From Tepidicaulis marinus (GTDB lineage: Bacteria > Pseudomonadota > Alphaproteobacteria > Parvibaculales > Parvibaculaceae): a DNA stretch of 64,000 nt. The stretch is taken from the NCBI RefSeq assembly GCF_000739695.1, contig NZ_BBIO01000002.1, positions 62,001-126,000 of the forward strand. Direction: 5' to 3'. The notes below the pieces were generated by a model. It saw only the letters and a program-made list of their open reading frames with translations. It was not told the DNA's origin and did no database searches. A program made the translations under genes and the position numbers. Each line of letters opens with the position of its first letter. Within the stretch, counting starts at the first letter, position 1. This document shows, one piece after another, positions 1 to 64,000 of the stretch.

Positions 1-10
1 GCCTTCAGGA

Positions 11-33
11 AAAGAGCCCCGCGCGCGCTCTTT
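11..33 (+). terminator. possible terminator of a gene left of the window
   Basis: A 7-bp inverted repeat (AAAGAGC / GCTCTTT) with a 9-nt GC-rich loop. Only three T residues close the stem and no longer T-run follows, so it may be the end of an upstream plus-strand gene or a chance hairpin. Confidence 0.3.
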
Positions 34-68
34 GCCGCCTCGGAAACAAAGCCCGAAACGGGCGCGTT

Positions 69-99
69 AAAACACGAAGGGCGGCTTGCGCCGCCCTTC
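69..99 (-). terminator. intrinsic terminator of ssb
   Basis: A perfect 10-bp stem (76-85 with 90-99, sequence GAAGGGCGGC) closes a TTGC loop. Read on the minus strand it is followed by GTGTTTTA. It lies 23 nt past the ssb stop codon, which fits a rho-independent terminator for ssb. Confidence 0.85.
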
Positions 100-122
100 A
101 AAACCTTGCTTCGGAATGACCG

Positions 123-602
123 TCAGAACGGAATTTCGTCGTCCATGTCCTGATTGAAGCTGCCGCCGCCGCTCTGGCCGCCGCCGAAATTGCCATTGTC
201 ATAACCGCCCGAGGAGCCGCCGAAATCGCCCCCGCCGGAACCGCCGCCGCTGCGCCCGTCCAGCATGGTCAGCGACGAGTTGAAGCCCTGCAGCACGACT
301 TCCGTCGAATAGCGGTCCTGGCCGGACTGATCCTGCCATTTGCGGGTCTGCAATTGGCCTTCCAGATAGACCTTGGAGCCCTTTTTCAGATATTGCTCGG
401 CAATCTTGCAGAGCCCCTCATTGAAGATCACAACCCGGTGCCATTCGGTGCGCTCGCGCCGCTCGCCGGTATTCTTGTCGCGCCAGCTATCGGAGGTAGC
501 AACGCGCAGATTGCAAATCGGCCGGCCGTCCTGGGTGTGGCGGATCTCCGGATCGGCGCCCAGGTTCCCGATCAAAATGACTTTGTTGACGCTCCCGGCC
601 AT
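123..602 (-). CDS. ssb: single-stranded DNA-binding protein
   Basis: 159 aa, the usual length for bacterial SSB, which coats single-stranded DNA in replication, recombination and repair. The N-terminal OB fold (about residues 5-110) opens with [19 protein letters not shown] Gly/Ser/Asn-rich linker (about 115-150) follows, and the acidic tip ends in DDEIPF, the docking peptide for SSB partner proteins. The ATG at 602 is preceded by a GAGGAG ribosome-binding site. The gene diverges from uvrA across a region that carries a LexA box, a common pairing that suggests joint DNA-damage control. Identification is secure. Confidence 0.97.
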
Positions 603-954
603 ATGTTGCTTCTCCTCGTATTGCAGGCCCCGCGGGCATCGCAGCTTAAAACAGGCGGCGCGCGGAACGGAATAATCTGGACGCGACCCTAAAGGAAAGC
701 CCAGAGCGGGGCTATAGGTTCGGCGGAAATGGTCCCGCTTTACCTGTGGACAGAATGGGCCTGGCGGCTCTTGCCAGACTCAACGCCGCGTGGCATTTGT
801 TCTTATTATGTTCCATAAGTGGCAGGAAGGGTCAAGAAGCCGTGTCCGCCCCCTCGCGCAGGGGTGAAAAATTCCCCGATGCGCTATATGAACGGCCAGA
901 CGGTTTTCACCCGCCCCGACGCCCACACGAAGCCAGTTAGGATTTTGACGCGCC
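603..954. promoter_or_regulatory. ssb-uvrA divergent control region (352 nt)
   Basis: No convincing coding frame is seen here. The stretch separates the start codons of ssb (minus) and uvrA (plus) and must hold both promoters. Its main visible element is the LexA box at 799-813. A minus-strand pair TTGACC (830-835) and CATAAT (805-810), spaced 19 nt, overlaps that box and is a weak promoter candidate for ssb. TATTAT at 804-809 could be a plus-strand -10 element, but I see no good -35 for it. Confidence 0.6.
799..813. promoter_or_regulatory. LexA (SOS) box, alphaproteobacterial type
   Basis: GTTC TTATTAT GTTC is an exact match to the GTTC-N7-GTTC direct repeat bound by LexA in alphaproteobacteria. 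It sits between ssb and uvrA, both classic SOS genes, and overlaps the candidate -10 elements on both strands, where bound LexA would block transcription. The sequence match is direct; the regulation is inferred. Confidence 0.85.
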
Positions 955-3900
955 ATGCAGAAGTTCATCACCGTTTCCGGCGCCCGCGAACACAATCTGA
1001 AAAACATCACCGTGCAGATCCCGCGCGACAAGCTGGTGGTGATCACGGGCCTGTCCGGGTCGGGTAAATCTTCGCTGGCGTTCGACACGATCTATGCGGA
1101 AGGCCAGCGGCGCTATGTGGAGAGCCTCTCGGCCTATGCGCGCCAGTTTTTGGAGATGATGCAGAAACCGGATGTGGACCAGATCGACGGTCTCTCCCCC
1201 GCCATTTCCATCGAGCAGAAAACCACCTCGCGCAACCCGCGCTCCACGGTCGGCACGGTGACGGAAATCTACGACTATATGCGCCTGCTTTGGGCGCGTG
1301 TCGGCATTCCCTACTCCCCGGCCACGGGCCTGCCCATCGAAAGCCAGACGGTCACGCAGATGGTGGACCGCATTATGGCGCTGCCCGAAGGCACGCGGCT
1401 TTACCTCCTCGCCCCCATCGTGCGCGGGCGCAAGGGCGAGTACCGCAAGGAATTCGCCGATCTGCAAAAACGCGGCTTCCAGCGCGTGAAGGTCGACGGG
1501 AAGTTTTATGAGATCGACGAGGTGCCGGCCCTCGACAAAAAGTACAAGCACGATATCGATGTGGTGGTGGACCGGCTGGTGGTGCGCGGCGATCTCGGCA
1601 ACCGGGTAGCGGACTCCCTTGAAATCGCCCTGCCGCTGGCCGACGGCATCGCCGTCGCCGAGCTCGCCGATGCCAAGGAAGGCGAGACGCCGGAGCGCAT
1701 CATCTTTTCGGAGCGTTTTGCCTGCCCCGTTTCCGGCTTCACGATCGACGAGATCGAGCCCCGGCTCTTTTCCTTCAACAATCCTTTCGGCGCCTGCCCC
1801 GCCTGTGACGGGCTCGGCACGCAATATATTATCGATGCCGATCTTGTGGTGCCTGATCCGGGATTGAGCCTGCGCCAGGGAGCCGTTGCGCCCTGGTCCC
1901 GCTCGACCTCGCCCTATTACACACAGACGCTCGACAGCCTGGCGCGCAAATACAAGTTCTCCATGACCAAGCCCTGGTCGGAGCTTCCCAAACAAGCGCA
2001 GAACGTCATCCTCTATGGGTCCGGCAATGAGGAAGTCACCTTCAATTATGACGATGGCTTGCGCTCCTATCAGACGCGCAAACCCTTCGAAGGTGTCATC
2101 CCCAATCTGGAACGGCGCTGGCGCGAGACGGACAGCAGCTGGGCGCGCGAGGAAATCGAGAAATATCAGAACGTCACGAATTGCGAGACCTGTAACGGCT
2201 ACCGCCTGAAGCCGGAAGCGCTGGCCGTGAAGATCAGCGGACGCCATGTCGGTGAAGTCTCTCAGCTTTCCATCAAGGAAGCGGACAAATGGTTCGCCGA
2301 ACTCGACGGCTATCTCACCGACAAGCAACTCGAAATCGCCAGCCGCGTATTGAAGGAAATCCGCGAGCGCCTTCACTTCCTCAACAATGTCGGGCTCGAT
2401 TATCTCAGCCTCTCGCGCAATTCCGGCACGCTGTCGGGCGGGGAATCTCAGCGCATCCGTCTTGCCTCGCAAATCGGCTCGGGCCTCACCGGTGTGCTTT
2501 ACGTGCTCGACGAGCCCTCCATCGGCCTGCATCAGCGCGACAATGACCGCCTGCTCGCCACGCTGGAACGGCTGCGCGATCTCGGTAATACCGTCATCGT
2601 CGTGGAACATGATGAAGATGCCATCCGCGCCGCCGATTATGTGCTCGATATCGGCCCTGGTGCGGGCATCCATGGCGGCCATGTCGTCGCGGAAGGCACG
2701 CCGAAAGACATCATGGCGAATACCGAAAGCCTGACGGGCCGGTATCTCACCGGCTTCGAGCAGATCGATATTCCCTCCGAGCGCCGGCCCATCTCCGATA
2801 CCAGGCGTCTGAAAGTGACCGGCGCGCGGGGCAACAATTTGAAGAACGTAACGGCGGAAATTCCGCTCGGCACGTTCACCTGCGTCACCGGGGTATCGGG
2901 CGGCGGCAAGTCCACCCTTCTCATCGAGACGATCTATAAGTCCGTTGCCCGGCGGCTGACGGGTGCGCGCGAACATGCCGAACCGTTCGACCAGATCGAA
3001 GGACTGGAGTTTCTCGACAAGATTATCGATATCGACCAATCGCCGATCGGCCGCACGCCGCGCTCGAACCCGGCGACCTATACCGGCGCCTTCACCCATA
3101 TCCGTGACTGGTTTGCAGGCCTGCCGGAATCGCGGGCGCGCGGTTATAAACCCGGCCGCTTCTCCTTCAATGTCAAAGGCGGGCGCTGCGAGGCGTGCCA
3201 AGGCGACGGCGTCATCAAGATCGAAATGCACTTCCTGCCGGACGTCTATGTGGAATGCGACGCCTGCCACGGGCATCGCTATAACCGCGAAACGCTGGAG
3301 GTGAAGTTCAAGGACAAATCCATCGCCGACGTTCTGGAAATGACGGTGGATGAAGCGGCCTCTTTCTTCAAAGCCGTTCCGGCGGTACGCGAGAAGATGG
3401 AAGTGCTGCAGCGTGTCGGCCTCGGCTATATCAAGGTTGGTCAACAGGCGACGACGCTGTCGGGCGGCGAAGCCCAGCGCGTCAAACTCGCCAAGGAACT
3501 TTCCCGCCGCGCCACGGGCCGCACGATCTATATTCTCGACGAGCCGACGACAGGTCTGCACTTTCATGATGTGAAAAAGCTGCTCGATGTGCTGCATGAG
3601 TTGGTCGACACCGGCAACACCGTTGTCGTCATCGAGCACAATCTGGAAGTGATCAAAACCGCCGACTGGATCCTCGATCTCGGCCCGGAGGGCGGTAATG
3701 GCGGCGGCGAGATCGTGGCTGCGGGACGCCCCGAAGAGGTGGCCGAGGAAAAACGCTCCTACACGGGCCATTACCTCAAGGAAATTCTGAAACGCCAGAA
3801 GAGCCGCGGCCCCGCCCGCAAGGCCCCGAAACGCATCGAAATGCCCATGCCTCCGCGCAAGGAAAAACCGGCGCCAAAAACCAAAGCGAAAGCCAAAACG

Positions 3901-4050
3901 AAAACCAAGACGGCGGAAAAACCAAAAACAGCAAAGGCACCGGTCAGGAAGACGGCGAGCAAAAAGACAGCCGCTAAAAAAACCGCCGCAAAGAAAACCG
4001 CCGGTAAAAAGAGCCCGGCAAGCAAGACCCGCCGCGCGGCCGCCGAATAA
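955..4050 (+). CDS. uvrA: excinuclease ABC subunit A with H1-like C-terminal tail
   Basis: 1031 aa. UvrA is the dimeric ABC-type ATPase that finds lesions and loads UvrB in nucleotide excision repair. Walker A motifs are GLSGSGKSS (about 32-40) and GVSGGGKST (about 646-654), with LSGGE signatures in both halves and Cys-x2-Cys zinc-binding clusters (CPACDG, CETCNG, CEACQG, CDACHG). The normal protein ends near residue 946, the usual family length. The last 85 residues (947-1031) are an extra tail built of Lys, Ala, Thr and Pro with [11 protein letters not shown]-type repeats, like histone H1 or AlgP tails. The tail is probably disordered and DNA-binding (inference). The ATG at 955 agrees with the conserved N-terminus. 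A LexA box lies 142 nt upstream. Confidence 0.97.
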
Positions 4051-4189
4051 GCGGCTTGGTGCAGAATGCGAAGATGACCCCGTTCCGGCGTTGCGCCCGC
4101 GCGCCGGGCGGGCTAATCATGGCATGGGCTCTTTAGGCTGCGCGGACGTAGGGGAGCGTTGGCACAGGCTGGGTTCTGCGGCTTGCGTA

Positions 4190-6292
4190 ATGGGGGGTAA
4201 TGTGAGGGATATCAGTCGGCGCCGTTTTCTCAAATGGTTCCTGGCCGGCGCGGGCGCCTATGCGGGCATGGCCGCGCTGCCATTCACGCCCCGCTTTTCC
4301 GCGGCCCTCGCCGAACCGGGGTTGGGGCTTTATCATTTCCCGCAAGGCCTTGCCTCCGGCGATCCGCAGCCCGACGCGCTGATGCTCTGGACGCGGGTCG
4401 AAGCATTGAGCGGCGCGGATGATCCCATCGATCTTTATGTTCAGGTCTCCGAACAGGAAGACTTTTCCAATGTCGTGATCGAACAGGCTCTCCGTGCACT
4501 GTCCGAAGCAGATCACACGGTGCGCTTTTTTGCGCAAGGATTGAAACCCGATACGCGCTATTTCTACCGTTTCTTCGCCGGCCCTGATGTCACACCCTTC
4601 ATTGGCCGCAGCCGCACGGCACCGGAACCGGGCAGCAAGCGGCCCGTGCGCTTTGCCATCGCCTCCTGCCAGAATTACGAGCAAGGCTATTTCAGCGCCT
4701 GGCGGCATCTCGTGCGCGAGGATAGGCGCGTGCCCGAAGAAGCGCAGATCGATTTCGTTCTGCATCTTGGCGACTTCATTTACGAGGTAACGGGCGATGT
4801 GCCGATGGACCGCACCCCTGCCCGGCTCGTGCCGAAGCTGCCCGATGGCAGCCCGCCCTGGGTGCCGGACGGCACGCGCACCTGGTGGCAGCCGGGCGCA
4901 CAAGCAGCGGTGACGCTTGCCGATTACCGCCACCTTTATAAGGTCTATCTTTCCGATCCCGATTTGCAGGCGGCCCGCGCGCGCTTTCCCTTCATCTGTA
5001 CCTGGGACGATCACGAATTCACCAATGATGCCTGGCAGGCCCACGACACTTACTTTGGCGAGGGAGAACCGGCACAGCGGCGCAAGGTTGCCGCCAACCG
5101 CGCCTGGTTCGAATTCATCCCCGCGATCTTAAGCGATGGACCCGGCATTGGCGGCGTTGAGAATGCCGCTACTGATTTTGTAGATGCCGCGGTCGAGGAT
5201 GCGCCCTTCGAAACATATGATGACGCGTATCTGTTTGATGGTGACAACAAGACGGCACTTGAAACGCTGACCATCTACCGCGCTTTTTCCTGGGGCAGCC
5301 TTGCCGATCTCATCGTCACGGACACGCGTTCTTACCGCAGCCCGCCTGTGGTAAGCGGCGCGGTCGAAGCCCTGCTCGCCGAGGCGCCCTTGCCCCCCGT
5401 CGATATCGTCAAGACACTGGATGCCGGACGCACCGCGAATAATGGCGCGCCGCCTGAAACGATTACCTATAAGGAAACCTCCATCCCCAATCCGCGCCGC
5501 GCGGCCCCGCCCGGCACCTGCCTCGGCGCGCAGCAAAAAGCCTGGTTCAAAGAAGTGATGAAACAGTCGGGCGCGCGCTGGAAAATCTGGGCGAATTCCA
5601 TTCCGGCTCTGCCGCTGCGCCTCAATCTCGGCTCCATTCCCTTCGCGGGCCTCGATACGGGCTATCTCGGCACCGATGCCTGGCAGGGCTATCCGGGTGA
5701 GTTGACAGAACTCATGGGTTATTTGCGCGAGGAAAAAATCGCCAATGTCGTTTCTTGCGCGGGCGATTATCATACCCACGCCGCAGGCCGCCTGCCCGTC
5801 GATCCCGATGCTGAGAAAACGGAATTTGCCGCCGTCGAATTCGCGGTAACGAGCATCAGTTCCGGCAATCTTTATGAAGGCGTGGAGGCCCGCTCGCGCG
5901 GCAGTGAGAGCTTGCGCCGCCTCGTTGTTTATGAAACCCCGGAAGGGCCGGTCGAGAACTGGAACAACAGTCTGGTGAACGGCGTGTTGGCGGGCCTTGC
6001 CGCCTCCGTCACCGGCAGTCCCAATGTGTCGGGCGTCTTTGCGTCGAAAAGTGCCAATCCGGGCCTCAATTTCCTCGATTCCAACAGCCATGGCTATGGG
6101 CTGGTGGATTTGACGGAAGAAGAGATTTCCGTGCGCCTCATTAATGTGGGCGATGTCAGCCGCGATGAAGGACCGGAAGGCACCGAGCTCCTGCGCACTG
6201 CACTTTTGCGTGTGCCTGCCTGGAAAGAAGGCGAAGAGCCCGCGGAATTCTCCCCCGCCATCCAAGGCGCGCCGCTTTTTCCATTCGCATGA
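4190..6292 (+). CDS. phoD: PhoD-type alkaline phosphatase/phosphodiesterase, Tat-exported
   Basis: About 700 aa. PhoD-family enzymes release phosphate from phosphomono- or diesters outside the cytoplasm using Ca/Fe ions. A twin-arginine signal SRRRFLK (residues 9-15) is followed by an Ala/Gly-rich hydrophobic stretch, so export by the TatABC system encoded later in this window is expected. Metal-site motifs include HLGDFIYE (Asp near 195), TWDDHEF (near 272-278) and CAGDYHTH. The start is uncertain. ATG 4190 gives MGGNVRDIS; GTG 4202 has a GGGGGG element four bases upstream and gives a 696-aa protein. A longer frame from TTG 4091 adds residues unlike a signal peptide. I see no pho box. Confidence 0.9.
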   Translation: MGGNVRDISRRRFLKWFLAGAGAYAGMAALPFTPRFSAALAEPGLGLYHFPQGLASGDPQPDALMLWTRVEALSGADDPIDLYVQVSEQEDFSNVVIEQALRALSEADHTVRFFAQGLKPDTRYFYRFFAGPDVTPFIGRSRTAPEPGSKRPVRFAIASCQNYEQGYFSAWRHLVREDRRVPEEAQIDFVLHLGDFIYEVTGDVPMDRTPARLVPKLPDGSPPWVPDGTRTWWQPGAQAAVTLADYRHLYKVYLSDPDLQAARARFPFICTWDDHEFTNDAWQAHDTYFGEGEPAQRRKVAANRAWFEFIPAILSDGPGIGGVENAATDFVDAAVEDAPFETYDDAYLFDGDNKTALETLTIYRAFSWGSLADLIVTDTRSYRSPPVVSGAVEALLAEAPLPPVDIVKTLDAGRTANNGAPPETITYKETSIPNPRRAAPPGTCLGAQQKAWFKEVMKQSGARWKIWANSIPALPLRLNLGSIPFAGLDTGYLGTDAWQGYPGELTELMGYLREEKIANVVSCAGDYHTHAAGRLPVDPDAEKTEFAAVEFAVTSISSGNLYEGVEARSRGSESLRRLVVYETPEGPVENWNNSLVNGVLAGLAASVTGSPNVSGVFASKSANPGLNFLDSNSHGYGLVDLTEEEISVRLINVGDVSRDEGPEGTELLRTALLRVPAWKEGEEPAEFSPAIQGAPLFPFA

Positions 6293-6351
6293 AAGCTGAC
6301 AAAGCGCCGCAGACCTGACTATCATCCCTCATAAGAAAAGAGAGGGAGCTC

Positions 6352-7779
6352 ATGGCGTTCAACGAATATGCAGATTATGACGGGCTCGGCCTGGCGGCAC
6401 TTGTCGCCAAAGGCGAGGTCAGTGCAAGCGAGCTGGCGGAAGAAGCGATCACCCGCATCGAGAAACACAATCCCACACTCAACGCCGTCGTCACCAAGCT
6501 TTACGATATGGGCCGGGACGCGGCAAAGGCTCCGGCCAAAGGCCCCTTCTCCGGCGTGCCTTTTTTGTTGAAAGATATTCTCGGCGATGTGGCGGGGGTG
6601 GAAACGCGCTCCGGCTCGCGCCTCATGCAAGGCCTGCCTGCCCCTGCTGACAGCACGCTGACACAGCGTTTCAAGGCATCAGGCGTTTCCATTCTCGGCA
6701 AAACCAATGTGCCGGAATTCGGCCTTTTGCCGATCACCGAATCCGAACTTTACGGGCCTGCGCGCAATCCCTGGAACCTGGATCATTCCACAGGTGGGTC
6801 TTCCGGCGGTTCGGGCGCGGCAGTTGCCGCCGGCATCGTGCCCATGGCGCATGCGAATGATGGCGGCGGCTCCATCCGCATTCCCGCTTCCTGCTGCGGG
6901 CTTGTCGGGCTGAAGCCGACCCGCGCGCGCAATCCGCTCGGGCCCATGCTGGGCGATATTATGAGCGGGTTGATCAGCGAGCATATCGTCTCGCGCAGCG
7001 TGCGTGACAGCGCGGCCATGCTCGATTGCACGAGCGGGCCGGAACCGGGCGATCCTTATATGGCGCCGGTGCCTGAGCGCCCCTTCCTTGAGGAAGTAAA
7101 ACGGCCCGCAGGCAAACTGCGCATCGCATTTTCCACCAAGGATCTGGGCGGCAACAGCGTCCACCCTGAATGCGTGAAAGCGGTGCAGGAAACGGCAAAA
7201 CTTCTCGAAGAGCTCGGTCACGAGGTTGTGGAAACGGCGCCCAATCTCAACATGGAAATGATGTCCGGCGCCTTCATGGCCGTTTGGGCCGCCGGTCTTG
7301 CCATGCAGATCGATGCGACCGCGCAATTCACAGGCAAGGTGCCGGGCGAAGAAAACCTCGAAGGGTTGACCTGGGGCCTTTACAAAGCCGGGCAAAGTAT
7401 CACCGCTTCGCAATATCTCATGGCCGTGAGCGCCTTTCAGATGCTGGGGCGCGAGATGGCGCGGTTCCATGCCACCTATGATGCCTGGATGACGACCACG
7501 CTGGGCGCGCCGCCACTTCCCTTGGGCTCGGTCGATATTCATGAAACCGATCCGGAGAAAGCGTTCGCGCCCGTGCAGGCTTACGTGCCTTTCACGGCTA
7601 TCGAGAATGCTACCGGCCAGCCCGCCATTTCGCTGCCGCTGCATTGGACGCCGGAAGGGCTGCCCGTCGGGGTTATGTTCGCCGGGCGCTTCGGGGAAGA
7701 AGGTTTGCTGCTGCGCCTTGCCGCGCAGCTCGAAACGGCCCGCCCCTGGAAGGAAAGAAAGCCGCAGGTCTGGAACTGA
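6352..7779 (+). CDS. amidase signature family hydrolase (copy 1)
   Basis: 475 aa, typical of the amidase-signature family (GatA, FAAH, peptide and aryl amidases). The Ser-Ser-Lys catalytic set is present: Lys74 in FLLKDI, Ser150 in TGGSSGGSG, and Ser174 in DGGGSIRIP, with the family's 24-residue spacing between the serines. The ATG at 6352 follows an AGAGGGAG ribosome-binding site. It cannot be a GatA component on context because no gatB or gatC is nearby. The next gene is a close paralogue, so the pair looks like a tandem duplication. The substrate is unknown; an amide, a carbamate or a xenobiotic nylon-type oligomer is possible. Confidence 0.9.
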
Positions 7780-7814
7780 CATCCGGCTGACACCGGTCTT
7801 TGGGAGGAGACGGA

Positions 7815-9239
7815 ATGAAAAATTATGCAGACTATGACGGGCTCGGCCTTGCCGCGCTTGTTGCAAAAAAAGAGGTCACGCCGCTCGAACTCGTAGATGC
7901 CGCCATCGAGCGCATTGAAAAGCACAACCCGGCTTTGAACGCCGTTGTGCATGAAGCCTTTGATGAGGCAAGACAGACGGCGAAAGGCGCGTTGCCGGAC
8001 GGCCCCTTTCAGGGCGTGCCGTTTCTCATCAAGGACCTTGGTCTGAAAGTCGCGGGCCTGCCGCGCACCGATGGCAGCCATTTCATCGGCACGCGTGTGG
8101 ACAGTGAGGACAGTGAGCTCACCCGCCGCTTCCGTGCATCCGGTATCGTCATTCTGGGGAAAACCAACACCCCGGAATATGGCATCACGGGCACGACGGA
8201 ATCTGCCCGGCTCGGTCCCTGCCGCTCTCCCTGGAACGAGAAGCATATTGCGGGCGGTTCTTCCGGCGGCGCGGCCTCGGCCGTGGCGAGCGGCATGGTG
8301 CCCTTGGCTCATGCAAGCGACGGGCTCGGCTCGATCCGTATTCCCGCTGCCTGCTGCGGGCTTTTCGGCATGAAGATCACCCGCGACCGCAACCCCAATG
8401 GGCCGGACGATTTCGACCGGGCCATCGGCTTCAGCGTGGATCATGTCGTCTCGCGCAGCGTGCGCGACAGCGCGGCGATGCTGGATGCGACGGGCTATCC
8501 GGAAGCTGCCTCCCCTTATGCCCCGCCGCCCAAGGCCCGCCCATATTTGGAGGAAGTGGGCGTTTCACCCGGCAAGCTGAAAATCGCCGTCTCCACGGAA
8601 ACGCCGAACGGCAAGCCGATCGATCCGGAAGTTCAGCAGGCCTTCGAGAAGACGGTGGAGCTTCTCAAGTCGCTAGGCCATGAAGTGGTGGAACGCGGCC
8701 TCGGCGTCGATTACCGCCGCCTTTACCGCGCGCAAGGCATGGTCTCCGCCTCGAACTTTGCCGCAGGTATGCGCCGCCGCGTGGAACTCATCGGGCGGGA
8801 GCCGGAAGAGCACGAACTTGAAAAACTGACCTGGGCCGCTTACCGCAACGGCGCGCGCGTCACCGGTGAAATGGCGCTTTACGGCTGGCAGGAGCTGCGC
8901 CTCTTGAACCGGCAGGTCCTCTCGCTCTTTGAGGAATTCGATGTGCATCTTTCCCCGGTCATGGGCACGCCGCCGCCGGAGATCGGCTATGTCGATCCCG
9001 TCAATCTCGACCCGAAGGAAGTCAACAAACGCCAGGGCAAGGTCTTTCCCTTCACGCCGCCTTTCAACTTCACCGGTCAGCCCTCCATGTCCGTGCCGCT
9101 TTGGCAAAGCGCGTCGGGGCTTCCCATCGGCATGATGTTCACCGGGCGCTACGGCGATGAAGGCACGCTCTTCCGCCTTGCCGGGCAGCTAGAGAAGGAA
9201 TGCCCCTGGAAAGACCGCCGCCCGAAACACTGGAATTAA
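7815..9239 (+). CDS. amidase signature family hydrolase (copy 2)
   Basis: 474 aa, same family and architecture as the preceding gene: Lys73 in FLIKDL, Ser149 in AGGSSGG and Ser173 in DGLGSIRIP. Over the first 44 comparable residues 33 are identical to copy 1 by eye (both share [14 protein letters not shown]), while the C-terminal substrate-binding part differs more. The ATG at 7815 follows GGAGGAGACGG; an in-frame TTG at 7800 lies upstream of that site and is unlikely to be used. The spacing to copy 1 is 35 nt, so the two are probably one transcript. The shared N-terminus with a divergent C-terminus suggests changed substrate range after duplication (inference). Confidence 0.9.
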
Positions 9240-9322
9240 GGGCGCCTCTTCCCTGGCATGGGGCATCAAAATTACGGCGCTTGCCCCTTTCCAGCGGTCC
9301 GGCAGAGTGCTATTTCCCGTTT

Positions 9323-10723
9323 ATGAGCAATAAAAGCATTCAGCCCGTTCACGTTATCGGCGCCGGCATGGCAGGGTCGGAAGCTGCCTGGCAGCTTGCC
9401 AGTGCCGGCACGCCCGTCATTCTGCACGAAATGCGCCCCGTGCGCGGCACCGACGCCCATCAGACGGACGGGTTCGCCGAGCTTGTCTGCTCGAATTCTT
9501 TCCGCTCCGATGATTGGGAAAATAATGCCGTCGGGCTTTTGCACGAAGAAATGCGCCGGGCGGGCTCCATCGTCATGCAGGCCGCGGAAAAGGCGAAAGT
9601 TCCGGCGGGCGGCGCCCTCGCCGTCGACCGGGATATTTTTTCCGGCGCGGTGACGGAGGCGCTCGAGAACCATCCGCTCGTCACCGTGGAGCGCGGCGAG
9701 GTAGACCGCCTGCCACCGGAAGACTGGCACTCGGTCATCATCGCGACCGGTCCCCTCACCTCGCCCGCGCTTAGCGAAGCGGTGAAAGGCCTGACCGGCG
9801 CGGACGAGCTTGCCTTCTTCGATGCGATCGCGCCGATTATCTACAAGGACAGCATCGACTTCGACATTTGCTGGTACCAATCCCGCTATGACAAACCGGG
9901 TCCCGGCGGCACGGGCAAGGACTACATCAATTGCCCGATGAAAAAAGAGCAATATGCCGCCTTCATCGACGCGCTATTGACCGGCGATAAAACCGAATTC
10001 AAAGACTGGGAAAAGAACACGCCATATTTCGAAGGCTGCCTGCCTATCGAAGTGATGGCGGAGCGAGGACCGGAAACCTTGCGTCATGGTCCCATGAAGC
10101 CCGTCGGCCTGACGAACCCGCATAACCCGGACGTGAAGCCTTACGCCATCGTGCAGCTGCGCCAGGACAACGCGCTCGGCACGCTTTACAACATGGTCGG
10201 CTTTCAAACCAAACTGCGTCACGGTGAACAAAAGCGGGTGTTTCAGATGATCCCGGGGCTTGAGAAAGCCGAGTTTGCCCGCCTTGGCGGTCTGCACCGC
10301 AATACGTTCATCAATTCGCCGCGTGTGCTCGATGCCTCGATGCGGCTGAAAGCCGATCCGCGCTTGCGCTTTGCAGGTCAAATCACCGGCGTGGAAGGCT
10401 ATGTAGAAAGTGCGGCTATGGGGCTTTTGGCCGGCCGCTTCGCAGCAGCTGAGGCGCGGGGCGCTCAGCCCGTACCGCCGCCTGTTACCTCGGCGCTCGG
10501 CGCGCTTCTCGGCCATATTACCGGCGGCGCGGAGGCGGAAACCTTCCAGCCGATGAATGTGAATTTCGGGCTTTTCCCGGAAATCGAACCGCCTAAGTCA
10601 CCGGACGGCAAGAGACTGCGCGGTAAGGAAAAAGGCCGCGCCCGCAAACAGGCGCTCACCGCCCGCGCGCTGCGCGATATCGAAACCTGGCTGAAAGGTC
10701 AGGAAATGGCCGCCGCCGAATAA
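9323..10723 (+). CDS. trmFO: tRNA m5U54 methyltransferase, folate/FAD-dependent
   Basis: 466 aa. TrmFO makes 5-methyluridine at position 54 of the tRNA T-loop using methylene-tetrahydrofolate and reduced FAD. The FAD-binding motif [13 protein letters not shown] is at residues 11-23, followed by [19 protein letters not shown], typical of the family. The start is ATG 9323, giving [15 protein letters not shown]; the open frame runs upstream to 9200 but overlaps the amidase gene and lacks family residues. It converges with the next gene, 7 nt from stop to stop. GidA is excluded by length and by these motifs. Confidence 0.96.
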
Positions 10724-10730
10724 GTTAAAA

Positions 10731-11582
10731 CTAAATCCGCCCGCGCCACTGTGCCGTCAAAAAACGCCATTGCAGCCGGAAGGCAGGCACCTCCACCCGT
10801 TCGCGGAAAGGATGGTCTTTCCGGGCAAGATAGCGTTTCTGATAAAGCGGCAGGACGGCGAGCGGCAAAAAGACCGGCAGACAGCTTTTGGGCACATCGC
10901 CCATATGACGGCGCATCTCATTCAGCGCCTCTTGCGAAAGCTCCGCCATCTCGCGCATCGCTTCATAAAGGCCGGGCCGCGCCACGCCGTTGAACAGGTC
11001 TTCCAGTTCCACTTCATGTTTGGCGAGCAGCGATTGCGGCAGCATCATGTAGCCTTGTGAGGCGTGATAAGGCAGCGCCCGCAAAAAACCCATATAGGCA
11101 TAGGCCCGCGCACCCGCTGTGATCGCTGCGTCCAATCCGGGCTCTATTTCTTTTCCGGCGAGCAGTTTCGCGCCAACGCGCATGAGCTGTCCTTGCGTCG
11201 CCTCCACATAAGCATCGAGATCGCCGAAATCCTGAAAGAGCCCGGCTTCCAGATCGCGCGAGCGCCCGTCGATAAGGTCGATAAGATCTCCGGCGCCGAG
11301 AAGGCTTCCAGGGAGAAGTTCGGCCAAACAGGCGGCAACGTCATGGCCGCGTGTCTCGCCTTCAAAAAGATGTTCCGCCGTTTCCCGCCACCATTGCAGG
11401 CGGATTTCGCCGAGCATGGGTTCGCTGACAAGTTCGCGGACCTTGGCGATTTCCGCATTCAATCCGTAAAGCGCGGTGAGCGCCCGGCGCGGTTCTTCCG
11501 CAATGACGAGCAGGCTCAGATAGCGCTCGAAATCGAGGCTGCGCAGCTCTTCCAGAACCCGGTCGAAGGGCGTCTCGCTCAC
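10731..11582 (-). CDS. squalene/phytoene synthase fold protein, NDUFAF6-like
   Basis: 283 aa with the all-alpha trans-prenyltransferase fold. The first Asp-rich motif of true squalene/phytoene synthases is replaced by NAEIAKVREL, while IRLQWWRE and GRSRDLE regions remain. This pattern is that of NDUFAF6 and its alphaproteobacterial homologues, which lack prenyl chemistry and assist respiratory complex I assembly. The location downstream of an NDUFAF3-type gene supports that reading. The start is GTG 11582 (MSETPFDRV) with a GAGG element upstream. Carotenoid or hopanoid synthesis is less likely because no crt or hpn genes are near. Confidence 0.85.
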   Translation of the reverse strand: MSETPFDRVLEELRSLDFERYLSLLVIAEEPRRALTALYGLNAEIAKVRELVSEPMLGEIRLQWWRETAEHLFEGETRGHDVAACLAELLPGSLLGAGDLIDLIDGRSRDLEAGLFQDFGDLDAYVEATQGQLMRVGAKLLAGKEIEPGLDAAITAGARAYAYMGFLRALPYHASQGYMMLPQSLLAKHEVELEDLFNGVARPGLYEAMREMAELSQEALNEMRRHMGDVPKSCLPVFLPLAVLPLYQKRYLARKDHPFRERVEVPAFRLQWRFLTAQWRGRI

Positions 11583-11598
11583 CTTTCACCTCACAAAT

Positions 11599-11627
11599 AA
11601 AGGGGCCGCTGCAAGAGCGGCCCCTTT
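11599..11627 (-). terminator. intrinsic terminator, PuuD-like gene
   Basis: A perfect 10-bp stem (11601-11610 with 11616-11625, AGGGGCCGCT), extended by A-T pairs at 11599-11600 with 11626-11627, closes a GCAAG loop. The minus strand continues into TTATTTG. It lies 27 nt past the stop of the PuuD-like gene and just upstream of the NDUFAF6-like gene, so that last gene probably has its own promoter or depends on read-through. Confidence 0.8.
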
Positions 11628-11653
11628 GCTTTACCGGCCGGGGCCGGTGCTTA

Positions 11654-12256
11654 TCAATAGATGTTCTGTGCCGACACCATGGCAAAGAGCATCGGGATCG
11701 ACAGAAGCGTGTTGGTCCGCGAGAACAGCATGGCGGTCCGGGCCGCTTTTGCTTTCGCATCGGCTTCGGCATCTACCATGCCGAGGGCGATTTTCTGGTT
11801 CGGCCAGATAACGAACCAGACGTTGAACCACATAATGGTGCCGAGCCACATGCCAATACCGATGGCAATATTCTTCTCGACGGCAAAGCCCTCGATAATG
11901 CCAAGCGTATAGGCTTCAAGCAGATAGCCGTTCATCGACGCCAGAATGATACCGGTCACGATCGTGGCCATGGCGCCCCAGCGGAACCACCACAGTGCCG
12001 CCGGCGCAATAACTTTGCCGATAGCCGGTTTCTGTTCGTCGGGAATGTTCGGCATGTTCGGGATCTGCACGAAGTTGAAATACCAGAGCAGACCGATCCA
12101 CATCACCCCGCTGATGACATGCAGCCAGCGGAAAATGAATGCCCAGAAGCCGTGACCGAAATCACCGCCCCAATTTAAATACATTGCAACAAGAACCGCC
12201 GCGAGGACGAAACCGGCAATCACCGTGTTCCGAAGCGACGTGAGAATGGCAGCCAT
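11654..12256 (-). CDS. urate hydroxylase PuuD N-terminal-like membrane protein
   Basis: 200 aa, with several hydrophobic segments including about 11-27, 44-62, 93-110 and 132-151. The RWLHVISGVMWIGLLWYF segment with His46 is the signature of the Urate_ox_N (PuuD N-terminal) membrane domain. Full PuuD proteins also carry a C-terminal cytochrome c domain; no CxxCH is present here, so it is a stand-alone domain. Its function is unproven; haem binding or a redox role is inferred. ATG 12256 has GGGGAGGG upstream; the in-frame TTG at 12271 precedes that site and is unlikely. It lies between the NDUFAF3- and NDUFAF6-like genes. Confidence 0.8.
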   Translation of the reverse strand: MAAILTSLRNTVIAGFVLAAVLVAMYLNWGGDFGHGFWAFIFRWLHVISGVMWIGLLWYFNFVQIPNMPNIPDEQKPAIGKVIAPAALWWFRWGAMATIVTGIILASMNGYLLEAYTLGIIEGFAVEKNIAIGIGMWLGTIMWFNVWFVIWPNQKIALGMVDAEADAKAKAARTAMLFSRTNTLLSIPMLFAMVSAQNIY

Positions 12257-12417
12257 AATAGCCCTCCCCAAAAAGTTTCACACCCAAAGGCCTCAAGACC
12301 CGGCCCCCTGCCAAATGCCGGGAGTTATGCGACTCACTTCGAAGCGACTCGCAAAAACCAAAGCAACCCTAGGCGCATCAACTGCAAAAGCCAAGTAAAG
12401 CGTGGGGAGATCGGAAA

Positions 12418-12792
12418 CTAGTCCACAGCAATGAAGGCACCGGCGACAGGCCTGTCCTCACTTGCAAGAATATTATACGTCCGGCAAGCAGCCGGCGTGA
12501 TCATGACGTCGAAGGATATGCCGTGCCCGGAAAGATGCTCGCGAATCACTTTCGGTAAAAACGCCATCTGCCTGCCGCAGCCGATCAGCAGCACATCGAA
12601 ATCGCTCTTCATGGCGATGAGCGGCCGGAAAACATCCGGGCCCGACACGCTCAAGTCTTGTACCGGCCAAGGCTGCATGCGGGCAGGAAGCAGAAGAATA
12701 GAGCCTTCCACCCGCTTGCCGTCCACGCGGAACCCGCCATCGCCGTAAGCATCGACGGGCGGTTGGCGGAAGGCGGGATTGGAAAATTCCAT
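12418..12792 (-). CDS. Mth938-like domain protein (NDUFAF3 family)
   Basis: 124 aa, a single Mth938-like (DUF498) domain. The VDAYGDGGFRVDG start, the GSILLLP strand and the LLIGCGRQMAFLP core match this family, whose mitochondrial member NDUFAF3 is a complex I assembly factor. ATG 12792 is 7 nt beyond the secF stop, so it ends the yajC-secD-secF operon and is probably co-expressed. An open frame continues upstream through secF in another frame and was discarded. Conserved linkage of this family with secDF in alphaproteobacteria supports the call; a biochemical role in bacteria is inferred. Confidence 0.88.
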   Translation of the reverse strand: MEFSNPAFRQPPVDAYGDGGFRVDGKRVEGSILLLPARMQPWPVQDLSVSGPDVFRPLIAMKSDFDVLLIGCGRQMAFLPKVIREHLSGHGISFDVMITPAACRTYNILASEDRPVAGAFIAVD

Positions 12793-12799
12793 TGACGTC

Positions 12800-13735
12800 T
12801 CAAGCGCCCTTTTTGCCGGGCTCGGGGCTGCTTGCCGTTGCGCTCCAGTCGCGTTTGACACCGAGAAGCAGAAGGATCGGCGCCGCAACGAAGATGGAGG
12901 AATAGGTGCCGACGACAACGCCCCAGATCATGGCAAAGGTAAAACCGCGAATGACCTCGCCGCCGAACACATAGAGCGCGCCGAGCGCCAGTAAGGTCGT
13001 CAGCGCAGTCATGGTGGTGCGCGTCAGCGTTTCGTTGATCGCTTTGTCGATCAGTTCGCCCAGATCCATGCGCTTGTATTTGCGTAAATTCTCGCGCACG
13101 CGGTCGTAGACGACGACGGTGTCGTTCATGGAATACCCGACAATGGTCAGGATGGCCGCGATAATGGGCAGGCTGAATTCGATTTGCAGGAGCGAGAATA
13201 TACCGATCGTCGTCACGACGTCATGCACCAGCGCCAGGACCGCACCGATGGAAAACTGCCACTCGAAGCGGAACCAGACATAAATAAGCATCAACGCGAC
13301 CGCCAGTACGACCGCTGTCACGCCGGAATTGACCAGTTCGCCGCTGACCTTGGGGCCTACCACTTCGACGCGGCGGTATTGCACCTCATCGCCGAGTTCC
13401 TGTTTGACGAGCGCCACCACCTCCTGGTCGCTGCCCGGTTCACCACCCTGGCTTTGAATGCGGATCAGCACATCATTGGGCGCGCCGAAAGTTTGAACCT
13501 GCACATCCCCGAGCCCCAGCCCGTTCAGCTGGCTGCGGATCGCGCCAATATCGGCAGCTTCCGGCGTTTCGATTTCGATCATCGTGCCGCCTTTGAAGTC
13601 GATGCCGAAATTCAGCCCCTTCGTGAAGACAAGCGCGAGCGAGACCGCAACGACGAGAATCGAAAACGCATAAGCGATATTCCGATAGGCGACAAAGGGG
13701 ATCGAGGTATCTTCCGGAACAAGTTTCAGTCTCAT
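12800..13735 (-). CDS. secF: protein translocase subunit SecF
   Basis: 311 aa. SecF pairs with SecD in the inner membrane and uses the proton gradient to pull exported proteins through SecYEG. The LNFGIDFKGGTMIEI motif of the first periplasmic loop and the VVYDRVRENLRKYKRMD segment of the transmembrane core are present. The start is ATG 13735 (MRLKLVPEDT) with AAGGGG upstream, 11 nt after the secD stop; an in-frame extension to 13786 runs into secD and is rejected. SecD and SecF are separate proteins here, as in most alphaproteobacteria. Confidence 0.97.
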   Translation of the reverse strand: MRLKLVPEDTSIPFVAYRNIAYAFSILVVAVSLALVFTKGLNFGIDFKGGTMIEIETPEAADIGAIRSQLNGLGLGDVQVQTFGAPNDVLIRIQSQGGEPGSDQEVVALVKQELGDEVQYRRVEVVGPKVSGELVNSGVTAVVLAVALMLIYVWFRFEWQFSIGAVLALVHDVVTTIGIFSLLQIEFSLPIIAAILTIVGYSMNDTVVVYDRVRENLRKYKRMDLGELIDKAINETLTRTTMTALTTLLALGALYVFGGEVIRGFTFAMIWGVVVGTYSSIFVAAPILLLLGVKRDWSATASSPEPGKKGA

Positions 13736-13746
13736 GCTCGTTCCCC

Positions 13747-15363
13747 TTAAACCGTAAGTGCCGACGGGCGGCGGGATTTGTACCAAAGCGCCACGAACAT
13801 CCGCGTCAATGTGAATGCCGTGAAGACGGAAGTCAGAATGCCGATGCCCAGCGTTACGGCGAAGCCGCGCACGGGCCCTGCGCCGAGCTGGAACAGGATG
13901 GCCGCCGCGATAAAGGTCGTGATATTGGCATCGAGAATGGTGCCGAGCGCGCGGTTATACCCGTTCTCGATCGCCACAAGCGGTATCTTGCCCGCTTTCA
14001 CCTCCTCGCGGATGCGTTCGAAAATCAGCACATTCGCATCGACCGCCATACCGATGGTCAGCACGACCCCGGCAATCCCCGGCAAGGTCAGCGTCGCGCC
14101 GAGCACCGAAAGAACGGCGCCGATCAGCATCACGTTGGTGATGAGCGCCACATTGGCAAACCAGCCGAAAAGTCCATAGGCAAGGCCCATGTAAAGAACG
14201 ACCGCCGTAAACCCGATAATCGCCGCGATCTCGCCGGCGGCAACCGAGTCGGCGCCAAGGCCGGGCCCGACCGTGCGTTCTTCAAGGATAGTCAGCGGCG
14301 CGGGAAGCGCGCCTGCGCGCAGCAGGATGGCCAGATCGTTTGCCTCTTTCACCGAGAAACCGCCGCTGATTTGGCCACTGCCGCCCAGGATCGGTTCGCG
14401 GATCACCGGCGCGCTCAGCACGACATCGTCGAGAACAATAGCGAAGGGTGAGCCCACATTCTTCGTCGTGACATCGCCAAAACGGTTCGCCCCGCTCGTG
14501 TCGAGCCGGAAGGTGACGATCGGCTCATTCGTTTGCTGGTCGAAGCTTGCCTTCGCATCGACAAGGTTTTCCCCGCTCAGCATGGCCCGCCGCTCGATCA
14601 GAACGCCCTGGGGCGGATCGGTGTTTGCCAAAGGCAGGATTTGCGAACCTGCGGGCACGCGCGTGGCTTGCGCCTGCGCCGCCGTCATCGAGCGGTCGAC
14701 AAGATGAAAGCTGAGTTTGGCCGTCTGTCCGAGAAGCTCCTTCAAGCGCTGGGGATCGTCGAGCCCCGGCACTTCCAGCACGATGCGGTTTTCTCCCTGG
14801 CGCTGAATGGTCGGCTCTGTGGTGCCCAGTTCGTCGATACGCCGGCGTACGATCTCGATGGATTGGGAAACCGCGGATTGCGCCATCGATGTACGCGCCG
14901 CCTCGGAAAAGGCGACGGTGATTGCATCTTCGCCTTCCGGATTGATCACGATATCCTTCTCCGGCAGCCCCCCGAAGAGATTGGTATCGACGAAGCTGGC
15001 AAGCTCTTCCAGCGCAGCGATCGACCGTTCCCGGTCCGCAGGGTCGTTCAGCGCAACCGTCACCCCTTCGCTGGTTTGGCGCACGCGGAAGCGGACCCGC
15101 GGATCGTCGATCTGGCGCAGCGTGTTGCGCACATCCGTGCGCAGCGTTTCCAGCCGCTCCTTGTAAAGCACATCCGTTTCCACTTCGAGCAGCAGGTAAG
15201 ACCCGCCCTGAAGATCGAGCCCCAGAACGAGCTGGCTTTGCGGCACCCAGCCGGGAAGCCCGCTCAAGCTTTCTTTGGAGAAAAAGTTAGGGGCGGTGTA
15301 GATGAACCCCAGCACCGCAATCAGCGTGACGAGGGTAAGCTTCCAAGGAGGAAAACGAAGCAT
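13747..15363 (-). CDS. secD: protein translocase subunit SecD
   Basis: 538 aa, normal for SecD without fusion to SecF. An N-terminal membrane segment is followed by GLDLQGGSYLLLEV, the diagnostic P1 motif, then a large periplasmic region and a C-terminal five-helix bundle containing GIAGVVLTIGMAVDANVLIFERIREE. It works with SecF and YajC. The ATG at 15363 (MLRFPPWK) lies 31 nt after the yajC stop, and secF follows after 11 nt, so this is one operon. Confidence 0.97.
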   Translation of the reverse strand: MLRFPPWKLTLVTLIAVLGFIYTAPNFFSKESLSGLPGWVPQSQLVLGLDLQGGSYLLLEVETDVLYKERLETLRTDVRNTLRQIDDPRVRFRVRQTSEGVTVALNDPADRERSIAALEELASFVDTNLFGGLPEKDIVINPEGEDAITVAFSEAARTSMAQSAVSQSIEIVRRRIDELGTTEPTIQRQGENRIVLEVPGLDDPQRLKELLGQTAKLSFHLVDRSMTAAQAQATRVPAGSQILPLANTDPPQGVLIERRAMLSGENLVDAKASFDQQTNEPIVTFRLDTSGANRFGDVTTKNVGSPFAIVLDDVVLSAPVIREPILGGSGQISGGFSVKEANDLAILLRAGALPAPLTILEERTVGPGLGADSVAAGEIAAIIGFTAVVLYMGLAYGLFGWFANVALITNVMLIGAVLSVLGATLTLPGIAGVVLTIGMAVDANVLIFERIREEVKAGKIPLVAIENGYNRALGTILDANITTFIAAAILFQLGAGPVRGFAVTLGIGILTSVFTAFTLTRMFVALWYKSRRPSALTV

Positions 15364-15394
15364 GAAACGGTCCCGTTTCTTGAGGCTGGCTCAA

Positions 15395-15736
15395 TTAGTT
15401 GGAGTTGGCTGCCTCAGGCGCCGGCTCTGTCTTGGAGCGCACGGTGGTGATTGTGCCCTTTATGATGCGGACACGCACATTCTCAGCAATCTCCACCTGG
15501 ATTTCGTCTCCTTCATTGACCTTCGTCACCTTGCCGACAATGCCGCCAGCCGTGACGATCTCGTCACCCCGGCGCACCGCATTGATCATGGCCTGGTGTT
15601 CCTTGACCCGCTTTTGCTGCGGGCGGATCATCAGAAAATAGATGATGACGAAAACCAGAATGAACGGAAAAAGCGAAATCAGCAGATCGCTGCTGCCGCC
15701 GCCGGTGCCCTGGGCATAAGCCGGGGTAATGAACAT
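15395..15736 (-). CDS. yajC: preprotein translocase subunit YajC
   Basis: 113 aa, a one-helix membrane protein that associates with SecDF. A hydrophobic helix (LLISLFPFILVFVIIYFLMI) is followed by RPQQKRVKEHQAMI and the VRRGDEIVTAGGIVGKV segment typical of YajC. ATG 15736 follows AGGAGACAAAG. An in-frame start at 15760 would place the ribosome-binding site inside the gene and is unlikely. First gene of yajC-secD-secF-Mth938. Confidence 0.96.
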   Translation of the reverse strand: MFITPAYAQGTGGGSSDLLISLFPFILVFVIIYFLMIRPQQKRVKEHQAMINAVRRGDEIVTAGGIVGKVTKVNEGDEIQVEIAENVRVRIIKGTITTVRSKTEPAPEAANSN

Positions 15737-15969
15737 CTTTGTCTCCTGAAGGAGGCGCATGGCGCCGCTTGAAATCCTGAGGCCGGACTATACCGGCGCG
15801 CTGGCGCTTTGCAAACCCTGTCTCGGCCCGAAAACCGCCCCAAACCTTTGAAATAACGCCGCTTTCGCTGCGTTGACCATTTTCCGGCAGCGCCCTAATG
15901 TCCGCCCGTTCCAGGGCCAGCGCCATCTGGGCTGTGCCGCCTTAAGAGCGCGACAAGGGAGTTAGCCGC

Positions 15970-16830
15970 ATGACCAAAGACCCAGAGCTCTTAGCCGTCC
16001 TGGAACGCATTGCCGTTTCCCTGGAAAAGCTGGCACCGGCGCCTGAGGCGGTGCCTTCGCTCGAGGGAGCCGATGCCTTTGTCTGGGAACCGGAAACCGG
16101 CCGGCTCTTGCCGGTCGAAACCGTCTCGCGGGTGGATATTTCGCTTTTGCGCGGCGTCGACAATGTCCGTGATATTCTTCTGGAAAACACCCGCCGCTTC
16201 ACGCAGGGCCTGCCCGCCAACAACGCGCTGCTTTGGGGCGCGCGGGGCATGGGTAAAAGCTCGCTGGTGAAAGCCGCCCATGCCGAGATGAACAAGGCAA
16301 AGCCGGGCTCGCTGGCACTCATTGAAATTCACCGGGAAGACATCGGCACCCTGCCCCGCCTCATGACGGCGATCCGCGAAAGCGGCCGGCGCACGGTCAT
16401 CTTCTGCGACGATCTTTCCTTCGACCATGACGACACCAGCTACAAATCGCTGAAAGCGGTGCTGGAAGGCGGCATCGAGGGACGGCCGGCCAATGTGATC
16501 TTCTATGCCACCTCGAACCGGCGCCATCTCATGCCGCGCGACATGATGGAAAACGAACGCTCGACCGCCATCAACCCGTCGGAAGCCGTGGAAGAGAAAG
16601 TCTCGCTCTCGGACCGCTTCGGCCTCTGGCTCGGTTTTCACAAATGCTCGCAGCAGGATTATCTGGAAATGGTGGCGGGTTATGCCGCGTTTCTAGAGCT
16701 GGATATCGGGCCGGAAGAATTGGAGGCAGGCGCCGTCGAATGGGCGGCGACGCGCGGCGGGCGCTCAGGGCGCGTTGCCTGGCAGTATATTCAGGATGTG
16801 GCCGGGCGGCTTGGAAAGCCGTTGATCTGA
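15970..16830 (+). CDS. DUF815 family ATP-binding protein
   Basis: 286 aa AAA-like ATPase of the DUF815 family. Walker A is GARGMGKSS at residues 90-98, and the Walker B-like strand is VIFCDDLSFD. A later SNRRHLMPRDM segment is a likely sensor/arginine region. The ATG at 15970 has AAGGGAG upstream. The gene diverges from yajC and converges with nlpD, a position common in alphaproteobacteria. The cellular role is not established; nothing in the sequence identifies a substrate. Confidence 0.9.
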   Translation: MTKDPELLAVLERIAVSLEKLAPAPEAVPSLEGADAFVWEPETGRLLPVETVSRVDISLLRGVDNVRDILLENTRRFTQGLPANNALLWGARGMGKSSLVKAAHAEMNKAKPGSLALIEIHREDIGTLPRLMTAIRESGRRTVIFCDDLSFDHDDTSYKSLKAVLEGGIEGRPANVIFYATSNRRHLMPRDMMENERSTAINPSEAVEEKVSLSDRFGLWLGFHKCSQQDYLEMVAGYAAFLELDIGPEELEAGAVEWAATRGGRSGRVAWQYIQDVAGRLGKPLI

Positions 16831-16846
16831 TTTTTCTTCAAACCGC

Positions 16847-17791
16847 TTAAGCGCGCACGATGCGCTTGGGGTCCACGGGCTTCGTGCCCTTGCGCACTTC
16901 GAAATGGATCTGCGGCGTGCTCACGCTGCCCGACTGGCCGGACAGCGCAATCGTCTGGCCCTTCACCACCTTGTCCCCGCGCTTGGCGAGAATTTTGCCG
17001 TTATGGGCATAAGCCGTCATCCAGCCATCGGCATGGCGCACCAGCACGAGATTGCCATAGCCTTTCAGCTCGTTGCCGACATAGGCAACCACCCCGCTTT
17101 GGGCGGCGCGCACGGGCGTGCCTTCGGGCACGGCGATGTTGATGCCGTCATTATGAAGGCCGCCTTCCTTGGAGCCGAAGCTGGAAAGCACACGGCCTTC
17201 CGCCGGCCAGATGAAACCGCCGGCAGGCGGCGGCGGCGCGGGCAGCGGCGGTTTGACATAAGGGCGCGGGGCGCCGGGCGACACCGTACCGGTTTGTCCC
17301 GGCCGGGCCTGCGGATAGGCGGAGGCCACTTGCACGGGCGTGCCTTTAAGGCGCAGTTTCTGGCCGACTTCGATGTTGTAAGAAGAATCGAGCCCGTTCA
17401 GCCGCGCAAGTTCCTTGACCTGCATCCCATGCATTTTTGAAATGCGGTACACCGTCTCTCCGCGTTTGACGACGTGATATGTGCCGCCGGAGCGGGCGGC
17501 CGTTTGCACCGGCGGACGGCGCGGCGTGCTCACGCTCGGGCGCGGCAGGGGCGCGGGCGCATTGCGCCGGGCGCTCGATGAATAGTTTTTGGAACCGCCG
17601 CCCGGGGAGCCATTGCGGTAATCGTATTGCGCGTCCCACCAGGCAGGCTGGCTGGCGCAGCCGGAGATGAAGGCAAAACTCAGAACAAGTACAAAAAGGC
17701 GCTTGATAAGCGGTGCGCGCTGCACAAGGCCGAGCCCCGCACCGCTCTGCCGTGCCCGACTGGTCTTCATATCTGCCAGTCCCATTGCCAC
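16847..17791 (-). CDS. nlpD: LysM/M23 murein hydrolase activator, NlpD/DipM-like lipoprotein
   Basis: 314 aa from GTG 17791 (GAGG six bases upstream); ATG 17785 or 17770 are alternatives. A lipoprotein signal ends in FISGC with the lipidated Cys at 45. A LysM domain (about 105-148) binds peptidoglycan and a LytM/M23 domain (about 211-305) follows. The zinc-site motif is HNDGINIA instead of HxGxD, and the final motif is PQIHFEVR, so zinc ligands are lost and the protein is probably a non-catalytic activator of amidases, as for E. coli NlpD and Caulobacter DipM. It lies 11 nt after pcm, in the conserved surE-pcm-nlpD order. Confidence 0.92.
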   Translation of the reverse strand: MAMGLADMKTSRARQSGAGLGLVQRAPLIKRLFVLVLSFAFISGCASQPAWWDAQYDYRNGSPGGGSKNYSSSARRNAPAPLPRPSVSTPRRPPVQTAARSGGTYHVVKRGETVYRISKMHGMQVKELARLNGLDSSYNIEVGQKLRLKGTPVQVASAYPQARPGQTGTVSPGAPRPYVKPPLPAPPPPAGGFIWPAEGRVLSSFGSKEGGLHNDGINIAVPEGTPVRAAQSGVVAYVGNELKGYGNLVLVRHADGWMTAYAHNGKILAKRGDKVVKGQTIALSGQSGSVSTPQIHFEVRKGTKPVDPKRIVRA

Positions 17792-17802
17792 TTTCCGCCT
17801 CT

Positions 17803-18477
17803 TCAGCTCTCCCGTGCGACGCCCTCGACAAGGGGAACGAAACGCACGTCGATCATATCTTCCCGCTCGATGCCTGTCTCGGTGCGTGTCACGCGCACCA
17901 GCTTTTGCTCGCGCGGCCTGCCGGGAATATCGACCGGCAAAACCATGATGCCGCCCACCTTCAGCTGGTCCACCAGCGTCTGCGGCAATTCGGGGGCGGC
18001 GGCGGTAACCATGATCCGGTCGAACGGTGCTTGTTCCGGCCAGCCGGACGCACCATCGCCCACCTTTGTAGTAATGTTGTGCAGATTTAAGGTTTCGAAA
18101 CGGTTAACGGCATCGCGCATCAGCGTCCGATAGCGCTCAATTGTGTAAACGCGGCGGCATAAACGGGACAGGATTGCTGCCTGATATCCAGAGCCCGTTC
18201 CCACTTCCAGAACCTTCATCCGGTCCCCGACCTCCAGCTTTTCCGTCATATAAGCAACCACGAAAGGCTGGGAAATCGTCTGCCCGCATTCGATGGGCAG
18301 AGCGTGGTCCTCATAGGCCTGTTTCGAGAAGGTCGTGGGTACAAAGCTGTCCCGCGCCACGCGCTCGATGGCGGAAAGCACCGCTTTGCTTTTGATGCCG
18401 CGCCTACGCAGTTCCATGATCAGCGAAATTTTCGCCGGATCGGCCGCGCCAAACCCTTCTCTTTCCTCCTCCGGCAT
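17803..18477 (-). CDS. pcm: protein-L-isoaspartate O-methyltransferase
   Basis: 224 aa. It methylates isoaspartyl residues with S-adenosylmethionine to start their repair. The catalytic motif CGQTISQP places Ser69 correctly, and the SAM motif VLEVGTGSGYQAA is near 89-101. The ATG at 18477 lies 8 nt after the surE stop. The linked surE and nlpD genes match the standard order. A second PIMT-like gene at 43525-44190 lacks the Ser motif, so this one is probably the functional repair enzyme. Confidence 0.96.
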   Translation of the reverse strand: MPEEEREGFGAADPAKISLIMELRRRGIKSKAVLSAIERVARDSFVPTTFSKQAYEDHALPIECGQTISQPFVVAYMTEKLEVGDRMKVLEVGTGSGYQAAILSRLCRRVYTIERYRTLMRDAVNRFETLNLHNITTKVGDGASGWPEQAPFDRIMVTAAAPELPQTLVDQLKVGGIMVLPVDIPGRPREQKLVRVTRTETGIEREDMIDVRFVPLVEGVARES

Positions 18478-18485
18478 CCTGCCCC

Positions 18486-19292
18486 CTAACCGAATGCCTT
18501 GAGCAGCGCGCGCCGGGAGCGGTCATGCGTCAGCGTCATGTGGAGCGGCGTGATGGAAATGAAGCCATTATAGATCGCGTGCAGGTCCGTGCCCTTGGGC
18601 GGGTTGGATTTCTTCGCTTCAAAACCGATCCAGTAATAAGGCCGGTGGCGCGCGTCGATGCGTTCTTCCACTTTGACCAGCGACTGGTCGCGCCGGCCCT
18701 GCGCCGTCACCTCGATGCCTTTGACATGATCATGGGCGACATCGGGGAAGTTGATATTGATCAGCACTTCCTTCGGCCAGCCTTCTTCCAAAAGCTGCAG
18801 GATAAGTTTCGGCGCGTGATGCTCCGCCGTCGCCCATTTGACGTTCTGCTTGCCGTCGAACCCGTAAGCCTGGCTGAGCGCGATGGAAGGAACGCCAAGA
18901 ATGGTGCCTTCCATGGCGGCAGCGATCGTGCCCGAATAGGTCACATCATCGGCAATATTCTGGCCGCGGTTGACGCCGGAAAGCACAAGGTCCGGCGCTT
19001 TATCTTTCAGCACATGGCGCAGCGCCATCATCACGCTGTCGCTCGGGGTGCCGGAAACGGCGAATTTGCGCGCATTGACTTTGCGCAGCCTCAATGGATC
19101 GGCCAGCGTCAGCGAGTGCGACGCCCCGCTCTGCTCCGTTTCCGGCGCCACGATCCACACATCATCGGAAAGCTGGCGGGCGATCTTTTCCAGCGTTTTG
19201 AGGCCGGGCGCATGAATGCCGTCATCATTGCTGAGCAGGATGCGCTTGCCCGCAAGCGGCAGTTTCTTACTCGTGCGTTTTGCGTTCGCCAT
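18486..19292 (-). CDS. surE: 5'/3'-nucleotidase SurE
   Basis: 268 aa. SurE is a metal-dependent phosphatase acting on nucleoside monophosphates and used in stationary-phase survival. The metal-binding ILLSNDDGIHAPG motif has Asp23-Asp24, and GVNRGQNIADDVTYSGT is the second conserved block. The N-terminus has about 15 extra basic residues compared with the shortest family members. The ATG at 19292 shares its A with the serS stop (TGATG), so the two genes are translationally coupled. Confidence 0.97.
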   Translation of the reverse strand: MANAKRTSKKLPLAGKRILLSNDDGIHAPGLKTLEKIARQLSDDVWIVAPETEQSGASHSLTLADPLRLRKVNARKFAVSGTPSDSVMMALRHVLKDKAPDLVLSGVNRGQNIADDVTYSGTIAAAMEGTILGVPSIALSQAYGFDGKQNVKWATAEHHAPKLILQLLEEGWPKEVLININFPDVAHDHVKGIEVTAQGRRDQSLVKVEERIDARHRPYYWIGFEAKKSNPPKGTDLHAIYNGFISITPLHMTLTHDRSRRALLKAFG

Positions 19293-20581
19293 CAGCCGAT
19301 CACCTCAAGCCCGCCCATATAGGGCTGCAGCACGGCAGGCACCGCCACCTTGCCGTCTTCCTGCTGATAATTTTCAAGGATCGCGACGAGCGTGCGGCCA
19401 ACGGCAAGCCCGGAGCCGTTCAGCGTATGCACAAAGCGCGTCGCACCCTTGCCCTTCTTGTCGCCGTCGCCTGGGCGGTAGCGCGCACCCATGCGCCGGG
19501 CCTGGAAGTCGCCGCAATTCGAACAGCTCGAAATCTCCCGATAGGCATCCTGCCCCGGCAGCCAGACCTCGATGTCATAGGTCTTGCGCGCGCCAAAGCC
19601 CATATCGCCCGTGCACAGCGTCATCACCCGGTAGGGAAGTTCGAGCCGTTTCAGCACTTCCTCGGCACAGGAAAGCATACGTTCGTGTTCCTCCGCCGAT
19701 TTTTCCGGCGCGGTGATGCTGACAAGCTCAACCTTGGAGAATTGATGCATACGGATCATGCCGCGCGTGTCGCGCCCCGCGGAACCTGCTTCTGAGCGGA
19801 AGCACGGGGTGAACGCCGTCATGCGCAGCGGCAATTCTTCTTCTGCCAGAATGCTTTCGCGCACCAGATTGGTGAGCGGCACTTCGGCGGTCGGCACCAG
19901 CCAATAACCGTTTTCCGTGCGGAAAGCGTCTTCGGCGAATTTCGGCAGGTTGCCCGTGCCGAACATCGCCTCATCGCGCACCAGCACGGGCGGCGCGACT
20001 TCCATATAGCCGAACTCGCTCGTATGCAGATCGAGCATGAAATTGCCGATCGCCCGCTCAAGCCGCGCCATCTGGCTTTTCAGAACGACGAAACGCGCGC
20101 CGGAGAGCTTCGCCGCCGCCTCGAAGTCCATGAAGCCCATGCCTTCGCCGAGATCGAAATGCTGTTTCGCCTCGAAGTTGAAGCGGCGCGGCTCCAGATG
20201 CTTGTGCCGCTCGACATTGTCTTCCTCGTCCTTGCCGACCGGCACATCCTCATGCGGCAGGTTGGGAATGCGCGAGAGCATGTCGTCAAGCTCGGCGGAT
20301 ATCCGCTTTTCTTCTTCCTCGCCCTTCTGCAGCGCCTCTTTCAGCTCGGCGACTTCCTTGATGAGCGCGTTCGCCCGCTCTTCATCGCCTTTCGCCTTGG
20401 CCGCGCCCACTTCCTTGGAGGTGGCGTTGCGCCGGGTCTGGGCTTCCTGGGTGCGGGCAATGACGTCGCGGCGCTTGGCGTCGAGCGCGATCAGTTTTTC
20501 GGCCTGGGGCTCGGCGCCCCGTTTGGCCAGAGCGGCATCGAAAGCCTGCGGATCATCGCGGATCAGCTTGATATCGAACAT
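19292..20581 (-). CDS. serS: seryl-tRNA synthetase
   Basis: 429 aa, a class II synthetase charging tRNA-Ser. An N-terminal coiled-coil arm (about 30-100, rich in Lys/Glu/Ala) contacts the long variable arm. Motif 2 is [17 protein letters not shown] and motif 3 ends in [17 protein letters not shown]. The ATG is at 20581 with [10 protein letters not shown], the usual start. It heads the serS-surE-pcm-nlpD run. No T-box or other leader structure is seen in the 155 nt upstream. Confidence 0.98.
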
Positions 20582-20736
20582 GGATCGTCCGCCGTGTCAG
20601 ATGTGGCTTCCGGCGCGACTCGGGCCACGCCGGACAACAATGATTTGGCTGCCTGTATAAGCGTTGGGGCAAGGCCCGTCCAGCGGGGCCGCCCCCTGCC
20701 GCCAATGCTGGAGAGCTGCGGAAGGATAACCGGAAA

Positions 20737-21558
20737 TCAGACCTTTTCGTCCTCGTATGGCTCGTCTTCCTCGTGCTCCTTACGCCGCCGCTCGATCATG
20801 GCGACGGAGAGGATCGAAATTTCATAGAGGAGCAGGGTCGGCAGGCCGAGGCCGACCTGGCTGATGATGTCCGGCGGGGTCAAAATGGCCGCCGCGGCAA
20901 ACACCGCCACAATCGCGTATTTACGGCCCGAGCGCAGCTGGGCTGCGGTGACAAGCCCGGCCCGCCCCAAAAGACTAAGCACCACAGGCAGTTGGAAACA
21001 GAAGCCGAAAGCCAGGATCAAGGTCATGATCAGGCTGAGATATTCGCTCACCCGCGGCAAAAGCTCGATGGCGATTTTCCCTTCACCGCCGCTTTGCTGC
21101 ATGGAAAGGAAAAAGCCGAGCGCCAGCGGCATGATCAGGAAATAGACAAGCGCCGCCCCGAGCGCGAAGAGTACCGGCGTTGCCAGAAGATAAGGCAGAA
21201 AAGCGCCGCGCTCGTTTTTATAAAGGCCGGGCGCGACGAACATATAGATCTGCGAGGCAAGCACCGGAAAGGCAAGGAACGTCGCCCCGAAAAGCGCGAG
21301 CTTGAGCTGCGTGAAGAAATATTCCTGCGGCGCAGTGAAAATCACCTTCAGATTAGCCGCATCGTCACCGGCGGCAATCTCATAGGGCAGCAGCAGGATA
21401 TTGTAGATCACATCGGCAAAATAGAAGCAGATGGCAAAACCGATGGCGATGGCCACGACCGAATAAAGCAGCCGGGTGCGCAGCTCGATGAGATGCGTGA
21501 TAAGCGGGGCGCGGGACGCCTCGATGTCGTCATCCGGCTCGTCGCTACGCTCACTCAT
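20737..21558 (-). CDS. tatC: Sec-independent protein translocase TatC
   Basis: 273 aa with the six hydrophobic segments of TatC, the receptor for twin-arginine signals. LITHLIELRTRLLYS is the conserved N-terminal cytoplasmic motif, and FAAAAILTPPDIISQ lies in the C-terminal region. The ATG at 21558 overlaps the tatB stop by 4 nt (ATGA). The PhoD-type protein at 4190-6292 is a likely substrate. Confidence 0.97.
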   Translation of the reverse strand: MSERSDEPDDDIEASRAPLITHLIELRTRLLYSVVAIAIGFAICFYFADVIYNILLLPYEIAAGDDAANLKVIFTAPQEYFFTQLKLALFGATFLAFPVLASQIYMFVAPGLYKNERGAFLPYLLATPVLFALGAALVYFLIMPLALGFFLSMQQSGGEGKIAIELLPRVSEYLSLIMTLILAFGFCFQLPVVLSLLGRAGLVTAAQLRSGRKYAIVAVFAAAAILTPPDIISQVGLGLPTLLLYEISILSVAMIERRRKEHEEDEPYEDEKV

Positions 21559-22064
21559 AAATCGGATTTTCCGTCTAGGGGGCCGGCTTTGCGTTCGGGC
21601 TTTTCTTGAGGCACCGGCTCTGTTTCCGGCTTGGGTCCTTCATGGCCTTCATAGACCGGGGTTTCGGCGGCAGGGGCTTCGGCGGTTTTCTCCGGCTCGG
21701 ATTTTTCAGAAACGCTCACGCGATCCTTGTCACCTTCTGCTTCGGCGGCGATCTTATGGGCTTCTTCCGGCGGTACGCCCTCCATGATCGCCTTGTTCAC
21801 CGCATCGACCGGATCCTTAAAGCTGTCCTTTAACTTATTGACCGGGTTGGCTTTGCGGATGTCCTGCACTTCCTTGCGCAGTTCCTCCAGTTCCGCCTCG
21901 CGTGCCATATCGTCGAAAGAGCGCTGAAACTCCCGCGCCATCGCGCGGATCTTCCCGGCATATTGGCCGACAACCCGCATCATGCGCGGCAGGTCTTTCG
22001 GACCCACCACGAGAATGGCAATCACGCCTATCAGAAGAAGTTCAGACCAGCCAATATCGAACAT
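21555..22064 (-). CDS. tatB: Sec-independent protein translocase TatB
   Basis: 169 aa. One N-terminal membrane helix in MFDIGWSELLLIGVIAILVV leads to the GPKDLPRMMR hinge and an amphipathic helix; the C-terminal half is a Glu/Pro/Lys-rich, probably disordered tail. The hinge Gly-Pro and the length separate TatB from TatA. It lies between tatA (41 nt away) and tatC (4-nt overlap), so tatABC is one operon. Confidence 0.95.
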   Translation of the reverse strand: MFDIGWSELLLIGVIAILVVGPKDLPRMMRVVGQYAGKIRAMAREFQRSFDDMAREAELEELRKEVQDIRKANPVNKLKDSFKDPVDAVNKAIMEGVPPEEAHKIAAEAEGDKDRVSVSEKSEPEKTAEAPAAETPVYEGHEGPKPETEPVPQEKPERKAGPLDGKSDL

Positions 22065-22105
22065 GATGCAGATGCCGCTCCGCCCGGCGCCGCCGTGCGT
22101 GAAGG

Positions 22106-22348
22106 TCAGCTATTGACCTTGCTGTCCTTTTCCGCATCCGCAGCCCGCTCGCCGGCAGGCTGCTCCTGTTTGTTTTCCAGGCTTTTCGCCTCAGCCTGCT
22201 CGTCGGCTTCTTCTTCCGTCAGCCCTTTACGGAAGCTGCGAATACCTTTGGCGACATCACCCATAAGCGCGGAAATCTTGCCGCGCCCAAACAAGAGCAC
22301 GACGAGCACCACAACGATGATGATCTGCCACGGACCGATCTGTCCCAT
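22106..22348 (-). CDS. tatA: Sec-independent protein translocase TatA
   Basis: 80 aa. The N-terminal helix [18 protein letters not shown] followed by [18 protein letters not shown] is standard TatA, the pore-forming component. The ATG is at 22348. The 96 nt between the scpB stop and tatA hold no clear hairpin, so transcription may continue from scpAB. Confidence 0.96.
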
Positions 22349-22444
22349 TCAATAATCTCCACATACGTCTTAAGAGACGAAGCTAACTTCTTTTATCATC
22401 TCAGAATCCACTCTTCGCCGCAACGCATGACCAAGAATAGAGAT

Positions 22445-23365
22445 TCAGTCGTCTTCACCTTCGCCCGAAGCGCTCTGGGCGACGTGATCGTCCAGCGCCT
22501 CCCCATATTCTTCATGTAAGGGGTCGTCATCGAATTCGCCATCCCCATCGCCGCCCGCATCGGAGGGAACAGGCACTTCAAAGCCCGGCGGCAGGTGCCC
22601 TTCAAGCATGCCGGAAGCTTTCAGCTCATCGAGACCGGGCAGGTCGGAAATGTTTTCAAGGCCGAAATGCACCAGAAACTCTTCCGTCGTGCCGTAAGTG
22701 ACGGGGCGGCCCGGCACCCGGCGGCGGCCGCGCAGGCGCACCCAGCCGGTTTCCATCAAAACGTCCACCGTGCCCTTAGAAACGCTCACGCCGCGGATTT
22801 CCTCGATTTCCGCCCGCGTCACCGGCTGGTGATAGGCGATGATCGCAAGCGTTTCGAGCGCCGCGCGGGAAAGCTTCTTCTGCTGCTTGGCCTCCCGGCG
22901 CATCAGGAAGGAGAGGTCTTCAGCCGTGCGGAACATCCATTTATTGGCCACACGCACCAGATTGACGCCGCGCTCGGCATAAAGCGCCTGCAAATCCTCG
23001 ATCAGCGCGCCGACATCCGCCCCTTCCGGCAGGCGGGCGGCAATGCTGTCCCGGTCCAGCGGCTCGGCGGCGGCGAAAAGCAGCGCCTCGACCATGCGCA
23101 ATTGCTGCGCGGGGTCCTGCACGGGGAAAGCCTCGACATTGCTGTCCTCGCTCTCTCCAGCGTCCGCTTCGCCGTCCTCGTCTGCGTCCTCATCGGAGGT
23201 GTCTTCAGAGGTTTCGTCAGCTGCTTGCTCAGCGCCCTCTTCTACCTCATCAGCCGGGGCCTCGCTCACAGCTTCTTCGACCTCGGCCGCATCTTCTTCG
23301 GCGGCTTCCGTTTCCACGGCTTCCAGCTCGGCCTCGTCTTTTTTCACTTCGCTATGATCCATCAT
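22445..23365 (-). CDS. scpB: segregation and condensation protein B with acidic extensions
   Basis: 306 aa. ScpB is the winged-helix partner of kleisin ScpA in the SMC condensin. The core (about 85-260) contains LRMVEALLFAAAEPL, ALETLAIIAYHQPVTRAEIE and GRPVTYGTTEEFLVHFGL. The first 80 or so residues and the last 40 or so are almost wholly Glu, Asp, Ala and Ser, making the protein much longer than the usual 200 or so residues. The scpA stop is directly followed by this ATG with no gap, so the partners are coupled. MM at the start gives two adjacent ATGs (23365, 23362). Confidence 0.94.
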   Translation of the reverse strand: MMDHSEVKKDEAELEAVETEAAEEDAAEVEEAVSEAPADEVEEGAEQAADETSEDTSDEDADEDGEADAGESEDSNVEAFPVQDPAQQLRMVEALLFAAAEPLDRDSIAARLPEGADVGALIEDLQALYAERGVNLVRVANKWMFRTAEDLSFLMRREAKQQKKLSRAALETLAIIAYHQPVTRAEIEEIRGVSVSKGTVDVLMETGWVRLRGRRRVPGRPVTYGTTEEFLVHFGLENISDLPGLDELKASGMLEGHLPPGFEVPVPSDAGGDGDGEFDDDPLHEEYGEALDDHVAQSASGEGEDD

Positions 23366-24280
23366 CTACTCGTTCGTGCCGGGAGCGGCGCCGGACGGCC
23401 TGCCCGCCTCATCCCCGCGCCGCCTGACATAGACGGGCTGGAACGGGCCGGTTTGCCGGATTTCCAGCTTGCCGTCCTTCACCATTTCCAAAGTCGCGCT
23501 CAAGGTGCTTGCAAGCGCGGAGCGCCGTTTCTTCCCGGTGCCGAAATCGGGCGGGAAAAAACTATCGATCCGCCCCCAATCCATCGCCGCGCCGATCAGG
23601 TTTTCCAGCCGCCGCCGCGCATCCTCAATCGCCAGGATCGGGAGTTTCTTCACCTCATAATTCTCGGTGAAGGTGCCACGTACGCGCTGCACGGAATAGG
23701 CTTTCAAAAGTTCATAAAGGTCCGCCTGCCATTCGGGCGTGCGGATCACGCGTACCCCTTCCGGCTTGCCGCGCGCGAATACATGAATGCCCATGCGGGT
23801 GCGGTTTGTGAGCTGCTCACTCGCCTTGCGCATCGCCTCCAGGCGCTGCAGCTGGAAGGCAAGACGCGCGGCCATTTCCGCGCCCGAAAGCTCGCCCTCT
23901 TCGTCTTCAGGCGGCGGCAGCAGAAGCTTCGACTTCAAGAAGGCAAGCCAGGCCGCCATCACCAGATAATCGGCGGCAAGATCGAGCTCCAGCTTCCGCG
24001 CTTCCTGAATGAATTGCAGATATTGCTCGGCGAGTTCCAGAATGGAAATCTTGGTCAGATCCACCTTCTGGTTGCGGGCCAGCGTCAGCAGAACGTCGAG
24101 CGGGCCTTCATAGCCGCTAATATCGATCACCAGCCCGTCTTCACGCTCGCTTTCGTCCGGATTGACCCGAACGGGCGCATCAAAGTCCTCCGCCGCGCCT
24201 TTATCCTCGGCGGCGGATGCTTCGGCGGCGCTCTCCTCCTCAGGCGGAGCAGCGTTGGGGTCGGTCGGCGGCTGGGTCAT
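23366..24280 (-). CDS. scpA: segregation and condensation protein A
   Basis: 304 aa kleisin of the SMC-ScpAB condensin that helps chromosome segregation. The hallmark LVIDISGYEGPLDVLLTLAR region starts near residue 50, followed by KVDLTKISILELAEQYLQFI and LAADYLVMAAWLAFLKSKLLL. A short acidic leader (about 1-45) precedes it. The ATG is at 24280. It follows nagZ by 146 nt, an arrangement common in alphaproteobacteria. Confidence 0.96.
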   Translation of the reverse strand: MTQPPTDPNAAPPEEESAAEASAAEDKGAAEDFDAPVRVNPDESEREDGLVIDISGYEGPLDVLLTLARNQKVDLTKISILELAEQYLQFIQEARKLELDLAADYLVMAAWLAFLKSKLLLPPPEDEEGELSGAEMAARLAFQLQRLEAMRKASEQLTNRTRMGIHVFARGKPEGVRVIRTPEWQADLYELLKAYSVQRVRGTFTENYEVKKLPILAIEDARRRLENLIGAAMDWGRIDSFFPPDFGTGKKRRSALASTLSATLEMVKDGKLEIRQTGPFQPVYVRRRGDEAGRPSGAAPGTNE

Positions 24281-24426
24281 GTATTGGCAACTCGTTGAAG
24301 GAACCGGACGGCGGGCCGCGCCGCAGGCTGTCTGCCCTTATAACGCGCCTTGGGATTCGGGGCACGGGCTTTTGCCCCGATCCGGCAATTTCCTGTGGGC
24401 GAATTGGCGGATGCGTCTGCAAGCAT

Positions 24427-25443
24427 CTAGGAATAGTTTCCAATAAGCGCCTGAAAGGCCTCCCAGCCTGCTTCCTCGTCGAAAGGTTGCGGCGGGCGGT
24501 AGCGGCCAAGGGCGTTTTCGGCCCGAAGCAGCGCCTTGCCGCCGAGCCGGGGCACCTCGGCCATGATGGCCTCCATCTCACCCGGGTCGCCATTGCAGTG
24601 AAGCACCATGTCGCAGCCCGCCGCAAACGAGGTCCGGGTCCGCGCGCCGAAATCCCCGCCCAGCGCCTTCATGGACAAATCATCGGACATAAGCAGCCCG
24701 TCAAAGCCGATATCGCCCCGGATCACCTCCGCGATCACCTTGGACGAGGTTGTGGCAGGGGCCTCCGCATCGATGGCGCTGTAAATGACGTGGGCGGTCA
24801 TGGCGAGCGGCATGTCCGCCAGCGCCCGGAACGGCGCAAAATCGGTTACCTGCAGAACCTCCAGCGGGGCATCCACCACGGGCAGCGCCTCGTGGCTGTC
24901 CACCCCCGCCCGGCCATGGCCCGGAATATGTTTGATGATGGGCAAGACGCCGTTTTGCAGCAGTCCCTCGCAGGCCGCCCGGCCGAGGGCAATGACAGGT
25001 TCGGGCGTCAGCCCATAGGCCCTGTCGCCGATCACGTCATGAGCGCCCGGCACCGGTACATCGAGCACCGGTAGGCAATCGACCGTCACCCCGGCGCGGG
25101 CAAGCTCCCCGGCGATAAGCCGCGCGCCAAGCCGCGCCGCCTCCAGCCCTTTTTCAGGATCGGCGCTGTAAAGCGCGCCGTAGGCTGCGCCCGTTGGATA
25201 GGAACGCCAATGCGGCGGGCGCAGACGCTGCACCCGGCCCCTTTCCTGATCGATCAGGATGGGCGCATCCCGGCCCACAGCCTCCCGGTAGCTTTGGGTC
25301 AGGGCGGCCAGCTGGTCCGGATTTTCGATATTGCGGGCAAAAACGATAAAGCCCCAGGGACCGGCCTCTTTGAAAAAGGCGCGTTCCCGTTCGCTCAAAA
25401 CCGGCCCCTTGGAGCCGAATATCACCGCACCGGGCGTGCTCAT
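24427..25443 (-). CDS. nagZ: beta-N-acetylhexosaminidase, GH3
   Basis: 338 aa, a one-domain GH3 enzyme of cytoplasmic peptidoglycan recycling that removes GlcNAc from anhydro-muropeptides. The motif KHIPGHGRAGVDSHEALP supplies the catalytic His-Asp loop, and LLMSDDLSMKAL carries the nucleophile Asp (first D of SDDLSM by family alignment). There is no signal peptide. The ATG at 25443 lies 6 nt after the SPOR gene stop, so it is in the argS-SPOR-nagZ transcript. Confidence 0.96.
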   Translation of the reverse strand: MSTPGAVIFGSKGPVLSERERAFFKEAGPWGFIVFARNIENPDQLAALTQSYREAVGRDAPILIDQERGRVQRLRPPHWRSYPTGAAYGALYSADPEKGLEAARLGARLIAGELARAGVTVDCLPVLDVPVPGAHDVIGDRAYGLTPEPVIALGRAACEGLLQNGVLPIIKHIPGHGRAGVDSHEALPVVDAPLEVLQVTDFAPFRALADMPLAMTAHVIYSAIDAEAPATTSSKVIAEVIRGDIGFDGLLMSDDLSMKALGGDFGARTRTSFAAGCDMVLHCNGDPGEMEAIMAEVPRLGGKALLRAENALGRYRPPQPFDEEAGWEAFQALIGNYS

Positions 25444-25449
25444 GCGCGC

Positions 25450-26244
25450 TTAGCGCTCCCGCACAAGGCAGTCGAGGCCGCGCGATTTCAGCTTGGAGCA
25501 GAGACTGTCGGCGCTCGATTTGCTGTCCAGATAGCCGATCCGAAGCCGGTAATAGACCCCCTTGTCACCAAGATCGGCCCGCTGGATATCCGCCTGCGTA
25601 CCGCTCAGGAGGTCGCTATGCTGCTTCTGCAAGCTGGCGAAGCGGGATTTGGCATCCGCCTCGCTGCGAAGAGCAGCGATCTGCACCACATAATTGCCCG
25701 AAGAACCGGAGGAAGCAGCAGCAGGTGCCGGCTTGCTGGCGCTCTCCGCGGGCTTGGCCGCCGGCGTGCGCGGCGCAGCGCCGGGAATAACGGCTTCCTC
25801 GGGGCTGGAAGGTTCGGAAGCCGTTTCCTTTTCAGCGGCGGGCTTTTCTTCCGTATCCCCGTTCGGCAGCTTCATGGGCTCCTCGGCGCGGGGCAAGAGC
25901 CGTTCGACGCCCTCTTCTTCGCTTTCCGCCCCGGCGATGCGGTCATAAATACGCTTGTCCTGATGCGGAATTTCCATGCCGCCCGGGTCCTGCGGCGTCA
26001 CTTTCGCCGGGCCCTGCTCGGCGCGGATCAGCGGCGGGGCGCTGCGCATCCCCTCTTTCACGCCTTGCTGATAGGCAAAGAACAGAACGCCCCCAAAGGC
26101 CGCGAGCAGCAGAATGATCCCGGCGAGCAGCAAGGGCCCGCGCCCGCGCTCTTCTTCCTCATCCGTCGCGTCATAAGTGTGGAATTCCTCGTCGGACGGA
26201 TGCGGCACGAAACGGCCATGTCCTTCATCATCCCGATCGGACAT
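25450..26244 (-). CDS. SPOR domain membrane protein
   Basis: 264 aa. An acidic N-terminus, one membrane helix (about 33-55, LLLAGIILLLAAFGGVLFF), a Pro/Ala/Glu-rich periplasmic linker (about 90-180) and a C-terminal SPOR domain (about 185-264, starting NYVVQIAALRSEADAKSRF) give the FtsN/DamX-like layout. SPOR domains bind denuded glycan at the division site, so a septal role is likely. The ATG shares one base with the argS stop (TGATG). Confidence 0.93.
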   Translation of the reverse strand: MSDRDDEGHGRFVPHPSDEEFHTYDATDEEEERGRGPLLLAGIILLLAAFGGVLFFAYQQGVKEGMRSAPPLIRAEQGPAKVTPQDPGGMEIPHQDKRIYDRIAGAESEEEGVERLLPRAEEPMKLPNGDTEEKPAAEKETASEPSSPEEAVIPGAAPRTPAAKPAESASKPAPAAASSGSSGNYVVQIAALRSEADAKSRFASLQKQHSDLLSGTQADIQRADLGDKGVYYRLRIGYLDSKSSADSLCSKLKSRGLDCLVRER

Positions 26245-27998
26245 CAGCGCATCTCCTCTATTGCTTCTACCCCCAATATGCCAAGGCCCGCCTCCACCAC
26301 ATAGGCGGCAGCGCGAATCAGAGCCAGCCTTGCAAGCGTAACACTCTTGTCATCGGCGAGGATAAATCTGAGCGAGGGATCGTCCTTGCCCTTGTTCCAG
26401 AGCCCGTGGAAGGCCGAGGCCAGCTCATAGAGGTAAAAAGCGATGCGGTGCGGTTCATGGGCCTCCGCCGCCGATTGCACCATGCGCGGGAACTGCGCCA
26501 TTTGCTTGATCAGCGTCAGCTCCGCCTCATCGCGCAGGAGCGCCATATCGGCCTTGGCAAGCGCGCTGTCGGATAGGTCAATACCGCTGACCTCAGCTTG
26601 CGCATTGCGCAGCACCGAATGAATGCGCGCATGGGCATATTGCACGTAGAAAACCGGGTTCTCGCGGGACTGCTCTTTCACCTTCGCAAAGTCGAAATCG
26701 AGCGGCGCATCGTTCTTCCGGTAGAGCATCATGAAGCGCACCGCGTCCCGGCCGACTTCCTCCACCACATCGCGCAAGGTAACGAAGCTGCCCGCGCGCT
26801 TGGACATGCGCACCGGCTCGCCGTTCCGGTAGAGCTTCACGAGCTGGCAGATCTTCACATCGAGATCGGCCTTGCCGTCGGTGACGGCGGCAACCGCCGC
26901 GCTCATCCGTTTGATATAGCCGGAATGATCCGCGCCCCACACATCGATGAGATGCGCCGCGCCGCGTTTATATTTGTCGTAATGATAGGCGATGTCGGGC
27001 GCGAAATAGGTCCAGCTGCCATCCGACTTCTTCAGGGCCCGGTCCACATCGTCGCCGAACTCCGTCGACTTGAAGAGCGTTTGCGGGCGCGGTTCCCAAT
27101 CTTCCGGCGTCTTGCCCTTGGGCGGCTCCAGCACGCCGGTATAGATAAGGCCTTTGCTTTCCAGATAGGCCAGCGTTTCCTCGACCGCGCCGTTTTCATG
27201 CAGCGAGCGTTCGGAATAGAAAACCTCGTGCTCGATGCCGAGCGCCGCGAGGTCCCCCCGGATCATTTCCATCATGGCCTCGATCGCCCGTTTGCGGACG
27301 ATCTCCAGCCAGTCGGCTTCCGGCATGGCTTTCAGCTTATCGCCATATTCCGCCGCAAGCTCCTTACCGATAGGCACGAGATAATCGCCGGGATAAAGCC
27401 CCTCGGGAATATCGCCGATATCCTCGCCCAGCGCTTCGCGGTAGCGCAAGAAGACGCTGCGGGCCAGCACCTCGATCTGCCCGCCCGCATCGTTGATGTA
27501 ATATTCCCGGCAAACCTTATAGCCGGCTTTTTCCAGCAGGTTCGCCAGCGCATCGCCGAAGACCGCGCCGCGCGTATGCCCCACATGCATGGGGCCCGTC
27601 GGGTTGGCGGAAACATATTCGACATTGACGAGTTCACCCCGCCCCGCATCCACTTCCCCGTAGGTGTTTCGCGCATTGAGAATATGTGCCACCTGGGCGC
27701 GCCAGAAGTCCGGCTGAAGCGTTAGATTGATGAAGCCGGGACCGGCCACATCGACCTTGGTGAAATGCCCGGCCGCCTCCAGCTTGGCGGCAAGCAATTC
27801 AGCCAGATCACGCGGTTTCATTCCCGCCGCCTTGGCCAGCACCATGGCGGCATTGGTGGCAAGATCGCCATGAGCTGCATCGCGCGGCGGCTCGACCGTG
27901 ATCTTGGAAAAATCGAGCCCCTCGGCAAGCTTGCCCTCGGCGCTCAGCGCGCCAAGTTGATCGGTGATGATGGTCTGAAAATGCGAAAAAATATTCAT
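26244..27998 (-). CDS. argS: arginyl-tRNA synthetase
   Basis: 584 aa class I synthetase. The HIGH-type motif is in [18 protein letters not shown], and the KMSKS-like site appears as [16 protein letters not shown]. The anticodon-binding DALR domain forms the C-terminus. ATG 27998 ([10 protein letters not shown]) is the only good start. Downstream genes SPOR and nagZ are tightly coupled to it. Confidence 0.98.
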
Positions 27999-28135
27999 GA
28001 TGCTACTAGATATTTGCGGTGCGGGCGGAATGTAACGGTAGAAGCCGCGCCTTGCTAGTGCGAACTATACTGCCAATGAAAGCGGGCTTCGAAACGCCCT
28101 TCATACCCCGCATGGCGCGTCCTCAGAGCATCTGA

Positions 28136-29344
28136 TCAGCTCATCCGCTCGTCATGCAGATCGAAGAGGCGCTTGTGCTCGCTGATGGCGAAACGGTCCG
28201 TCATGCCGGCAATGAAATCGCAGACCCGCCGCGCGGTGCGCATGCCTTTGGGCCCGTCGCACCCCTGCTGCCATTCCGGCGGCAGAAGATTGGGCTCGGC
28301 ATGGAAGAGCGCAAAGAGCTCCTGCACGATCCGCCGTGCCTTGCTCATCGAGCGGTTGACCTTGTAGTGGCGGTACATGCGTTTGAAGAGAAAGCCCTTC
28401 AGCGCTGCATCGTTCTCACTCATCTCGGCGCTGAAGGCCGCAACGGGCTCGCTCGCCCCGCGCACCTCTTCCACGCTTTGCGGTTTGATCCGCGCGATGC
28501 GGGTTTTCGTTTCGCCGATCAGATCGCCCACCATCCGCCCGATCATGCCGCGCACAGCCTCGTGCTTGACGAGCTTGGGGTCGAGCCCCGGATAGGTGTC
28601 ATAGACGTCCTTGAACACCGCGCCGACCAGCGGCACATCCAGCAAGTCCTCGAAGGTGAAAAGCCCGGCGCGCAATCCGTCATCAATGTCGTGGTTGTTA
28701 TAGGCAATGTCGTCGGCGAGCGCCGCGATCTGCGCTTCGGCAGAAGCAAAGGTGTGAAGCTCAAGATCCTGCACTTCCGCGTATTCAACGATAGCGCGCG
28801 GCAGATCTTCAAGGCCCCGCCCATTGCCGATGAGCGGGCCGTTATGTTTGACGATCCCTTCCAGCGTTTCCCAGGTCAGATTGAGGCCGGTCCAGCGCGG
28901 ATAGCGCCGCTCGAGCTTGGTGAGAATGCGCAGCGTCTGCGCGTTATGGTCGAAACCGCCATAACCTTCCATGCAGGCATCAAGCGCTTCTTCCCCGGCA
29001 TGGCCGAAAGGCGTATGGCCGAGATCGTGCGCCAGCGCCAGCGCTTCGGCGAGGTCTTCATCGAGGCCCAGTACCCGGGCGACGGAGCGGGCAATCTGCG
29101 CCACCTCCAGCGAATGGGTCAGCCGCGTGCGGTAATAATCGCCCTCGTGATAGACGAAGACCTGCGTCTTGTGTTTCAGGCGGCGGAAGGCGGCGCAATG
29201 GATGATCCGGTCCCTGTCCCGCTGAAAGGCGGTGCGCGTCGCGCTTTCCGGCTCCTCAAAGAGCCGCCCCCGTGAACGGGCGGCCAGGCTCGCAAAAGGC
29301 GCGGTAGCTGCCGGATTGGATAAGGCCAAAGAAACCCCCTGCAT
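28136..29344 (-). CDS. dgt: dGTP triphosphohydrolase-like HD-domain protein
   Basis: 402 aa, deoxyguanosinetriphosphate triphosphohydrolase-like. HD-domain motifs are [13 protein letters not shown] and [15 protein letters not shown], and [21 protein letters not shown] is the family signature. It hydrolyses dNTPs to nucleoside and tripolyphosphate and may tune the dNTP pool. The ATG is at 29344. It lies 137 nt upstream of argS on the same strand and diverges from erpA. Confidence 0.95.
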
Positions 29345-29387
29345 TTTGTGCCTATTTGCCTGAACATCGCCGGATGGGAGGCAATAT

Positions 29388-29441
29388 TTGACAAATCGGC
29401 CCTTCTTCTTACATCTGTTTAGAGTATTTCCAGGCTATAAT
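29388..29441 (+). promoter_or_regulatory. candidate erpA promoter elements
   Basis: A perfect TTGACA (29388-29393) and a perfect TATAAT (29436-29441) lie upstream of erpA but are too far apart (42 nt) to form one promoter. TTGACA could pair with ACATCT (29411-29416, 17-nt spacer), and TATAAT lacks a good -35. Two overlapping weak promoters are possible. Confidence 0.3.
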
Positions 29442-29515
29442 ACCAGCCATGAGTAAACCGGCCGATGCAAACCGGCAAGACCGGCAGGTGGCTAAGCCGG
29501 TAGACAAAGAAGCGG

Positions 29516-29887
29516 ATGGATCAAATGAGCGAGAGCATGGAATTGGAACTGCCCGGTGTGGGACAGCCCATTACCCTGTCCGAACGCGCGGCAAAGCAAA
29601 TCTCCAAAATCCTCTCCGGTGAGGAGCCCGGCGTGATGCTGCGCATCGCGGTGACAGGCGGGGGCTGCTCCGGCTTCCAATATGCTTTCACCTTCGACGA
29701 CGAAAAACAGGATGACGATCTGGTGCTGGAGCGGGGCGGCGCGACCGTCCTCATCGACGAGCTTTCGCAGATGTATCTCGGCGGCTCGGAGATCGATTAC
29801 GTGGACGATCTGATCGGCGCGGCCTTCAAGATCAACAATCCCAATGCCACGGCCAATTGCGGCTGCGGCACCTCCTTTTCGATCTGA
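29516..29887 (+). CDS. erpA: A-type iron-sulfur cluster insertion protein
   Basis: 123 aa A-type carrier (ErpA/IscA family) that hands Fe-S clusters to apo-proteins. The three ligand cysteines are present: Cys51 in GGGCSGFQY, and Cys115 and Cys117 in NCGCGTSF. The start is ATG 29516 or ATG 29525 (MSESMELELP); both are close to purine-rich sequence. Separation of ErpA from IscA by sequence alone is not certain, but its place beside dgt and the lack of an isc operon favour ErpA. A perfect hairpin terminator follows. Confidence 0.92.
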   Translation: MDQMSESMELELPGVGQPITLSERAAKQISKILSGEEPGVMLRIAVTGGGCSGFQYAFTFDDEKQDDDLVLERGGATVLIDELSQMYLGGSEIDYVDDLIGAAFKINNPNATANCGCGTSFSI

Positions 29888-29923
29888 CTGCGATCGCTGA
29901 GACAAGCCCGCCCAAGCATGATA

Positions 29924-29952
29924 AAAAGCCCGCTGCCGCTCAGCGGGCTTTT
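29924..29952 (+). terminator. intrinsic terminator of erpA
   Basis: A perfect 12-bp stem (29924-29935 AAAAGCCCGCTG with 29941-29952) with loop CCGCT, followed by GCTTTG. It lies 36 nt after the erpA stop and 14 nt before the xthA start, whose GGAGG ribosome-binding site is just downstream. Confidence 0.85.
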
Positions 29953-29966
29953 GCTTTGGAGGTCTT

Positions 29967-30749
29967 ATGAAAATCGCCACATTCAACGTCAATTCCATCA
30001 AGGTCCGTCTCGGCCATCTGAAAGACTGGTTGAAGGAATCCGAAGCGGATGTGGTGTGCCTGCAGGAAATCAAATGCGTCGATGACGCATTCCCTGCCGG
30101 AGAGATCGAAGACCTTGGCTATAACGTCGCCGTGCACGGCCAGAAGACCTATAATGGCGTTGCCATTCTCTCCAAATACCCGCTTGAAGATGTGACCTGC
30201 GGCCTGCCCGGCAATGACGGGGATGAACAGGCCCGTTATATCGAGGCCGTGGTGCCCGCGGGCGGCACCGTGCTGCGCGTCTGCGGGCTTTACCTGCCGA
30301 ACGGCAATCCGGTCGATACGGAAAAGTTCTCTTACAAGCTGGAATGGATGGACCGGCTCATCGCCCGCGCAAAAGAGCTGCTGCTGCTCGAAGAGCCTTT
30401 CGTGATGATGGGTGATTACAACATCATTCCCCATGAAGACGATGTGCACGATCCGGACGCTTGGCGGAACGATGCGCTGTTCCGGCCGGAATCACGCGCG
30501 AAGTTTTACGAGCTGCTCAATCTCGGCCTGACGGAAGCCTTCCGCGCCTGTCATTCCGAGCCCCATAAATACACGTTTTGGGATTATCAAGCCGGGGCCT
30601 GGCAGAAGGACAATGGCATCAGGATCGACCATTTGCTTCTCTCGCCGCAAGCCGCCGACCGGCTGCGCGCCTGCGACATCGACAAGGCAATGCGCGGGAG
30701 GGAAAAGCCTTCCGACCACGTGCCGGTCTGGGCGGAGCTTGAGTTTTAG
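29967..30749 (+). CDS. xthA: exodeoxyribonuclease III
   Basis: 260 aa, an AP endonuclease / 3'-exonuclease of base-excision repair. Conserved blocks of the EEP fold are ATFNVNSIKVRL, CLQEIKC, GDYNIIPHEDDVHDP, IRIDHLLLS and SDHVPVWAEL. ATG 29967 follows GGAGG. It converges with the M81 gene, 3 nt apart. The erpA terminator overlaps its leader, so it probably has its own promoter or partial read-through. Confidence 0.96.
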   Translation: MKIATFNVNSIKVRLGHLKDWLKESEADVVCLQEIKCVDDAFPAGEIEDLGYNVAVHGQKTYNGVAILSKYPLEDVTCGLPGNDGDEQARYIEAVVPAGGTVLRVCGLYLPNGNPVDTEKFSYKLEWMDRLIARAKELLLLEEPFVMMGDYNIIPHEDDVHDPDAWRNDALFRPESRAKFYELLNLGLTEAFRACHSEPHKYTFWDYQAGAWQKDNGIRIDHLLLSPQAADRLRACDIDKAMRGREKPSDHVPVWAELEF

Positions 30750-30752
30750 GCC

Positions 30753-32261
30753 TCAGCGCACCGGCTCGCCCGGAAAGACATCGCCGCCCGGCATCAGCCG
30801 CACCCCTGCCCGCAAGCGCTTATATGGCAAGAGCGTATGGTCCGCCGGGTTCGGGCCGGGGCTTGCGACCACCAGCACCTCTTCGGCAATGGGCTCGAAA
30901 TCGGCGCGGAAATGCACCGAGCTTTTCACCGCGACGACGCGGTAGCTTGAAGGTTCCGCGCCAAGATGCGTAAACATCGCCTGATCCGCGCATTGCACCT
31001 TGCGCTCGGCCACAACGACATCGACCGCGCCGTGCCGCAAGAGCGCGGCCTTGCCGAGCGAGATCTGCGAGCCTGCATAAAAAGGCCCCGTCGCGGCAAA
31101 AGGCGCATCCGACAGCCGGATCACTTGCCAATCGGTATGAATGGGCTCTTCCGGCGCCCCGCCGGTTTTCGCGCCAAGCGGCAGGGAGATTGCCGCGCCT
31201 TCGCCTGCCTCATGCGCGGCGCGGGCAACTTCCGGATCGTAAATCACGCCCATCAGCGATTTTTCCAAATTGCTATCCAGTATGGTTTTCAGAAGCTCGA
31301 CCGTATCGCCATTGCCGCCCGCGCCCGGATTGTCCTGAGTGTCGGCCAGGATGAAGGGGCCCGGCTTGCCCGTTTCCGTCACATAGGCAAGGGCGGCTTG
31401 CGGCGCCCAGAGCGCGCCCGCGAACCGGTCTTCCAGCGCATAGAGCCGGCGGGCAAGTTCGTCCGCAACACCGTCCGCTTCCTCTTGAGCTGCGGCATAG
31501 ACAAGAACCGAGGGCCCGCAAAAGGAAATATCCGCCGGTGAAAAGCCGGTGGCGAGCGAGACGGATTTCACCGTCCCGCGTTCAAGATCGCCGAGCCCGC
31601 CGTAAATTTCTTTCGCCGGGTCCACCAGCGTGCAGGAAGCGGTGAGCGGAATAAGAAAATCGATTTTCCGGAAGGCGCACGCCGCGCGCGTTCCCTCGCG
31701 CAGCCGCGCTTCCAGCGCTTCGGCAGCACGCTGGCCGGTCTCGGCCATATCGACATGGGGATACGTCCGGTAGGTGACGAGCATGTCCGCATGGGCATGC
31801 ATGGTCTCGCTTATATTCGCATGCAGATCGAGGCTGACGATAATAGGAAGCGAAGGCCCCGTCAGCGCCCGGATACGGGTGAGAAGTTCGCCTTCCCCAT
31901 CTTCCAGATGCTCGCAGACCATTGCCCCGTGCAGATCGAGATAAAGCGCGTCGATGCCTTCTTCCAATGCCATTTCGAGTTTCGACAGCATGGACTGTGC
32001 AATGCGCTCGAAAGCGTCTTTCGTCACCGGACCGGAGGGCGTTGCCGAACACCATAAAAGCGGCACGAGCTCATGGCCGAGCGCTTTTGCCTGATCCATG
32101 AAACCGGAGATGGGGATATTCATGCCGCCAAACGCATTCAGCAGCGCATTGCTTTCCTGCAGCGCAGGCCAGGAATCGGCTTGCTCGAAAGCGGCAAAAT
32201 CCGCCTTCATCGGCGCGAAGGTATTCGTTTCGTGCTGAAAGCCGCCAATGGCGATCTTCAT
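30753..32261 (-). CDS. M81 family metallopeptidase (MlrC-like)
   Basis: 502 aa. The GFQHETNTFAP N-terminus, LDLHGAMV and VSLDLHANIS (Asp-x-His zinc ligands) identify the M81 / microcystinase C family, and the C-terminal MlrC_C domain carries ILADTQDNPGAGGNGDT. MlrC cleaves linear microcystin peptides, but most members have unknown substrates, so the biological target is open. ATG 32261 follows AAGGAGAAGGGAC; the frame upstream to 32309 is not supported. It diverges from the EthD gene. Confidence 0.9.
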   Translation of the reverse strand: MKIAIGGFQHETNTFAPMKADFAAFEQADSWPALQESNALLNAFGGMNIPISGFMDQAKALGHELVPLLWCSATPSGPVTKDAFERIAQSMLSKLEMALEEGIDALYLDLHGAMVCEHLEDGEGELLTRIRALTGPSLPIIVSLDLHANISETMHAHADMLVTYRTYPHVDMAETGQRAAEALEARLREGTRAACAFRKIDFLIPLTASCTLVDPAKEIYGGLGDLERGTVKSVSLATGFSPADISFCGPSVLVYAAAQEEADGVADELARRLYALEDRFAGALWAPQAALAYVTETGKPGPFILADTQDNPGAGGNGDTVELLKTILDSNLEKSLMGVIYDPEVARAAHEAGEGAAISLPLGAKTGGAPEEPIHTDWQVIRLSDAPFAATGPFYAGSQISLGKAALLRHGAVDVVVAERKVQCADQAMFTHLGAEPSSYRVVAVKSSVHFRADFEPIAEEVLVVASPGPNPADHTLLPYKRLRAGVRLMPGGDVFPGEPVR

Positions 32262-32374
32262 GTCCCTTCTCCTTACTCTCTCGATCGTGACGCCCCCCGC
32301 CTCGCACATCGGGCAGGGCTCAGGTTAGACTAGCGCCCACACAAACTGAATATAACGAGGCCAAAGGGATCTTT

Positions 32375-32758
32375 ATGATCAAACTCACATTCTGCCTTAC
32401 CCGTAAAGACGGTATGACGCGCGAGGAGTTCCAGGATTATTGGTTGAACAGCCACGGGCCGCTGGTGCGCAAGCACGCCAAGGCACTGCATATCAAACGC
32501 TATGTGCAGTTCCATAGCCGCGATCTGCCGGACACGGACCCGCTGCGCGCCTCCCGTGCCGGATCGCTGGAAAAGGCACCGGCAACCTATGACGGGGTGG
32601 CGGAGCTTTGGTGGGAAAACCTCGATGAACTGCGCGCCGGCACGCAAACGGACGAAGGCAGGGAAGCCGGACGGGCGCTTTTGGAAGACGAAGCAAAGTT
32701 TATCGCGTTCAAGACCTCCCCGCTCTGGTTCGGCGAGGAAGAAGTGATCGTTGGTTAG
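32375..32758 (+). CDS. EthD domain-containing protein
   Basis: 127 aa, a small ferredoxin-like alpha/beta protein of the EthD family. MIKLTFCLTRKDGMTREEF and YWLNSHGPLVRKHA match the domain start. EthD proteins accompany oxygenases or ether/aromatic degradation systems, but none is adjacent. ATG 32375 has AAAGGG upstream. The stop overlaps the stop of the convergent Sel1 gene by 4 nt. The function is unknown. Confidence 0.88.
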   Translation: MIKLTFCLTRKDGMTREEFQDYWLNSHGPLVRKHAKALHIKRYVQFHSRDLPDTDPLRASRAGSLEKAPATYDGVAELWWENLDELRAGTQTDEGREAGRALLEDEAKFIAFKTSPLWFGEEEVIVG

Positions 32759-33480
32759 CCCCGGCTCTTGCGGGCCTCAAGCCATTGGCGGGCCCGCGCT
32801 TCGCCTTGCAGGCGCACGTCGGCGCTGAAAATACCTTTGAGCTGATCCTGCAGCGCGTTCGCCTGTTCGCGCTCCTCGTCCGTGCCGAGTTTCTTGGCAA
32901 GGTTGAGATACATGGCCCCTTCGACGGGTTCCTCGGCAATGCCCTCACCCTTGGCATAGATGCGGGCAAGCTCAAGAAAGGCAGGCACATAGCCTTTCTT
33001 GGCCGATAGCAGCAGCCAGCGCATCCCTTCCACCCGGCTGCGCGGCACGCCGAGGCCGTTTCGGTGCATCTTGCCGAGATAATATTGCGCTTCCGGATTG
33101 AATTTCAGTGCCGCCTTGTCGAACCAGTCGAGCGCTTTCAAATAATCCCGTTCCAGCTCGATATCCGGAATGCCGGTCAGGTAATACTGCGCAAGGCGCA
33201 CCTGCGCATCGCTATTGCCCATTTCCGCAGCCTGCGTGAAATAGGAAAAGGCCAGCGCATCCGAGGCGGGCACACCCCGCCCGTTCATATAAAGATTGCC
33301 GAGCAGATAGGCCGAAAGCGCATGGCCGTCCGCCGCGCTTGCCTTCCATTCTTCAACCGCCGTTTCCACATCGCCGGAACGGAACGCGGCAATGCCCCGC
33401 TCGAAATCGGCAGCGGCGGTGGCGGGCAGCCCGCCAAGGCCGAGCAATGCGGCAGCTAGAGTGAGCGGCAATTTGCGCAT
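32755..33480 (-). CDS. periplasmic Sel1-repeat (TPR-like) protein
   Basis: 241 aa with a Sec signal peptide (about 1-24, cleavage after TAAA). At least four Sel1-like repeats follow, for example SAYLLGNLYMNGRGVPASD, EAQYYLGKMHRNGLGVPRS and AFLELARIYAKGEGIAEEP. Such solenoids bind proteins; the partner cannot be named. ATG 33480. It lies 36 nt past the Dph6-like gene in the same direction, so ilvD, the ligase-like gene and this one may share a transcript. Confidence 0.9.
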   Translation of the reverse strand: MRKLPLTLAAALLGLGGLPATAAADFERGIAAFRSGDVETAVEEWKASAADGHALSAYLLGNLYMNGRGVPASDALAFSYFTQAAEMGNSDAQVRLAQYYLTGIPDIELERDYLKALDWFDKAALKFNPEAQYYLGKMHRNGLGVPRSRVEGMRWLLLSAKKGYVPAFLELARIYAKGEGIAEEPVEGAMYLNLAKKLGTDEEREQANALQDQLKGIFSADVRLQGEARARQWLEARKSRG

Positions 33481-33516
33481 TTATGCGCCTCCTTCAACTC
33501 GGTCATCGCGCCGGGG

Positions 33517-34188
33517 TCAGCCCGGCAGAAAATCAGCGTAGATGAAACCTTCCCGTTCCACCACCTCTCCGGGCTGGCAAGCAATGGACTTGGTAAACAT
33601 CGGTCCTGCCGTAACAACGGTATGAAACTCGCCCCGTTCCCCGCAAGGATCGACGCTTGCAGGAAGACCGGCAAGCAGAGCAGCATCGAAGCGCCGCCCG
33701 GCAACCTCTTTGGGCGCCTGCCGGGGATCGACGCAAACAAGATGCGCCTCGAGCCCGCCATCGATCATCTCGCGGGCAAGCGCGGCCGTTTCTTCGCCCC
33801 AAAGCGGAAAGACGGGGGTGAGGCCCGTACCTTTCAGCTTTTCCTCCCGGTAGGCGCGTACATCTTCCAGAAAAAGATCGCCGAAAATCATATGGGTGAC
33901 GCCTTGCGCCTTCAGGGCGCTCACCGCTTCTTCCATCCGCGCTTCATAAGTCTCGTTCGGGCAGGGCCATGGAATGGAGACTTTATGACAAGGCAAGCCG
34001 AGCGCTGCGGCCTGCAGGTCCAAAAGTTCCTCACGCACGCCGTGCATGGAAACGCGCGAGAAGGTGCCCGTCACGGTGGTCAGGATGCCTGTGATGTCAA
34101 ACTCGCCCGCCTGGCGCGCTTTATGAAGCGCCCAGGCGGCATCCTTTCCCGAGCTCCAGGAGACATAGGCCTTCGGTTTTTTACTCAC
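33517..34188 (-). CDS. Dph6-related ATP pyrophosphatase
   Basis: 223 aa adenine-nucleotide alpha-hydrolase fold. The PP-loop is SWSSGKDAAW near residues 10-19. The ERGEFHTVV and IFGDLFLEDVRAYRE blocks fit the diphthine-ammonia-ligase-like family. Bacteria lack diphthamide, so this member has an unknown amidation or thiolation substrate. The start is GTG 34188, only 3 nt after the ilvD stop, which implies coupling to ilvD, though no link to branched-chain synthesis is known. Confidence 0.88.
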   Translation of the reverse strand: MSKKPKAYVSWSSGKDAAWALHKARQAGEFDITGILTTVTGTFSRVSMHGVREELLDLQAAALGLPCHKVSIPWPCPNETYEARMEEAVSALKAQGVTHMIFGDLFLEDVRAYREEKLKGTGLTPVFPLWGEETAALAREMIDGGLEAHLVCVDPRQAPKEVAGRRFDAALLAGLPASVDPCGERGEFHTVVTAGPMFTKSIACQPGEVVEREGFIYADFLPG

Positions 34189-34191
34189 GTC

Positions 34192-35916
34192 TCAAATATC
34201 CGCATAACAATGTTTCTCGGCCGCGCCGCCCGGATGGGTCACCGCGCCCTTGCGCGCCGTGCCGACAAGCTGGGCATATTTCCAAAGCGCGCCCGAAGCG
34301 TAATCGGTTTCGCGCGGTGCCCAGTTCTTCCGCCGCGCTTCCAGGACATCGTCATTGACTTCGAGATCGATGCGGCCTTTTTCGGCATCGATAGTGATCA
34401 TGTCGCCGTTTTCGACCAGCGCGATGGGGCCGCCAAGGGCTGCTTCCGGCCCCACATGACCGATGCAGAAACCGCGCGTCGCGCCGGAAAAGCGTCCGTC
34501 GGTGATGAGCGCCACTTTATCCCCCATGCCCTGCCCGTAAAGCGCCGCCGTGGTGGAGAGCATTTCGCGCATACCCGGCCCGCCTCTCGGGCCTTCATAG
34601 CGGATGATCAGAACCTCGCCTTCTTCATATTGCCGGTTCTCGACCGCCTCGAAGGCTTCTTCTTCGCAGTCGAAAACCCGTGCCGGACCTCTAAACCGCA
34701 AGGTCTGCATGCCCGCGACTTTCACGATTGCCCCATCCGGCGCAAGCGTGCCCTGCAAGCCGACAACCCCGCCGGTAGGTGAAAGCGGGTTCGTCACCGG
34801 ATAGATCACTTTCTGGTCTGTATTGAAGGTGACGCCTTCCAGATTTTCTTCCAGCGTCTTGCCCGTCACCGTCAGGCAGTCACCGTGCAGATAGCCGCCG
34901 TCGAGCAGCGTGCGCAGCAGCATGGGCATGCCGCCCGCCTCATACATATCCTTGGCGACATATTGCCCGCCAGGTTTGAGGTCCGCGATATAAGGCGTTT
35001 TCTTGAAAATCTCCGCGACTTCCAGAAGGTCGAAATCGATCCCCGCCTCATGAGCCATGGCAGGCAGATGCAGCCCGCCATTGGTGGAGCCGCCCGTTGC
35101 GGCAACGACGACGGCGGCATTTTCAAAGGCCTTGCGGGTGCAAATGTCGCGCGGGCGGATATTCTGCGCGATGAGGTTCATGACCGCCTTGCCCGAGGCT
35201 TCGGCATATTCGTCCCGGCTTTCATATGGCGCGGGCGCCCCGGCGGAGTTGGGCAGCGCAAGGCCTATCGCCTCTGAAACGCAGGCCATGGTGTTTGCCG
35301 TGAACTGCCCGCCGCAGGCCCCGGCACTGGGGCAAGCCACGCATTCGAGCGCCAGCAGCTCTTCATCCGGCAAATTGCCCGCCGAATGCTGACCAACCGC
35401 CTCGAACACATCGAGCACCGTCACGTCTTTATCCTTGTAGCGGCCCGGCAGAATCGAGCCGCCATACATGAAGACGCTCGGCACATTGAGCCGGAGCATG
35501 GACATCATCATGCCCGGCAAGGACTTGTCGCAGCCGGCAATGCCCACAAGCGCGTCATAACAATGACCGCGCATGGTCAGTTCCACGGAATCGGCAATGA
35601 CGTCACGGCTTGCGAGCGAGGATTTCATCCCCTGATGGCCCATGGCAATGCCATCCGTCACGGTGATGGTAGTGAATTCGCGCGGTGTGCCATGAGCCTC
35701 GTTGACGCCTTTCTTCACGGCCTGGGCCTGGCGTTGCAGCGAAATGTTACAGGGCGCGGCCTCGTTCCAGCAGGTGGCGACGCCGACAAAGGGGCGGTGA
35801 ATTTCTTCATCGCTCAGCCCCATTGCATAATAGTAGGAGCGGTGCGGCGCCCGCTCCGGCCCTTCCGTCACGTGACGGCTCGGCAATTTCGATTTGTCGA
35901 AACGTTTGGCATCCAT
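34192..35916 (-). CDS. ilvD: dihydroxyacid dehydratase
   Basis: 574 aa. IlvD converts dihydroxy-acids to 2-keto acids in isoleucine and valine synthesis. Cluster and metal residues are seen in [11 protein letters not shown] (Cys49), AGCDKSLPG (Cys129) and [17 protein letters not shown] 35916 follows AAGGAGTGCTCCC; the frame upstream to 35985 is not supported. The arrangement suits the [2Fe-2S] IlvD/Edd class; Edd is excluded because no Entner-Doudoroff genes are near and the closest motifs are those of IlvD. No leader attenuator is visible. Confidence 0.95.
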
Positions 35917-36133
35917 GGGAGCACTCCTTTTGGCGAACCGGCAGTCTTGCGCGCGATAGTAGGCAGCAAAGGCGGGGGGAACCACCCTGTAAACGGTATT
36001 TTTCCGACTATCGGCCCGCTTCGCCTAGGGTGAAGTCTTTCTCCAATTGACCCTCGCGCGCCCCGGGGCCAAGATTTTCCCAACGCACGGGCTCACGTGC
36101 GACGCATAAGCGGAAATAAACAGGGAGAAAGCC

Positions 36134-37222
36134 ATGAAAGCGGCCGTATTGCGCGAAGTGGGGAAACCGCTTCAAATCGAAAATGTACAGATCAACAAAC
36201 CAGGCCCCCATGAAGTGCTGATCCGCACTGTGGCGGCGGGCGTCTGCCATTCCGACCTTCATTTTCTCGAAGGCAAATACCCCTATCCGCTGCCGGCCAT
36301 TCTCGGCCATGAAAGCGCGGGTGTCGTCGAGCAGGTCGGGTCGGAAGTGCGCACGGTGAAACCCGGCGATCATGTCGTCACCTGTCTTTCGGCCTATTGC
36401 GGGCATTGCGAGCACTGCCTGACGGGGCACCTTTCCCGCTGCATGAGCCCCGAAACCCAGCGCCAGGCGGAAGAAGAGCAGCGCCTGAAAGCTGCCAACG
36501 ACGCGGCGATGTTCCAGTTCCTCAATCTTTCGTCCTTTGCCGAGCAGATGCTCATTCACGAACATGCCTGCACGCCCATCCGCAAAGACATGCCGCTCGA
36601 TCTTGCCGCCCTTATCGGCTGTTCGGTGACCACCGGCGTCGGCGCGGTCATTCACACATCAAGCGTGCGTCCGGGCGAAACGGTGGCCGTTATCGGTTGC
36701 GGCGGCATCGGCCTTGCCGCGATCAACGGCGCGGCGATTGCCGGCGCCGGGCGCATCATCGCCATCGATGCCATCGGCTCGAAGCTCAATCTTGCCAAGG
36801 AATTCGGCGCGACGGATGTGATCAACGCAAAAGACGGCGATCCGGTGCAGCAGGTGCTGGACCTGACGGGCGGCGGTGTGCATCACTCTTTCGAAGCGGT
36901 CGGCCTCAAGCAAACCGCCGAGCAGAGCTTCAAAATGCTGGGTAAAGGCGGCACCGCCAACATCATCGGCATGATCCCCGTCGGCGTGCATATCGAACTG
37001 CACGGGGCGGAGTTTCTGCAGGAAAAACGCATCCAGGGCTCCAACATGGGCTCGAACCGTTTTCCCGTGGACATGCCCCGCTATGTCGATTTTTACATGA
37101 ACGGCAAACTGAAACTCGATCAGATGATTTCCCGCCGCATCAAATTGGAGGATGTGAACGAGGCCTTCGAGGAGCTTAAAAAAGGCGAGATCGCCCGCTC
37201 GGTCATCATGTTCGATCAGTAA
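36134..37222 (+). CDS. zinc-dependent alcohol dehydrogenase
   Basis: 362 aa medium-chain dehydrogenase. Catalytic zinc ligands are Cys38 (GVCHSD) and His59-Glu60 (GHES). Four structural zinc cysteines lie at 89, 92, 95 and 103 (CGHCEHC...C). The NAD-binding motif is VIGCGGIGLAA. ATG 36134 follows GGGAGAAAGCC. The substrate is unknown; the sequence type resembles the NDMA-dependent/class III-like group, but glutathione-dependent formaldehyde dehydrogenase is not clearly indicated. It diverges from ilvD over 217 nt, where TTGACC (36047-36052) is a possible -35. Confidence 0.92.
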   Translation: MKAAVLREVGKPLQIENVQINKPGPHEVLIRTVAAGVCHSDLHFLEGKYPYPLPAILGHESAGVVEQVGSEVRTVKPGDHVVTCLSAYCGHCEHCLTGHLSRCMSPETQRQAEEEQRLKAANDAAMFQFLNLSSFAEQMLIHEHACTPIRKDMPLDLAALIGCSVTTGVGAVIHTSSVRPGETVAVIGCGGIGLAAINGAAIAGAGRIIAIDAIGSKLNLAKEFGATDVINAKDGDPVQQVLDLTGGGVHHSFEAVGLKQTAEQSFKMLGKGGTANIIGMIPVGVHIELHGAEFLQEKRIQGSNMGSNRFPVDMPRYVDFYMNGKLKLDQMISRRIKLEDVNEAFEELKKGEIARSVIMFDQ

Positions 37223-37246
37223 ACGGGACTCTCATCCCGGGGCAGG

Positions 37247-37277
37247 AAAAGGCGGCGCGGTTTCAGCGCCGCCTTTT
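37247..37277 (+). terminator. intrinsic terminator of the alcohol dehydrogenase gene
   Basis: A perfect 12-bp stem AAAAGGCGGCGC (37247-37258) with 37266-37277, loop of 7 nt, ending in TTTT. It lies 24 nt after the stop codon. Confidence 0.88.
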
Positions 37278-37408
37278 GCATGTCCGCCGCACAACGGGCG
37301 TAAAATGCTCCGTTTCCGCCATTTTACAAATTGTAACAACGTTCTCCCGCGGCTTGAAACGGGCTGCATCCCCGCACATTTCCAAAAGGTCACCAACGGA
37401 GGACACCC

Positions 37409-37795
37409 ATGTCTCACTCTGCAAACGCCGCCTCATCCAGCAGTCCCCTTGCAGCCATCGGCCTTGAACGGATGGACGATTGGCCGAAAGGCGCCTGGAT
37501 CGCGATGATGATCGGCGGGTTCATCGTTTTCTGGCCACTCGGCCTTGCCATTCTCGGTTACATGATTTGGAGCGGAAAAATGCGCGGTTGGAAGAATAGC
37601 TGCAGACACGCGGGCAGCCGGCACCGGTCCCGCCCGACAGGCAATACTGCCTTCGATGCCTACCGGGAAGAAACCCTGAAACGGCTCGAAGAAGAGCAGC
37701 ACGCCTTCGAAGAATTTCTCGACCGCCTGCGCCGCGCCAAGGACGAGAAGGAATTCGAGGACTTCATGGCCTCGCACAAAGAACAAAGTGCTTAA
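37409..37795 (+). CDS. DUF2852 domain membrane protein
   Basis: 128 aa. The DDWPKGAWIAMMIGGF segment and one long hydrophobic stretch (about 29-54), followed by a basic region and a charged C-terminal coiled coil (about 85-125, EETLKRLEEEQHAFEEFLDRL), match the DUF2852 family of alphaproteobacteria. The function is unknown. ATG 37409 follows ACGGAGGACACCC. It is monocistronic, bracketed by two strong terminators. Confidence 0.9.
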   Translation: MSHSANAASSSSPLAAIGLERMDDWPKGAWIAMMIGGFIVFWPLGLAILGYMIWSGKMRGWKNSCRHAGSRHRSRPTGNTAFDAYREETLKRLEEEQHAFEEFLDRLRRAKDEKEFEDFMASHKEQSA

Positions 37796-37800
37796 AACAA

Positions 37801-37827
37801 AAACCCCGGCAGGTCACTGCCGGGGTT
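37801..37827. terminator. bidirectional terminator between convergent genes
   Basis: A perfect 11-bp stem AACCCCGGCAG (37802-37812) with 37817-37827, loop GTCA. The minus strand runs on into TTTTTGTTTTAAG, a strong terminator for the lipoprotein gene; the plus strand has TTAATTCG after the stem and serves the DUF2852 gene less strongly. Confidence 0.88.
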
Positions 37828-37846
37828 AATTCGTGATCGGTACAAA

Positions 37847-38297
37847 TTAGCTTGTGGGTGTGGACTGAGCGGAGGTAACGGGTTTAGGTGTCTTTTCATT
37901 TACATTTGCCACCGGATCTTGCGGTACAAGCGTAATATTCACCGGGCTGGTGTACTTATTATCTGCGCCAGAAGCGGAATCGATCGCCCAACCGATCCCC
38001 CCACCCAAAATCACATTACCAACCGTGGCACCTGCCACATCCGACTTGTTAAAGTAGCTTGCTTCTTGATAACCGTCTTTCAGGCAAACTATCGTAATGT
38101 CGTGTTTTGTTTTCCGAATAGTGACGGCGCCTGGTGTCGGGGACACACGCCCAATAGCGACCCCTTCCCGTTTCAGCTCACAATTCGCACCGGTCGGATT
38201 TGTGTTCACCACAATCTCCTGCGATGTGCCTTCAATGATCGACGAGCACCCCCCCCAAAAGGAAAGTCGCTGCAACAACGGCAAAAATAGTTTTCAT
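37847..38297 (-). pseudogene. frame-broken PEGA-like lipoprotein gene (G8 run)
   Basis: From ATG 38297 the frame reads MKTIFAVVAATFLLGG and then runs into a stop (GVLVDH*), because a run of eight Gs (minus strand; 38249-38256) is one base too long. With seven Gs the frame would continue as LLGGCSSIIEG, a perfect lipobox, into a 149-aa lipoprotein. The downstream frame is intact: IVVNTNPTGANCEL, VSPTPGAVTIRKTKH and a glycine-zipper-like GNVILGGGIGWAIDSASGA, resembling PEGA-domain outer-membrane lipoproteins. The good codon content of both parts points to a recent slip, phase variation or a sequencing error rather than old decay. About 52% GC over 37921-38220 by hand count. Confidence 0.8.
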
Positions 38298-38369
38298 GGA
38301 ACCCCCAAGATAGAATTGGAAGTTTCAGCTTATAGATAGAAAATTACAAAGAAAACTGAATCTTTTAGC

Positions 38370-41045
38370 TTACTTCGTTTCTGCAATTTTTCTGAGCGCG
38401 TCCGACAGCTTGGCCTGTTTGACCAAAGCGTCTTCCCGGCGCTCGCGCTGTTCCTCGACCACATGTTCCGGCGCCTTGGATACGAACTTCTCGTTCGCCA
38501 ATTTCTGATCGATTTGCTTGATGTCTTTTGCAAGCTTGTCGATTTCCTTTTTCAGCCGGTCCATTTCCGCGGCCAAGTCCATGACGCCGGCAAGCGGCAG
38601 CAGGATCGCCGCTTCATCGAAGACGATCTGCACCGAGCCCTTGGGTGCCGGGCCGTCCAGCACTTCGGCGCTTTCAAGGCGGGCAAGCCGCGTGATGATG
38701 TCTTTATGCCGCTCGAGCCGGGCAAGGCTCGTTTCATTTGCGCCGGAGATGAGCAGCGGAATTTTCGCGCCCGCCGGCACGTTCATTTCCGCCCGCACCG
38801 AACGTATATCGGTGATAAGGCGGATCACCCAATCCATCTCGCTTTGCGCGGCCTCATCGGTGAGCCCTTCCAGCGCGGGCCAGTCGGCCACGATAAGCAT
38901 GCTGGCGCGCGGTGCGCCGGTCTCGCCCGTGCGCTGCCAAAGCTCTTCGGTAAGGAAGGGCATGAAGGGATGCAGCAGTTTCAAAATCTGATCGAGCACC
39001 CAGGCCGCCGTTGCCCGCGTTTCCGCTTTCGCTACGTCATCATCACCGTTCAGAAGCGGTTTTGAGAATTCCACATACCAGTCGCAGAAGACGTTCCAGA
39101 CGAAACGGTAAAGCGCGCCCGCCGCCTCGTTGAAGCGGTAGCCCTCAAGCTCTTCGGTCACCTTGCGCGCGGTCTGTTCGGCCTCGCCCACGATCCAGCG
39201 GTTCAGCGTGTGCTTGACGGTACCCGGATCGAACCCTTCCTGGCGCACGCATTCGTTCATCTCGCAGAAGCGGGCGGCGTTCCAGAGCTTCGTGCCGAAA
39301 TTGCGGTAGCCTTCCACCCGGCTGGTCGCAAGTTTGATGTCGCGGCCTTGCGCGGCCATCGCCGCCAGCGTGAAGCGCAGGGCATCGGCGCCGTATTCAT
39401 CGACAAGGCTCAACGGGTCGATGACGTTGCCTTTCGACTTCGACATCTTCTGGCCCTTCTCGTCGCGGACAAGGGCATGGATATAGACATCGCGGAACGG
39501 CACTTCTTTCATGAAGTGCAGCCCCATCATGATCATCCGGGCAACCCAGAAAAAGATGATGTCAAAGCCCGTGACGAGCACGCTCGTCGTGTAATAGCGC
39601 TCGAGCTCCGGCGTCTTGTCCGGCCAGCCGAGCGTCGAGAAAGCCCAGAGCCCGGATGAGAACCAGGTATCGAGCACGTCCGGATCGCGCGTCAGCTCGG
39701 TTTCCTTGCCGTAATGAGCCTTGGCAAGCGAGGCGGCTTCCGCCTCGTCATAAGCAACGAAGATTTCCCCGTCCGGCCCGTACCAGGCCGGGATCTGATG
39801 CCCCCACCAAAGCTGGCGGGAAATACACCAGGGCTGAATGTTGCGCATCCATTCAAAGTAAGTCTTTTCCCAGTTCTTCGGCACGAAGCGGGTTTTGCCC
39901 TGCTCGACCGCTTCCACGGCGGGTTTGGCGAGCGTTGCCGCATCCACATACCACTGGTCCGTCAGCCAAGGCTCGATCACCACATCCGAGCGGTCGCCAT
40001 AAGGCACCTGCAAGGTGTGATCGTCGATCTTTTCCAGAAGCCCGAGCTCGTCGAGATCGGCAACAATGCGCTTGCGCGCCTCGAACCGGTCGAGCCCCTG
40101 ATATTTCTCCGGCACGTTTTCGTTCAGTTTCGCATGCTGATCGAAAATATTGATCATCGGCAGATCGTGGCGGCGGCCGACTTCAAAGTCGTTGAAGTCA
40201 TGGGCGGGCGTGATCTTCACCGCGCCCGAACCCTGTTCCGGGTCCGCATGTTCATCGCCGACAATAGGAATGAGCCGGCCGACCAGCGGCAGCACGACGT
40301 TCTTGCCGATCAGATGCTTGTAGCGCTCGTCTTCCGGGTTCACGGCAACGGCGGTGTCCCCCAGCATGGTTTCGGGCCGCGTGGTGGCGACGGTGATGAA
40401 CGTGCCCTCCTCGCCTTCTACCGGATAACGGAAGTGCCAGAGGCTGCCCTTCGTTTCCTTCTGCACGACTTCCAGGTCCGAAATCGCGGTCAGGAGTTTC
40501 GGGTCCCAGTTCACAAGCCGCTTGTCTTTGTAGATGAGGCCGTCGCGGTAAAGCTCGACGAAGACTTTCAGCACCGCCTTGGAGAGCCCCTCATCCATGG
40601 TGAAGCGCTCGCGGCTCCAATCACAGGAGGCGCCGAGGCGGCGCAGCTGATTGATGATCGTGCCGCCGGATTCGCCCTTCCACTGCCAGACGCGCTCGAC
40701 AAAGGCCTCGCGGCCCATATCATGCCGCGTCACATTCGCGCCTTCCGCCGCCATTTGGCGCTCGACCACCATCTGGGTTGCGATACCCGCATGGTCGGTG
40801 CCCGGCTGCCAGAGCACGTCCTTGCCGCGCATACGCTCGAAACGGATGAGGACATCCTGCAGCGTGTTGTTGAGCGCATGCCCCATATGCAAGGAGCCCG
40901 TCACATTGGGCGGGGGAATGACTATGCTGTAGGTAGGCGCGCCCTCGCCCGCTTTGCCCGCGCCGGCGCGAAACGCCCCGCTCTCCTCCCAGGCCCGGTA
41001 AAGCCGTTCTTCGGCCTCTTGCGGTTGGTAGGTCTTGTCCAGCAT
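38370..41045 (-). CDS. valS: valyl-tRNA synthetase
   Basis: 891 aa class I synthetase. The HIGH-type motif is [17 protein letters not shown] and the KMSKS site is [18 protein letters not shown]1 editing domain lies between them, and the C-terminal coiled coil (about 820-891, [19 protein letters not shown]) is present. ATG 41045 (MLDKTYQP) has ACGAGGACG upstream; an in-frame TTG at 41063 is unlikely. It follows popZ after a hairpin terminator. Confidence 0.97.
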
Positions 41046-41167
41046 GTCGTCCTCGTTGCTCAAAAAGCTGCGTGAAAAACAGGATGCGGAGCCTCATCCG
41101 CAATCATGAAAGGCGCGCCCGGTTTAGAGCACAGCCGCCCGAAGGCATCAAGCATGGCAAAGAAAAG

Positions 41168-41198
41168 GGCCGCCTCGCGGTAATCACGAAGCGGCCCA
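41168..41198 (-). terminator. intrinsic terminator of popZ
   Basis: On the minus strand an 11-bp stem GGGCCGCTTCG / CGAGGCGGCCC (one G-T pair) with a 9-nt loop is followed by TTTTCTTT. It begins 22 nt after the popZ stop and separates popZ from valS. Confidence 0.85.
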
Positions 41199-41220
41199 GA
41201 ACTCTGTCATGCAGGAGTGG

Positions 41221-41847
41221 TTACGGCCGCCGCCGCGATACCCGTTCGATCTCCTCGCGTACCATCTGCTCGACCATTTCCGGCAGATTGGCGTCCAGCC
41301 AGTCCTTCAGCATGGGCTTGAGCATATCGGCCACCAGATCCTCCAGCGTGCGGGAATTGCCCGACGAGGTGAGAATGGAACTGGCCAGCGCGCCGAAAGC
41401 AGCAGACGCCGCGCTTTGAGCTTCATTGGAAAGCAGGCGGTCATCCGTCATTTCCCGGCGGGGCGCCGGTGCAGGTTCAGGCTCGAAAGCGACTGGCTCG
41501 GGCTCCGGCTCTTCTTCCATGAAGGCAACATCGGCTTCTTCTTCCGCCGGTTCTTCCACATCGAAAGAAACTTCAGGTTCAGGTTCAGGTTCCGGCTCTG
41601 GCTCAGGTTCCGGCTCTGGCTGAGGTTCAGGCTCGGGTTCCGGCGGCGCCTCGGGCGCCGCTTCCAGCGCTTCTGTCAGCTCCAGAATGTCTTCTTCGAA
41701 GGACTCATCGCCCGCTTCAGGCTCAGGCTCGGCCTCCGCTTCCGGCGCCGGCGCATCGCTCTTGCTACCATCCTCGGAAATGATCCGGCGAATAGACGCC
41801 AGAATCTCTTCCATGGTCGGTTCCTGACCGTCGCTATTGCTACTCAT
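41221..41847 (-). CDS. popZ: polar organising protein PopZ (DUF2497)
   Basis: 208 aa. PopZ self-assembles at the cell pole and anchors the centromere complex and polarity kinases in alphaproteobacteria. The N-terminal helix EPTMEEILASIRRIISEDG (about 9-27) and C-terminal oligomerisation helices LEDLVADMLKPMLKDWLDAN (about 167-205) are the two conserved blocks. Between them lies an acidic, proline-rich spacer with a long Glu-Pro repeat (DNA about 41577-41640). ATG 41847. Placement beside valS and tolC is common for DUF2497 genes. Confidence 0.92.
   Translation of the reverse strand: MSSNSDGQEPTMEEILASIRRIISEDGSKSDAPAPEAEAEPEPEAGDESFEEDILELTEALEAAPEAPPEPEPEPQPEPEPEPEPEPEPEPEVSFDVEEPAEEEADVAFMEEEPEPEPVAFEPEPAPAPRREMTDDRLLSNEAQSAASAAFGALASSILTSSGNSRTLEDLVADMLKPMLKDWLDANLPEMVEQMVREEIERVSRRRP
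41577..41640. repeat. hexanucleotide-type repeat encoding Glu-Pro in popZ
   Basis: Runs of GGTTCA / GGCTCT / GGTTCC hexamers on the plus strand encode repeated Glu-Pro dipeptides on the minus strand. Copy number could vary by slippage without breaking the frame, since the unit is two codons. Confidence 0.75.
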
Positions 41848-41958
41848 CTATCGCACCTGTCCGGTTGATCGGTTCGCCAGCTTATGGCCCTTGGTCGTTC
41901 TTGGCCATATCTCCTGCATAACATGCAGTTTGCTAACAAACGTTATGCCGGCCCCCTC

Positions 41959-43365
41959 TTATTCGTCCTCGATACCCCAGCCGATCCATTTATCGGCCAC
42001 CTGCTCATAATTGCGCTGCGGATCATAGCGCTCGACATCGAGCCCGATCTGATCCACCGAAAGCCCCCCAATGGCGGCCAGAAGCGAGAAACCGGCGACA
42101 TATTCGTTCCGCTGCGCGGAAACGAGCTGCACTTGGGAATCCAGAAGCTCCTGCTCGGCGTCCAGCACATCGAGCGTGGTGCGCGCGCCCACTTGCTCTT
42201 CCTGGCGCACACCGTCCAGCGCGATTTCGTTGGCGTTAACCTGCTCCGTGCTCGAGCGGATCACCGCTTTCGAGGCCCGGTACTGTTCCCACGCGTTCTG
42301 CACGCTCTCATCCACCTGACGCAGCGTATCGGCCACTTGCAGGCGGTTTTGCGCATGGATTTGCTTGGCCTCGCGCACCCGCGAATATTCCGCGCCCGCC
42401 TGATAAAGCGGGATCGTCAGGCGGCCCGTCACGCGGGTTTCATCCTGGCGCGCCGTCGTCGAGGACGGCTCCTCGGCATGGGTGTAACCCGCCTCGAGCG
42501 AGACTTGCGGGAAAAGTGTGCCCTTGGCCGCATCGATCGCATGATCGGCGGCCCGCTCGGCATGGCGGGCGGCCTGCAGAACCGGGTTATTGGCCCGGGC
42601 GATCTCGATGGAAGCCGCTTCGCTTTCCGGGAAAGCAGGCAAGGCGGGCGGCGGGTCGAGCGAGGCCGGCGCATGGCCGATCACCCGCTGATAGGCGGCC
42701 CGGCTCGCCGTCAGATTGGCTTCGGCTTGAATGAGATTGGACTGGGAAAGGCTGAGGCGTGCTTCGGACTGAGCCACGTCCGTGCGTGTGATCTCGCCTA
42801 CATTGAAGCGGTCTTGCGCGGCCTCAAGCTGGCGGCGCAGCACGGCGACGTTCTTCTTACGCAGCTCGACAACCGCCTGGTCGCGCAATACGTCCATATA
42901 GGCCGTCACAGCATCGAGCAGCGTGTTCTGCTCGGCATTGCGCAGGTTTTCCCGGCCGGCCATGACGCTTTCCTTGGCCCGCCGCGTGCCGTAAATCGTC
43001 TGCCCGCCGCGGAACAGCGGCTGGGTGACGTTAACGGCCCCGGTAATCGGGTCCACCGTCTGTTTGCCGCCGAACTGGGGGATGGGAACGGCCGAATCCG
43101 TGTCCGTTTCCACCGTGCCGACAGTACCCGTCGCGGTGATGGTCGGCCGCCAGCCGGCCTTTGCCTGGGCAACACCTTCGTCCGTGGCGCGCAGGCGCGC
43201 GCGCTCGGCAGCGAGGGCGGGATTGCTGTTATAGGCCGCGGCCATCGCGTCATAGAGCGATTCCGCCGAGGCCGGCAGGCACCAGGCCTGACTGACCAGA
43301 AACGTTGCCCCCATAAGACCGATCAAGGGCTTGCGGCGCGTCCCTTTAAAAGTGGTTCGCATCAT
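41959..43365 (-). CDS. tolC: TolC family outer-membrane efflux/secretion channel
   Basis: 468 aa. A signal peptide (about 1-34) ends before ESLYDAMAAAYNSNPALAAER, the typical mature start. Two homologous helical halves follow, each with NPxL/A-type segments (NPALAAER and NNPVLQAARH). TolC trimers connect inner-membrane exporters with the outside. The start is ATG 43365 or the adjacent ATG 43362; GGAGTTGA lies upstream. It sits downstream of the PIMT-like gene, an arrangement seen in many alphaproteobacteria. The specific partner pump is not identifiable. Confidence 0.94.
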   Translation of the reverse strand: MMRTTFKGTRRKPLIGLMGATFLVSQAWCLPASAESLYDAMAAAYNSNPALAAERARLRATDEGVAQAKAGWRPTITATGTVGTVETDTDSAVPIPQFGGKQTVDPITGAVNVTQPLFRGGQTIYGTRRAKESVMAGRENLRNAEQNTLLDAVTAYMDVLRDQAVVELRKKNVAVLRRQLEAAQDRFNVGEITRTDVAQSEARLSLSQSNLIQAEANLTASRAAYQRVIGHAPASLDPPPALPAFPESEAASIEIARANNPVLQAARHAERAADHAIDAAKGTLFPQVSLEAGYTHAEEPSSTTARQDETRVTGRLTIPLYQAGAEYSRVREAKQIHAQNRLQVADTLRQVDESVQNAWEQYRASKAVIRSSTEQVNANEIALDGVRQEEQVGARTTLDVLDAEQELLDSQVQLVSAQRNEYVAGFSLLAAIGGLSVDQIGLDVERYDPQRNYEQVADKWIGWGIEDE

Positions 43366-43524
43366 TCAACTCCGGACGGTAATCCCCTGCACCCTCGGAT
43401 GGAAACGGAGTAGGCCGAAAGGCCTATATTCCTCAGTTTCCGAAAAAAACGTGAGTGCCACCTTAACGTTATCGAAAAGTAGTCGCGTTTGCGGACATTT
43501 AGAAGACCCGCCGCTGATAATTCG

Positions 43525-44190
43525 TCAGAAAACGAACCCTTCGCTGCGCTCAAAGCCCGGCAGAAGCTCGGCAGAACCGTCGAAAGCGTCCCGGAACGTC
43601 ACCGTTCCGCGCCTTTTCGTGTAAATCCGCCCACGGCTACGGCCATTTTCGTGGAAAATCGTCACCAGACGGCCGTTTTCCTTGAGCTGATCGAGAAGAT
43701 CCGCCGGAAGCCGCTCCACGGCGCCCTCCAGGACGATCACATCGTAAGGCCCGCCTTTGGCATATCCAGCTTCCAGGGCCCCTGTAACGACGGCGGCGTT
43801 GGTAATGCCCAGTGTGTCGAGATTGGCGGTCGCCTTGCCGGCCAGCTCCTCGTCGCTTTCCACCGCCACCACGGTTTCGGCAAGCTTTGCCAGCACGGCC
43901 GCCGAATAGCCCGTCGCCGTGCCGATATCGAGCACCACATCGTCTTCGCGGATGATTGCAAGCTCCAAGAGTTTGCCAAAGGAATAGGGCCGCATCAGAA
44001 AGCGCGGCGTCTCGCCAGCGCCCGTGACCCGCAAATCCCCGTCCAGATAGGCAACCGGGCGCAAGGCAGCGGGCACGAAAATCTCCCGGGGGACTTCCTG
44101 CGTTACGTCCAGCACACGCGGGTCCGTAACACCGCTGGTCCGCAACTGGCTATCCACCATGTTCAAACGGGCATCAGTATAGTCGGCCAT
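43525..44190 (-). CDS. PIMT-like methyltransferase, catalytic motif missing
   Basis: 221 aa with the PIMT fold: LNMVDSQLRTSGVTDPRVL start, SAM motif VVLDIGTATGYSAAVLAKL. The catalytic TISQP motif of real PIMT is replaced by GETPRFLMRPYSFGKL, with no serine in place. It therefore probably does not repair isoaspartate; the annotated family name may mislead. ATG 44190. It precedes tolC (159 nt), where a small hairpin with a GAAA loop lies at 43411-43426. Its methyl acceptor is unknown. Confidence 0.88.
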   Translation of the reverse strand: MADYTDARLNMVDSQLRTSGVTDPRVLDVTQEVPREIFVPAALRPVAYLDGDLRVTGAGETPRFLMRPYSFGKLLELAIIREDDVVLDIGTATGYSAAVLAKLAETVVAVESDEELAGKATANLDTLGITNAAVVTGALEAGYAKGGPYDVIVLEGAVERLPADLLDQLKENGRLVTIFHENGRSRGRIYTKRRGTVTFRDAFDGSAELLPGFERSEGFVF

Positions 44191-44396
44191 GAGATTTCCT
44201 AGGAGTTGGGTCGGGCGCCGCGCCCATTGCTGCTGTCTTGGAGCGGGTTATAAAGGTCTGACACGGCAAAGACAATTCGCGATAGCCTATTCCACCCTGA
44301 GGCGCGTTTCCACATTGTCCTCAGCCAAAACTCTTGCTATATCCCCGGCCTGCCCTGAGGGTGGCCCGGCTGGACCGGGCACCCGGCGGCAAAAGA

Positions 44397-44470
44397 GGCC
44401 ACGTGGCGGAGTGGTGACGCAGCGGATTGCAAATCCGTATACCCCGGTTCGATTCCGGGCGTGGCCTCCA
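44397..44470 (+). tRNA. tRNA-Cys (GCA)
   Basis: 74 nt including the encoded CCA. The acceptor stem GGCCACG pairs with CGTGGCC, the anticodon loop is TTGCAAA with anticodon GCA, the T-arm is CCGGTTCGATTCCGG, and U73 is the discriminator base required for Cys identity. Confidence 0.96.
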
Positions 44471-44512
44471 AATTTCCCCTGAAATCATGCGGAAAACGCA
44501 GGCAAAGCCCGA

Positions 44513-45832
44513 TCAGGCGTGAAATCCGTCGGCCATCACAGGCTGGCGCGTGGCAGCAACCTGCCACTGCTCTACCTCCTCCCGCGCCTCGCGCGCCGCC
44601 AAGGCGATGCCCCCCCAGCACAGGCCGAAAATCAAAAAGAGATGCCGCCAGTTATCGACATCGATGATGAGCGATTCGGCGGCATGGCCGACCAGCGCCG
44701 CCACGGCGACGAGGAGATAGGGCTGATAGGCGCCGCGCTGGCGCAGCACCGCCTTCGTGCCCCGCACCAGCGTGAGCCCGATAAAGGCAAGATAGGACAG
44801 AAACGAGAGATAGCCGCCCGCGATCAGGATGTTGAGATAGACATTATGCGGGGCAAGACCGGTGATCTCTTCCCATTGCGCCGGACCCATGCCGAGCGGC
44901 GCGGTCAGCCCCTGCTGGAGCGCATTGATCTGCCGGTCGAAACGCCCGCCCTCGCCCACATCATAAGACTGGGAAAGCGAGAAGCGCTGGGCAAAGAGAT
45001 CGGAAACGGATTCGCTGGACAGCGCCCAGGCGATAATGGCCACACCGCAACCCGCCGCCAGCGCCGTCACCAGAATGAGGCGGAAGCGTTGCACCGGCGA
45101 GCGGCTGGTGATGAAGGCCAACATCATGAAGACCGCACCCGAGAGCAAAAGATTGCCCCAAGCCCCGCGCGAGAAGCTGAGAAAGATGCCAAGCACCAAA
45201 ATACCCAGCACCGGCAGCAGCAAAAGATCCTTGAATGAAGTCGAAAGGCTGAGCCGGCAGGCAACGAAAAGCGTTGGCGCGACAAGGAACGCGCCATAGA
45301 CGTTCGGGTCATTGAAGAAGCTCGTGACGCGCCCGAACCGCAGATAAAACTCGCCAGATGCCAAAAACCCGAAATAAGCCGCGATGCCCGTCAAAGAAGC
45401 GATGAGCGCCGCGCCCACATACCCCCACCAAATGGCGGGCAAGCGCCGCTTCGGATCGTCATAAACCATGGCGGTGAAAAAGACGAAAGAGACGATGAGA
45501 TAACTCATCACCAGCATGAAATCGCGGGCGCGCTGCGGCAAAAGCGCATCGAGCGCGCCGAGCCCGTAGCCCAGCATCAAAAACAGCCAGAGCAACACCG
45601 GCCAGCCAAGCTCTTTCGGAAAGCGGATACGCAGGATGACATGCAACGCAACGGTCGCCGCCATCAGAAAATCATAAACGGCAGGCTGAGCGACTTTCGA
45701 CACATCGCTCTTCAAATAAGAGCTGAAAAGAAGCAGCAGAAAAATCAGCGCGGCACTCGCCCATTCCCAAGGATTGCGCAACACCGCCTCGCGCGCCCTT
45801 GCCGAATGATCGATGTTCCAGCCGTCGCTCAT
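44513..45832 (-). CDS. O-antigen ligase/polymerase family membrane protein
   Basis: 439 aa with about 10-12 hydrophobic segments and a large periplasmic loop (RFSLSQSYDVGEGGRFDRQI) before LGMGPAQWEEITGLAPHNVYL; the APHNVYL motif is the Wzy_C/WaaL signature. It either polymerises lipid-linked repeat units (Wzy) or ligates glycans. In a locus with a flippase and Wzc-like chain-length protein, the polymerase role is favoured. ATG 45832; an upstream frame to 45877 overlaps the sugar transferase stop. Last gene of the minus-strand glycan operon. Confidence 0.87.
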   Translation of the reverse strand: MSDGWNIDHSARAREAVLRNPWEWASAALIFLLLLFSSYLKSDVSKVAQPAVYDFLMAATVALHVILRIRFPKELGWPVLLWLFLMLGYGLGALDALLPQRARDFMLVMSYLIVSFVFFTAMVYDDPKRRLPAIWWGYVGAALIASLTGIAAYFGFLASGEFYLRFGRVTSFFNDPNVYGAFLVAPTLFVACRLSLSTSFKDLLLLPVLGILVLGIFLSFSRGAWGNLLLSGAVFMMLAFITSRSPVQRFRLILVTALAAGCGVAIIAWALSSESVSDLFAQRFSLSQSYDVGEGGRFDRQINALQQGLTAPLGMGPAQWEEITGLAPHNVYLNILIAGGYLSFLSYLAFIGLTLVRGTKAVLRQRGAYQPYLLVAVAALVGHAAESLIIDVDNWRHLFLIFGLCWGGIALAAREAREEVEQWQVAATRQPVMADGFHA

Positions 45833-45843
45833 CGCCCGGCCCT

Positions 45844-47364
45844 TTAGTAAGCGTTCTCTCCCTTGAGCAAGGCCCAAGGGGTTTTGATCAAGATGTAGAG
45901 ATCGAAAAGCAGCGACCAGTTCTCGATATAATAAAGATCGTATTCGGTGCGCTTGGCGATCTTGTCATGGGTGTCGGTTTCCCCGCGCCAGCCATTGATC
46001 TGCGCCCAGCCGGTCATGCCCGGTTTCACGCGGTGACGGGCGAAGTATCCATCGACCGCCTCGCCGTAAAGATCACCCGCCGCCTTGGCAAGTACCGCAT
46101 GGGGGCGCGGGCCCACCATCGACATCTCGCCTTTGATGACGGAGAAAAGCTGCGGCAATTCATCGAGGCTCGTGCGGCGCAAGAAACCGCCGACCTTCGT
46201 CACCCGGTCATCATCCGCCGTCACGAGTTTCGAGGCATTGGCATCGGCATCTTCGTGTTTCAGGCTGCGGAACTTATAGACTTCGATCAGCTCGTTATTG
46301 AATCCGAAGCGGCGCTGCTTGAAAAAAACCGGCCCCTTGCTGTCGAGTTTGATGGCTACGGCGATGACGAGAAACAGCGGCGCGGTCAGAAGCAGCGCCA
46401 GGATGCCCAGCACCCGGTCCTCGACTGTTTTGACGGCCAGATCCCAGCCGCTCATGGGCTTGTCGTAGAGGCTTTTCAGCGCCAATTCGCCAAGGCGGGA
46501 GGACTGAACTTCTTCATCCGCATCCGGCAAGGCAAGGCGGATATCGACGGGCAGCACCCAGAGTTTGGAGACAAGCTGACTGACCCGTTCCTGCGCGGCC
46601 TGGGGCAGCGCCACGATCAGAAGATCGACACGGTTGGAGCGGGCGAAGCGCAAAAGCTCATTGACGGTGCCGAGCTTCGGCAATCCGTTCACTGCACCCT
46701 CGCTGCGCTCATCCTGGCGGTCATCGAAAAAACCGCAGACTTCGATGTCCCCGCGCCCGGATTTTCGAATAAGTTGCGAAAGCCGGTCCGCGTCCTTGCC
46801 GCCGCCGACGATTACCACCCGGCGCGTCAGCCGGTGATCGCGCTGGCACTGAGCGATATAGCTTTGCGAGAGCGCGCGCGTCGCCACGAGGCCCGCCAGG
46901 CCGATAAAATACCAATCAACAAGCCAGCGCAGTGCGGAAGGGCTCGCCCCAAGCGGGAAGAACAGCGCCATGCAGGCGATACCGGCAACCGCCGACCAGG
47001 CAGAGACGAGCGGGCCGAGACCACGGTAGATATGCGCAAGCACGCGGATTTTATAGAGCGAGGAAAATTCCGCGCCCGCCGCAAAACAGAGCGTTACCGC
47101 CAAGACCAGCCAAGCAAAAGCCGATGCGCCGAAGACTTCGCCGAGCCGGTCACCGTGAAGCAGAAAAATCACCGCGCCGCCAAACGCGATGGCGCCCGCT
47201 TCACCCAGCCGCGCGGCAGTCTGGATAAAAAGCGGGGGTACGCGGGATTTGACGGGCTTGCGCCGTTCGACGCGCGGAATGGCGCCGGTGGGTTTGCCCT
47301 CCCGGTAATCGCTTTTTTTGGGGTGGTTGGAAGGCGCTGCATCCGGCGCATTTGGTATACTCAT
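45844..47364 (-). CDS. undecaprenyl-phosphate sugar phosphotransferase (WcaJ-type)
   Basis: 506 aa polyprenyl glycosylphosphotransferase. N-terminal membrane helices, a nucleotide-binding-like domain (RRVVIVGGGKDADRL), a re-entrant helix near 330 and the C-terminal catalytic domain FFKQRRFGFNNELIEVYKFR ... RTSLDELPQLFSVIKGEMSM follow family order. It begins polysaccharide repeat units by transferring a sugar-1-phosphate, usually glucose or galactose, to the lipid. Its ATG overlaps the GT4 stop by 4 nt (ATGA). The exact sugar cannot be read from the sequence. Confidence 0.93.
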   Translation of the reverse strand: MSIPNAPDAAPSNHPKKSDYREGKPTGAIPRVERRKPVKSRVPPLFIQTAARLGEAGAIAFGGAVIFLLHGDRLGEVFGASAFAWLVLAVTLCFAAGAEFSSLYKIRVLAHIYRGLGPLVSAWSAVAGIACMALFFPLGASPSALRWLVDWYFIGLAGLVATRALSQSYIAQCQRDHRLTRRVVIVGGGKDADRLSQLIRKSGRGDIEVCGFFDDRQDERSEGAVNGLPKLGTVNELLRFARSNRVDLLIVALPQAAQERVSQLVSKLWVLPVDIRLALPDADEEVQSSRLGELALKSLYDKPMSGWDLAVKTVEDRVLGILALLLTAPLFLVIAVAIKLDSKGPVFFKQRRFGFNNELIEVYKFRSLKHEDADANASKLVTADDDRVTKVGGFLRRTSLDELPQLFSVIKGEMSMVGPRPHAVLAKAAGDLYGEAVDGYFARHRVKPGMTGWAQINGWRGETDTHDKIAKRTEYDLYYIENWSLLFDLYILIKTPWALLKGENAY

Positions 47365-48551
47365 CCCTTTGCCCCCGTCAGTGCATGGCCCGGTGCTCGC
47401 GCCGGTTTGGCCGCGCGCCGCGCTTCCATCGCCGCGAGATAGACTTGCCCTACCCCTTCCGCCATGGCGTTCAGGCTGAACGTGCCGCGCACATGTGCCT
47501 GAAGACGTTGCGCTTCGGCTGCGGTTTTTTCAGACCCCTGGCCAAGCTTGTGTTTCATTGCCTCGCATAGCGCCGCAGCATCACCTGCCGGTAAGAGCCG
47601 GCCAGCCTCCGCGCCGAAAATTTCCGCCATGCCGCCAACCCGTGTCGCAATCATCGGCACGGCGGCCGCGGCCGCTTCCAGGGCAACATAAGGCAGCGAC
47701 TCTTTGTATGACGGCATGATCAGGCAGCGGCCGAGCGCGAAAGCCTCGCGCGCCGGCATCGGCGCATGCCAGGAAAGGCGCGCCTCGAGACCGAGTTCCC
47801 TCGCGCGGGTTTGAAAGCGGTCTTTGTCCGCCCCCGCGCCAATCAGCGCCAAACGGCTTTGCCCGCCAAGCTGCGCCATCGCTTCCAGCAGCGTGGACAC
47901 GCCTTTCAATTCGCGCATTTCCCCGAGATAGACAAAATCGGCTGCATCGGACCGTGCGGTGACCGGTACGAACTCGTCTTCCCGCAGCCCGTTGTGAACG
48001 ACCGCATGGCGCGGCGGCGTGCCGCCTACTTGATGGCGGTAAGTTTCAAGTCCGTATTCGGATTCGAAAATAATCCCATCCGTGCGCGCCCAGAGCACCC
48101 GTTCGACAGCATGGAAAACAAGACCCGCCGGGCTCACCCGGCTGTAATGAAGCGCGCCGCCATGAGGCGTGTAAAACCGGAAGACCCGTTTGCCGCCCCC
48201 GGCAAGGCGCGCATAAAGCCCGCCTTTCGCGCCATGTCCATGCAGAACATCGGCGCCAAGCTCATTTGCGATCGCGCCTGCCTGACGGATTGCGCCGATA
48301 TCGCCGATCCCCGGCAAGCGGCCCATCCGCACCCGGTGCAGGCCCAGCGCGCAATGATGCTCGAGCGCGAGAAGACGGTCCTCGCTCAAGGCATCGCCCG
48401 CCTCGCGCGCGCAAATCACGCCGACCATGGCGCCCGCTTCCGCCTGCGCTTCCACAAGATCGCGCACATGGCGGAAAAGCCCGCCCATGGGCGCGCGGAA
48501 GCAGTGCAGTATCCTCAATCCTTTCAAGCTGGCGGGCAGGCGCTCTGTCAT
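47361..48551 (-). CDS. GT4 family glycosyltransferase
   Basis: 396 aa GT-B glycosyltransferase. An N-terminal Rossmann half includes the GGLFRHVRDL loop, and the C-terminal half carries the E-x7-E motif in YKESLPYVALEAAAAAVPM and GMAEIFG. It adds a nucleotide-linked sugar to the glycan intermediate. The ATG at 48551 shares a base with the stop of the export gene (TGATG). It is the only classical glycosyltransferase in this locus. Confidence 0.92.
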   Translation of the reverse strand: MTERLPASLKGLRILHCFRAPMGGLFRHVRDLVEAQAEAGAMVGVICAREAGDALSEDRLLALEHHCALGLHRVRMGRLPGIGDIGAIRQAGAIANELGADVLHGHGAKGGLYARLAGGGKRVFRFYTPHGGALHYSRVSPAGLVFHAVERVLWARTDGIIFESEYGLETYRHQVGGTPPRHAVVHNGLREDEFVPVTARSDAADFVYLGEMRELKGVSTLLEAMAQLGGQSRLALIGAGADKDRFQTRARELGLEARLSWHAPMPAREAFALGRCLIMPSYKESLPYVALEAAAAAVPMIATRVGGMAEIFGAEAGRLLPAGDAAALCEAMKHKLGQGSEKTAAEAQRLQAHVRGTFSLNAMAEGVGQVYLAAMEARRAAKPARAPGHALTGAKG

Positions 48552-49117
48552 CAGAAATACCGCTCCGTCACATAGATCGTATCGCCAGGGCGGATGAGTT
48601 CGTCCATTGGCAGCTCAAGCTCGATGAGCTTGCCGTCCCGTTTACGCGTGACGCGCACATAGCTTTGATCCGCGCGGTAGGTGAACCCGCCGGCAATCGC
48701 AACCGCCGTGCGCGCCGTCATCCCGTTCACATAAGGATATTGGCCGGACTGCGTCACCTCACCCAGAATGAAGAACGGACGGAACGAGATGACCTGCGCC
48801 GAGACATTCGGGTTGCGCAAAAGGCTTTCGCCCAAGACCCGTGCCACTTCCGCTTCGAGCTCCTGAATGGTCAGCCCGCGTGCCTGAATGCCGTTGACGA
48901 GCGGCATGGAGATTTGCCCGCTGCCGTCGATCGTGTATTCACCTGTCAGATCTTCCTGGCCGAACACAACAACACGGACCTGATCGCCGGAATCGAGTTG
49001 ATAGGGACCGTCGTTCCCGGCAAGCGGGCGCTCGCTGATCACCCCGCCCGCAGAACAAGCCTGCAGAGCAAGTGCCATGAACGCCGTCAGAAGAAGACGC
49101 AGCATCGTTAACCCCAT
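48551..49117 (-). CDS. polysaccharide export lipoprotein (Wza/ExoF-like)
   Basis: 188 aa from ATG 49117 or 184 aa from ATG 49105, which has GGGG upstream. The lipobox is ALQAC. The poly-export domain starts YQLDSGDQVRVVVFGQEDL and an SLBB-type domain carries GEVTQSGQYPYVNGMTARTAV. The short length lacks a Wza C-terminal barrel helix, typical of alphaproteobacterial ExoF-like exporters. It is the first gene of the minus-strand operon and opposes the Wzc-like gene. Confidence 0.92.
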   Translation of the reverse strand: MGLTMLRLLLTAFMALALQACSAGGVISERPLAGNDGPYQLDSGDQVRVVVFGQEDLTGEYTIDGSGQISMPLVNGIQARGLTIQELEAEVARVLGESLLRNPNVSAQVISFRPFFILGEVTQSGQYPYVNGMTARTAVAIAGGFTYRADQSYVRVTRKRDGKLIELELPMDELIRPGDTIYVTERYF

Positions 49118-49403
49118 ATCCCGCCGTACCGGCGGAGGACGGTAAAAGTCTTCGCGTTTTCGTGAACTTACCGAAGAGTGGTTAATGAATTCCAAGGCCG
49201 GCGCGGATTTGGCGCCTGCCTTCCCCTGGCGATCCTGTTGAAACCCTTGCCGAAATTGCGCGTCTGCCTATCGCTGTTAAATCTTCCGTTACCTAAACAA
49301 CGTCTACTGGTGCCTTAAATGGGGACATCCGCCACATGTGGCCGGATCGACTGTGACGCTGGCTGGAGGGCCTTTTGGGGGCCGTCCTTTTCGATGGACG
49401 CAT
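49118..49403. promoter_or_regulatory. divergent control region of the polysaccharide locus
   Basis: 286 nt between the export gene (minus) and Wzc-like gene (plus). No coding frame is convincing. CCACATGTGG at 49332-49341 is a perfect 10-bp palindrome and a possible operator. No promoter pair stands out. Confidence 0.4.
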
Positions 49404-51578
49404 ATGTCAACGCCGAGCCTATCATCCCAGGTGATCTTCGGAGACCGCCGCCGTCCGGCGGGCGGTTCGGGGGACGATACCGTCAACCCCTGGGACCTGC
49501 TGCGCGGCATCTGGGCCCGCAAGGCCGTTGTCGGCGGCACGGCGCTAGCCATTCTTCTGATCTCGGTTGCCTTCATCGCAATCATGACGCCCACTTACAC
49601 CGCTGAAACTCTGCTGCGCATCGAACCGCGTGCCGGTGAAATTTCCCGCTTCGACGACCTTTCCCCATTGTCCTTGCCCGACCAGGGCGCGGTGGAAAGC
49701 GAAATTCAGGAGCTCACCTCCTATTCCATGATCGCGAGGCTAGTGAGCGAAACAGGGCTCGACAAGACAGCCGAGTTCAATCCTTCCTTGCGCAAAGAAG
49801 AAGGACTGGGGGCGCTTTTCGGCAGCGGCAAAAAGAAGAACGTGGCGCTCACCGAAATCGTCGAAGATGTCCAGGGCCGCCTCTCGATCTACCGCAAGGG
49901 CGAATCCCGCGTCATCTCCATCAATTTCACCTCGCAAGTTCCGGCCCGCGCGGCATTGGTCGCCAACCGGCTGGCGGAGCTTTACATTCAAAAACAAATC
50001 GAAACCCGTCAGGCGCTGCATGGCGAAGCTACGGGCTGGCTGCGCGAGCAGATCGACACGCTGCGCGAGGAAGTGCGCAAGTCCGAGGCGGCTGCCGAGC
50101 GTTTCCGCTCCAAGCACGGCCTCTTCATGACCGGCGAATCCTCGGACCGGGCAACCCTGCCCCAGCGCGAACTATCCGAGCTGACGAGCCAGCTGGTTCT
50201 GGCCGAAGCCACCTATTCCGAAGCCCAGGCCCGATTGAGCCTCGCGCGCGATCTGGCAGCGGGCGAGCGCGATATCGACACGGTTGGTGAAGTGCTGAAC
50301 AGCGCCCTGATCCAGAACCTGCGCCAGCAGGAAGTACAGCTTCAATCGCAGATCGCCGAAATGTCGGCGACGCTCCTGCCCTCGCACCCGCGCATGCAGC
50401 AGGCCAATGCCAATCTGAAGGATTTGCAGACGCAGATTTCTCAGGAGATCAAGAAGATCAGCGGCGCGCTTGAAAACGAAGCGCAGATCGCCCGTTCCCG
50501 CGTTTCCACCATCAAGGCCAATCTGAACAAGCTGAAACGCCAGATGGGCGCGCTCAATCAAAACGAAGTGGAGCTGCGCGCGCTCGAGCGGGAAGCCGCC
50601 GCCAACCGGCAACTGCTGGAAAGTTTCCTGACCCGTTATGAAGCGGCCTCCTCGAAAGCCGAGGCCGATGCGCGCGCCGCCGATGCCCGTATCGTTTCGC
50701 TGGCAGAGCCGCCCTCTCAGCCTTCCTTCCCGCAAAAGGGCGCGCTTGGCGTGCTTGCCGTTGCCGCTTCCCTGATCGGCGGTATCGCCGCGGCCTTCAT
50801 CGTGCAGGTGCTCGCGCCGGGCTTCCTGACGCCGGAGCAGCTGGAACGCACGACTGGAACGCCTTTCCTCGGCATCGTTCCCGCGCCGGGAAAACGCACC
50901 CCGCTCGGCCAGCTCACCTCCAATCTCGTTTACCGGCCGCACACGCCTTTTGCCGAAAGTTTGCGCAACCTGCTCGGTCATCTTATGACGGCGCGGGTCA
51001 ACGGCCGCCCGGCTAAGAGCGTCACCATTACCTCGTGCCTGCGCGGCGAAGGGCGCACGGCGCTGGCGCTTGGCCTGGCGCGCACCATCGCCCTTGGCGG
51101 ACGGAGCGTCATTCTGGTGGAAGCGGATCTTTTTACACCCTCCGTGCACCGGGCGCTCGGCGATCAGGCCCGCTGGGGCCTCAGCGAAGTGCTGACGGGC
51201 CGCGCCTCCTTTGAGCACGTCATTCACCGGGATACGATGACAGGCGCGCATATTCTGCAAGCCGGTACACCGCTCACCAACCCCACGGCGGCGCTCGGCT
51301 CGGAACGCATGATCTGGATCTTGCAGGCGCTTGCCCAGACGTATGATTATGTGATCGTGGACACCCCCGCTTTAAGCGAAAGCGGCGACGGACAAATCCT
51401 CTCCCGGCTGACCGATGTCACGATCCTTGCGGTGCAATGGCGCCGCACGGGCCGTCTTGCCGTCTCCCGCGCTGTCAAACAGCTTGCCGCGGCAACAAGC
51501 CGCCGGGTCGGCACGGTGCTCACGCAAATGAACGCCAAGGAATACCGCGCTGTGACGGGCGATGAGTCCCGCGGATAA
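49404..51578 (+). CDS. Wzc/GumC-type chain-length protein with altered Walker A
   Basis: 724 aa. N-terminal Wzz domain with membrane helices near 42-62 and 446-470, a long periplasmic coiled coil between, and a cytoplasmic tyrosine-kinase-like (BY-kinase) domain. Walker A reads CLRGEGRTALA: arginine (Arg551) where lysine is normal. Walker A' is VILVEADLFTP (Glu for Asp). Walker B YVIVDTPA is intact (Asp653). There is no C-terminal tyrosine cluster; the tail KEYRAVTGDESRG has one Tyr. Kinase activity is therefore doubtful, while chain-length control may remain. ATG 49404 is chosen; the frame open upstream to 49338 is less likely. Confidence 0.9.
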   Translation: MSTPSLSSQVIFGDRRRPAGGSGDDTVNPWDLLRGIWARKAVVGGTALAILLISVAFIAIMTPTYTAETLLRIEPRAGEISRFDDLSPLSLPDQGAVESEIQELTSYSMIARLVSETGLDKTAEFNPSLRKEEGLGALFGSGKKKNVALTEIVEDVQGRLSIYRKGESRVISINFTSQVPARAALVANRLAELYIQKQIETRQALHGEATGWLREQIDTLREEVRKSEAAAERFRSKHGLFMTGESSDRATLPQRELSELTSQLVLAEATYSEAQARLSLARDLAAGERDIDTVGEVLNSALIQNLRQQEVQLQSQIAEMSATLLPSHPRMQQANANLKDLQTQISQEIKKISGALENEAQIARSRVSTIKANLNKLKRQMGALNQNEVELRALEREAAANRQLLESFLTRYEAASSKAEADARAADARIVSLAEPPSQPSFPQKGALGVLAVAASLIGGIAAAFIVQVLAPGFLTPEQLERTTGTPFLGIVPAPGKRTPLGQLTSNLVYRPHTPFAESLRNLLGHLMTARVNGRPAKSVTITSCLRGEGRTALALGLARTIALGGRSVILVEADLFTPSVHRALGDQARWGLSEVLTGRASFEHVIHRDTMTGAHILQAGTPLTNPTAALGSERMIWILQALAQTYDYVIVDTPALSESGDGQILSRLTDVTILAVQWRRTGRLAVSRAVKQLAAATSRRVGTVLTQMNAKEYRAVTGDESRG

Positions 51579-51625
51579 AGCTGCCGCTCTTTCCTTCGTT
51601 TCAGTCTTTCCGGAAACCTTGAAGC

Positions 51626-53002
51626 TTAACGGGCGAAGACGAAAGCCCGCACACCCAGCATCCGCCAGGCCGTAACGCTGAGGATCAGCGTCAGGAGGAT
51701 GCGCGAGACGGCTGTTGCGACAGCCGCGCCCAAAATGCCCCATTGCGGAATGAAGGCGATGTTGAGCACGAGGTTCGTGCTCGCGGCAATGCCGTAAGCA
51801 ATTGTGGCATGCTTCTGGTGGCCGGTCATATTGAGCAAATAATCCACCGGTCCGCCCGCCGCGCGCACCAGCATGCCCGTGAGCAGCACGAGAAGCGCAG
51901 GATAAGCCGCGCCGAAATCGCCGCCGAAGAGCCCGAGCAGGAAGGGTCCCAGCACGACAAGCCCGAGCACCACACCGAGCGTTGGCCAGAAAATCATATG
52001 CGTGACGCGGGACAAGAAGCGGCGCAATGCCTCCTTGTCGCCGGATGCATGAAACTCGGCGATTTTGGGCGTTGCTAGCGCCATCACCGAAAAGAGCACG
52101 AAGCCGGCCAGGCTGTTGATGCGCACGCTGGCGTAATAGATACCGACGCTTTCCGGCGTCAGATAATGGCCGATCATCATCGTATCCATATTCTCGATGA
52201 CGAGCTCGAAGCCCTGGATCATCAGGAACGGCAGCGCGATCAACAGCCAGATACGGGATTCGATGATCGGTTTCGGGCGCGGAAAATGCTTATGCAGACG
52301 CCATTTCAAAACGACGAATTGCCCGGTCGAGGCAGCAACCACGGCGCCGAATAGCGCGGCGACGGCGCTTACCCCCGTCGGGCTCATGCCGGAAAACTCC
52401 ATCGTGCCGACAATGAGCAGGATGCCGAGAGGGCGGAAAATATAATGCGGCATATAGGCAAGGTTCACCCAGCCATTGGCCCGCGCCATACCGCCATGTA
52501 CATCCGCCGAGGCTTGCACGGGCACACATAAAAGCCCGATCGCAAAAGGCGCTACATAGTATGAATCGATGAGCGGCGTTCCGGCGTAAAGAAACAGCCA
52601 GCCCGCTCCCATCAACAAAAGCCCGAAAGAAAAAGCCATGCGCCGGCTGGCGACAAGCACACCGCGGATGCGTTCCCAATCAGTGTGCGCCCGGTACTGC
52701 GCATGCAGTTTCATAATTGCATCGGGAAGCCCGAGCCCGGCGATGAAGCCAAGCAGCGTCACCCAGACCCAGACATAGGCAAAGACACCGTATTCGAAGA
52801 CGCCCATCCAGCGCGCGAGCAGCACCTGTGAAACGAGCGCAACCGCCGCGCCGCCCACCCGGATACCCATGGCGAAAAAGGCGCCCTTGGCGACAGCGCC
52901 GAGATCGGCGTCGCCCATAAACCGGCCTACAAGTCTGGTAAGAGCGTCCAGCAGCGACGCGCCCCCTTTATGATCGCCCATTTTCTCTCGGACTGATTGC
53001 AT
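51626..53002 (-). CDS. polysaccharide flippase (Wzx-like, MATE/MVF fold)
   Basis: 458 aa with about 12 hydrophobic segments. KGAFFAMGIRVGGAAVALVS starts the first repeated bundle, the usual opening of PST/Wzx exporters. It moves lipid-linked repeat units across the inner membrane. ATG 53002. The gene converges with the Wzc-like gene and diverges from the deacetylase gene. Confidence 0.9.
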   Translation of the reverse strand: MQSVREKMGDHKGGASLLDALTRLVGRFMGDADLGAVAKGAFFAMGIRVGGAAVALVSQVLLARWMGVFEYGVFAYVWVWVTLLGFIAGLGLPDAIMKLHAQYRAHTDWERIRGVLVASRRMAFSFGLLLMGAGWLFLYAGTPLIDSYYVAPFAIGLLCVPVQASADVHGGMARANGWVNLAYMPHYIFRPLGILLIVGTMEFSGMSPTGVSAVAALFGAVVAASTGQFVVLKWRLHKHFPRPKPIIESRIWLLIALPFLMIQGFELVIENMDTMMIGHYLTPESVGIYYASVRINSLAGFVLFSVMALATPKIAEFHASGDKEALRRFLSRVTHMIFWPTLGVVLGLVVLGPFLLGLFGGDFGAAYPALLVLLTGMLVRAAGGPVDYLLNMTGHQKHATIAYGIAASTNLVLNIAFIPQWGILGAAVATAVSRILLTLILSVTAWRMLGVRAFVFAR

Positions 53003-53193
53003 GGCCCCGGACTGTCTGAAAATTCACTGCCAGAATGCACGGGGGGTACTTGATGAATAGTTAGGATTGCGGATTGGCCTTGCGTTTTCCCGCCCCCATA
53101 TCCCTAACGGAAACGAAAGGTTTTATGAACAAAATCGAAGGGTTGTTGAGGGAGAGTGAGATCGACGCGCAATTGCAGGTCTGGAGGGAAAGC

Positions 53194-54237
53194 ATGAAGA
53201 CGGCGCTGCTGAAGCAGGCTCTTCACGCATTGAACTGGATAGGCGCCCCGTCTTGGGCGCCTGCGGCTTTGCGTGGAAACGGCGCTATATTCATGTTGCA
53301 CCGCGTGCGGGCGGCACCGCTGCCGGACTTTGCGCCGAACCGCATTCTCGAAATCACCCCTGACATGCTCGACCGCGTGCTGCACCGGGTGCGCGATCTC
53401 GATTATGACATCGTCACGCTGGATGAAGCCATGCATAGGCTGCGTCACGGCGCCAAACGCCGCTTTGCCGTTTTCACGTTCGACGACGGCTATAAAGACA
53501 ATCTGACCGAAGCGCTGCCGGTGTTCGAAAAACACGGCGCGCCCATGACGGTTTATGTGTCCGCCGGAATGCCGGACGGCACGATGGAAATCTGGTGGGT
53601 GGCGCTCGAGGAAATCATCCGCAAGGCGGATCATCTGGAAACCGAGCTTGGCGGCCGCAACATTTCCATGCCTGCGAAGACGGCCCGGCAGATGGAACTG
53701 GCCTTTGCGCGGCTATACTGGCCGCTGCGCGCCATGGATGAAGACGCATTGCGTGCCGCCATTCGCCAGCTTGCCGCGCAGCATGGCATCTCCGTTCCCA
53801 AAATCACCGAAGAAAGCGCCCTGAGCTGGGAGGATGTGAAAACGCTGCACGCCCATCCGCTCGTGACCATCGGCAGCCATACGGTGGACCATTTTGCACT
53901 CTGCAAAGTCAGCGAAGAGCGCGCCCGCATGGAAATGAAACGCGGCGCGGAGGCGATCGCCAGCCATACCGGTGAAATGCCCCGCCACTTCGCGTATCCC
54001 TTTGGCGATGCGAGCTCGGCTGGCGAGCGCGAATTCCGCCTTGCCCGTGAGCTTGGTTTTGAGACCGCCACGACGACGCGCAAAGGTCTGATTTTCGAGC
54101 AACACCAGGATCAGATGACGGCCCTGCCGCGCATCTCGCTGAATGGCGATTATCAGGATATCCGCCTCGTCGATGTGCTGATGAGCGGCGTGCCGTTCCC
54201 GTTTGCCCGGCTCTTCCCCTCGCTTGGCGTCGCCTGA
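53194..54237 (+). CDS. polysaccharide deacetylase (CE4/NodB)
   Basis: 347 aa. GAIFMLHRV opens the NodB domain; TFDDGY supplies catalytic Asp97 and metal Asp98, and SHTVDH the metal ligands His229 and His233. AYPFGD is the third conserved motif. It likely removes acetyl groups from the locus glycan. ATG 53194 has GGAGGGAAAGC just upstream. ATG 53125 (370 aa, weaker GAAAGG site) is an alternative. The location in the locus supports the glycan role; the substrate is inferred. No signal peptide is clear. Confidence 0.9.
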   Translation: MKTALLKQALHALNWIGAPSWAPAALRGNGAIFMLHRVRAAPLPDFAPNRILEITPDMLDRVLHRVRDLDYDIVTLDEAMHRLRHGAKRRFAVFTFDDGYKDNLTEALPVFEKHGAPMTVYVSAGMPDGTMEIWWVALEEIIRKADHLETELGGRNISMPAKTARQMELAFARLYWPLRAMDEDALRAAIRQLAAQHGISVPKITEESALSWEDVKTLHAHPLVTIGSHTVDHFALCKVSEERARMEMKRGAEAIASHTGEMPRHFAYPFGDASSAGEREFRLARELGFETATTTRKGLIFEQHQDQMTALPRISLNGDYQDIRLVDVLMSGVPFPFARLFPSLGVA

Positions 54238-54240
54238 GGC

Positions 54241-54495
54241 CTATTCTGCCGGACGCGCGGCCCGTTTTTTCCGCTGGCGGCGGCGGCCCCACCAGACCTC
54301 CAGCTTGCGGCGCTGGCGGCGGATGGGCGCAAAATCAACCGAGAGAATCACCAGCCCGAGCGGCACCATCCAGAAGCCCAGGACGGGCAGAAAACCGAAT
54401 ATGCCGCCCACCACCAGCGCAAGCCCCAAGGGCAGCCGGATGAAGGGAGAGCCCGGCAGCGGATACCGCTGCCCATTGATGGTTACATGCGCCAT
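54241..54495 (-). CDS. small PGPGW-like transmembrane protein
   Basis: 84 aa, starting MAHVTINGQRYPLPGSPF. Two hydrophobic segments (about 23-36 and 38-52) precede a very basic tail (RRQRRKLEVWWGRRRQRKK). This resembles the short PGPGW family of membrane proteins of unknown function. ATG 54495 is preferred over a TTG-initiated longer frame to 54552. It converges with the deacetylase, 3 nt apart. Confidence 0.7.
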   Translation of the reverse strand: MAHVTINGQRYPLPGSPFIRLPLGLALVVGGIFGFLPVLGFWMVPLGLVILSVDFAPIRRQRRKLEVWWGRRRQRKKRAARPAE

Positions 54496-54655
54496 AATCG
54501 CAGCATAATCCCTGTTTTGAGCCTGGCCATTAAGCCCCCGGAAAATATTCAACAGATATGATCATCTGGGTGGAAAAAACAGACGAAAGAGGGCTAGCAT
54601 TGCCCGGAATCCTTTGATATATGCAACCTCCATCGGCGCAAACACGCCGATCTGA

Positions 54656-54731
54656 TCCCCGGTAGCTCAGTTGGTAGAGCAATCGGCTGTTAACCGATCG
54701 GTCGCTGGTTCGAGTCCGGCCCGGGGAGCCA
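54656..54731 (+). tRNA. tRNA-Asn (GTT)
   Basis: 76 nt including CCA. The acceptor stem TCCCCGG pairs with CCGGGGA, D-arm GCTCAGTTGGTAGAGC, anticodon loop CTGTTAA with GTT, T-arm GCTGGTTCGAGTCCGGC, and G73. Confidence 0.97.
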
Positions 54732-54734
54732 ATT

Positions 54735-54768
54735 AAAACCGGTCCTGCTTTAGAGCAGGGCCGGTTTT
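54735..54768 (+). terminator. intrinsic terminator of tRNA-Asn
   Basis: A 15-bp stem (one T-G pair; AAAACCGG then CCTGCT) with a TTAG loop, followed by TTTTTGTTTT. It starts 4 nt after the tRNA and also faces the ABC exporter gene stop on the other strand. Confidence 0.9.
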
Positions 54769-54784
54769 TGTTTTGCCAGGCGTC

Positions 54785-56644
54785 TTATTCCGCTGCCTCG
54801 GCGTTTTGCGCGCTCATATCGAGCCCGATAAAGCCGCCGGATTGGCGCTTCCAAAGATCGGCATAAAGCCCGCCGCGCTCCAGCAATTCCTCATGGGTGC
54901 CGGTTTCCGCAATCCGACCGTCATCCATGACGACCAGCCGGTCGAGCACCGCAATGGTCGAGAGCCGGTGGGCGATGGCGATCACGGTCTTGCCTTCCAT
55001 CAGGCTGTAAAGCTGTTCCTGAATGGCCGCCTCGACTTCGGAATCCAGGGCGGAGGTCGCCTCATCCAGAATGAGGATCGGCGCGTTTTTGAGCAGCACC
55101 CGGGCAATGGCGATACGCTGGCGCTGCCCGCCGGAAAGCTTGACCCCGCGTTCACCCGCATGGGCCTCAAGCCCCCGCCGTCCCTGCTCGTCCTCAAGCT
55201 GGCCGATAAAGCCATCCGCATGCGCCTGACGGATGGCCGCTTCAATCTCTTCTTCTGTCGCATCCGGCTTGCCGTAGCAGATATTGTCTCGGATCGAGCG
55301 GTGCAGCAGCGAGGTATCCTGGGTCACCATACCGATTTTCCGGCGCAAGGATTCCTGGGTAACCTGCGAAATATCCTGTCCGTCGATGAGAATGCGCCCG
55401 CCTTCCAGATCGTGGAACCGCAGCAGCAGATTGACGAGGGTGGATTTGCCCGCGCCCGAGCGCCCGACAATGCCGACTTTCTCTCCCGGATGAATTGTCA
55501 AAGAGAGATCGTCGATCACCTTTACGCCCTGGCCGTAATTGAAGCGGATATGATCGAAGTCGATCCGCCCCGCATTCACATCAAGCTCGCGCGCGCCGGG
55601 AACATCGCGGACCGTTTGAGACTGCGCGATCGTGTTCATTCCGTCCTGCACGGTACCCACATTCTCAAAGAGCCCGGCGACCTCCCAAAGAAACCAGTCG
55701 GACATCGCGCGTATACGCATGATGAGCGCGATAGCAACCGCGATCGACCCCAAGGAGATGGCGGAAATATACCAGGCGTAAATGGCAACACCGCCAATAC
55801 CGGCCAGAAGAAAGGAGTTGAGCGTTTGCAGGCAGATAGTCAGCAGCGTCACCAGACGCATTTGCGGATGCACCGTGCCCATGAATTCCTGCATGGCGCC
55901 GCGGGCATAATCCTGCTCGCGCTGGGTATGCGCGAAGAGCTTGACCGTTTGCACATTGGTATAACTGTCCACCACACGCCCCGTCATCTGGGCGCGCGCA
56001 TCGGCCTGTGCCATGGAAACGCGCTGCAAGCGCGGCACGAAATAAATCAGCAAACCGATATACCCCGCCAGCCACAATATTAGCGGCACCAGCAGCCAGA
56101 GATCCGCTTGCCCCATCAGCACCATGGCGCCGGTAAAATAGACACTGACATAGACGAAGACATCCACCATCTTCATCACCGTCTCGCGAATGGCGAGCGA
56201 GGTTTGCATGACCTTTTGCGAGATACGCCCGGCAAACTCGTTCTGGAAGAAACTCATACTCTGCTGCAGCACATGGCGGTGCATGAGCCAGCGCCCGATC
56301 ATCGGGTAATTGCCGAAAACGGTCTGGTGGGTAAAAAGCGACTGCAGCGCGATGAGCAGCGGAAAGCCCAACACGATCAGCGCGCCCATGCCAATAAGCT
56401 CCAGGCCGTAGTCGGCAAAGAACGTCGTGCGGTCGGCCTCGCCCAGCCAGTCCACCAACGTGCCCATGTAATTGAGAAAAACGACTTCCAGCACCGAAAG
56501 CACGGCCGTTAGAAACCCCGTCACCAAAAGCCACGGCAGGATGGGCCGCGAATAATGGCGGATGAAAGCGCCAAGCCGGCGCGGCGGTGTTTGCGGCTGT
56601 TCCGCTGGAAAAGGATCGACAAGATTTTCGAAGAAGCGGAACAT
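54785..56644 (-). CDS. ABC exporter, fused permease and ATPase
   Basis: 619 aa half-exporter of the MsbA/multidrug type. An N-terminal six-helix domain is followed by an ATPase: Walker A GRSGAGKST, signature KLSGGQRQR, Walker B LILDEATSALD. Start ATG 56644 (MFRFFENL) with AGGT upstream; the frame open to 56701 adds no family residues. The cargo is unknown; the gene lies beside the glycan locus, so a lipid or glycolipid is possible. It works as a dimer. Confidence 0.92.
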   Translation of the reverse strand: MFRFFENLVDPFPAEQPQTPPRRLGAFIRHYSRPILPWLLVTGFLTAVLSVLEVVFLNYMGTLVDWLGEADRTTFFADYGLELIGMGALIVLGFPLLIALQSLFTHQTVFGNYPMIGRWLMHRHVLQQSMSFFQNEFAGRISQKVMQTSLAIRETVMKMVDVFVYVSVYFTGAMVLMGQADLWLLVPLILWLAGYIGLLIYFVPRLQRVSMAQADARAQMTGRVVDSYTNVQTVKLFAHTQREQDYARGAMQEFMGTVHPQMRLVTLLTICLQTLNSFLLAGIGGVAIYAWYISAISLGSIAVAIALIMRIRAMSDWFLWEVAGLFENVGTVQDGMNTIAQSQTVRDVPGARELDVNAGRIDFDHIRFNYGQGVKVIDDLSLTIHPGEKVGIVGRSGAGKSTLVNLLLRFHDLEGGRILIDGQDISQVTQESLRRKIGMVTQDTSLLHRSIRDNICYGKPDATEEEIEAAIRQAHADGFIGQLEDEQGRRGLEAHAGERGVKLSGGQRQRIAIARVLLKNAPILILDEATSALDSEVEAAIQEQLYSLMEGKTVIAIAHRLSTIAVLDRLVVMDDGRIAETGTHEELLERGGLYADLWKRQSGGFIGLDMSAQNAEAAE

Positions 56645-56734
56645 GAGACCTGCAATCGGCTGGAAGCTACGCGGTTCTCCCATATAAGGACCGCAGCTCA
56701 CATGTTAAAGCCCGGATTTCCGCCCTATCCTTGA

Positions 56735-58135
56735 TTAAATTTCACCGGTATTGGGAAAAATAATCCTGATCTTCGTACCCGGCCGTTCGTTCGAAGCCTC
56801 ATCCAGTTCCAGCCATTCCACATCTCCGCCCAGCGCCGCCGAAAGCCGGTCGACAATCCGGGTGCCAAGTCCGCCCCGCCCGCCCTTATAGGCATCGGTG
56901 CGGATACCGATCCCATTGTCCTCCACAACAAGCGAGAGTGTATCGCCCAAATGCTCCTGAGTGAGACGGACCTGGATATAACCGGTCATATTGTCCGGAA
57001 AAGCGTATTTAAGGGAATTGGTCACAAGCTCCGTAACGATCACGCCCAGCGTCACGGCATCCTTCGAGAGGATTTGAATATCCTCCGCGTTACACTCGAT
57101 GGAAAGCGCGCCGCGGGCGGTCAGATTGGTTTTGAGATCATCGACAATCGAACAGAGGAAGGCATGGGCATCCACACTTTCGCCTTCTTCCGTAAGCCGC
57201 AGGCGGCGCTGGGCAGAGGCTATGGCAAGCACCCGCTCGCGCGCCCGGCGCAGCGCAACCGCCGCCTCGTCATTTTCCGTCTGATTGGCCTGAAGGCCAA
57301 GGAAAGAGGCAACGAGCTGCAAAGAATTACCCACGCGGTGATGGAGGTCCCGCAAAAGCGATTCCGCCCGCATGAATTCCGTTTCCAACTTGAGCTTGGC
57401 CGCTTCAAGATCCGAGGTGCGCTCGCTGACGCGCCGCTCCAGTTCCATATTGATTTCGGACAGTGCCGCCCGGCTTTCCTGCTCGGAAAGAAAACGGCTG
57501 CGGGCGACAAAGGCCGCGGCGACGGAAGAGATCGCCGTTAAAAGAAGCGCCGTAAAAATGGTGACGATCAGCCAGAAGCTGTTGGTATCGTAAACCAGTT
57601 GACGTTCGCGCAAGAGCCGGTCTTCTTCGGCAATGATGCGGGAAATTTCCGTGCGGATATTATCGAGCGTTTCCTTGCCGTGGTCTTTTTTTACGAGCGC
57701 GGTCGCCGCGCCATAATTGCCCGACAAACCGAGCTGCACCGTCTCGCGCAATTCCTGCAGCTTGATTTCCATCTGCCGGTCGAGCACGTCGAGCCGCACT
57801 TGGTGGATTGGGTTGTCCTTGGTCAGTTCCTTCAGCTCGCTCTGCGCCTCGTCCACGGCGGCAAGGGCGTTCGCATAAGGTTGAAGGTATTTACGCTCCC
57901 GCGTGACGAGGAAGCCGCTGCGCCCCGTTTCGGCATCCTGAAGAATGCCGAAAAGCCGCCGCGCCGCATTTTGCACCTCAATAGTGCGTTGCACGTCGCG
58001 CGCGGCATCGCGCCCCTCGATCGCAAGGTAAGAGGCAAGCCCTGCCGTCACCAGCAGCAGAATGAGCCCCGCCCCCAAGAACAGGGCAACCGTGTCGACG
58101 GCGCGGCCATTGATCCTGAAATAACGAAAGGGCAT
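56735..58135 (-). CDS. CHASE3 sensor histidine kinase, HisKA_2 type (PhyK-like)
   Basis: 466 aa. TM1 (about 15-38), a helical periplasmic CHASE3 domain (about 40-185), TM2 (about 187-211), a coiled coil and the HisKA_2 dimerisation box RDLHHRVGNSLQ with phospho-acceptor His266 by family alignment. The ATPase domain shows Asn373 (TNSLKYAF), EDNGIGI and GGLGTRIVDRL. HisKA_2 kinases feed the PhyR general-stress pathway, and phyR lies two genes upstream, so this is the likely PhyR kinase. ATG 58135 has AAGAAGG upstream. The signal sensed is unknown. Confidence 0.93.
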   Translation of the reverse strand: MPFRYFRINGRAVDTVALFLGAGLILLLVTAGLASYLAIEGRDAARDVQRTIEVQNAARRLFGILQDAETGRSGFLVTRERKYLQPYANALAAVDEAQSELKELTKDNPIHQVRLDVLDRQMEIKLQELRETVQLGLSGNYGAATALVKKDHGKETLDNIRTEISRIIAEEDRLLRERQLVYDTNSFWLIVTIFTALLLTAISSVAAAFVARSRFLSEQESRAALSEINMELERRVSERTSDLEAAKLKLETEFMRAESLLRDLHHRVGNSLQLVASFLGLQANQTENDEAAVALRRARERVLAIASAQRRLRLTEEGESVDAHAFLCSIVDDLKTNLTARGALSIECNAEDIQILSKDAVTLGVIVTELVTNSLKYAFPDNMTGYIQVRLTQEHLGDTLSLVVEDNGIGIRTDAYKGGRGGLGTRIVDRLSAALGGDVEWLELDEASNERPGTKIRIIFPNTGEI

Positions 58136-58172
58136 GAACCTTCTTCTTTTTATCCCGGGGGCGCAGATACCG

Positions 58173-58349
58173 TCAGCCGCCGTCTTCGGGTGTGCCTGTC
58201 CCTTGCCGCCAACGCTCCAGGCTTTGTTCAAGCAAAATGCGCACGGCCTCGGAACGGGACGGCACCCTGTTGCCGTAACGGTAATCGTCGATTTCCTTCA
58301 ACTCCGAATCCGTCAGCAAAAGCTGAAGCTTAACCACCCTCTTTTCCAA
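58173..58349 (-). CDS. small ribbon-helix-helix protein
   Basis: 58 aa. KLQLLLTDSELKEIDDYRYG is followed by NRVPSRSEAVRILLEQSL, the full beta-strand/helix/helix pattern of an Arc/CopG-type DNA-binding dimer with the NRVPSRSEA turn. TTG 58349 is the best start: it has AAGGGGGA 6 nt upstream, directly after the phyR stop; GTG 58337 is an alternative. It lies 12 nt after phyR and 37 nt before the kinase, so it is co-transcribed. A regulatory role in the stress module is inferred. Short length and the non-ATG start make it easy to overlook. Confidence 0.8.
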   Translation of the reverse strand: MEKRVVKLQLLLTDSELKEIDDYRYGNRVPSRSEAVRILLEQSLERWRQGTGTPEDGG

Positions 58350-58361
58350 CCGAAGTCCCCC

Positions 58362-59132
58362 TTACTCCACAAGCACGGCGCGCGGCTTCGTCAACGCTTG
58401 CCAAAGCGCCGCCTTGATAGATTGATCACGATAGGGCTTCGTGACCACAAAAGCAGGCTCAAAGTCTTCACCGGTCAGCACATCGTCCGGATAGGCGGTA
58501 ATGAATATCGCAACCGTATCCTGTTCGGCAGTAATTTCCTTCACCGCATCAAGGCCGGTGCCGCCGGTTCCCAGGTCATAGTCCGCCAGCAAAAGATCAG
58601 GGCGCACGCGCTCGGCAAGAGCCACGGCTTCGTTTTTCGTGCGGGCTTTGCCCAAAACCTTCACACCCTGCGCGCTTACCAGATCGGCAATCTCCTCGGC
58701 GATCAAGGGTTCGTCTTCGATAATGATGGCGGTCCCTTCCAAGGTCACGTTGGCGCGCTCGCGGGCGGTATCCAGAAAAGCTTCTGTGACCTCAAGCGAT
58801 TGATTGACGATCTGCGCGGCCAGCTGAATGGGAAATCCCAAGACATCGACCATCAGCAAAACCTGCCGGCTGAGATCCTGCTCCGGCGATACGCTCTGTA
58901 AAAGGGCGGAATTGGAGAAAACCCGGGCCGATTGAGGCGCGGCATGCGCGTTGTTCCATATCTCGTAAACCGATTGGAAAAGCAGCGGCAGGCGCGCCGA
59001 TTCCGGCATCGCCTCGAACGGTTCCAGGTTGATTTCTGCAAGGGCGCTGCGGGCAACCTCATCGCCAAGAAGCTGGTCATTGGTCAGTGCCCGCAAATAT
59101 TGCCGCAGGATATTGACTTCCTTTGTCAGCAT
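58362..59132 (-). CDS. phyR: PhyR-like anti-anti-sigma response regulator
   Basis: 256 aa. An N-terminal sigma-like (EcfG-mimic) domain (about 1-130) precedes a receiver domain with AIIIEDEPLIAEEI, phospho-acceptor Asp184 (LLLADYDLG) and VTKPY (Lys232). FITAYPDDVLTG matches the family. When phosphorylated PhyR binds anti-sigma NepR and frees EcfG. The sigma-like half is divergent from typical PhyR. No nepR or ecfG is in the adjacent 289 nt. ATG 59132 follows GGGGCGGC; an upstream in-frame start at 59171 is weak. Confidence 0.88.
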   Translation of the reverse strand: MLTKEVNILRQYLRALTNDQLLGDEVARSALAEINLEPFEAMPESARLPLLFQSVYEIWNNAHAAPQSARVFSNSALLQSVSPEQDLSRQVLLMVDVLGFPIQLAAQIVNQSLEVTEAFLDTARERANVTLEGTAIIIEDEPLIAEEIADLVSAQGVKVLGKARTKNEAVALAERVRPDLLLADYDLGTGGTGLDAVKEITAEQDTVAIFITAYPDDVLTGEDFEPAFVVTKPYRDQSIKAALWQALTKPRAVLVE

Positions 59133-59421
59133 GATGCCGCCCCTAACCCGTCGAGCCTGTGCGCCGCGCAAAAATGGCAGAGCCGGCCCCTAGGGTCAAC
59201 TAATTGAAAAACAAAAGTTTTTACGACTAACGGCACCAAAACCAGCGCCCTAAGTTGAGCAGAAACCCGGGAAGATAACGCCGGATATGATCTTTTGTTC
59301 GCATTTGTTCGTAAATGACACAATAAGCGGGTTCACAAACCGATGAGCGCGCAGAAAATCATGGTGTTAGCGAAGACCCGTTTCTTCTAGACTGACCTGT
59401 GATGTTTGGGAGGGCTTTGGT
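59133..59421. promoter_or_regulatory. phyR-cfa divergent intergenic region
   Basis: 289 nt with no supported gene; neither nepR nor ecfG is here. TTTGTTCG occurs twice (59294-59301 and 59304-59311) with a 10-bp period. I find no GGAAC...GTT EcfG-type promoter. Confidence 0.4.
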
Positions 59422-60654
59422 ATGACCGGGTTCCAGGTTCCTGTAGACGTCACGGCGGCTGATTTGTCCGCCATGAAAGACATTCCGTGGCTGACCCGCG
59501 CCATCTTGCGAATCGCAACGCGTATCTCTGCCGGCAGCTTGACCGTGGAACTGCCGAACGGCCGCAAGATCCGCTTTTCGGGCCCCCAGCCCGGCCCCGA
59601 CGCCGAACTGCATATCCGGGACTACAATTTCGCAAAATACATCGTGACGGGCGGCGATCTGGGCGCGGCGGAAGCCTATTTGCGCGGCCTCTGGGAAAGC
59701 CCCCGTATCGAGGTGTTTCTCCAGCTTTTCGCCGCCAACCGGCAGGCCCTCTCCCAAACGCGCAACGGCCTCAAACTCGCCCGCCTTATCGGGCGCATCG
59801 GCCATCTCTTGCGCCACAACAACCGGCGCAACGCCAAAAAGAATATCGAGTATCACTACGATCTCGGCAACAGCTTCTATATGCGCTGGCTGGACCCGAC
59901 CATGACGTACTCCTCGGGCAAGTTCGAAACACCGAATGACGATCTCACCGCCGCCCAGCTCAATAAATACCGCTCGCTCGCCAAACGCATCGACCTGCGC
60001 CCCGAACATCATGTGCTTGAAATCGGCAGCGGCTGGGGCGGCTTTGCCGAGTTTGCCGCAAAGGAAATCGGCTGCCGCGTCACCGGCATCACCATCTCCA
60101 AGGAGCAGCTTGAATTCGCCCGCGCCCGCATGGCGCGCGAAGGGCTTCAGGACCGGGTGGAAATCCGCTATCAAGATTACCGCGACGTGCCGGAGAAATA
60201 TGACCGCATCGCCTCCATCGAAATGTTCGAAGCGGTGGGCGAGCGCTATTGGCCGGCTTATTTTTCCAAGATCGGCGAATGCCTGAAACCGGGCGGCCTT
60301 GCCGGCCTGCAGATCATCACCATCGACGATAAATCCTTCCCTTCCTACCGCAGCGGCGTCGATTTCATTCAGCGCTATATCTTCCCAGGCGGCATGCTGC
60401 CTTCCATAAAAGCGCTGCGCGATGAGGTCACCTCCGCCGGGCTCGACTGGAAGGACAATCTGAATTTCGGGCTCGACTATGCAAAGACGCTCGCCCATTG
60501 GCGCGACCGTTTTCTGGAAGCCTGGCCGGAAATTCAGCCGCTGGGCTTCGATGAACGCTTCAAGCGCATGTGGGAATATTACCTGGCCTATTGCGAGGCC
60601 GGTTTCCGCGCCGGGAACATCGATGTGACCCAGCTCACCCTCGCAAAAAACTAG
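59422..60654 (+). CDS. cfa: cyclopropane-fatty-acyl-phospholipid synthase family methyltransferase
   Basis: 410 aa. An N-terminal Cfa domain is followed by EYHYDLGNSFYMRWLDPTMTYSS and the SAM motif VLEIGSGWGGF (about 198-208). It transfers a methylene from SAM to a double bond of membrane phospholipid chains; some family members make other fatty-acid modifications, so cyclopropane formation is the likely but not proven product. ATG 59422 follows GGGAGGGCTTTG. It diverges from phyR, and cfa is often stress-regulated. Confidence 0.92.
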   Translation: MTGFQVPVDVTAADLSAMKDIPWLTRAILRIATRISAGSLTVELPNGRKIRFSGPQPGPDAELHIRDYNFAKYIVTGGDLGAAEAYLRGLWESPRIEVFLQLFAANRQALSQTRNGLKLARLIGRIGHLLRHNNRRNAKKNIEYHYDLGNSFYMRWLDPTMTYSSGKFETPNDDLTAAQLNKYRSLAKRIDLRPEHHVLEIGSGWGGFAEFAAKEIGCRVTGITISKEQLEFARARMAREGLQDRVEIRYQDYRDVPEKYDRIASIEMFEAVGERYWPAYFSKIGECLKPGGLAGLQIITIDDKSFPSYRSGVDFIQRYIFPGGMLPSIKALRDEVTSAGLDWKDNLNFGLDYAKTLAHWRDRFLEAWPEIQPLGFDERFKRMWEYYLAYCEAGFRAGNIDVTQLTLAKN

Positions 60655-60717
60655 ACTTGGCCTCACCCCGCAGGCAGCCTGCCCTTACATGGCACGCAGC
60701 GGAGCGATGAGGCAGGT

Positions 60718-61335
60718 ATGGATTTGAAGCTCACCCCGGCAGAATATGGCCCCGGCGACGTGGAAGTGCTGCGCGAAGACACAGTCTGGCGCGAATGGGG
60801 CCGCGTGGTGATCTATGAATACCGCCACAAGCGCCATGACGGCACCTGGTCCGGCATTGTCAGGCGGGAGATGCACGCGGTGCGCAACACCGCAAGCGTG
60901 CTGCCCTGGGACCCGGCGCTCGATGCCGTGGTCCTGACCGAGCAGCTGCGGATGGTCGGCCTTTTTCAGCGGGCGGAGCGCCCCTGGGTCATCGAATGTA
61001 TTGCCGGGATGATCGACGAGGGCGAAGACCCCGGCGAAACTGCCCGGCGCGAGGCGGAAGAGGAAACCGGCGCGCGCATCGGCAAACTCGTCCCCGTTAT
61101 GAGCGGCTATACCTCACCCGGCGCCTGGGGCGAGAAGAGCCATCTCTTCGCGGCCACAGCCAATCTCTCCCAGGTCGGCGGATTTCACGGCCTTGCCTCG
61201 GAAAACGAAGACATCCGGGCGCTCGTCGTCCCCTTTGATGAGGCGTTTGCTGCCGTGAGCGACGGGCGCATCGAGGACGTCAAAACCGCCCTTCTTCTTC
61301 ACTGGCTTGCAGTCAATAAGGACAAATTGCTGTGA
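60718..61335 (+). CDS. nudF: Nudix hydrolase, ADP-ribose pyrophosphatase type
   Basis: 205 aa. The full Nudix box is present from GMIDEGED to REAEEETGARIG, with the metal-binding REAEEE glutamates. VLPWDPALDAVVLTEQLRM and SGYTSPGAWGEKSHLF are typical of ADP-ribose pyrophosphatases. ATG 60718 follows GAGGCAG. It lies 63 nt after cfa and 96 nt before cysK. The symbol is a family-level guess. Confidence 0.85.
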   Translation: MDLKLTPAEYGPGDVEVLREDTVWREWGRVVIYEYRHKRHDGTWSGIVRREMHAVRNTASVLPWDPALDAVVLTEQLRMVGLFQRAERPWVIECIAGMIDEGEDPGETARREAEEETGARIGKLVPVMSGYTSPGAWGEKSHLFAATANLSQVGGFHGLASENEDIRALVVPFDEAFAAVSDGRIEDVKTALLLHWLAVNKDKLL

Positions 61336-61431
61336 GCACCGCCCAGCCTTGAAGCGGGCGGAAACGAGGGTTACTTTCGGGAAAGCAAAATCACGAAGAA
61401 CCGGCCGCGCCGGCCCTCTAAGGACGATCTC

Positions 61432-62436
61432 ATGAAAATAAAAAACGGATTGATCGATTCCATCGGCAATACCCCGCTGATCCGCCTGAAAAAAGCCTCC
61501 GAGGAAACCGGGTGCGACATTCTGGGCAAGGCGGAATTTCTGAACCCCGGTCAATCGGTCAAGGACAGGGCCGCGCTTTTCATCATCAAGGACGCGATCG
61601 CCAAGGGCACCTTGCGCCCGGGCGGCACGATCGTGGAAGGCACGGCGGGCAATACCGGCATCGGCCTGGCGCTGGTCGGCAATGCCATGGGCTTTAAAAC
61701 CGTCATCGTCATTCCCGAGACCCAGTCGCAGGAAAAGAAAGACATGCTGCGCCTTTGCGGCGCCGAGCTCATCGAAGTCCCGGCGGTGCCGTACAAAGAC
61801 CCCAATAATTACGTGAAATATTCCGGCCGTCTGGCCGAAGAGCTGGCTGCAAAAGAGCCCAATGGCGCGATCTGGGCGAACCAGTTCGACAATGTCGCCA
61901 ACCGCCAGGGCCATATCGAAACGACGGGCCCGGAAATCTGGGACCAGACGGACGGCAAGGTGGACGGCTTCATCTGCGCCGTCGGCACCGGCGGCACGCT
62001 GGCCGGCATCGGCATGGCGCTCAAAGAGCGCAACAAGGATGTGGTGATCGGCCTTGCCGACCCGATGGGCGCCGCGCTTTACAATTATTATGCCCATGGC
62101 GAACTGAAAGCCGAAGGCAGTTCCATTACCGAGGGCATCGGCCAGGGCCGCATCACCGCCAATCTGGAAGGCGCGCCCATCGACGAGCCGTTCCAGATTC
62201 CGGATACCGAGGCCCTGCCCATCGCCTTCGATCTTCTCCAGCATGAGGGCCTTTGCATGGGCGGCTCGACGGGCATCAATGTCGCCGGCGCCATCCGCCT
62301 TGCCAAAAAGATGGGGCCCGGCCACCGGATCGTGACGATCCTCTGCGATTACGGGAACCGCTATCAAAGCAAGATGTTCAACCCGGCCTTCCTGAAAGAA
62401 CAGGGTCTGCCGGTACCGCCATGGATGGACAAATGA
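61432..62436 (+). CDS. cysK: cysteine synthase A family enzyme
   Basis: 334 aa PLP-dependent enzyme making cysteine from O-acetylserine and sulfide. The PLP lysine is Lys44 in GQSVKDRA, with TAGNTGIGLAL (Ser replaced by Ala in the usual TSGNTG) and GTGGTLAGIG. The alanine may alter substrate handling; cystathionine beta-synthase-like and CysM-like members are other possibilities. ATG 61432. The stop overlaps the sseA start by 4 nt. Confidence 0.9.
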   Translation: MKIKNGLIDSIGNTPLIRLKKASEETGCDILGKAEFLNPGQSVKDRAALFIIKDAIAKGTLRPGGTIVEGTAGNTGIGLALVGNAMGFKTVIVIPETQSQEKKDMLRLCGAELIEVPAVPYKDPNNYVKYSGRLAEELAAKEPNGAIWANQFDNVANRQGHIETTGPEIWDQTDGKVDGFICAVGTGGTLAGIGMALKERNKDVVIGLADPMGAALYNYYAHGELKAEGSSITEGIGQGRITANLEGAPIDEPFQIPDTEALPIAFDLLQHEGLCMGGSTGINVAGAIRLAKKMGPGHRIVTILCDYGNRYQSKMFNPAFLKEQGLPVPPWMDK

Positions 62437-63296
62437 GCGGCGCCGCTGAGACCCGCACCATCCCCGCGCTCGTGGCAACCGAGTGGCTCGCCATTCATTT
62501 GAGCGAGCCCGACGTCAAACCGGTCGATGCGTCCTGGTATCTGCCGCAAATGAACCGGGACCCGAAAGCCGAGTTCGAGGCAGCGCATATTCCCGGCGCC
62601 GTCTTCTTCGATATCGACGCCGTCAGCGACACCAAAAGCCCCTACCCGCATACGCTGCCCGCGCCTGAAGATTTTGCCGAAGCGGCGGGCAAGCTCGGCC
62701 TTTCCAATGAAGATCACATCATCGTCTATGACACGGCAGGCCTGATGAGCGCGCCGCGCGTCTGGTGGATGTTCAAGACCATGGGGCATGAAAAAGTTTC
62801 CGTGCTGAATGGCGGCTTCAAGAAATGGCAGGCCGAGCACCGCCATGTCAAAGCCGGCTGGCCGGAGAAAAAGGCGAAACGATTCACCGCGCGCCTTCGC
62901 AAGGAGAACCTGCGCACGCTGGATGAGATGCGCGGTCTTCTGGAAAGCGGCAACGCGCAAATCCTGGATGCCCGCTCCAAAGGCCGCTTTGAAGGCACGG
63001 CGCCGGAGCCGCGCCCCGGCCTTGCCTCGGGGCACATGCCCGGAAGCCTCAACCTGCCTTTCGATGCGCTGACAGCGCCGGATGGCACGGTGAAGGCGAA
63101 AAGCGAGCTGAAAGCGCTTTTCAAGCACGCAGGGCTTGCGCTTGAAAAGCCGGTCGTCACCACTTGCGGTTCGGGCGTAACGGCTGCCGCCCTCTATCTG
63201 GCGCTTACCCATTTGGGAAAAGACGACCTTGCCTTATATGATGGTTCATGGGCGGAATGGGCGGCGCAGCCGAATGCGCCGATTGAAACAGGCTGA
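62433..63296 (+). CDS. sseA: 3-mercaptopyruvate sulfurtransferase
   Basis: 287 aa with two rhodanese domains. The first (about 8-135) is inactive; the second carries catalytic Cys245 in TTCGSGVTAAA, the mercaptopyruvate-type CGSGVTA loop. ATG 62433 overlaps the cysK stop (ATGA); in-frame ATG 62421 is the alternative. Longer frames to 62253 lie inside cysK and are discarded. Coupling with cysK suggests joint sulfur metabolism. The GNAT gene follows 2 nt later. Confidence 0.93.
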   Translation: MSGAAETRTIPALVATEWLAIHLSEPDVKPVDASWYLPQMNRDPKAEFEAAHIPGAVFFDIDAVSDTKSPYPHTLPAPEDFAEAAGKLGLSNEDHIIVYDTAGLMSAPRVWWMFKTMGHEKVSVLNGGFKKWQAEHRHVKAGWPEKKAKRFTARLRKENLRTLDEMRGLLESGNAQILDARSKGRFEGTAPEPRPGLASGHMPGSLNLPFDALTAPDGTVKAKSELKALFKHAGLALEKPVVTTCGSGVTAAALYLALTHLGKDDLALYDGSWAEWAAQPNAPIETG

Positions 63297-63298
63297 AA

Positions 63299-63829
63299 AT
63301 GCCAAAACGCTACCGAACGACAGTGACCCACCTTGAAATGCGCGAGGACCCGCGCGTGCATTGCCCGCCGCCATTCGGGCATTACGCGCTTTTTCGCGCC
63401 GTCGATATGCCCATCCACTTTTACCGCTACCTCTATCACGTCGTGGGCCATAATCACGTCTGGGTGCACCGCAAGAAGTTGGATGATGAAGCCCTTGCCG
63501 CCATCGTCCATTCGCCCAATGTGGAAATCTACGTACTTTATCTGGACGGCAGCCCGGCCGGATTTTTCGAGCTGGACCTGCGGCACCTGCCCCGTGCCGA
63601 GCTTTCCTTTCTCGGCATCGTGCCGGAATTTATCGGGCGCGGGCTCGGGCGTTTTCTCTTATGCGAGGCCATTCGCACGGCCTGGGACCGCAACCCGAGC
63701 AAAGTTACCATCCAGACCTGCACGCTCGATCATCCGCGCGCCCTGCCGCTTTATCAGCGCCACGGCTTCGTGCCTTACGCGCAAGAAGAAGTTGAGCTGG
63801 AAGATGACGGCGAAGGGCCGGGCTTCTGA
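63299..63829 (+). CDS. GNAT family N-acetyltransferase
   Basis: 176 aa. Motif A is GIVPEFIGRGLGRFLL (the R-x-x-G-x-G pyrophosphate loop), followed by HPRALPLYQRHGFVPY. HFYRYLYHVVGHNHVW marks a subfamily often found beside sulfur genes. The acceptor is unknown. ATG 63299, 2 nt after the sseA stop, so cysK-sseA-GNAT is one unit. Confidence 0.9.
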   Translation: MPKRYRTTVTHLEMREDPRVHCPPPFGHYALFRAVDMPIHFYRYLYHVVGHNHVWVHRKKLDDEALAAIVHSPNVEIYVLYLDGSPAGFFELDLRHLPRAELSFLGIVPEFIGRGLGRFLLCEAIRTAWDRNPSKVTIQTCTLDHPRALPLYQRHGFVPYAQEEVELEDDGEGPGF

Positions 63830-63832
63830 CAC

Positions 63833-64000
63833 TTAGCCGATGATTTGGCTGAGGAAGGCTTTCGTCCGCTCGCTTTGCGGGTTCGTGAAGAAAGTTTCCG
63901 GCGGTGCGATTTCGATAATCTCGCCCTCATCCATGAAGATCATCCGATCCGCCACTTCCCGCGCAAAGCCCATTTCGTGCGTTACACAGAGCATGGTCAT
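63833..64000 (-). CDS. amino-acid ABC transporter ATP-binding protein, 3' part
   Basis: The C-terminal 55 aa of a gene that enters from beyond the right edge. LCVTHEMGFAREVADRMIFM is the H-loop region of the GlnQ/AapP group, followed by DEGEIIEIAPPETFFTNPQ and SERTKAFLSQII, all typical of polar amino-acid importer ATPases. The 5' end is outside the window. It converges with the GNAT gene, 3 nt apart. Confidence 0.9.
   Translation of the reverse strand: MTMLCVTHEMGFAREVADRMIFMDEGEIIEIAPPETFFTNPQSERTKAFLSQIIG

Follow-up and report, generated by a model that had tools for sequence, protein, structure and literature searches.

A run of eight Gs lies between the signal peptide and the mature domain of a conserved lipoprotein gene in Tepidicaulis marinus

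In the poly-G and poly-C contingency loci of Campylobacter, Bordetella and Neisseria, a G tract is found near the start of the reading frame for an exported protein, and changes of a single base flip that frame. Tracts at such loci are typically longer than chance predicts, polymorphic between strains and recurrent in the genome. Those of Campylobacter, which is without functional mismatch repair, mutate at 1e-4 to 1.6e-3 per division with an insertion bias at G8, and settle mainly at G9-G10 (PMC8355987). Candidate tracts in Bordetella were picked for exceeding chance (PMC1891110). Frame breaks were also treated in the GeneTack survey of frame transitions, where homology-confirmed singletons were mainly considered sequencing errors or indel mutations (PMC3711429).

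We analyzed a window of 64,000 nucleotides from Tepidicaulis marinus (contig NZ_BBIO01000002.1, positions 62,001 to 126,000) in which a lipoprotein gene is interrupted by a G tract. As in contingency loci, the tract falls in the first part of a reading frame for a predicted exported protein; in contrast to them, it is found in one genome, where long tracts are rarer than expected by chance. The gene also resembles the singleton frameshifted genes and recent pseudogenes of the GeneTack survey (PMC3711429), with one homopolymer break, none conserved in relatives, and homology that continues beyond the break. Its product is like the CSSIIEGTSQ-type alphaproteobacterial lipoproteins, remote to PEGA (PF08308), with which it shares the lipobox Cys, a conserved mature domain and a GNxxLGGGIGWAIDSASGADNKY stretch, although here the signal peptide lies in another frame.

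Frame structure at the G8 run

Eight consecutive Gs on the minus strand (38256-38249) follow the signal peptide encoded from ATG 38297 (Table 1). Translation from this start yields MKTIFAVVAATFLLGG, then VLVDH and a stop, while the frame beginning at the Cys codon (38248) is open for 133 residues to a stop at 37847. The run divides the signal peptide from the lipobox Cys, and a different run length would unite both frames. An earlier note on this DNA, made from the sequence alone, had described this split of signal peptide and mature lipoprotein at 38249-38256 and had correctly placed the lipobox at the run. It put the stop after about 20 codons, for which our count is 21, and its 149-residue lipoprotein agrees with the 16 + 133 residues of the two parts. 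Translation from an in-frame TTG (38284, also just downstream) was considered and rejected, as it would place MPLLQRLSFWGG before the Cys and leave no usable signal peptide.

Table 1. Features of the lipoprotein locus, in window coordinates.
Feature	Position	Strand
G8 homopolymer at the frame break, between signal peptide and lipobox Cys	38249..38256	-
Signal-peptide part of the lipoprotein gene, from ATG 38297 (MKTIFAVVAATFLLGG)	38249..38297	-
Short frame as written, 21 codons and stop	38232..38297	-
Mature lipoprotein frame, 133 residues and stop, opening with the lipobox Cys and not in frame with its own start	37847..38248	-
Valyl-tRNA synthetase-like gene (valS), conserved upstream neighbor and locus anchor in relatives	38370..41063	-
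Small conserved convergent gene, downstream, the other locus anchor	37409..37795	+

A tract of this length is not improbable as such. Dinucleotide shuffles of the window gave 4.6 G8 runs on average where one is seen, and 55.7 G6 runs where 14 were found. The meaning of the run lies in its position within a conserved gene and not in its length. Another G-rich element, a Shine-Dalgarno-like G5 run (38302-38306, minus strand), precedes the ATG at a position common to family relatives. In those relatives (L009-L022) the site comprises 4-7 Gs located about 4-11 bases upstream of the start codon, and the count varies between close species (six in L010, seven in L009).

The lipoprotein family and its locus in relatives

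The lipoprotein has homologues (32-81% identical) across Alphaproteobacteria, and the lipobox is unbroken in nearly all of them. The mature protein was matched in 21 of the 61 genomes searched, counting its own, with identities reaching 74%. In public records from Alphaproteobacteria, relatives are encoded at 48 loci (Parvibaculum, Nitrospirillum, Niveispirillum, Inquilinus and many MAGs). In the alignment 27 positions are invariant, among them the lipobox Cys and the glycine-rich stretch ending in ADNK. This conservation shows the lipoprotein gene to be genuine. More distantly, a relative with 33% identity over 109 residues is encoded by a small number of enterobacterial phages (Salmonella phage epsilon34 and Escherichia phage Gally among them).

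The nearest Pfam family is PEGA (PF08308), which scored 14.9 bits against a gathering cut-off of 20.8 and was matched at E <= 0.01 by 5 of 25 homologues. No match was obtained in NCBIfam and no relative by sequence search of the PDB; PHROGs returned one family, PHROG 6823, whose function is not assigned there. An AlphaFold model built on 25 sequences was confident in a beta core alone (mean pLDDT 68.5), and Foldseek against the PDB gave weak matches only, nothing better than E = 0.013. Because PEGA fell below its cut-off and the structure searches yielded no firm relative, we give the product only the safe description of a predicted exported lipoprotein with a small beta domain.

Signal peptide and lipobox are present in the relatives, where the lipobox carries at most six Gs and mostly three or fewer. 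The six-G cases come from three species of one genus (g3), and in these an A or C closes the run before the Cys codon. The long run is therefore special to this genome. The comparison of run lengths that the earlier note had proposed showed intact frames in nearly all homologues read, and a tract that is neither conserved nor longer elsewhere. The case also raised there, a frame that is broken in every relative and has gathered mutations, is ruled out, as nearly all carriers are intact and this copy is otherwise undamaged. In one MAG homologue (L076:2729-2911), a stop lies shortly before the lipobox part and the frame has just 61 codons, which may be a broken copy or a MAG error.

The gene lies between a neighbor that we take to be valS, a name based on sequence features, and the convergent gene of Table 1. 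In the sister species the lipoprotein gene is cleanly missing at the same locus: the flanks are about 92-96% identical in DNA, and a short, different intergenic stretch separates valS from the convergent gene. Two species of another genus (G019 and G024) keep the gene beside valS, which makes an old presence at this locus, followed by loss in the sister species, probable. Absence from the sister species and a match in just 15 of 36 other family genomes mark the gene as dispensable in this lineage.

Long G runs and assembly quality across the genome

The longest G runs of the genome are G8, of which it has seven. This is below the number expected by chance, and among 40 family genomes it ranks toward the bottom for long G runs. 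It has 63 tracts of at least seven Gs. By a classification on codon usage about 35 lie in genes, and two of these break their gene. Besides the lipoprotein run, the breaking tract is a G7 in an OmpR-type response regulator (contig C40:98110-98116; L130, about 1501-1507) flanked by genes for a degP-like protease and a histidine kinase. In six relatives from four genera the run in this regulator is interrupted and the frame intact, and the remainder of the broken copy is nearly identical to the protein of the sister species. The one remaining G8 that falls within a gene, of LysM type, leaves the frame intact.

None of the 13 in-gene A8/A9 tracts is broken. We also searched 180 kb around the locus, covering 117 genes with a third-position excess and about 346 homopolymers of 5-7 bases, for real-looking split genes relative to the sister species and found none. 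With no break at A8/A9 and none in the 180 kb, the assembly therefore looks sound. A generally frameshift-rich assembly is not supported, as the split genes flagged were on inspection antisense artefact frames or start-region effects. The frameshift census represents a sample of genome stretches, and a raw indel listing between both genomes was left out as alignment noise. The lipoprotein G8 itself lies far inside a 283 kb contig.

Since 2 of about 35 in-gene G tracts break genes, versus none at A8/A9 or in the 117 genes, long in-gene G runs are local hot spots where bases slip or are miscalled. Breaks at long G runs are what both genuine slippage and miscounting would produce. A split in the other direction was seen in the sister species, where a one-base difference near G001:C2 475017 (L173) divides what is here a gene of 1300 codons (C45:57958-61861).

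Age and origin of the break

To gauge constraint, the terminal branch of this copy in a tree of 24 homologues was compared at codon positions 1+2, where it is short and without excess (0.075), and position 3 (2.39). The resulting ratio is among the lowest of the 24 genes, and is a rough measure given that position 3 is saturated. Relaxed constraint in the mature domain was not detected in this tree, and a search of the 133 mature codons revealed no other stop or frameshift. Purifying selection thus acted on the coding sequence up to the very recent past, or acts on it to this day. As would be expected of a recent pseudogene, the frame is disrupted, orthologues elsewhere are intact and the gene is dispensable in its lineage; unlike recent pseudogenes of the GeneTack type, it shows no further lesions or relaxed constraint yet. 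From the unrelaxed mature domain it follows that the break is either very recent or an assembly miscount.

The frame break most likely has an ordinary cause. Our preferred reading, with a probability of about 0.47, is an accidental and very recent slip that left a null allele in an often-lost gene, rather than an evolved switch. Ordinary substitutions would have built an uninterrupted G run over both lipobox glycine codons, and replication slippage would then have altered its length to give G8 and the null allele. A signal peptide would be made, translation would end 5 codons later, and no lipoprotein would be exported. We infer that the slip arose in the cell and not in sequencing, and that it is without function. 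Against this, sequencing error would look much the same, with both genes broken at the tracts hardest to count and conservation downstream of each break otherwise perfect. It is a real possibility that the run was miscounted in sequencing or assembly, in which case the strain's true run would keep the frame and the lipoprotein would be made normally. A mature domain free of other lesions or relaxed constraint fits a miscount, as does the second conserved gene broken at a long G tract, the regulator beside the degP-like gene. In the GeneTack survey, moreover, a homology-confirmed singleton frameshift was likelier a sequencing error than a genuine indel (PMC3711429). However, the 117 genes and about 346 short homopolymers without a real frameshift, the intact A8/A9 tracts, the in-frame G8 of the LysM-type gene and the position of the run deep inside its contig all argue for a correct count.

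Slipped-strand phase variation, with the run as an evolved contingency locus toggling the lipoprotein on and off, seems unlikely. The tract is well placed for it, between the signal peptide and mature part of a predicted exported protein; G8 runs mutate at useful rates in mismatch-repair-deficient Campylobacter (PMC8355987), and expression in Bordetella correlates with single-base C7/C8 differences (PMC1891110). Yet the tract is not kept with length variation among homologues in other species, and long G runs are neither longer than expected nor enriched in this genome. In addition, mutS and mutL are present as intact, open frames, and the other gene broken by a G tract encodes a response regulator, not a surface protein. 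In the literature collection searched, no paper combined Parvibaculum with phase variation. Of the three options in the earlier note, the OFF phase is thus poorly supported, whereas recent decay, as a fresh slip, and a base-count error both fit. We hold it more doubtful still that G-tract switches are being born in this lineage, the lipoprotein and the response regulator each having just gained a slipping G run; this would represent contingency-locus evolution at an early stage, in an alphaproteobacterium that is free-living and whose mismatch-repair genes are intact. Least probable is a partial bypass, in which slippage on the G run during transcription or translation would allow some lipoprotein to be made. 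Slippage at homopolymers can in principle bypass frame breaks; known bacterial cases mostly involve A/T runs. No relative is broken at this site, which speaks against a conserved mechanism, and a programmed frameshift was rejected on the same observation.

For annotation, this locus offers both a caution and an aid, as a well-conserved protein is disrupted by a single base within the longest G-run class of this genome. Calling such a gene phase-variable requires conservation of the tract, or reads. If the slip is real, the two G-tract breaks would show that accidental G runs can rapidly disable conserved genes despite intact mutS and mutL.
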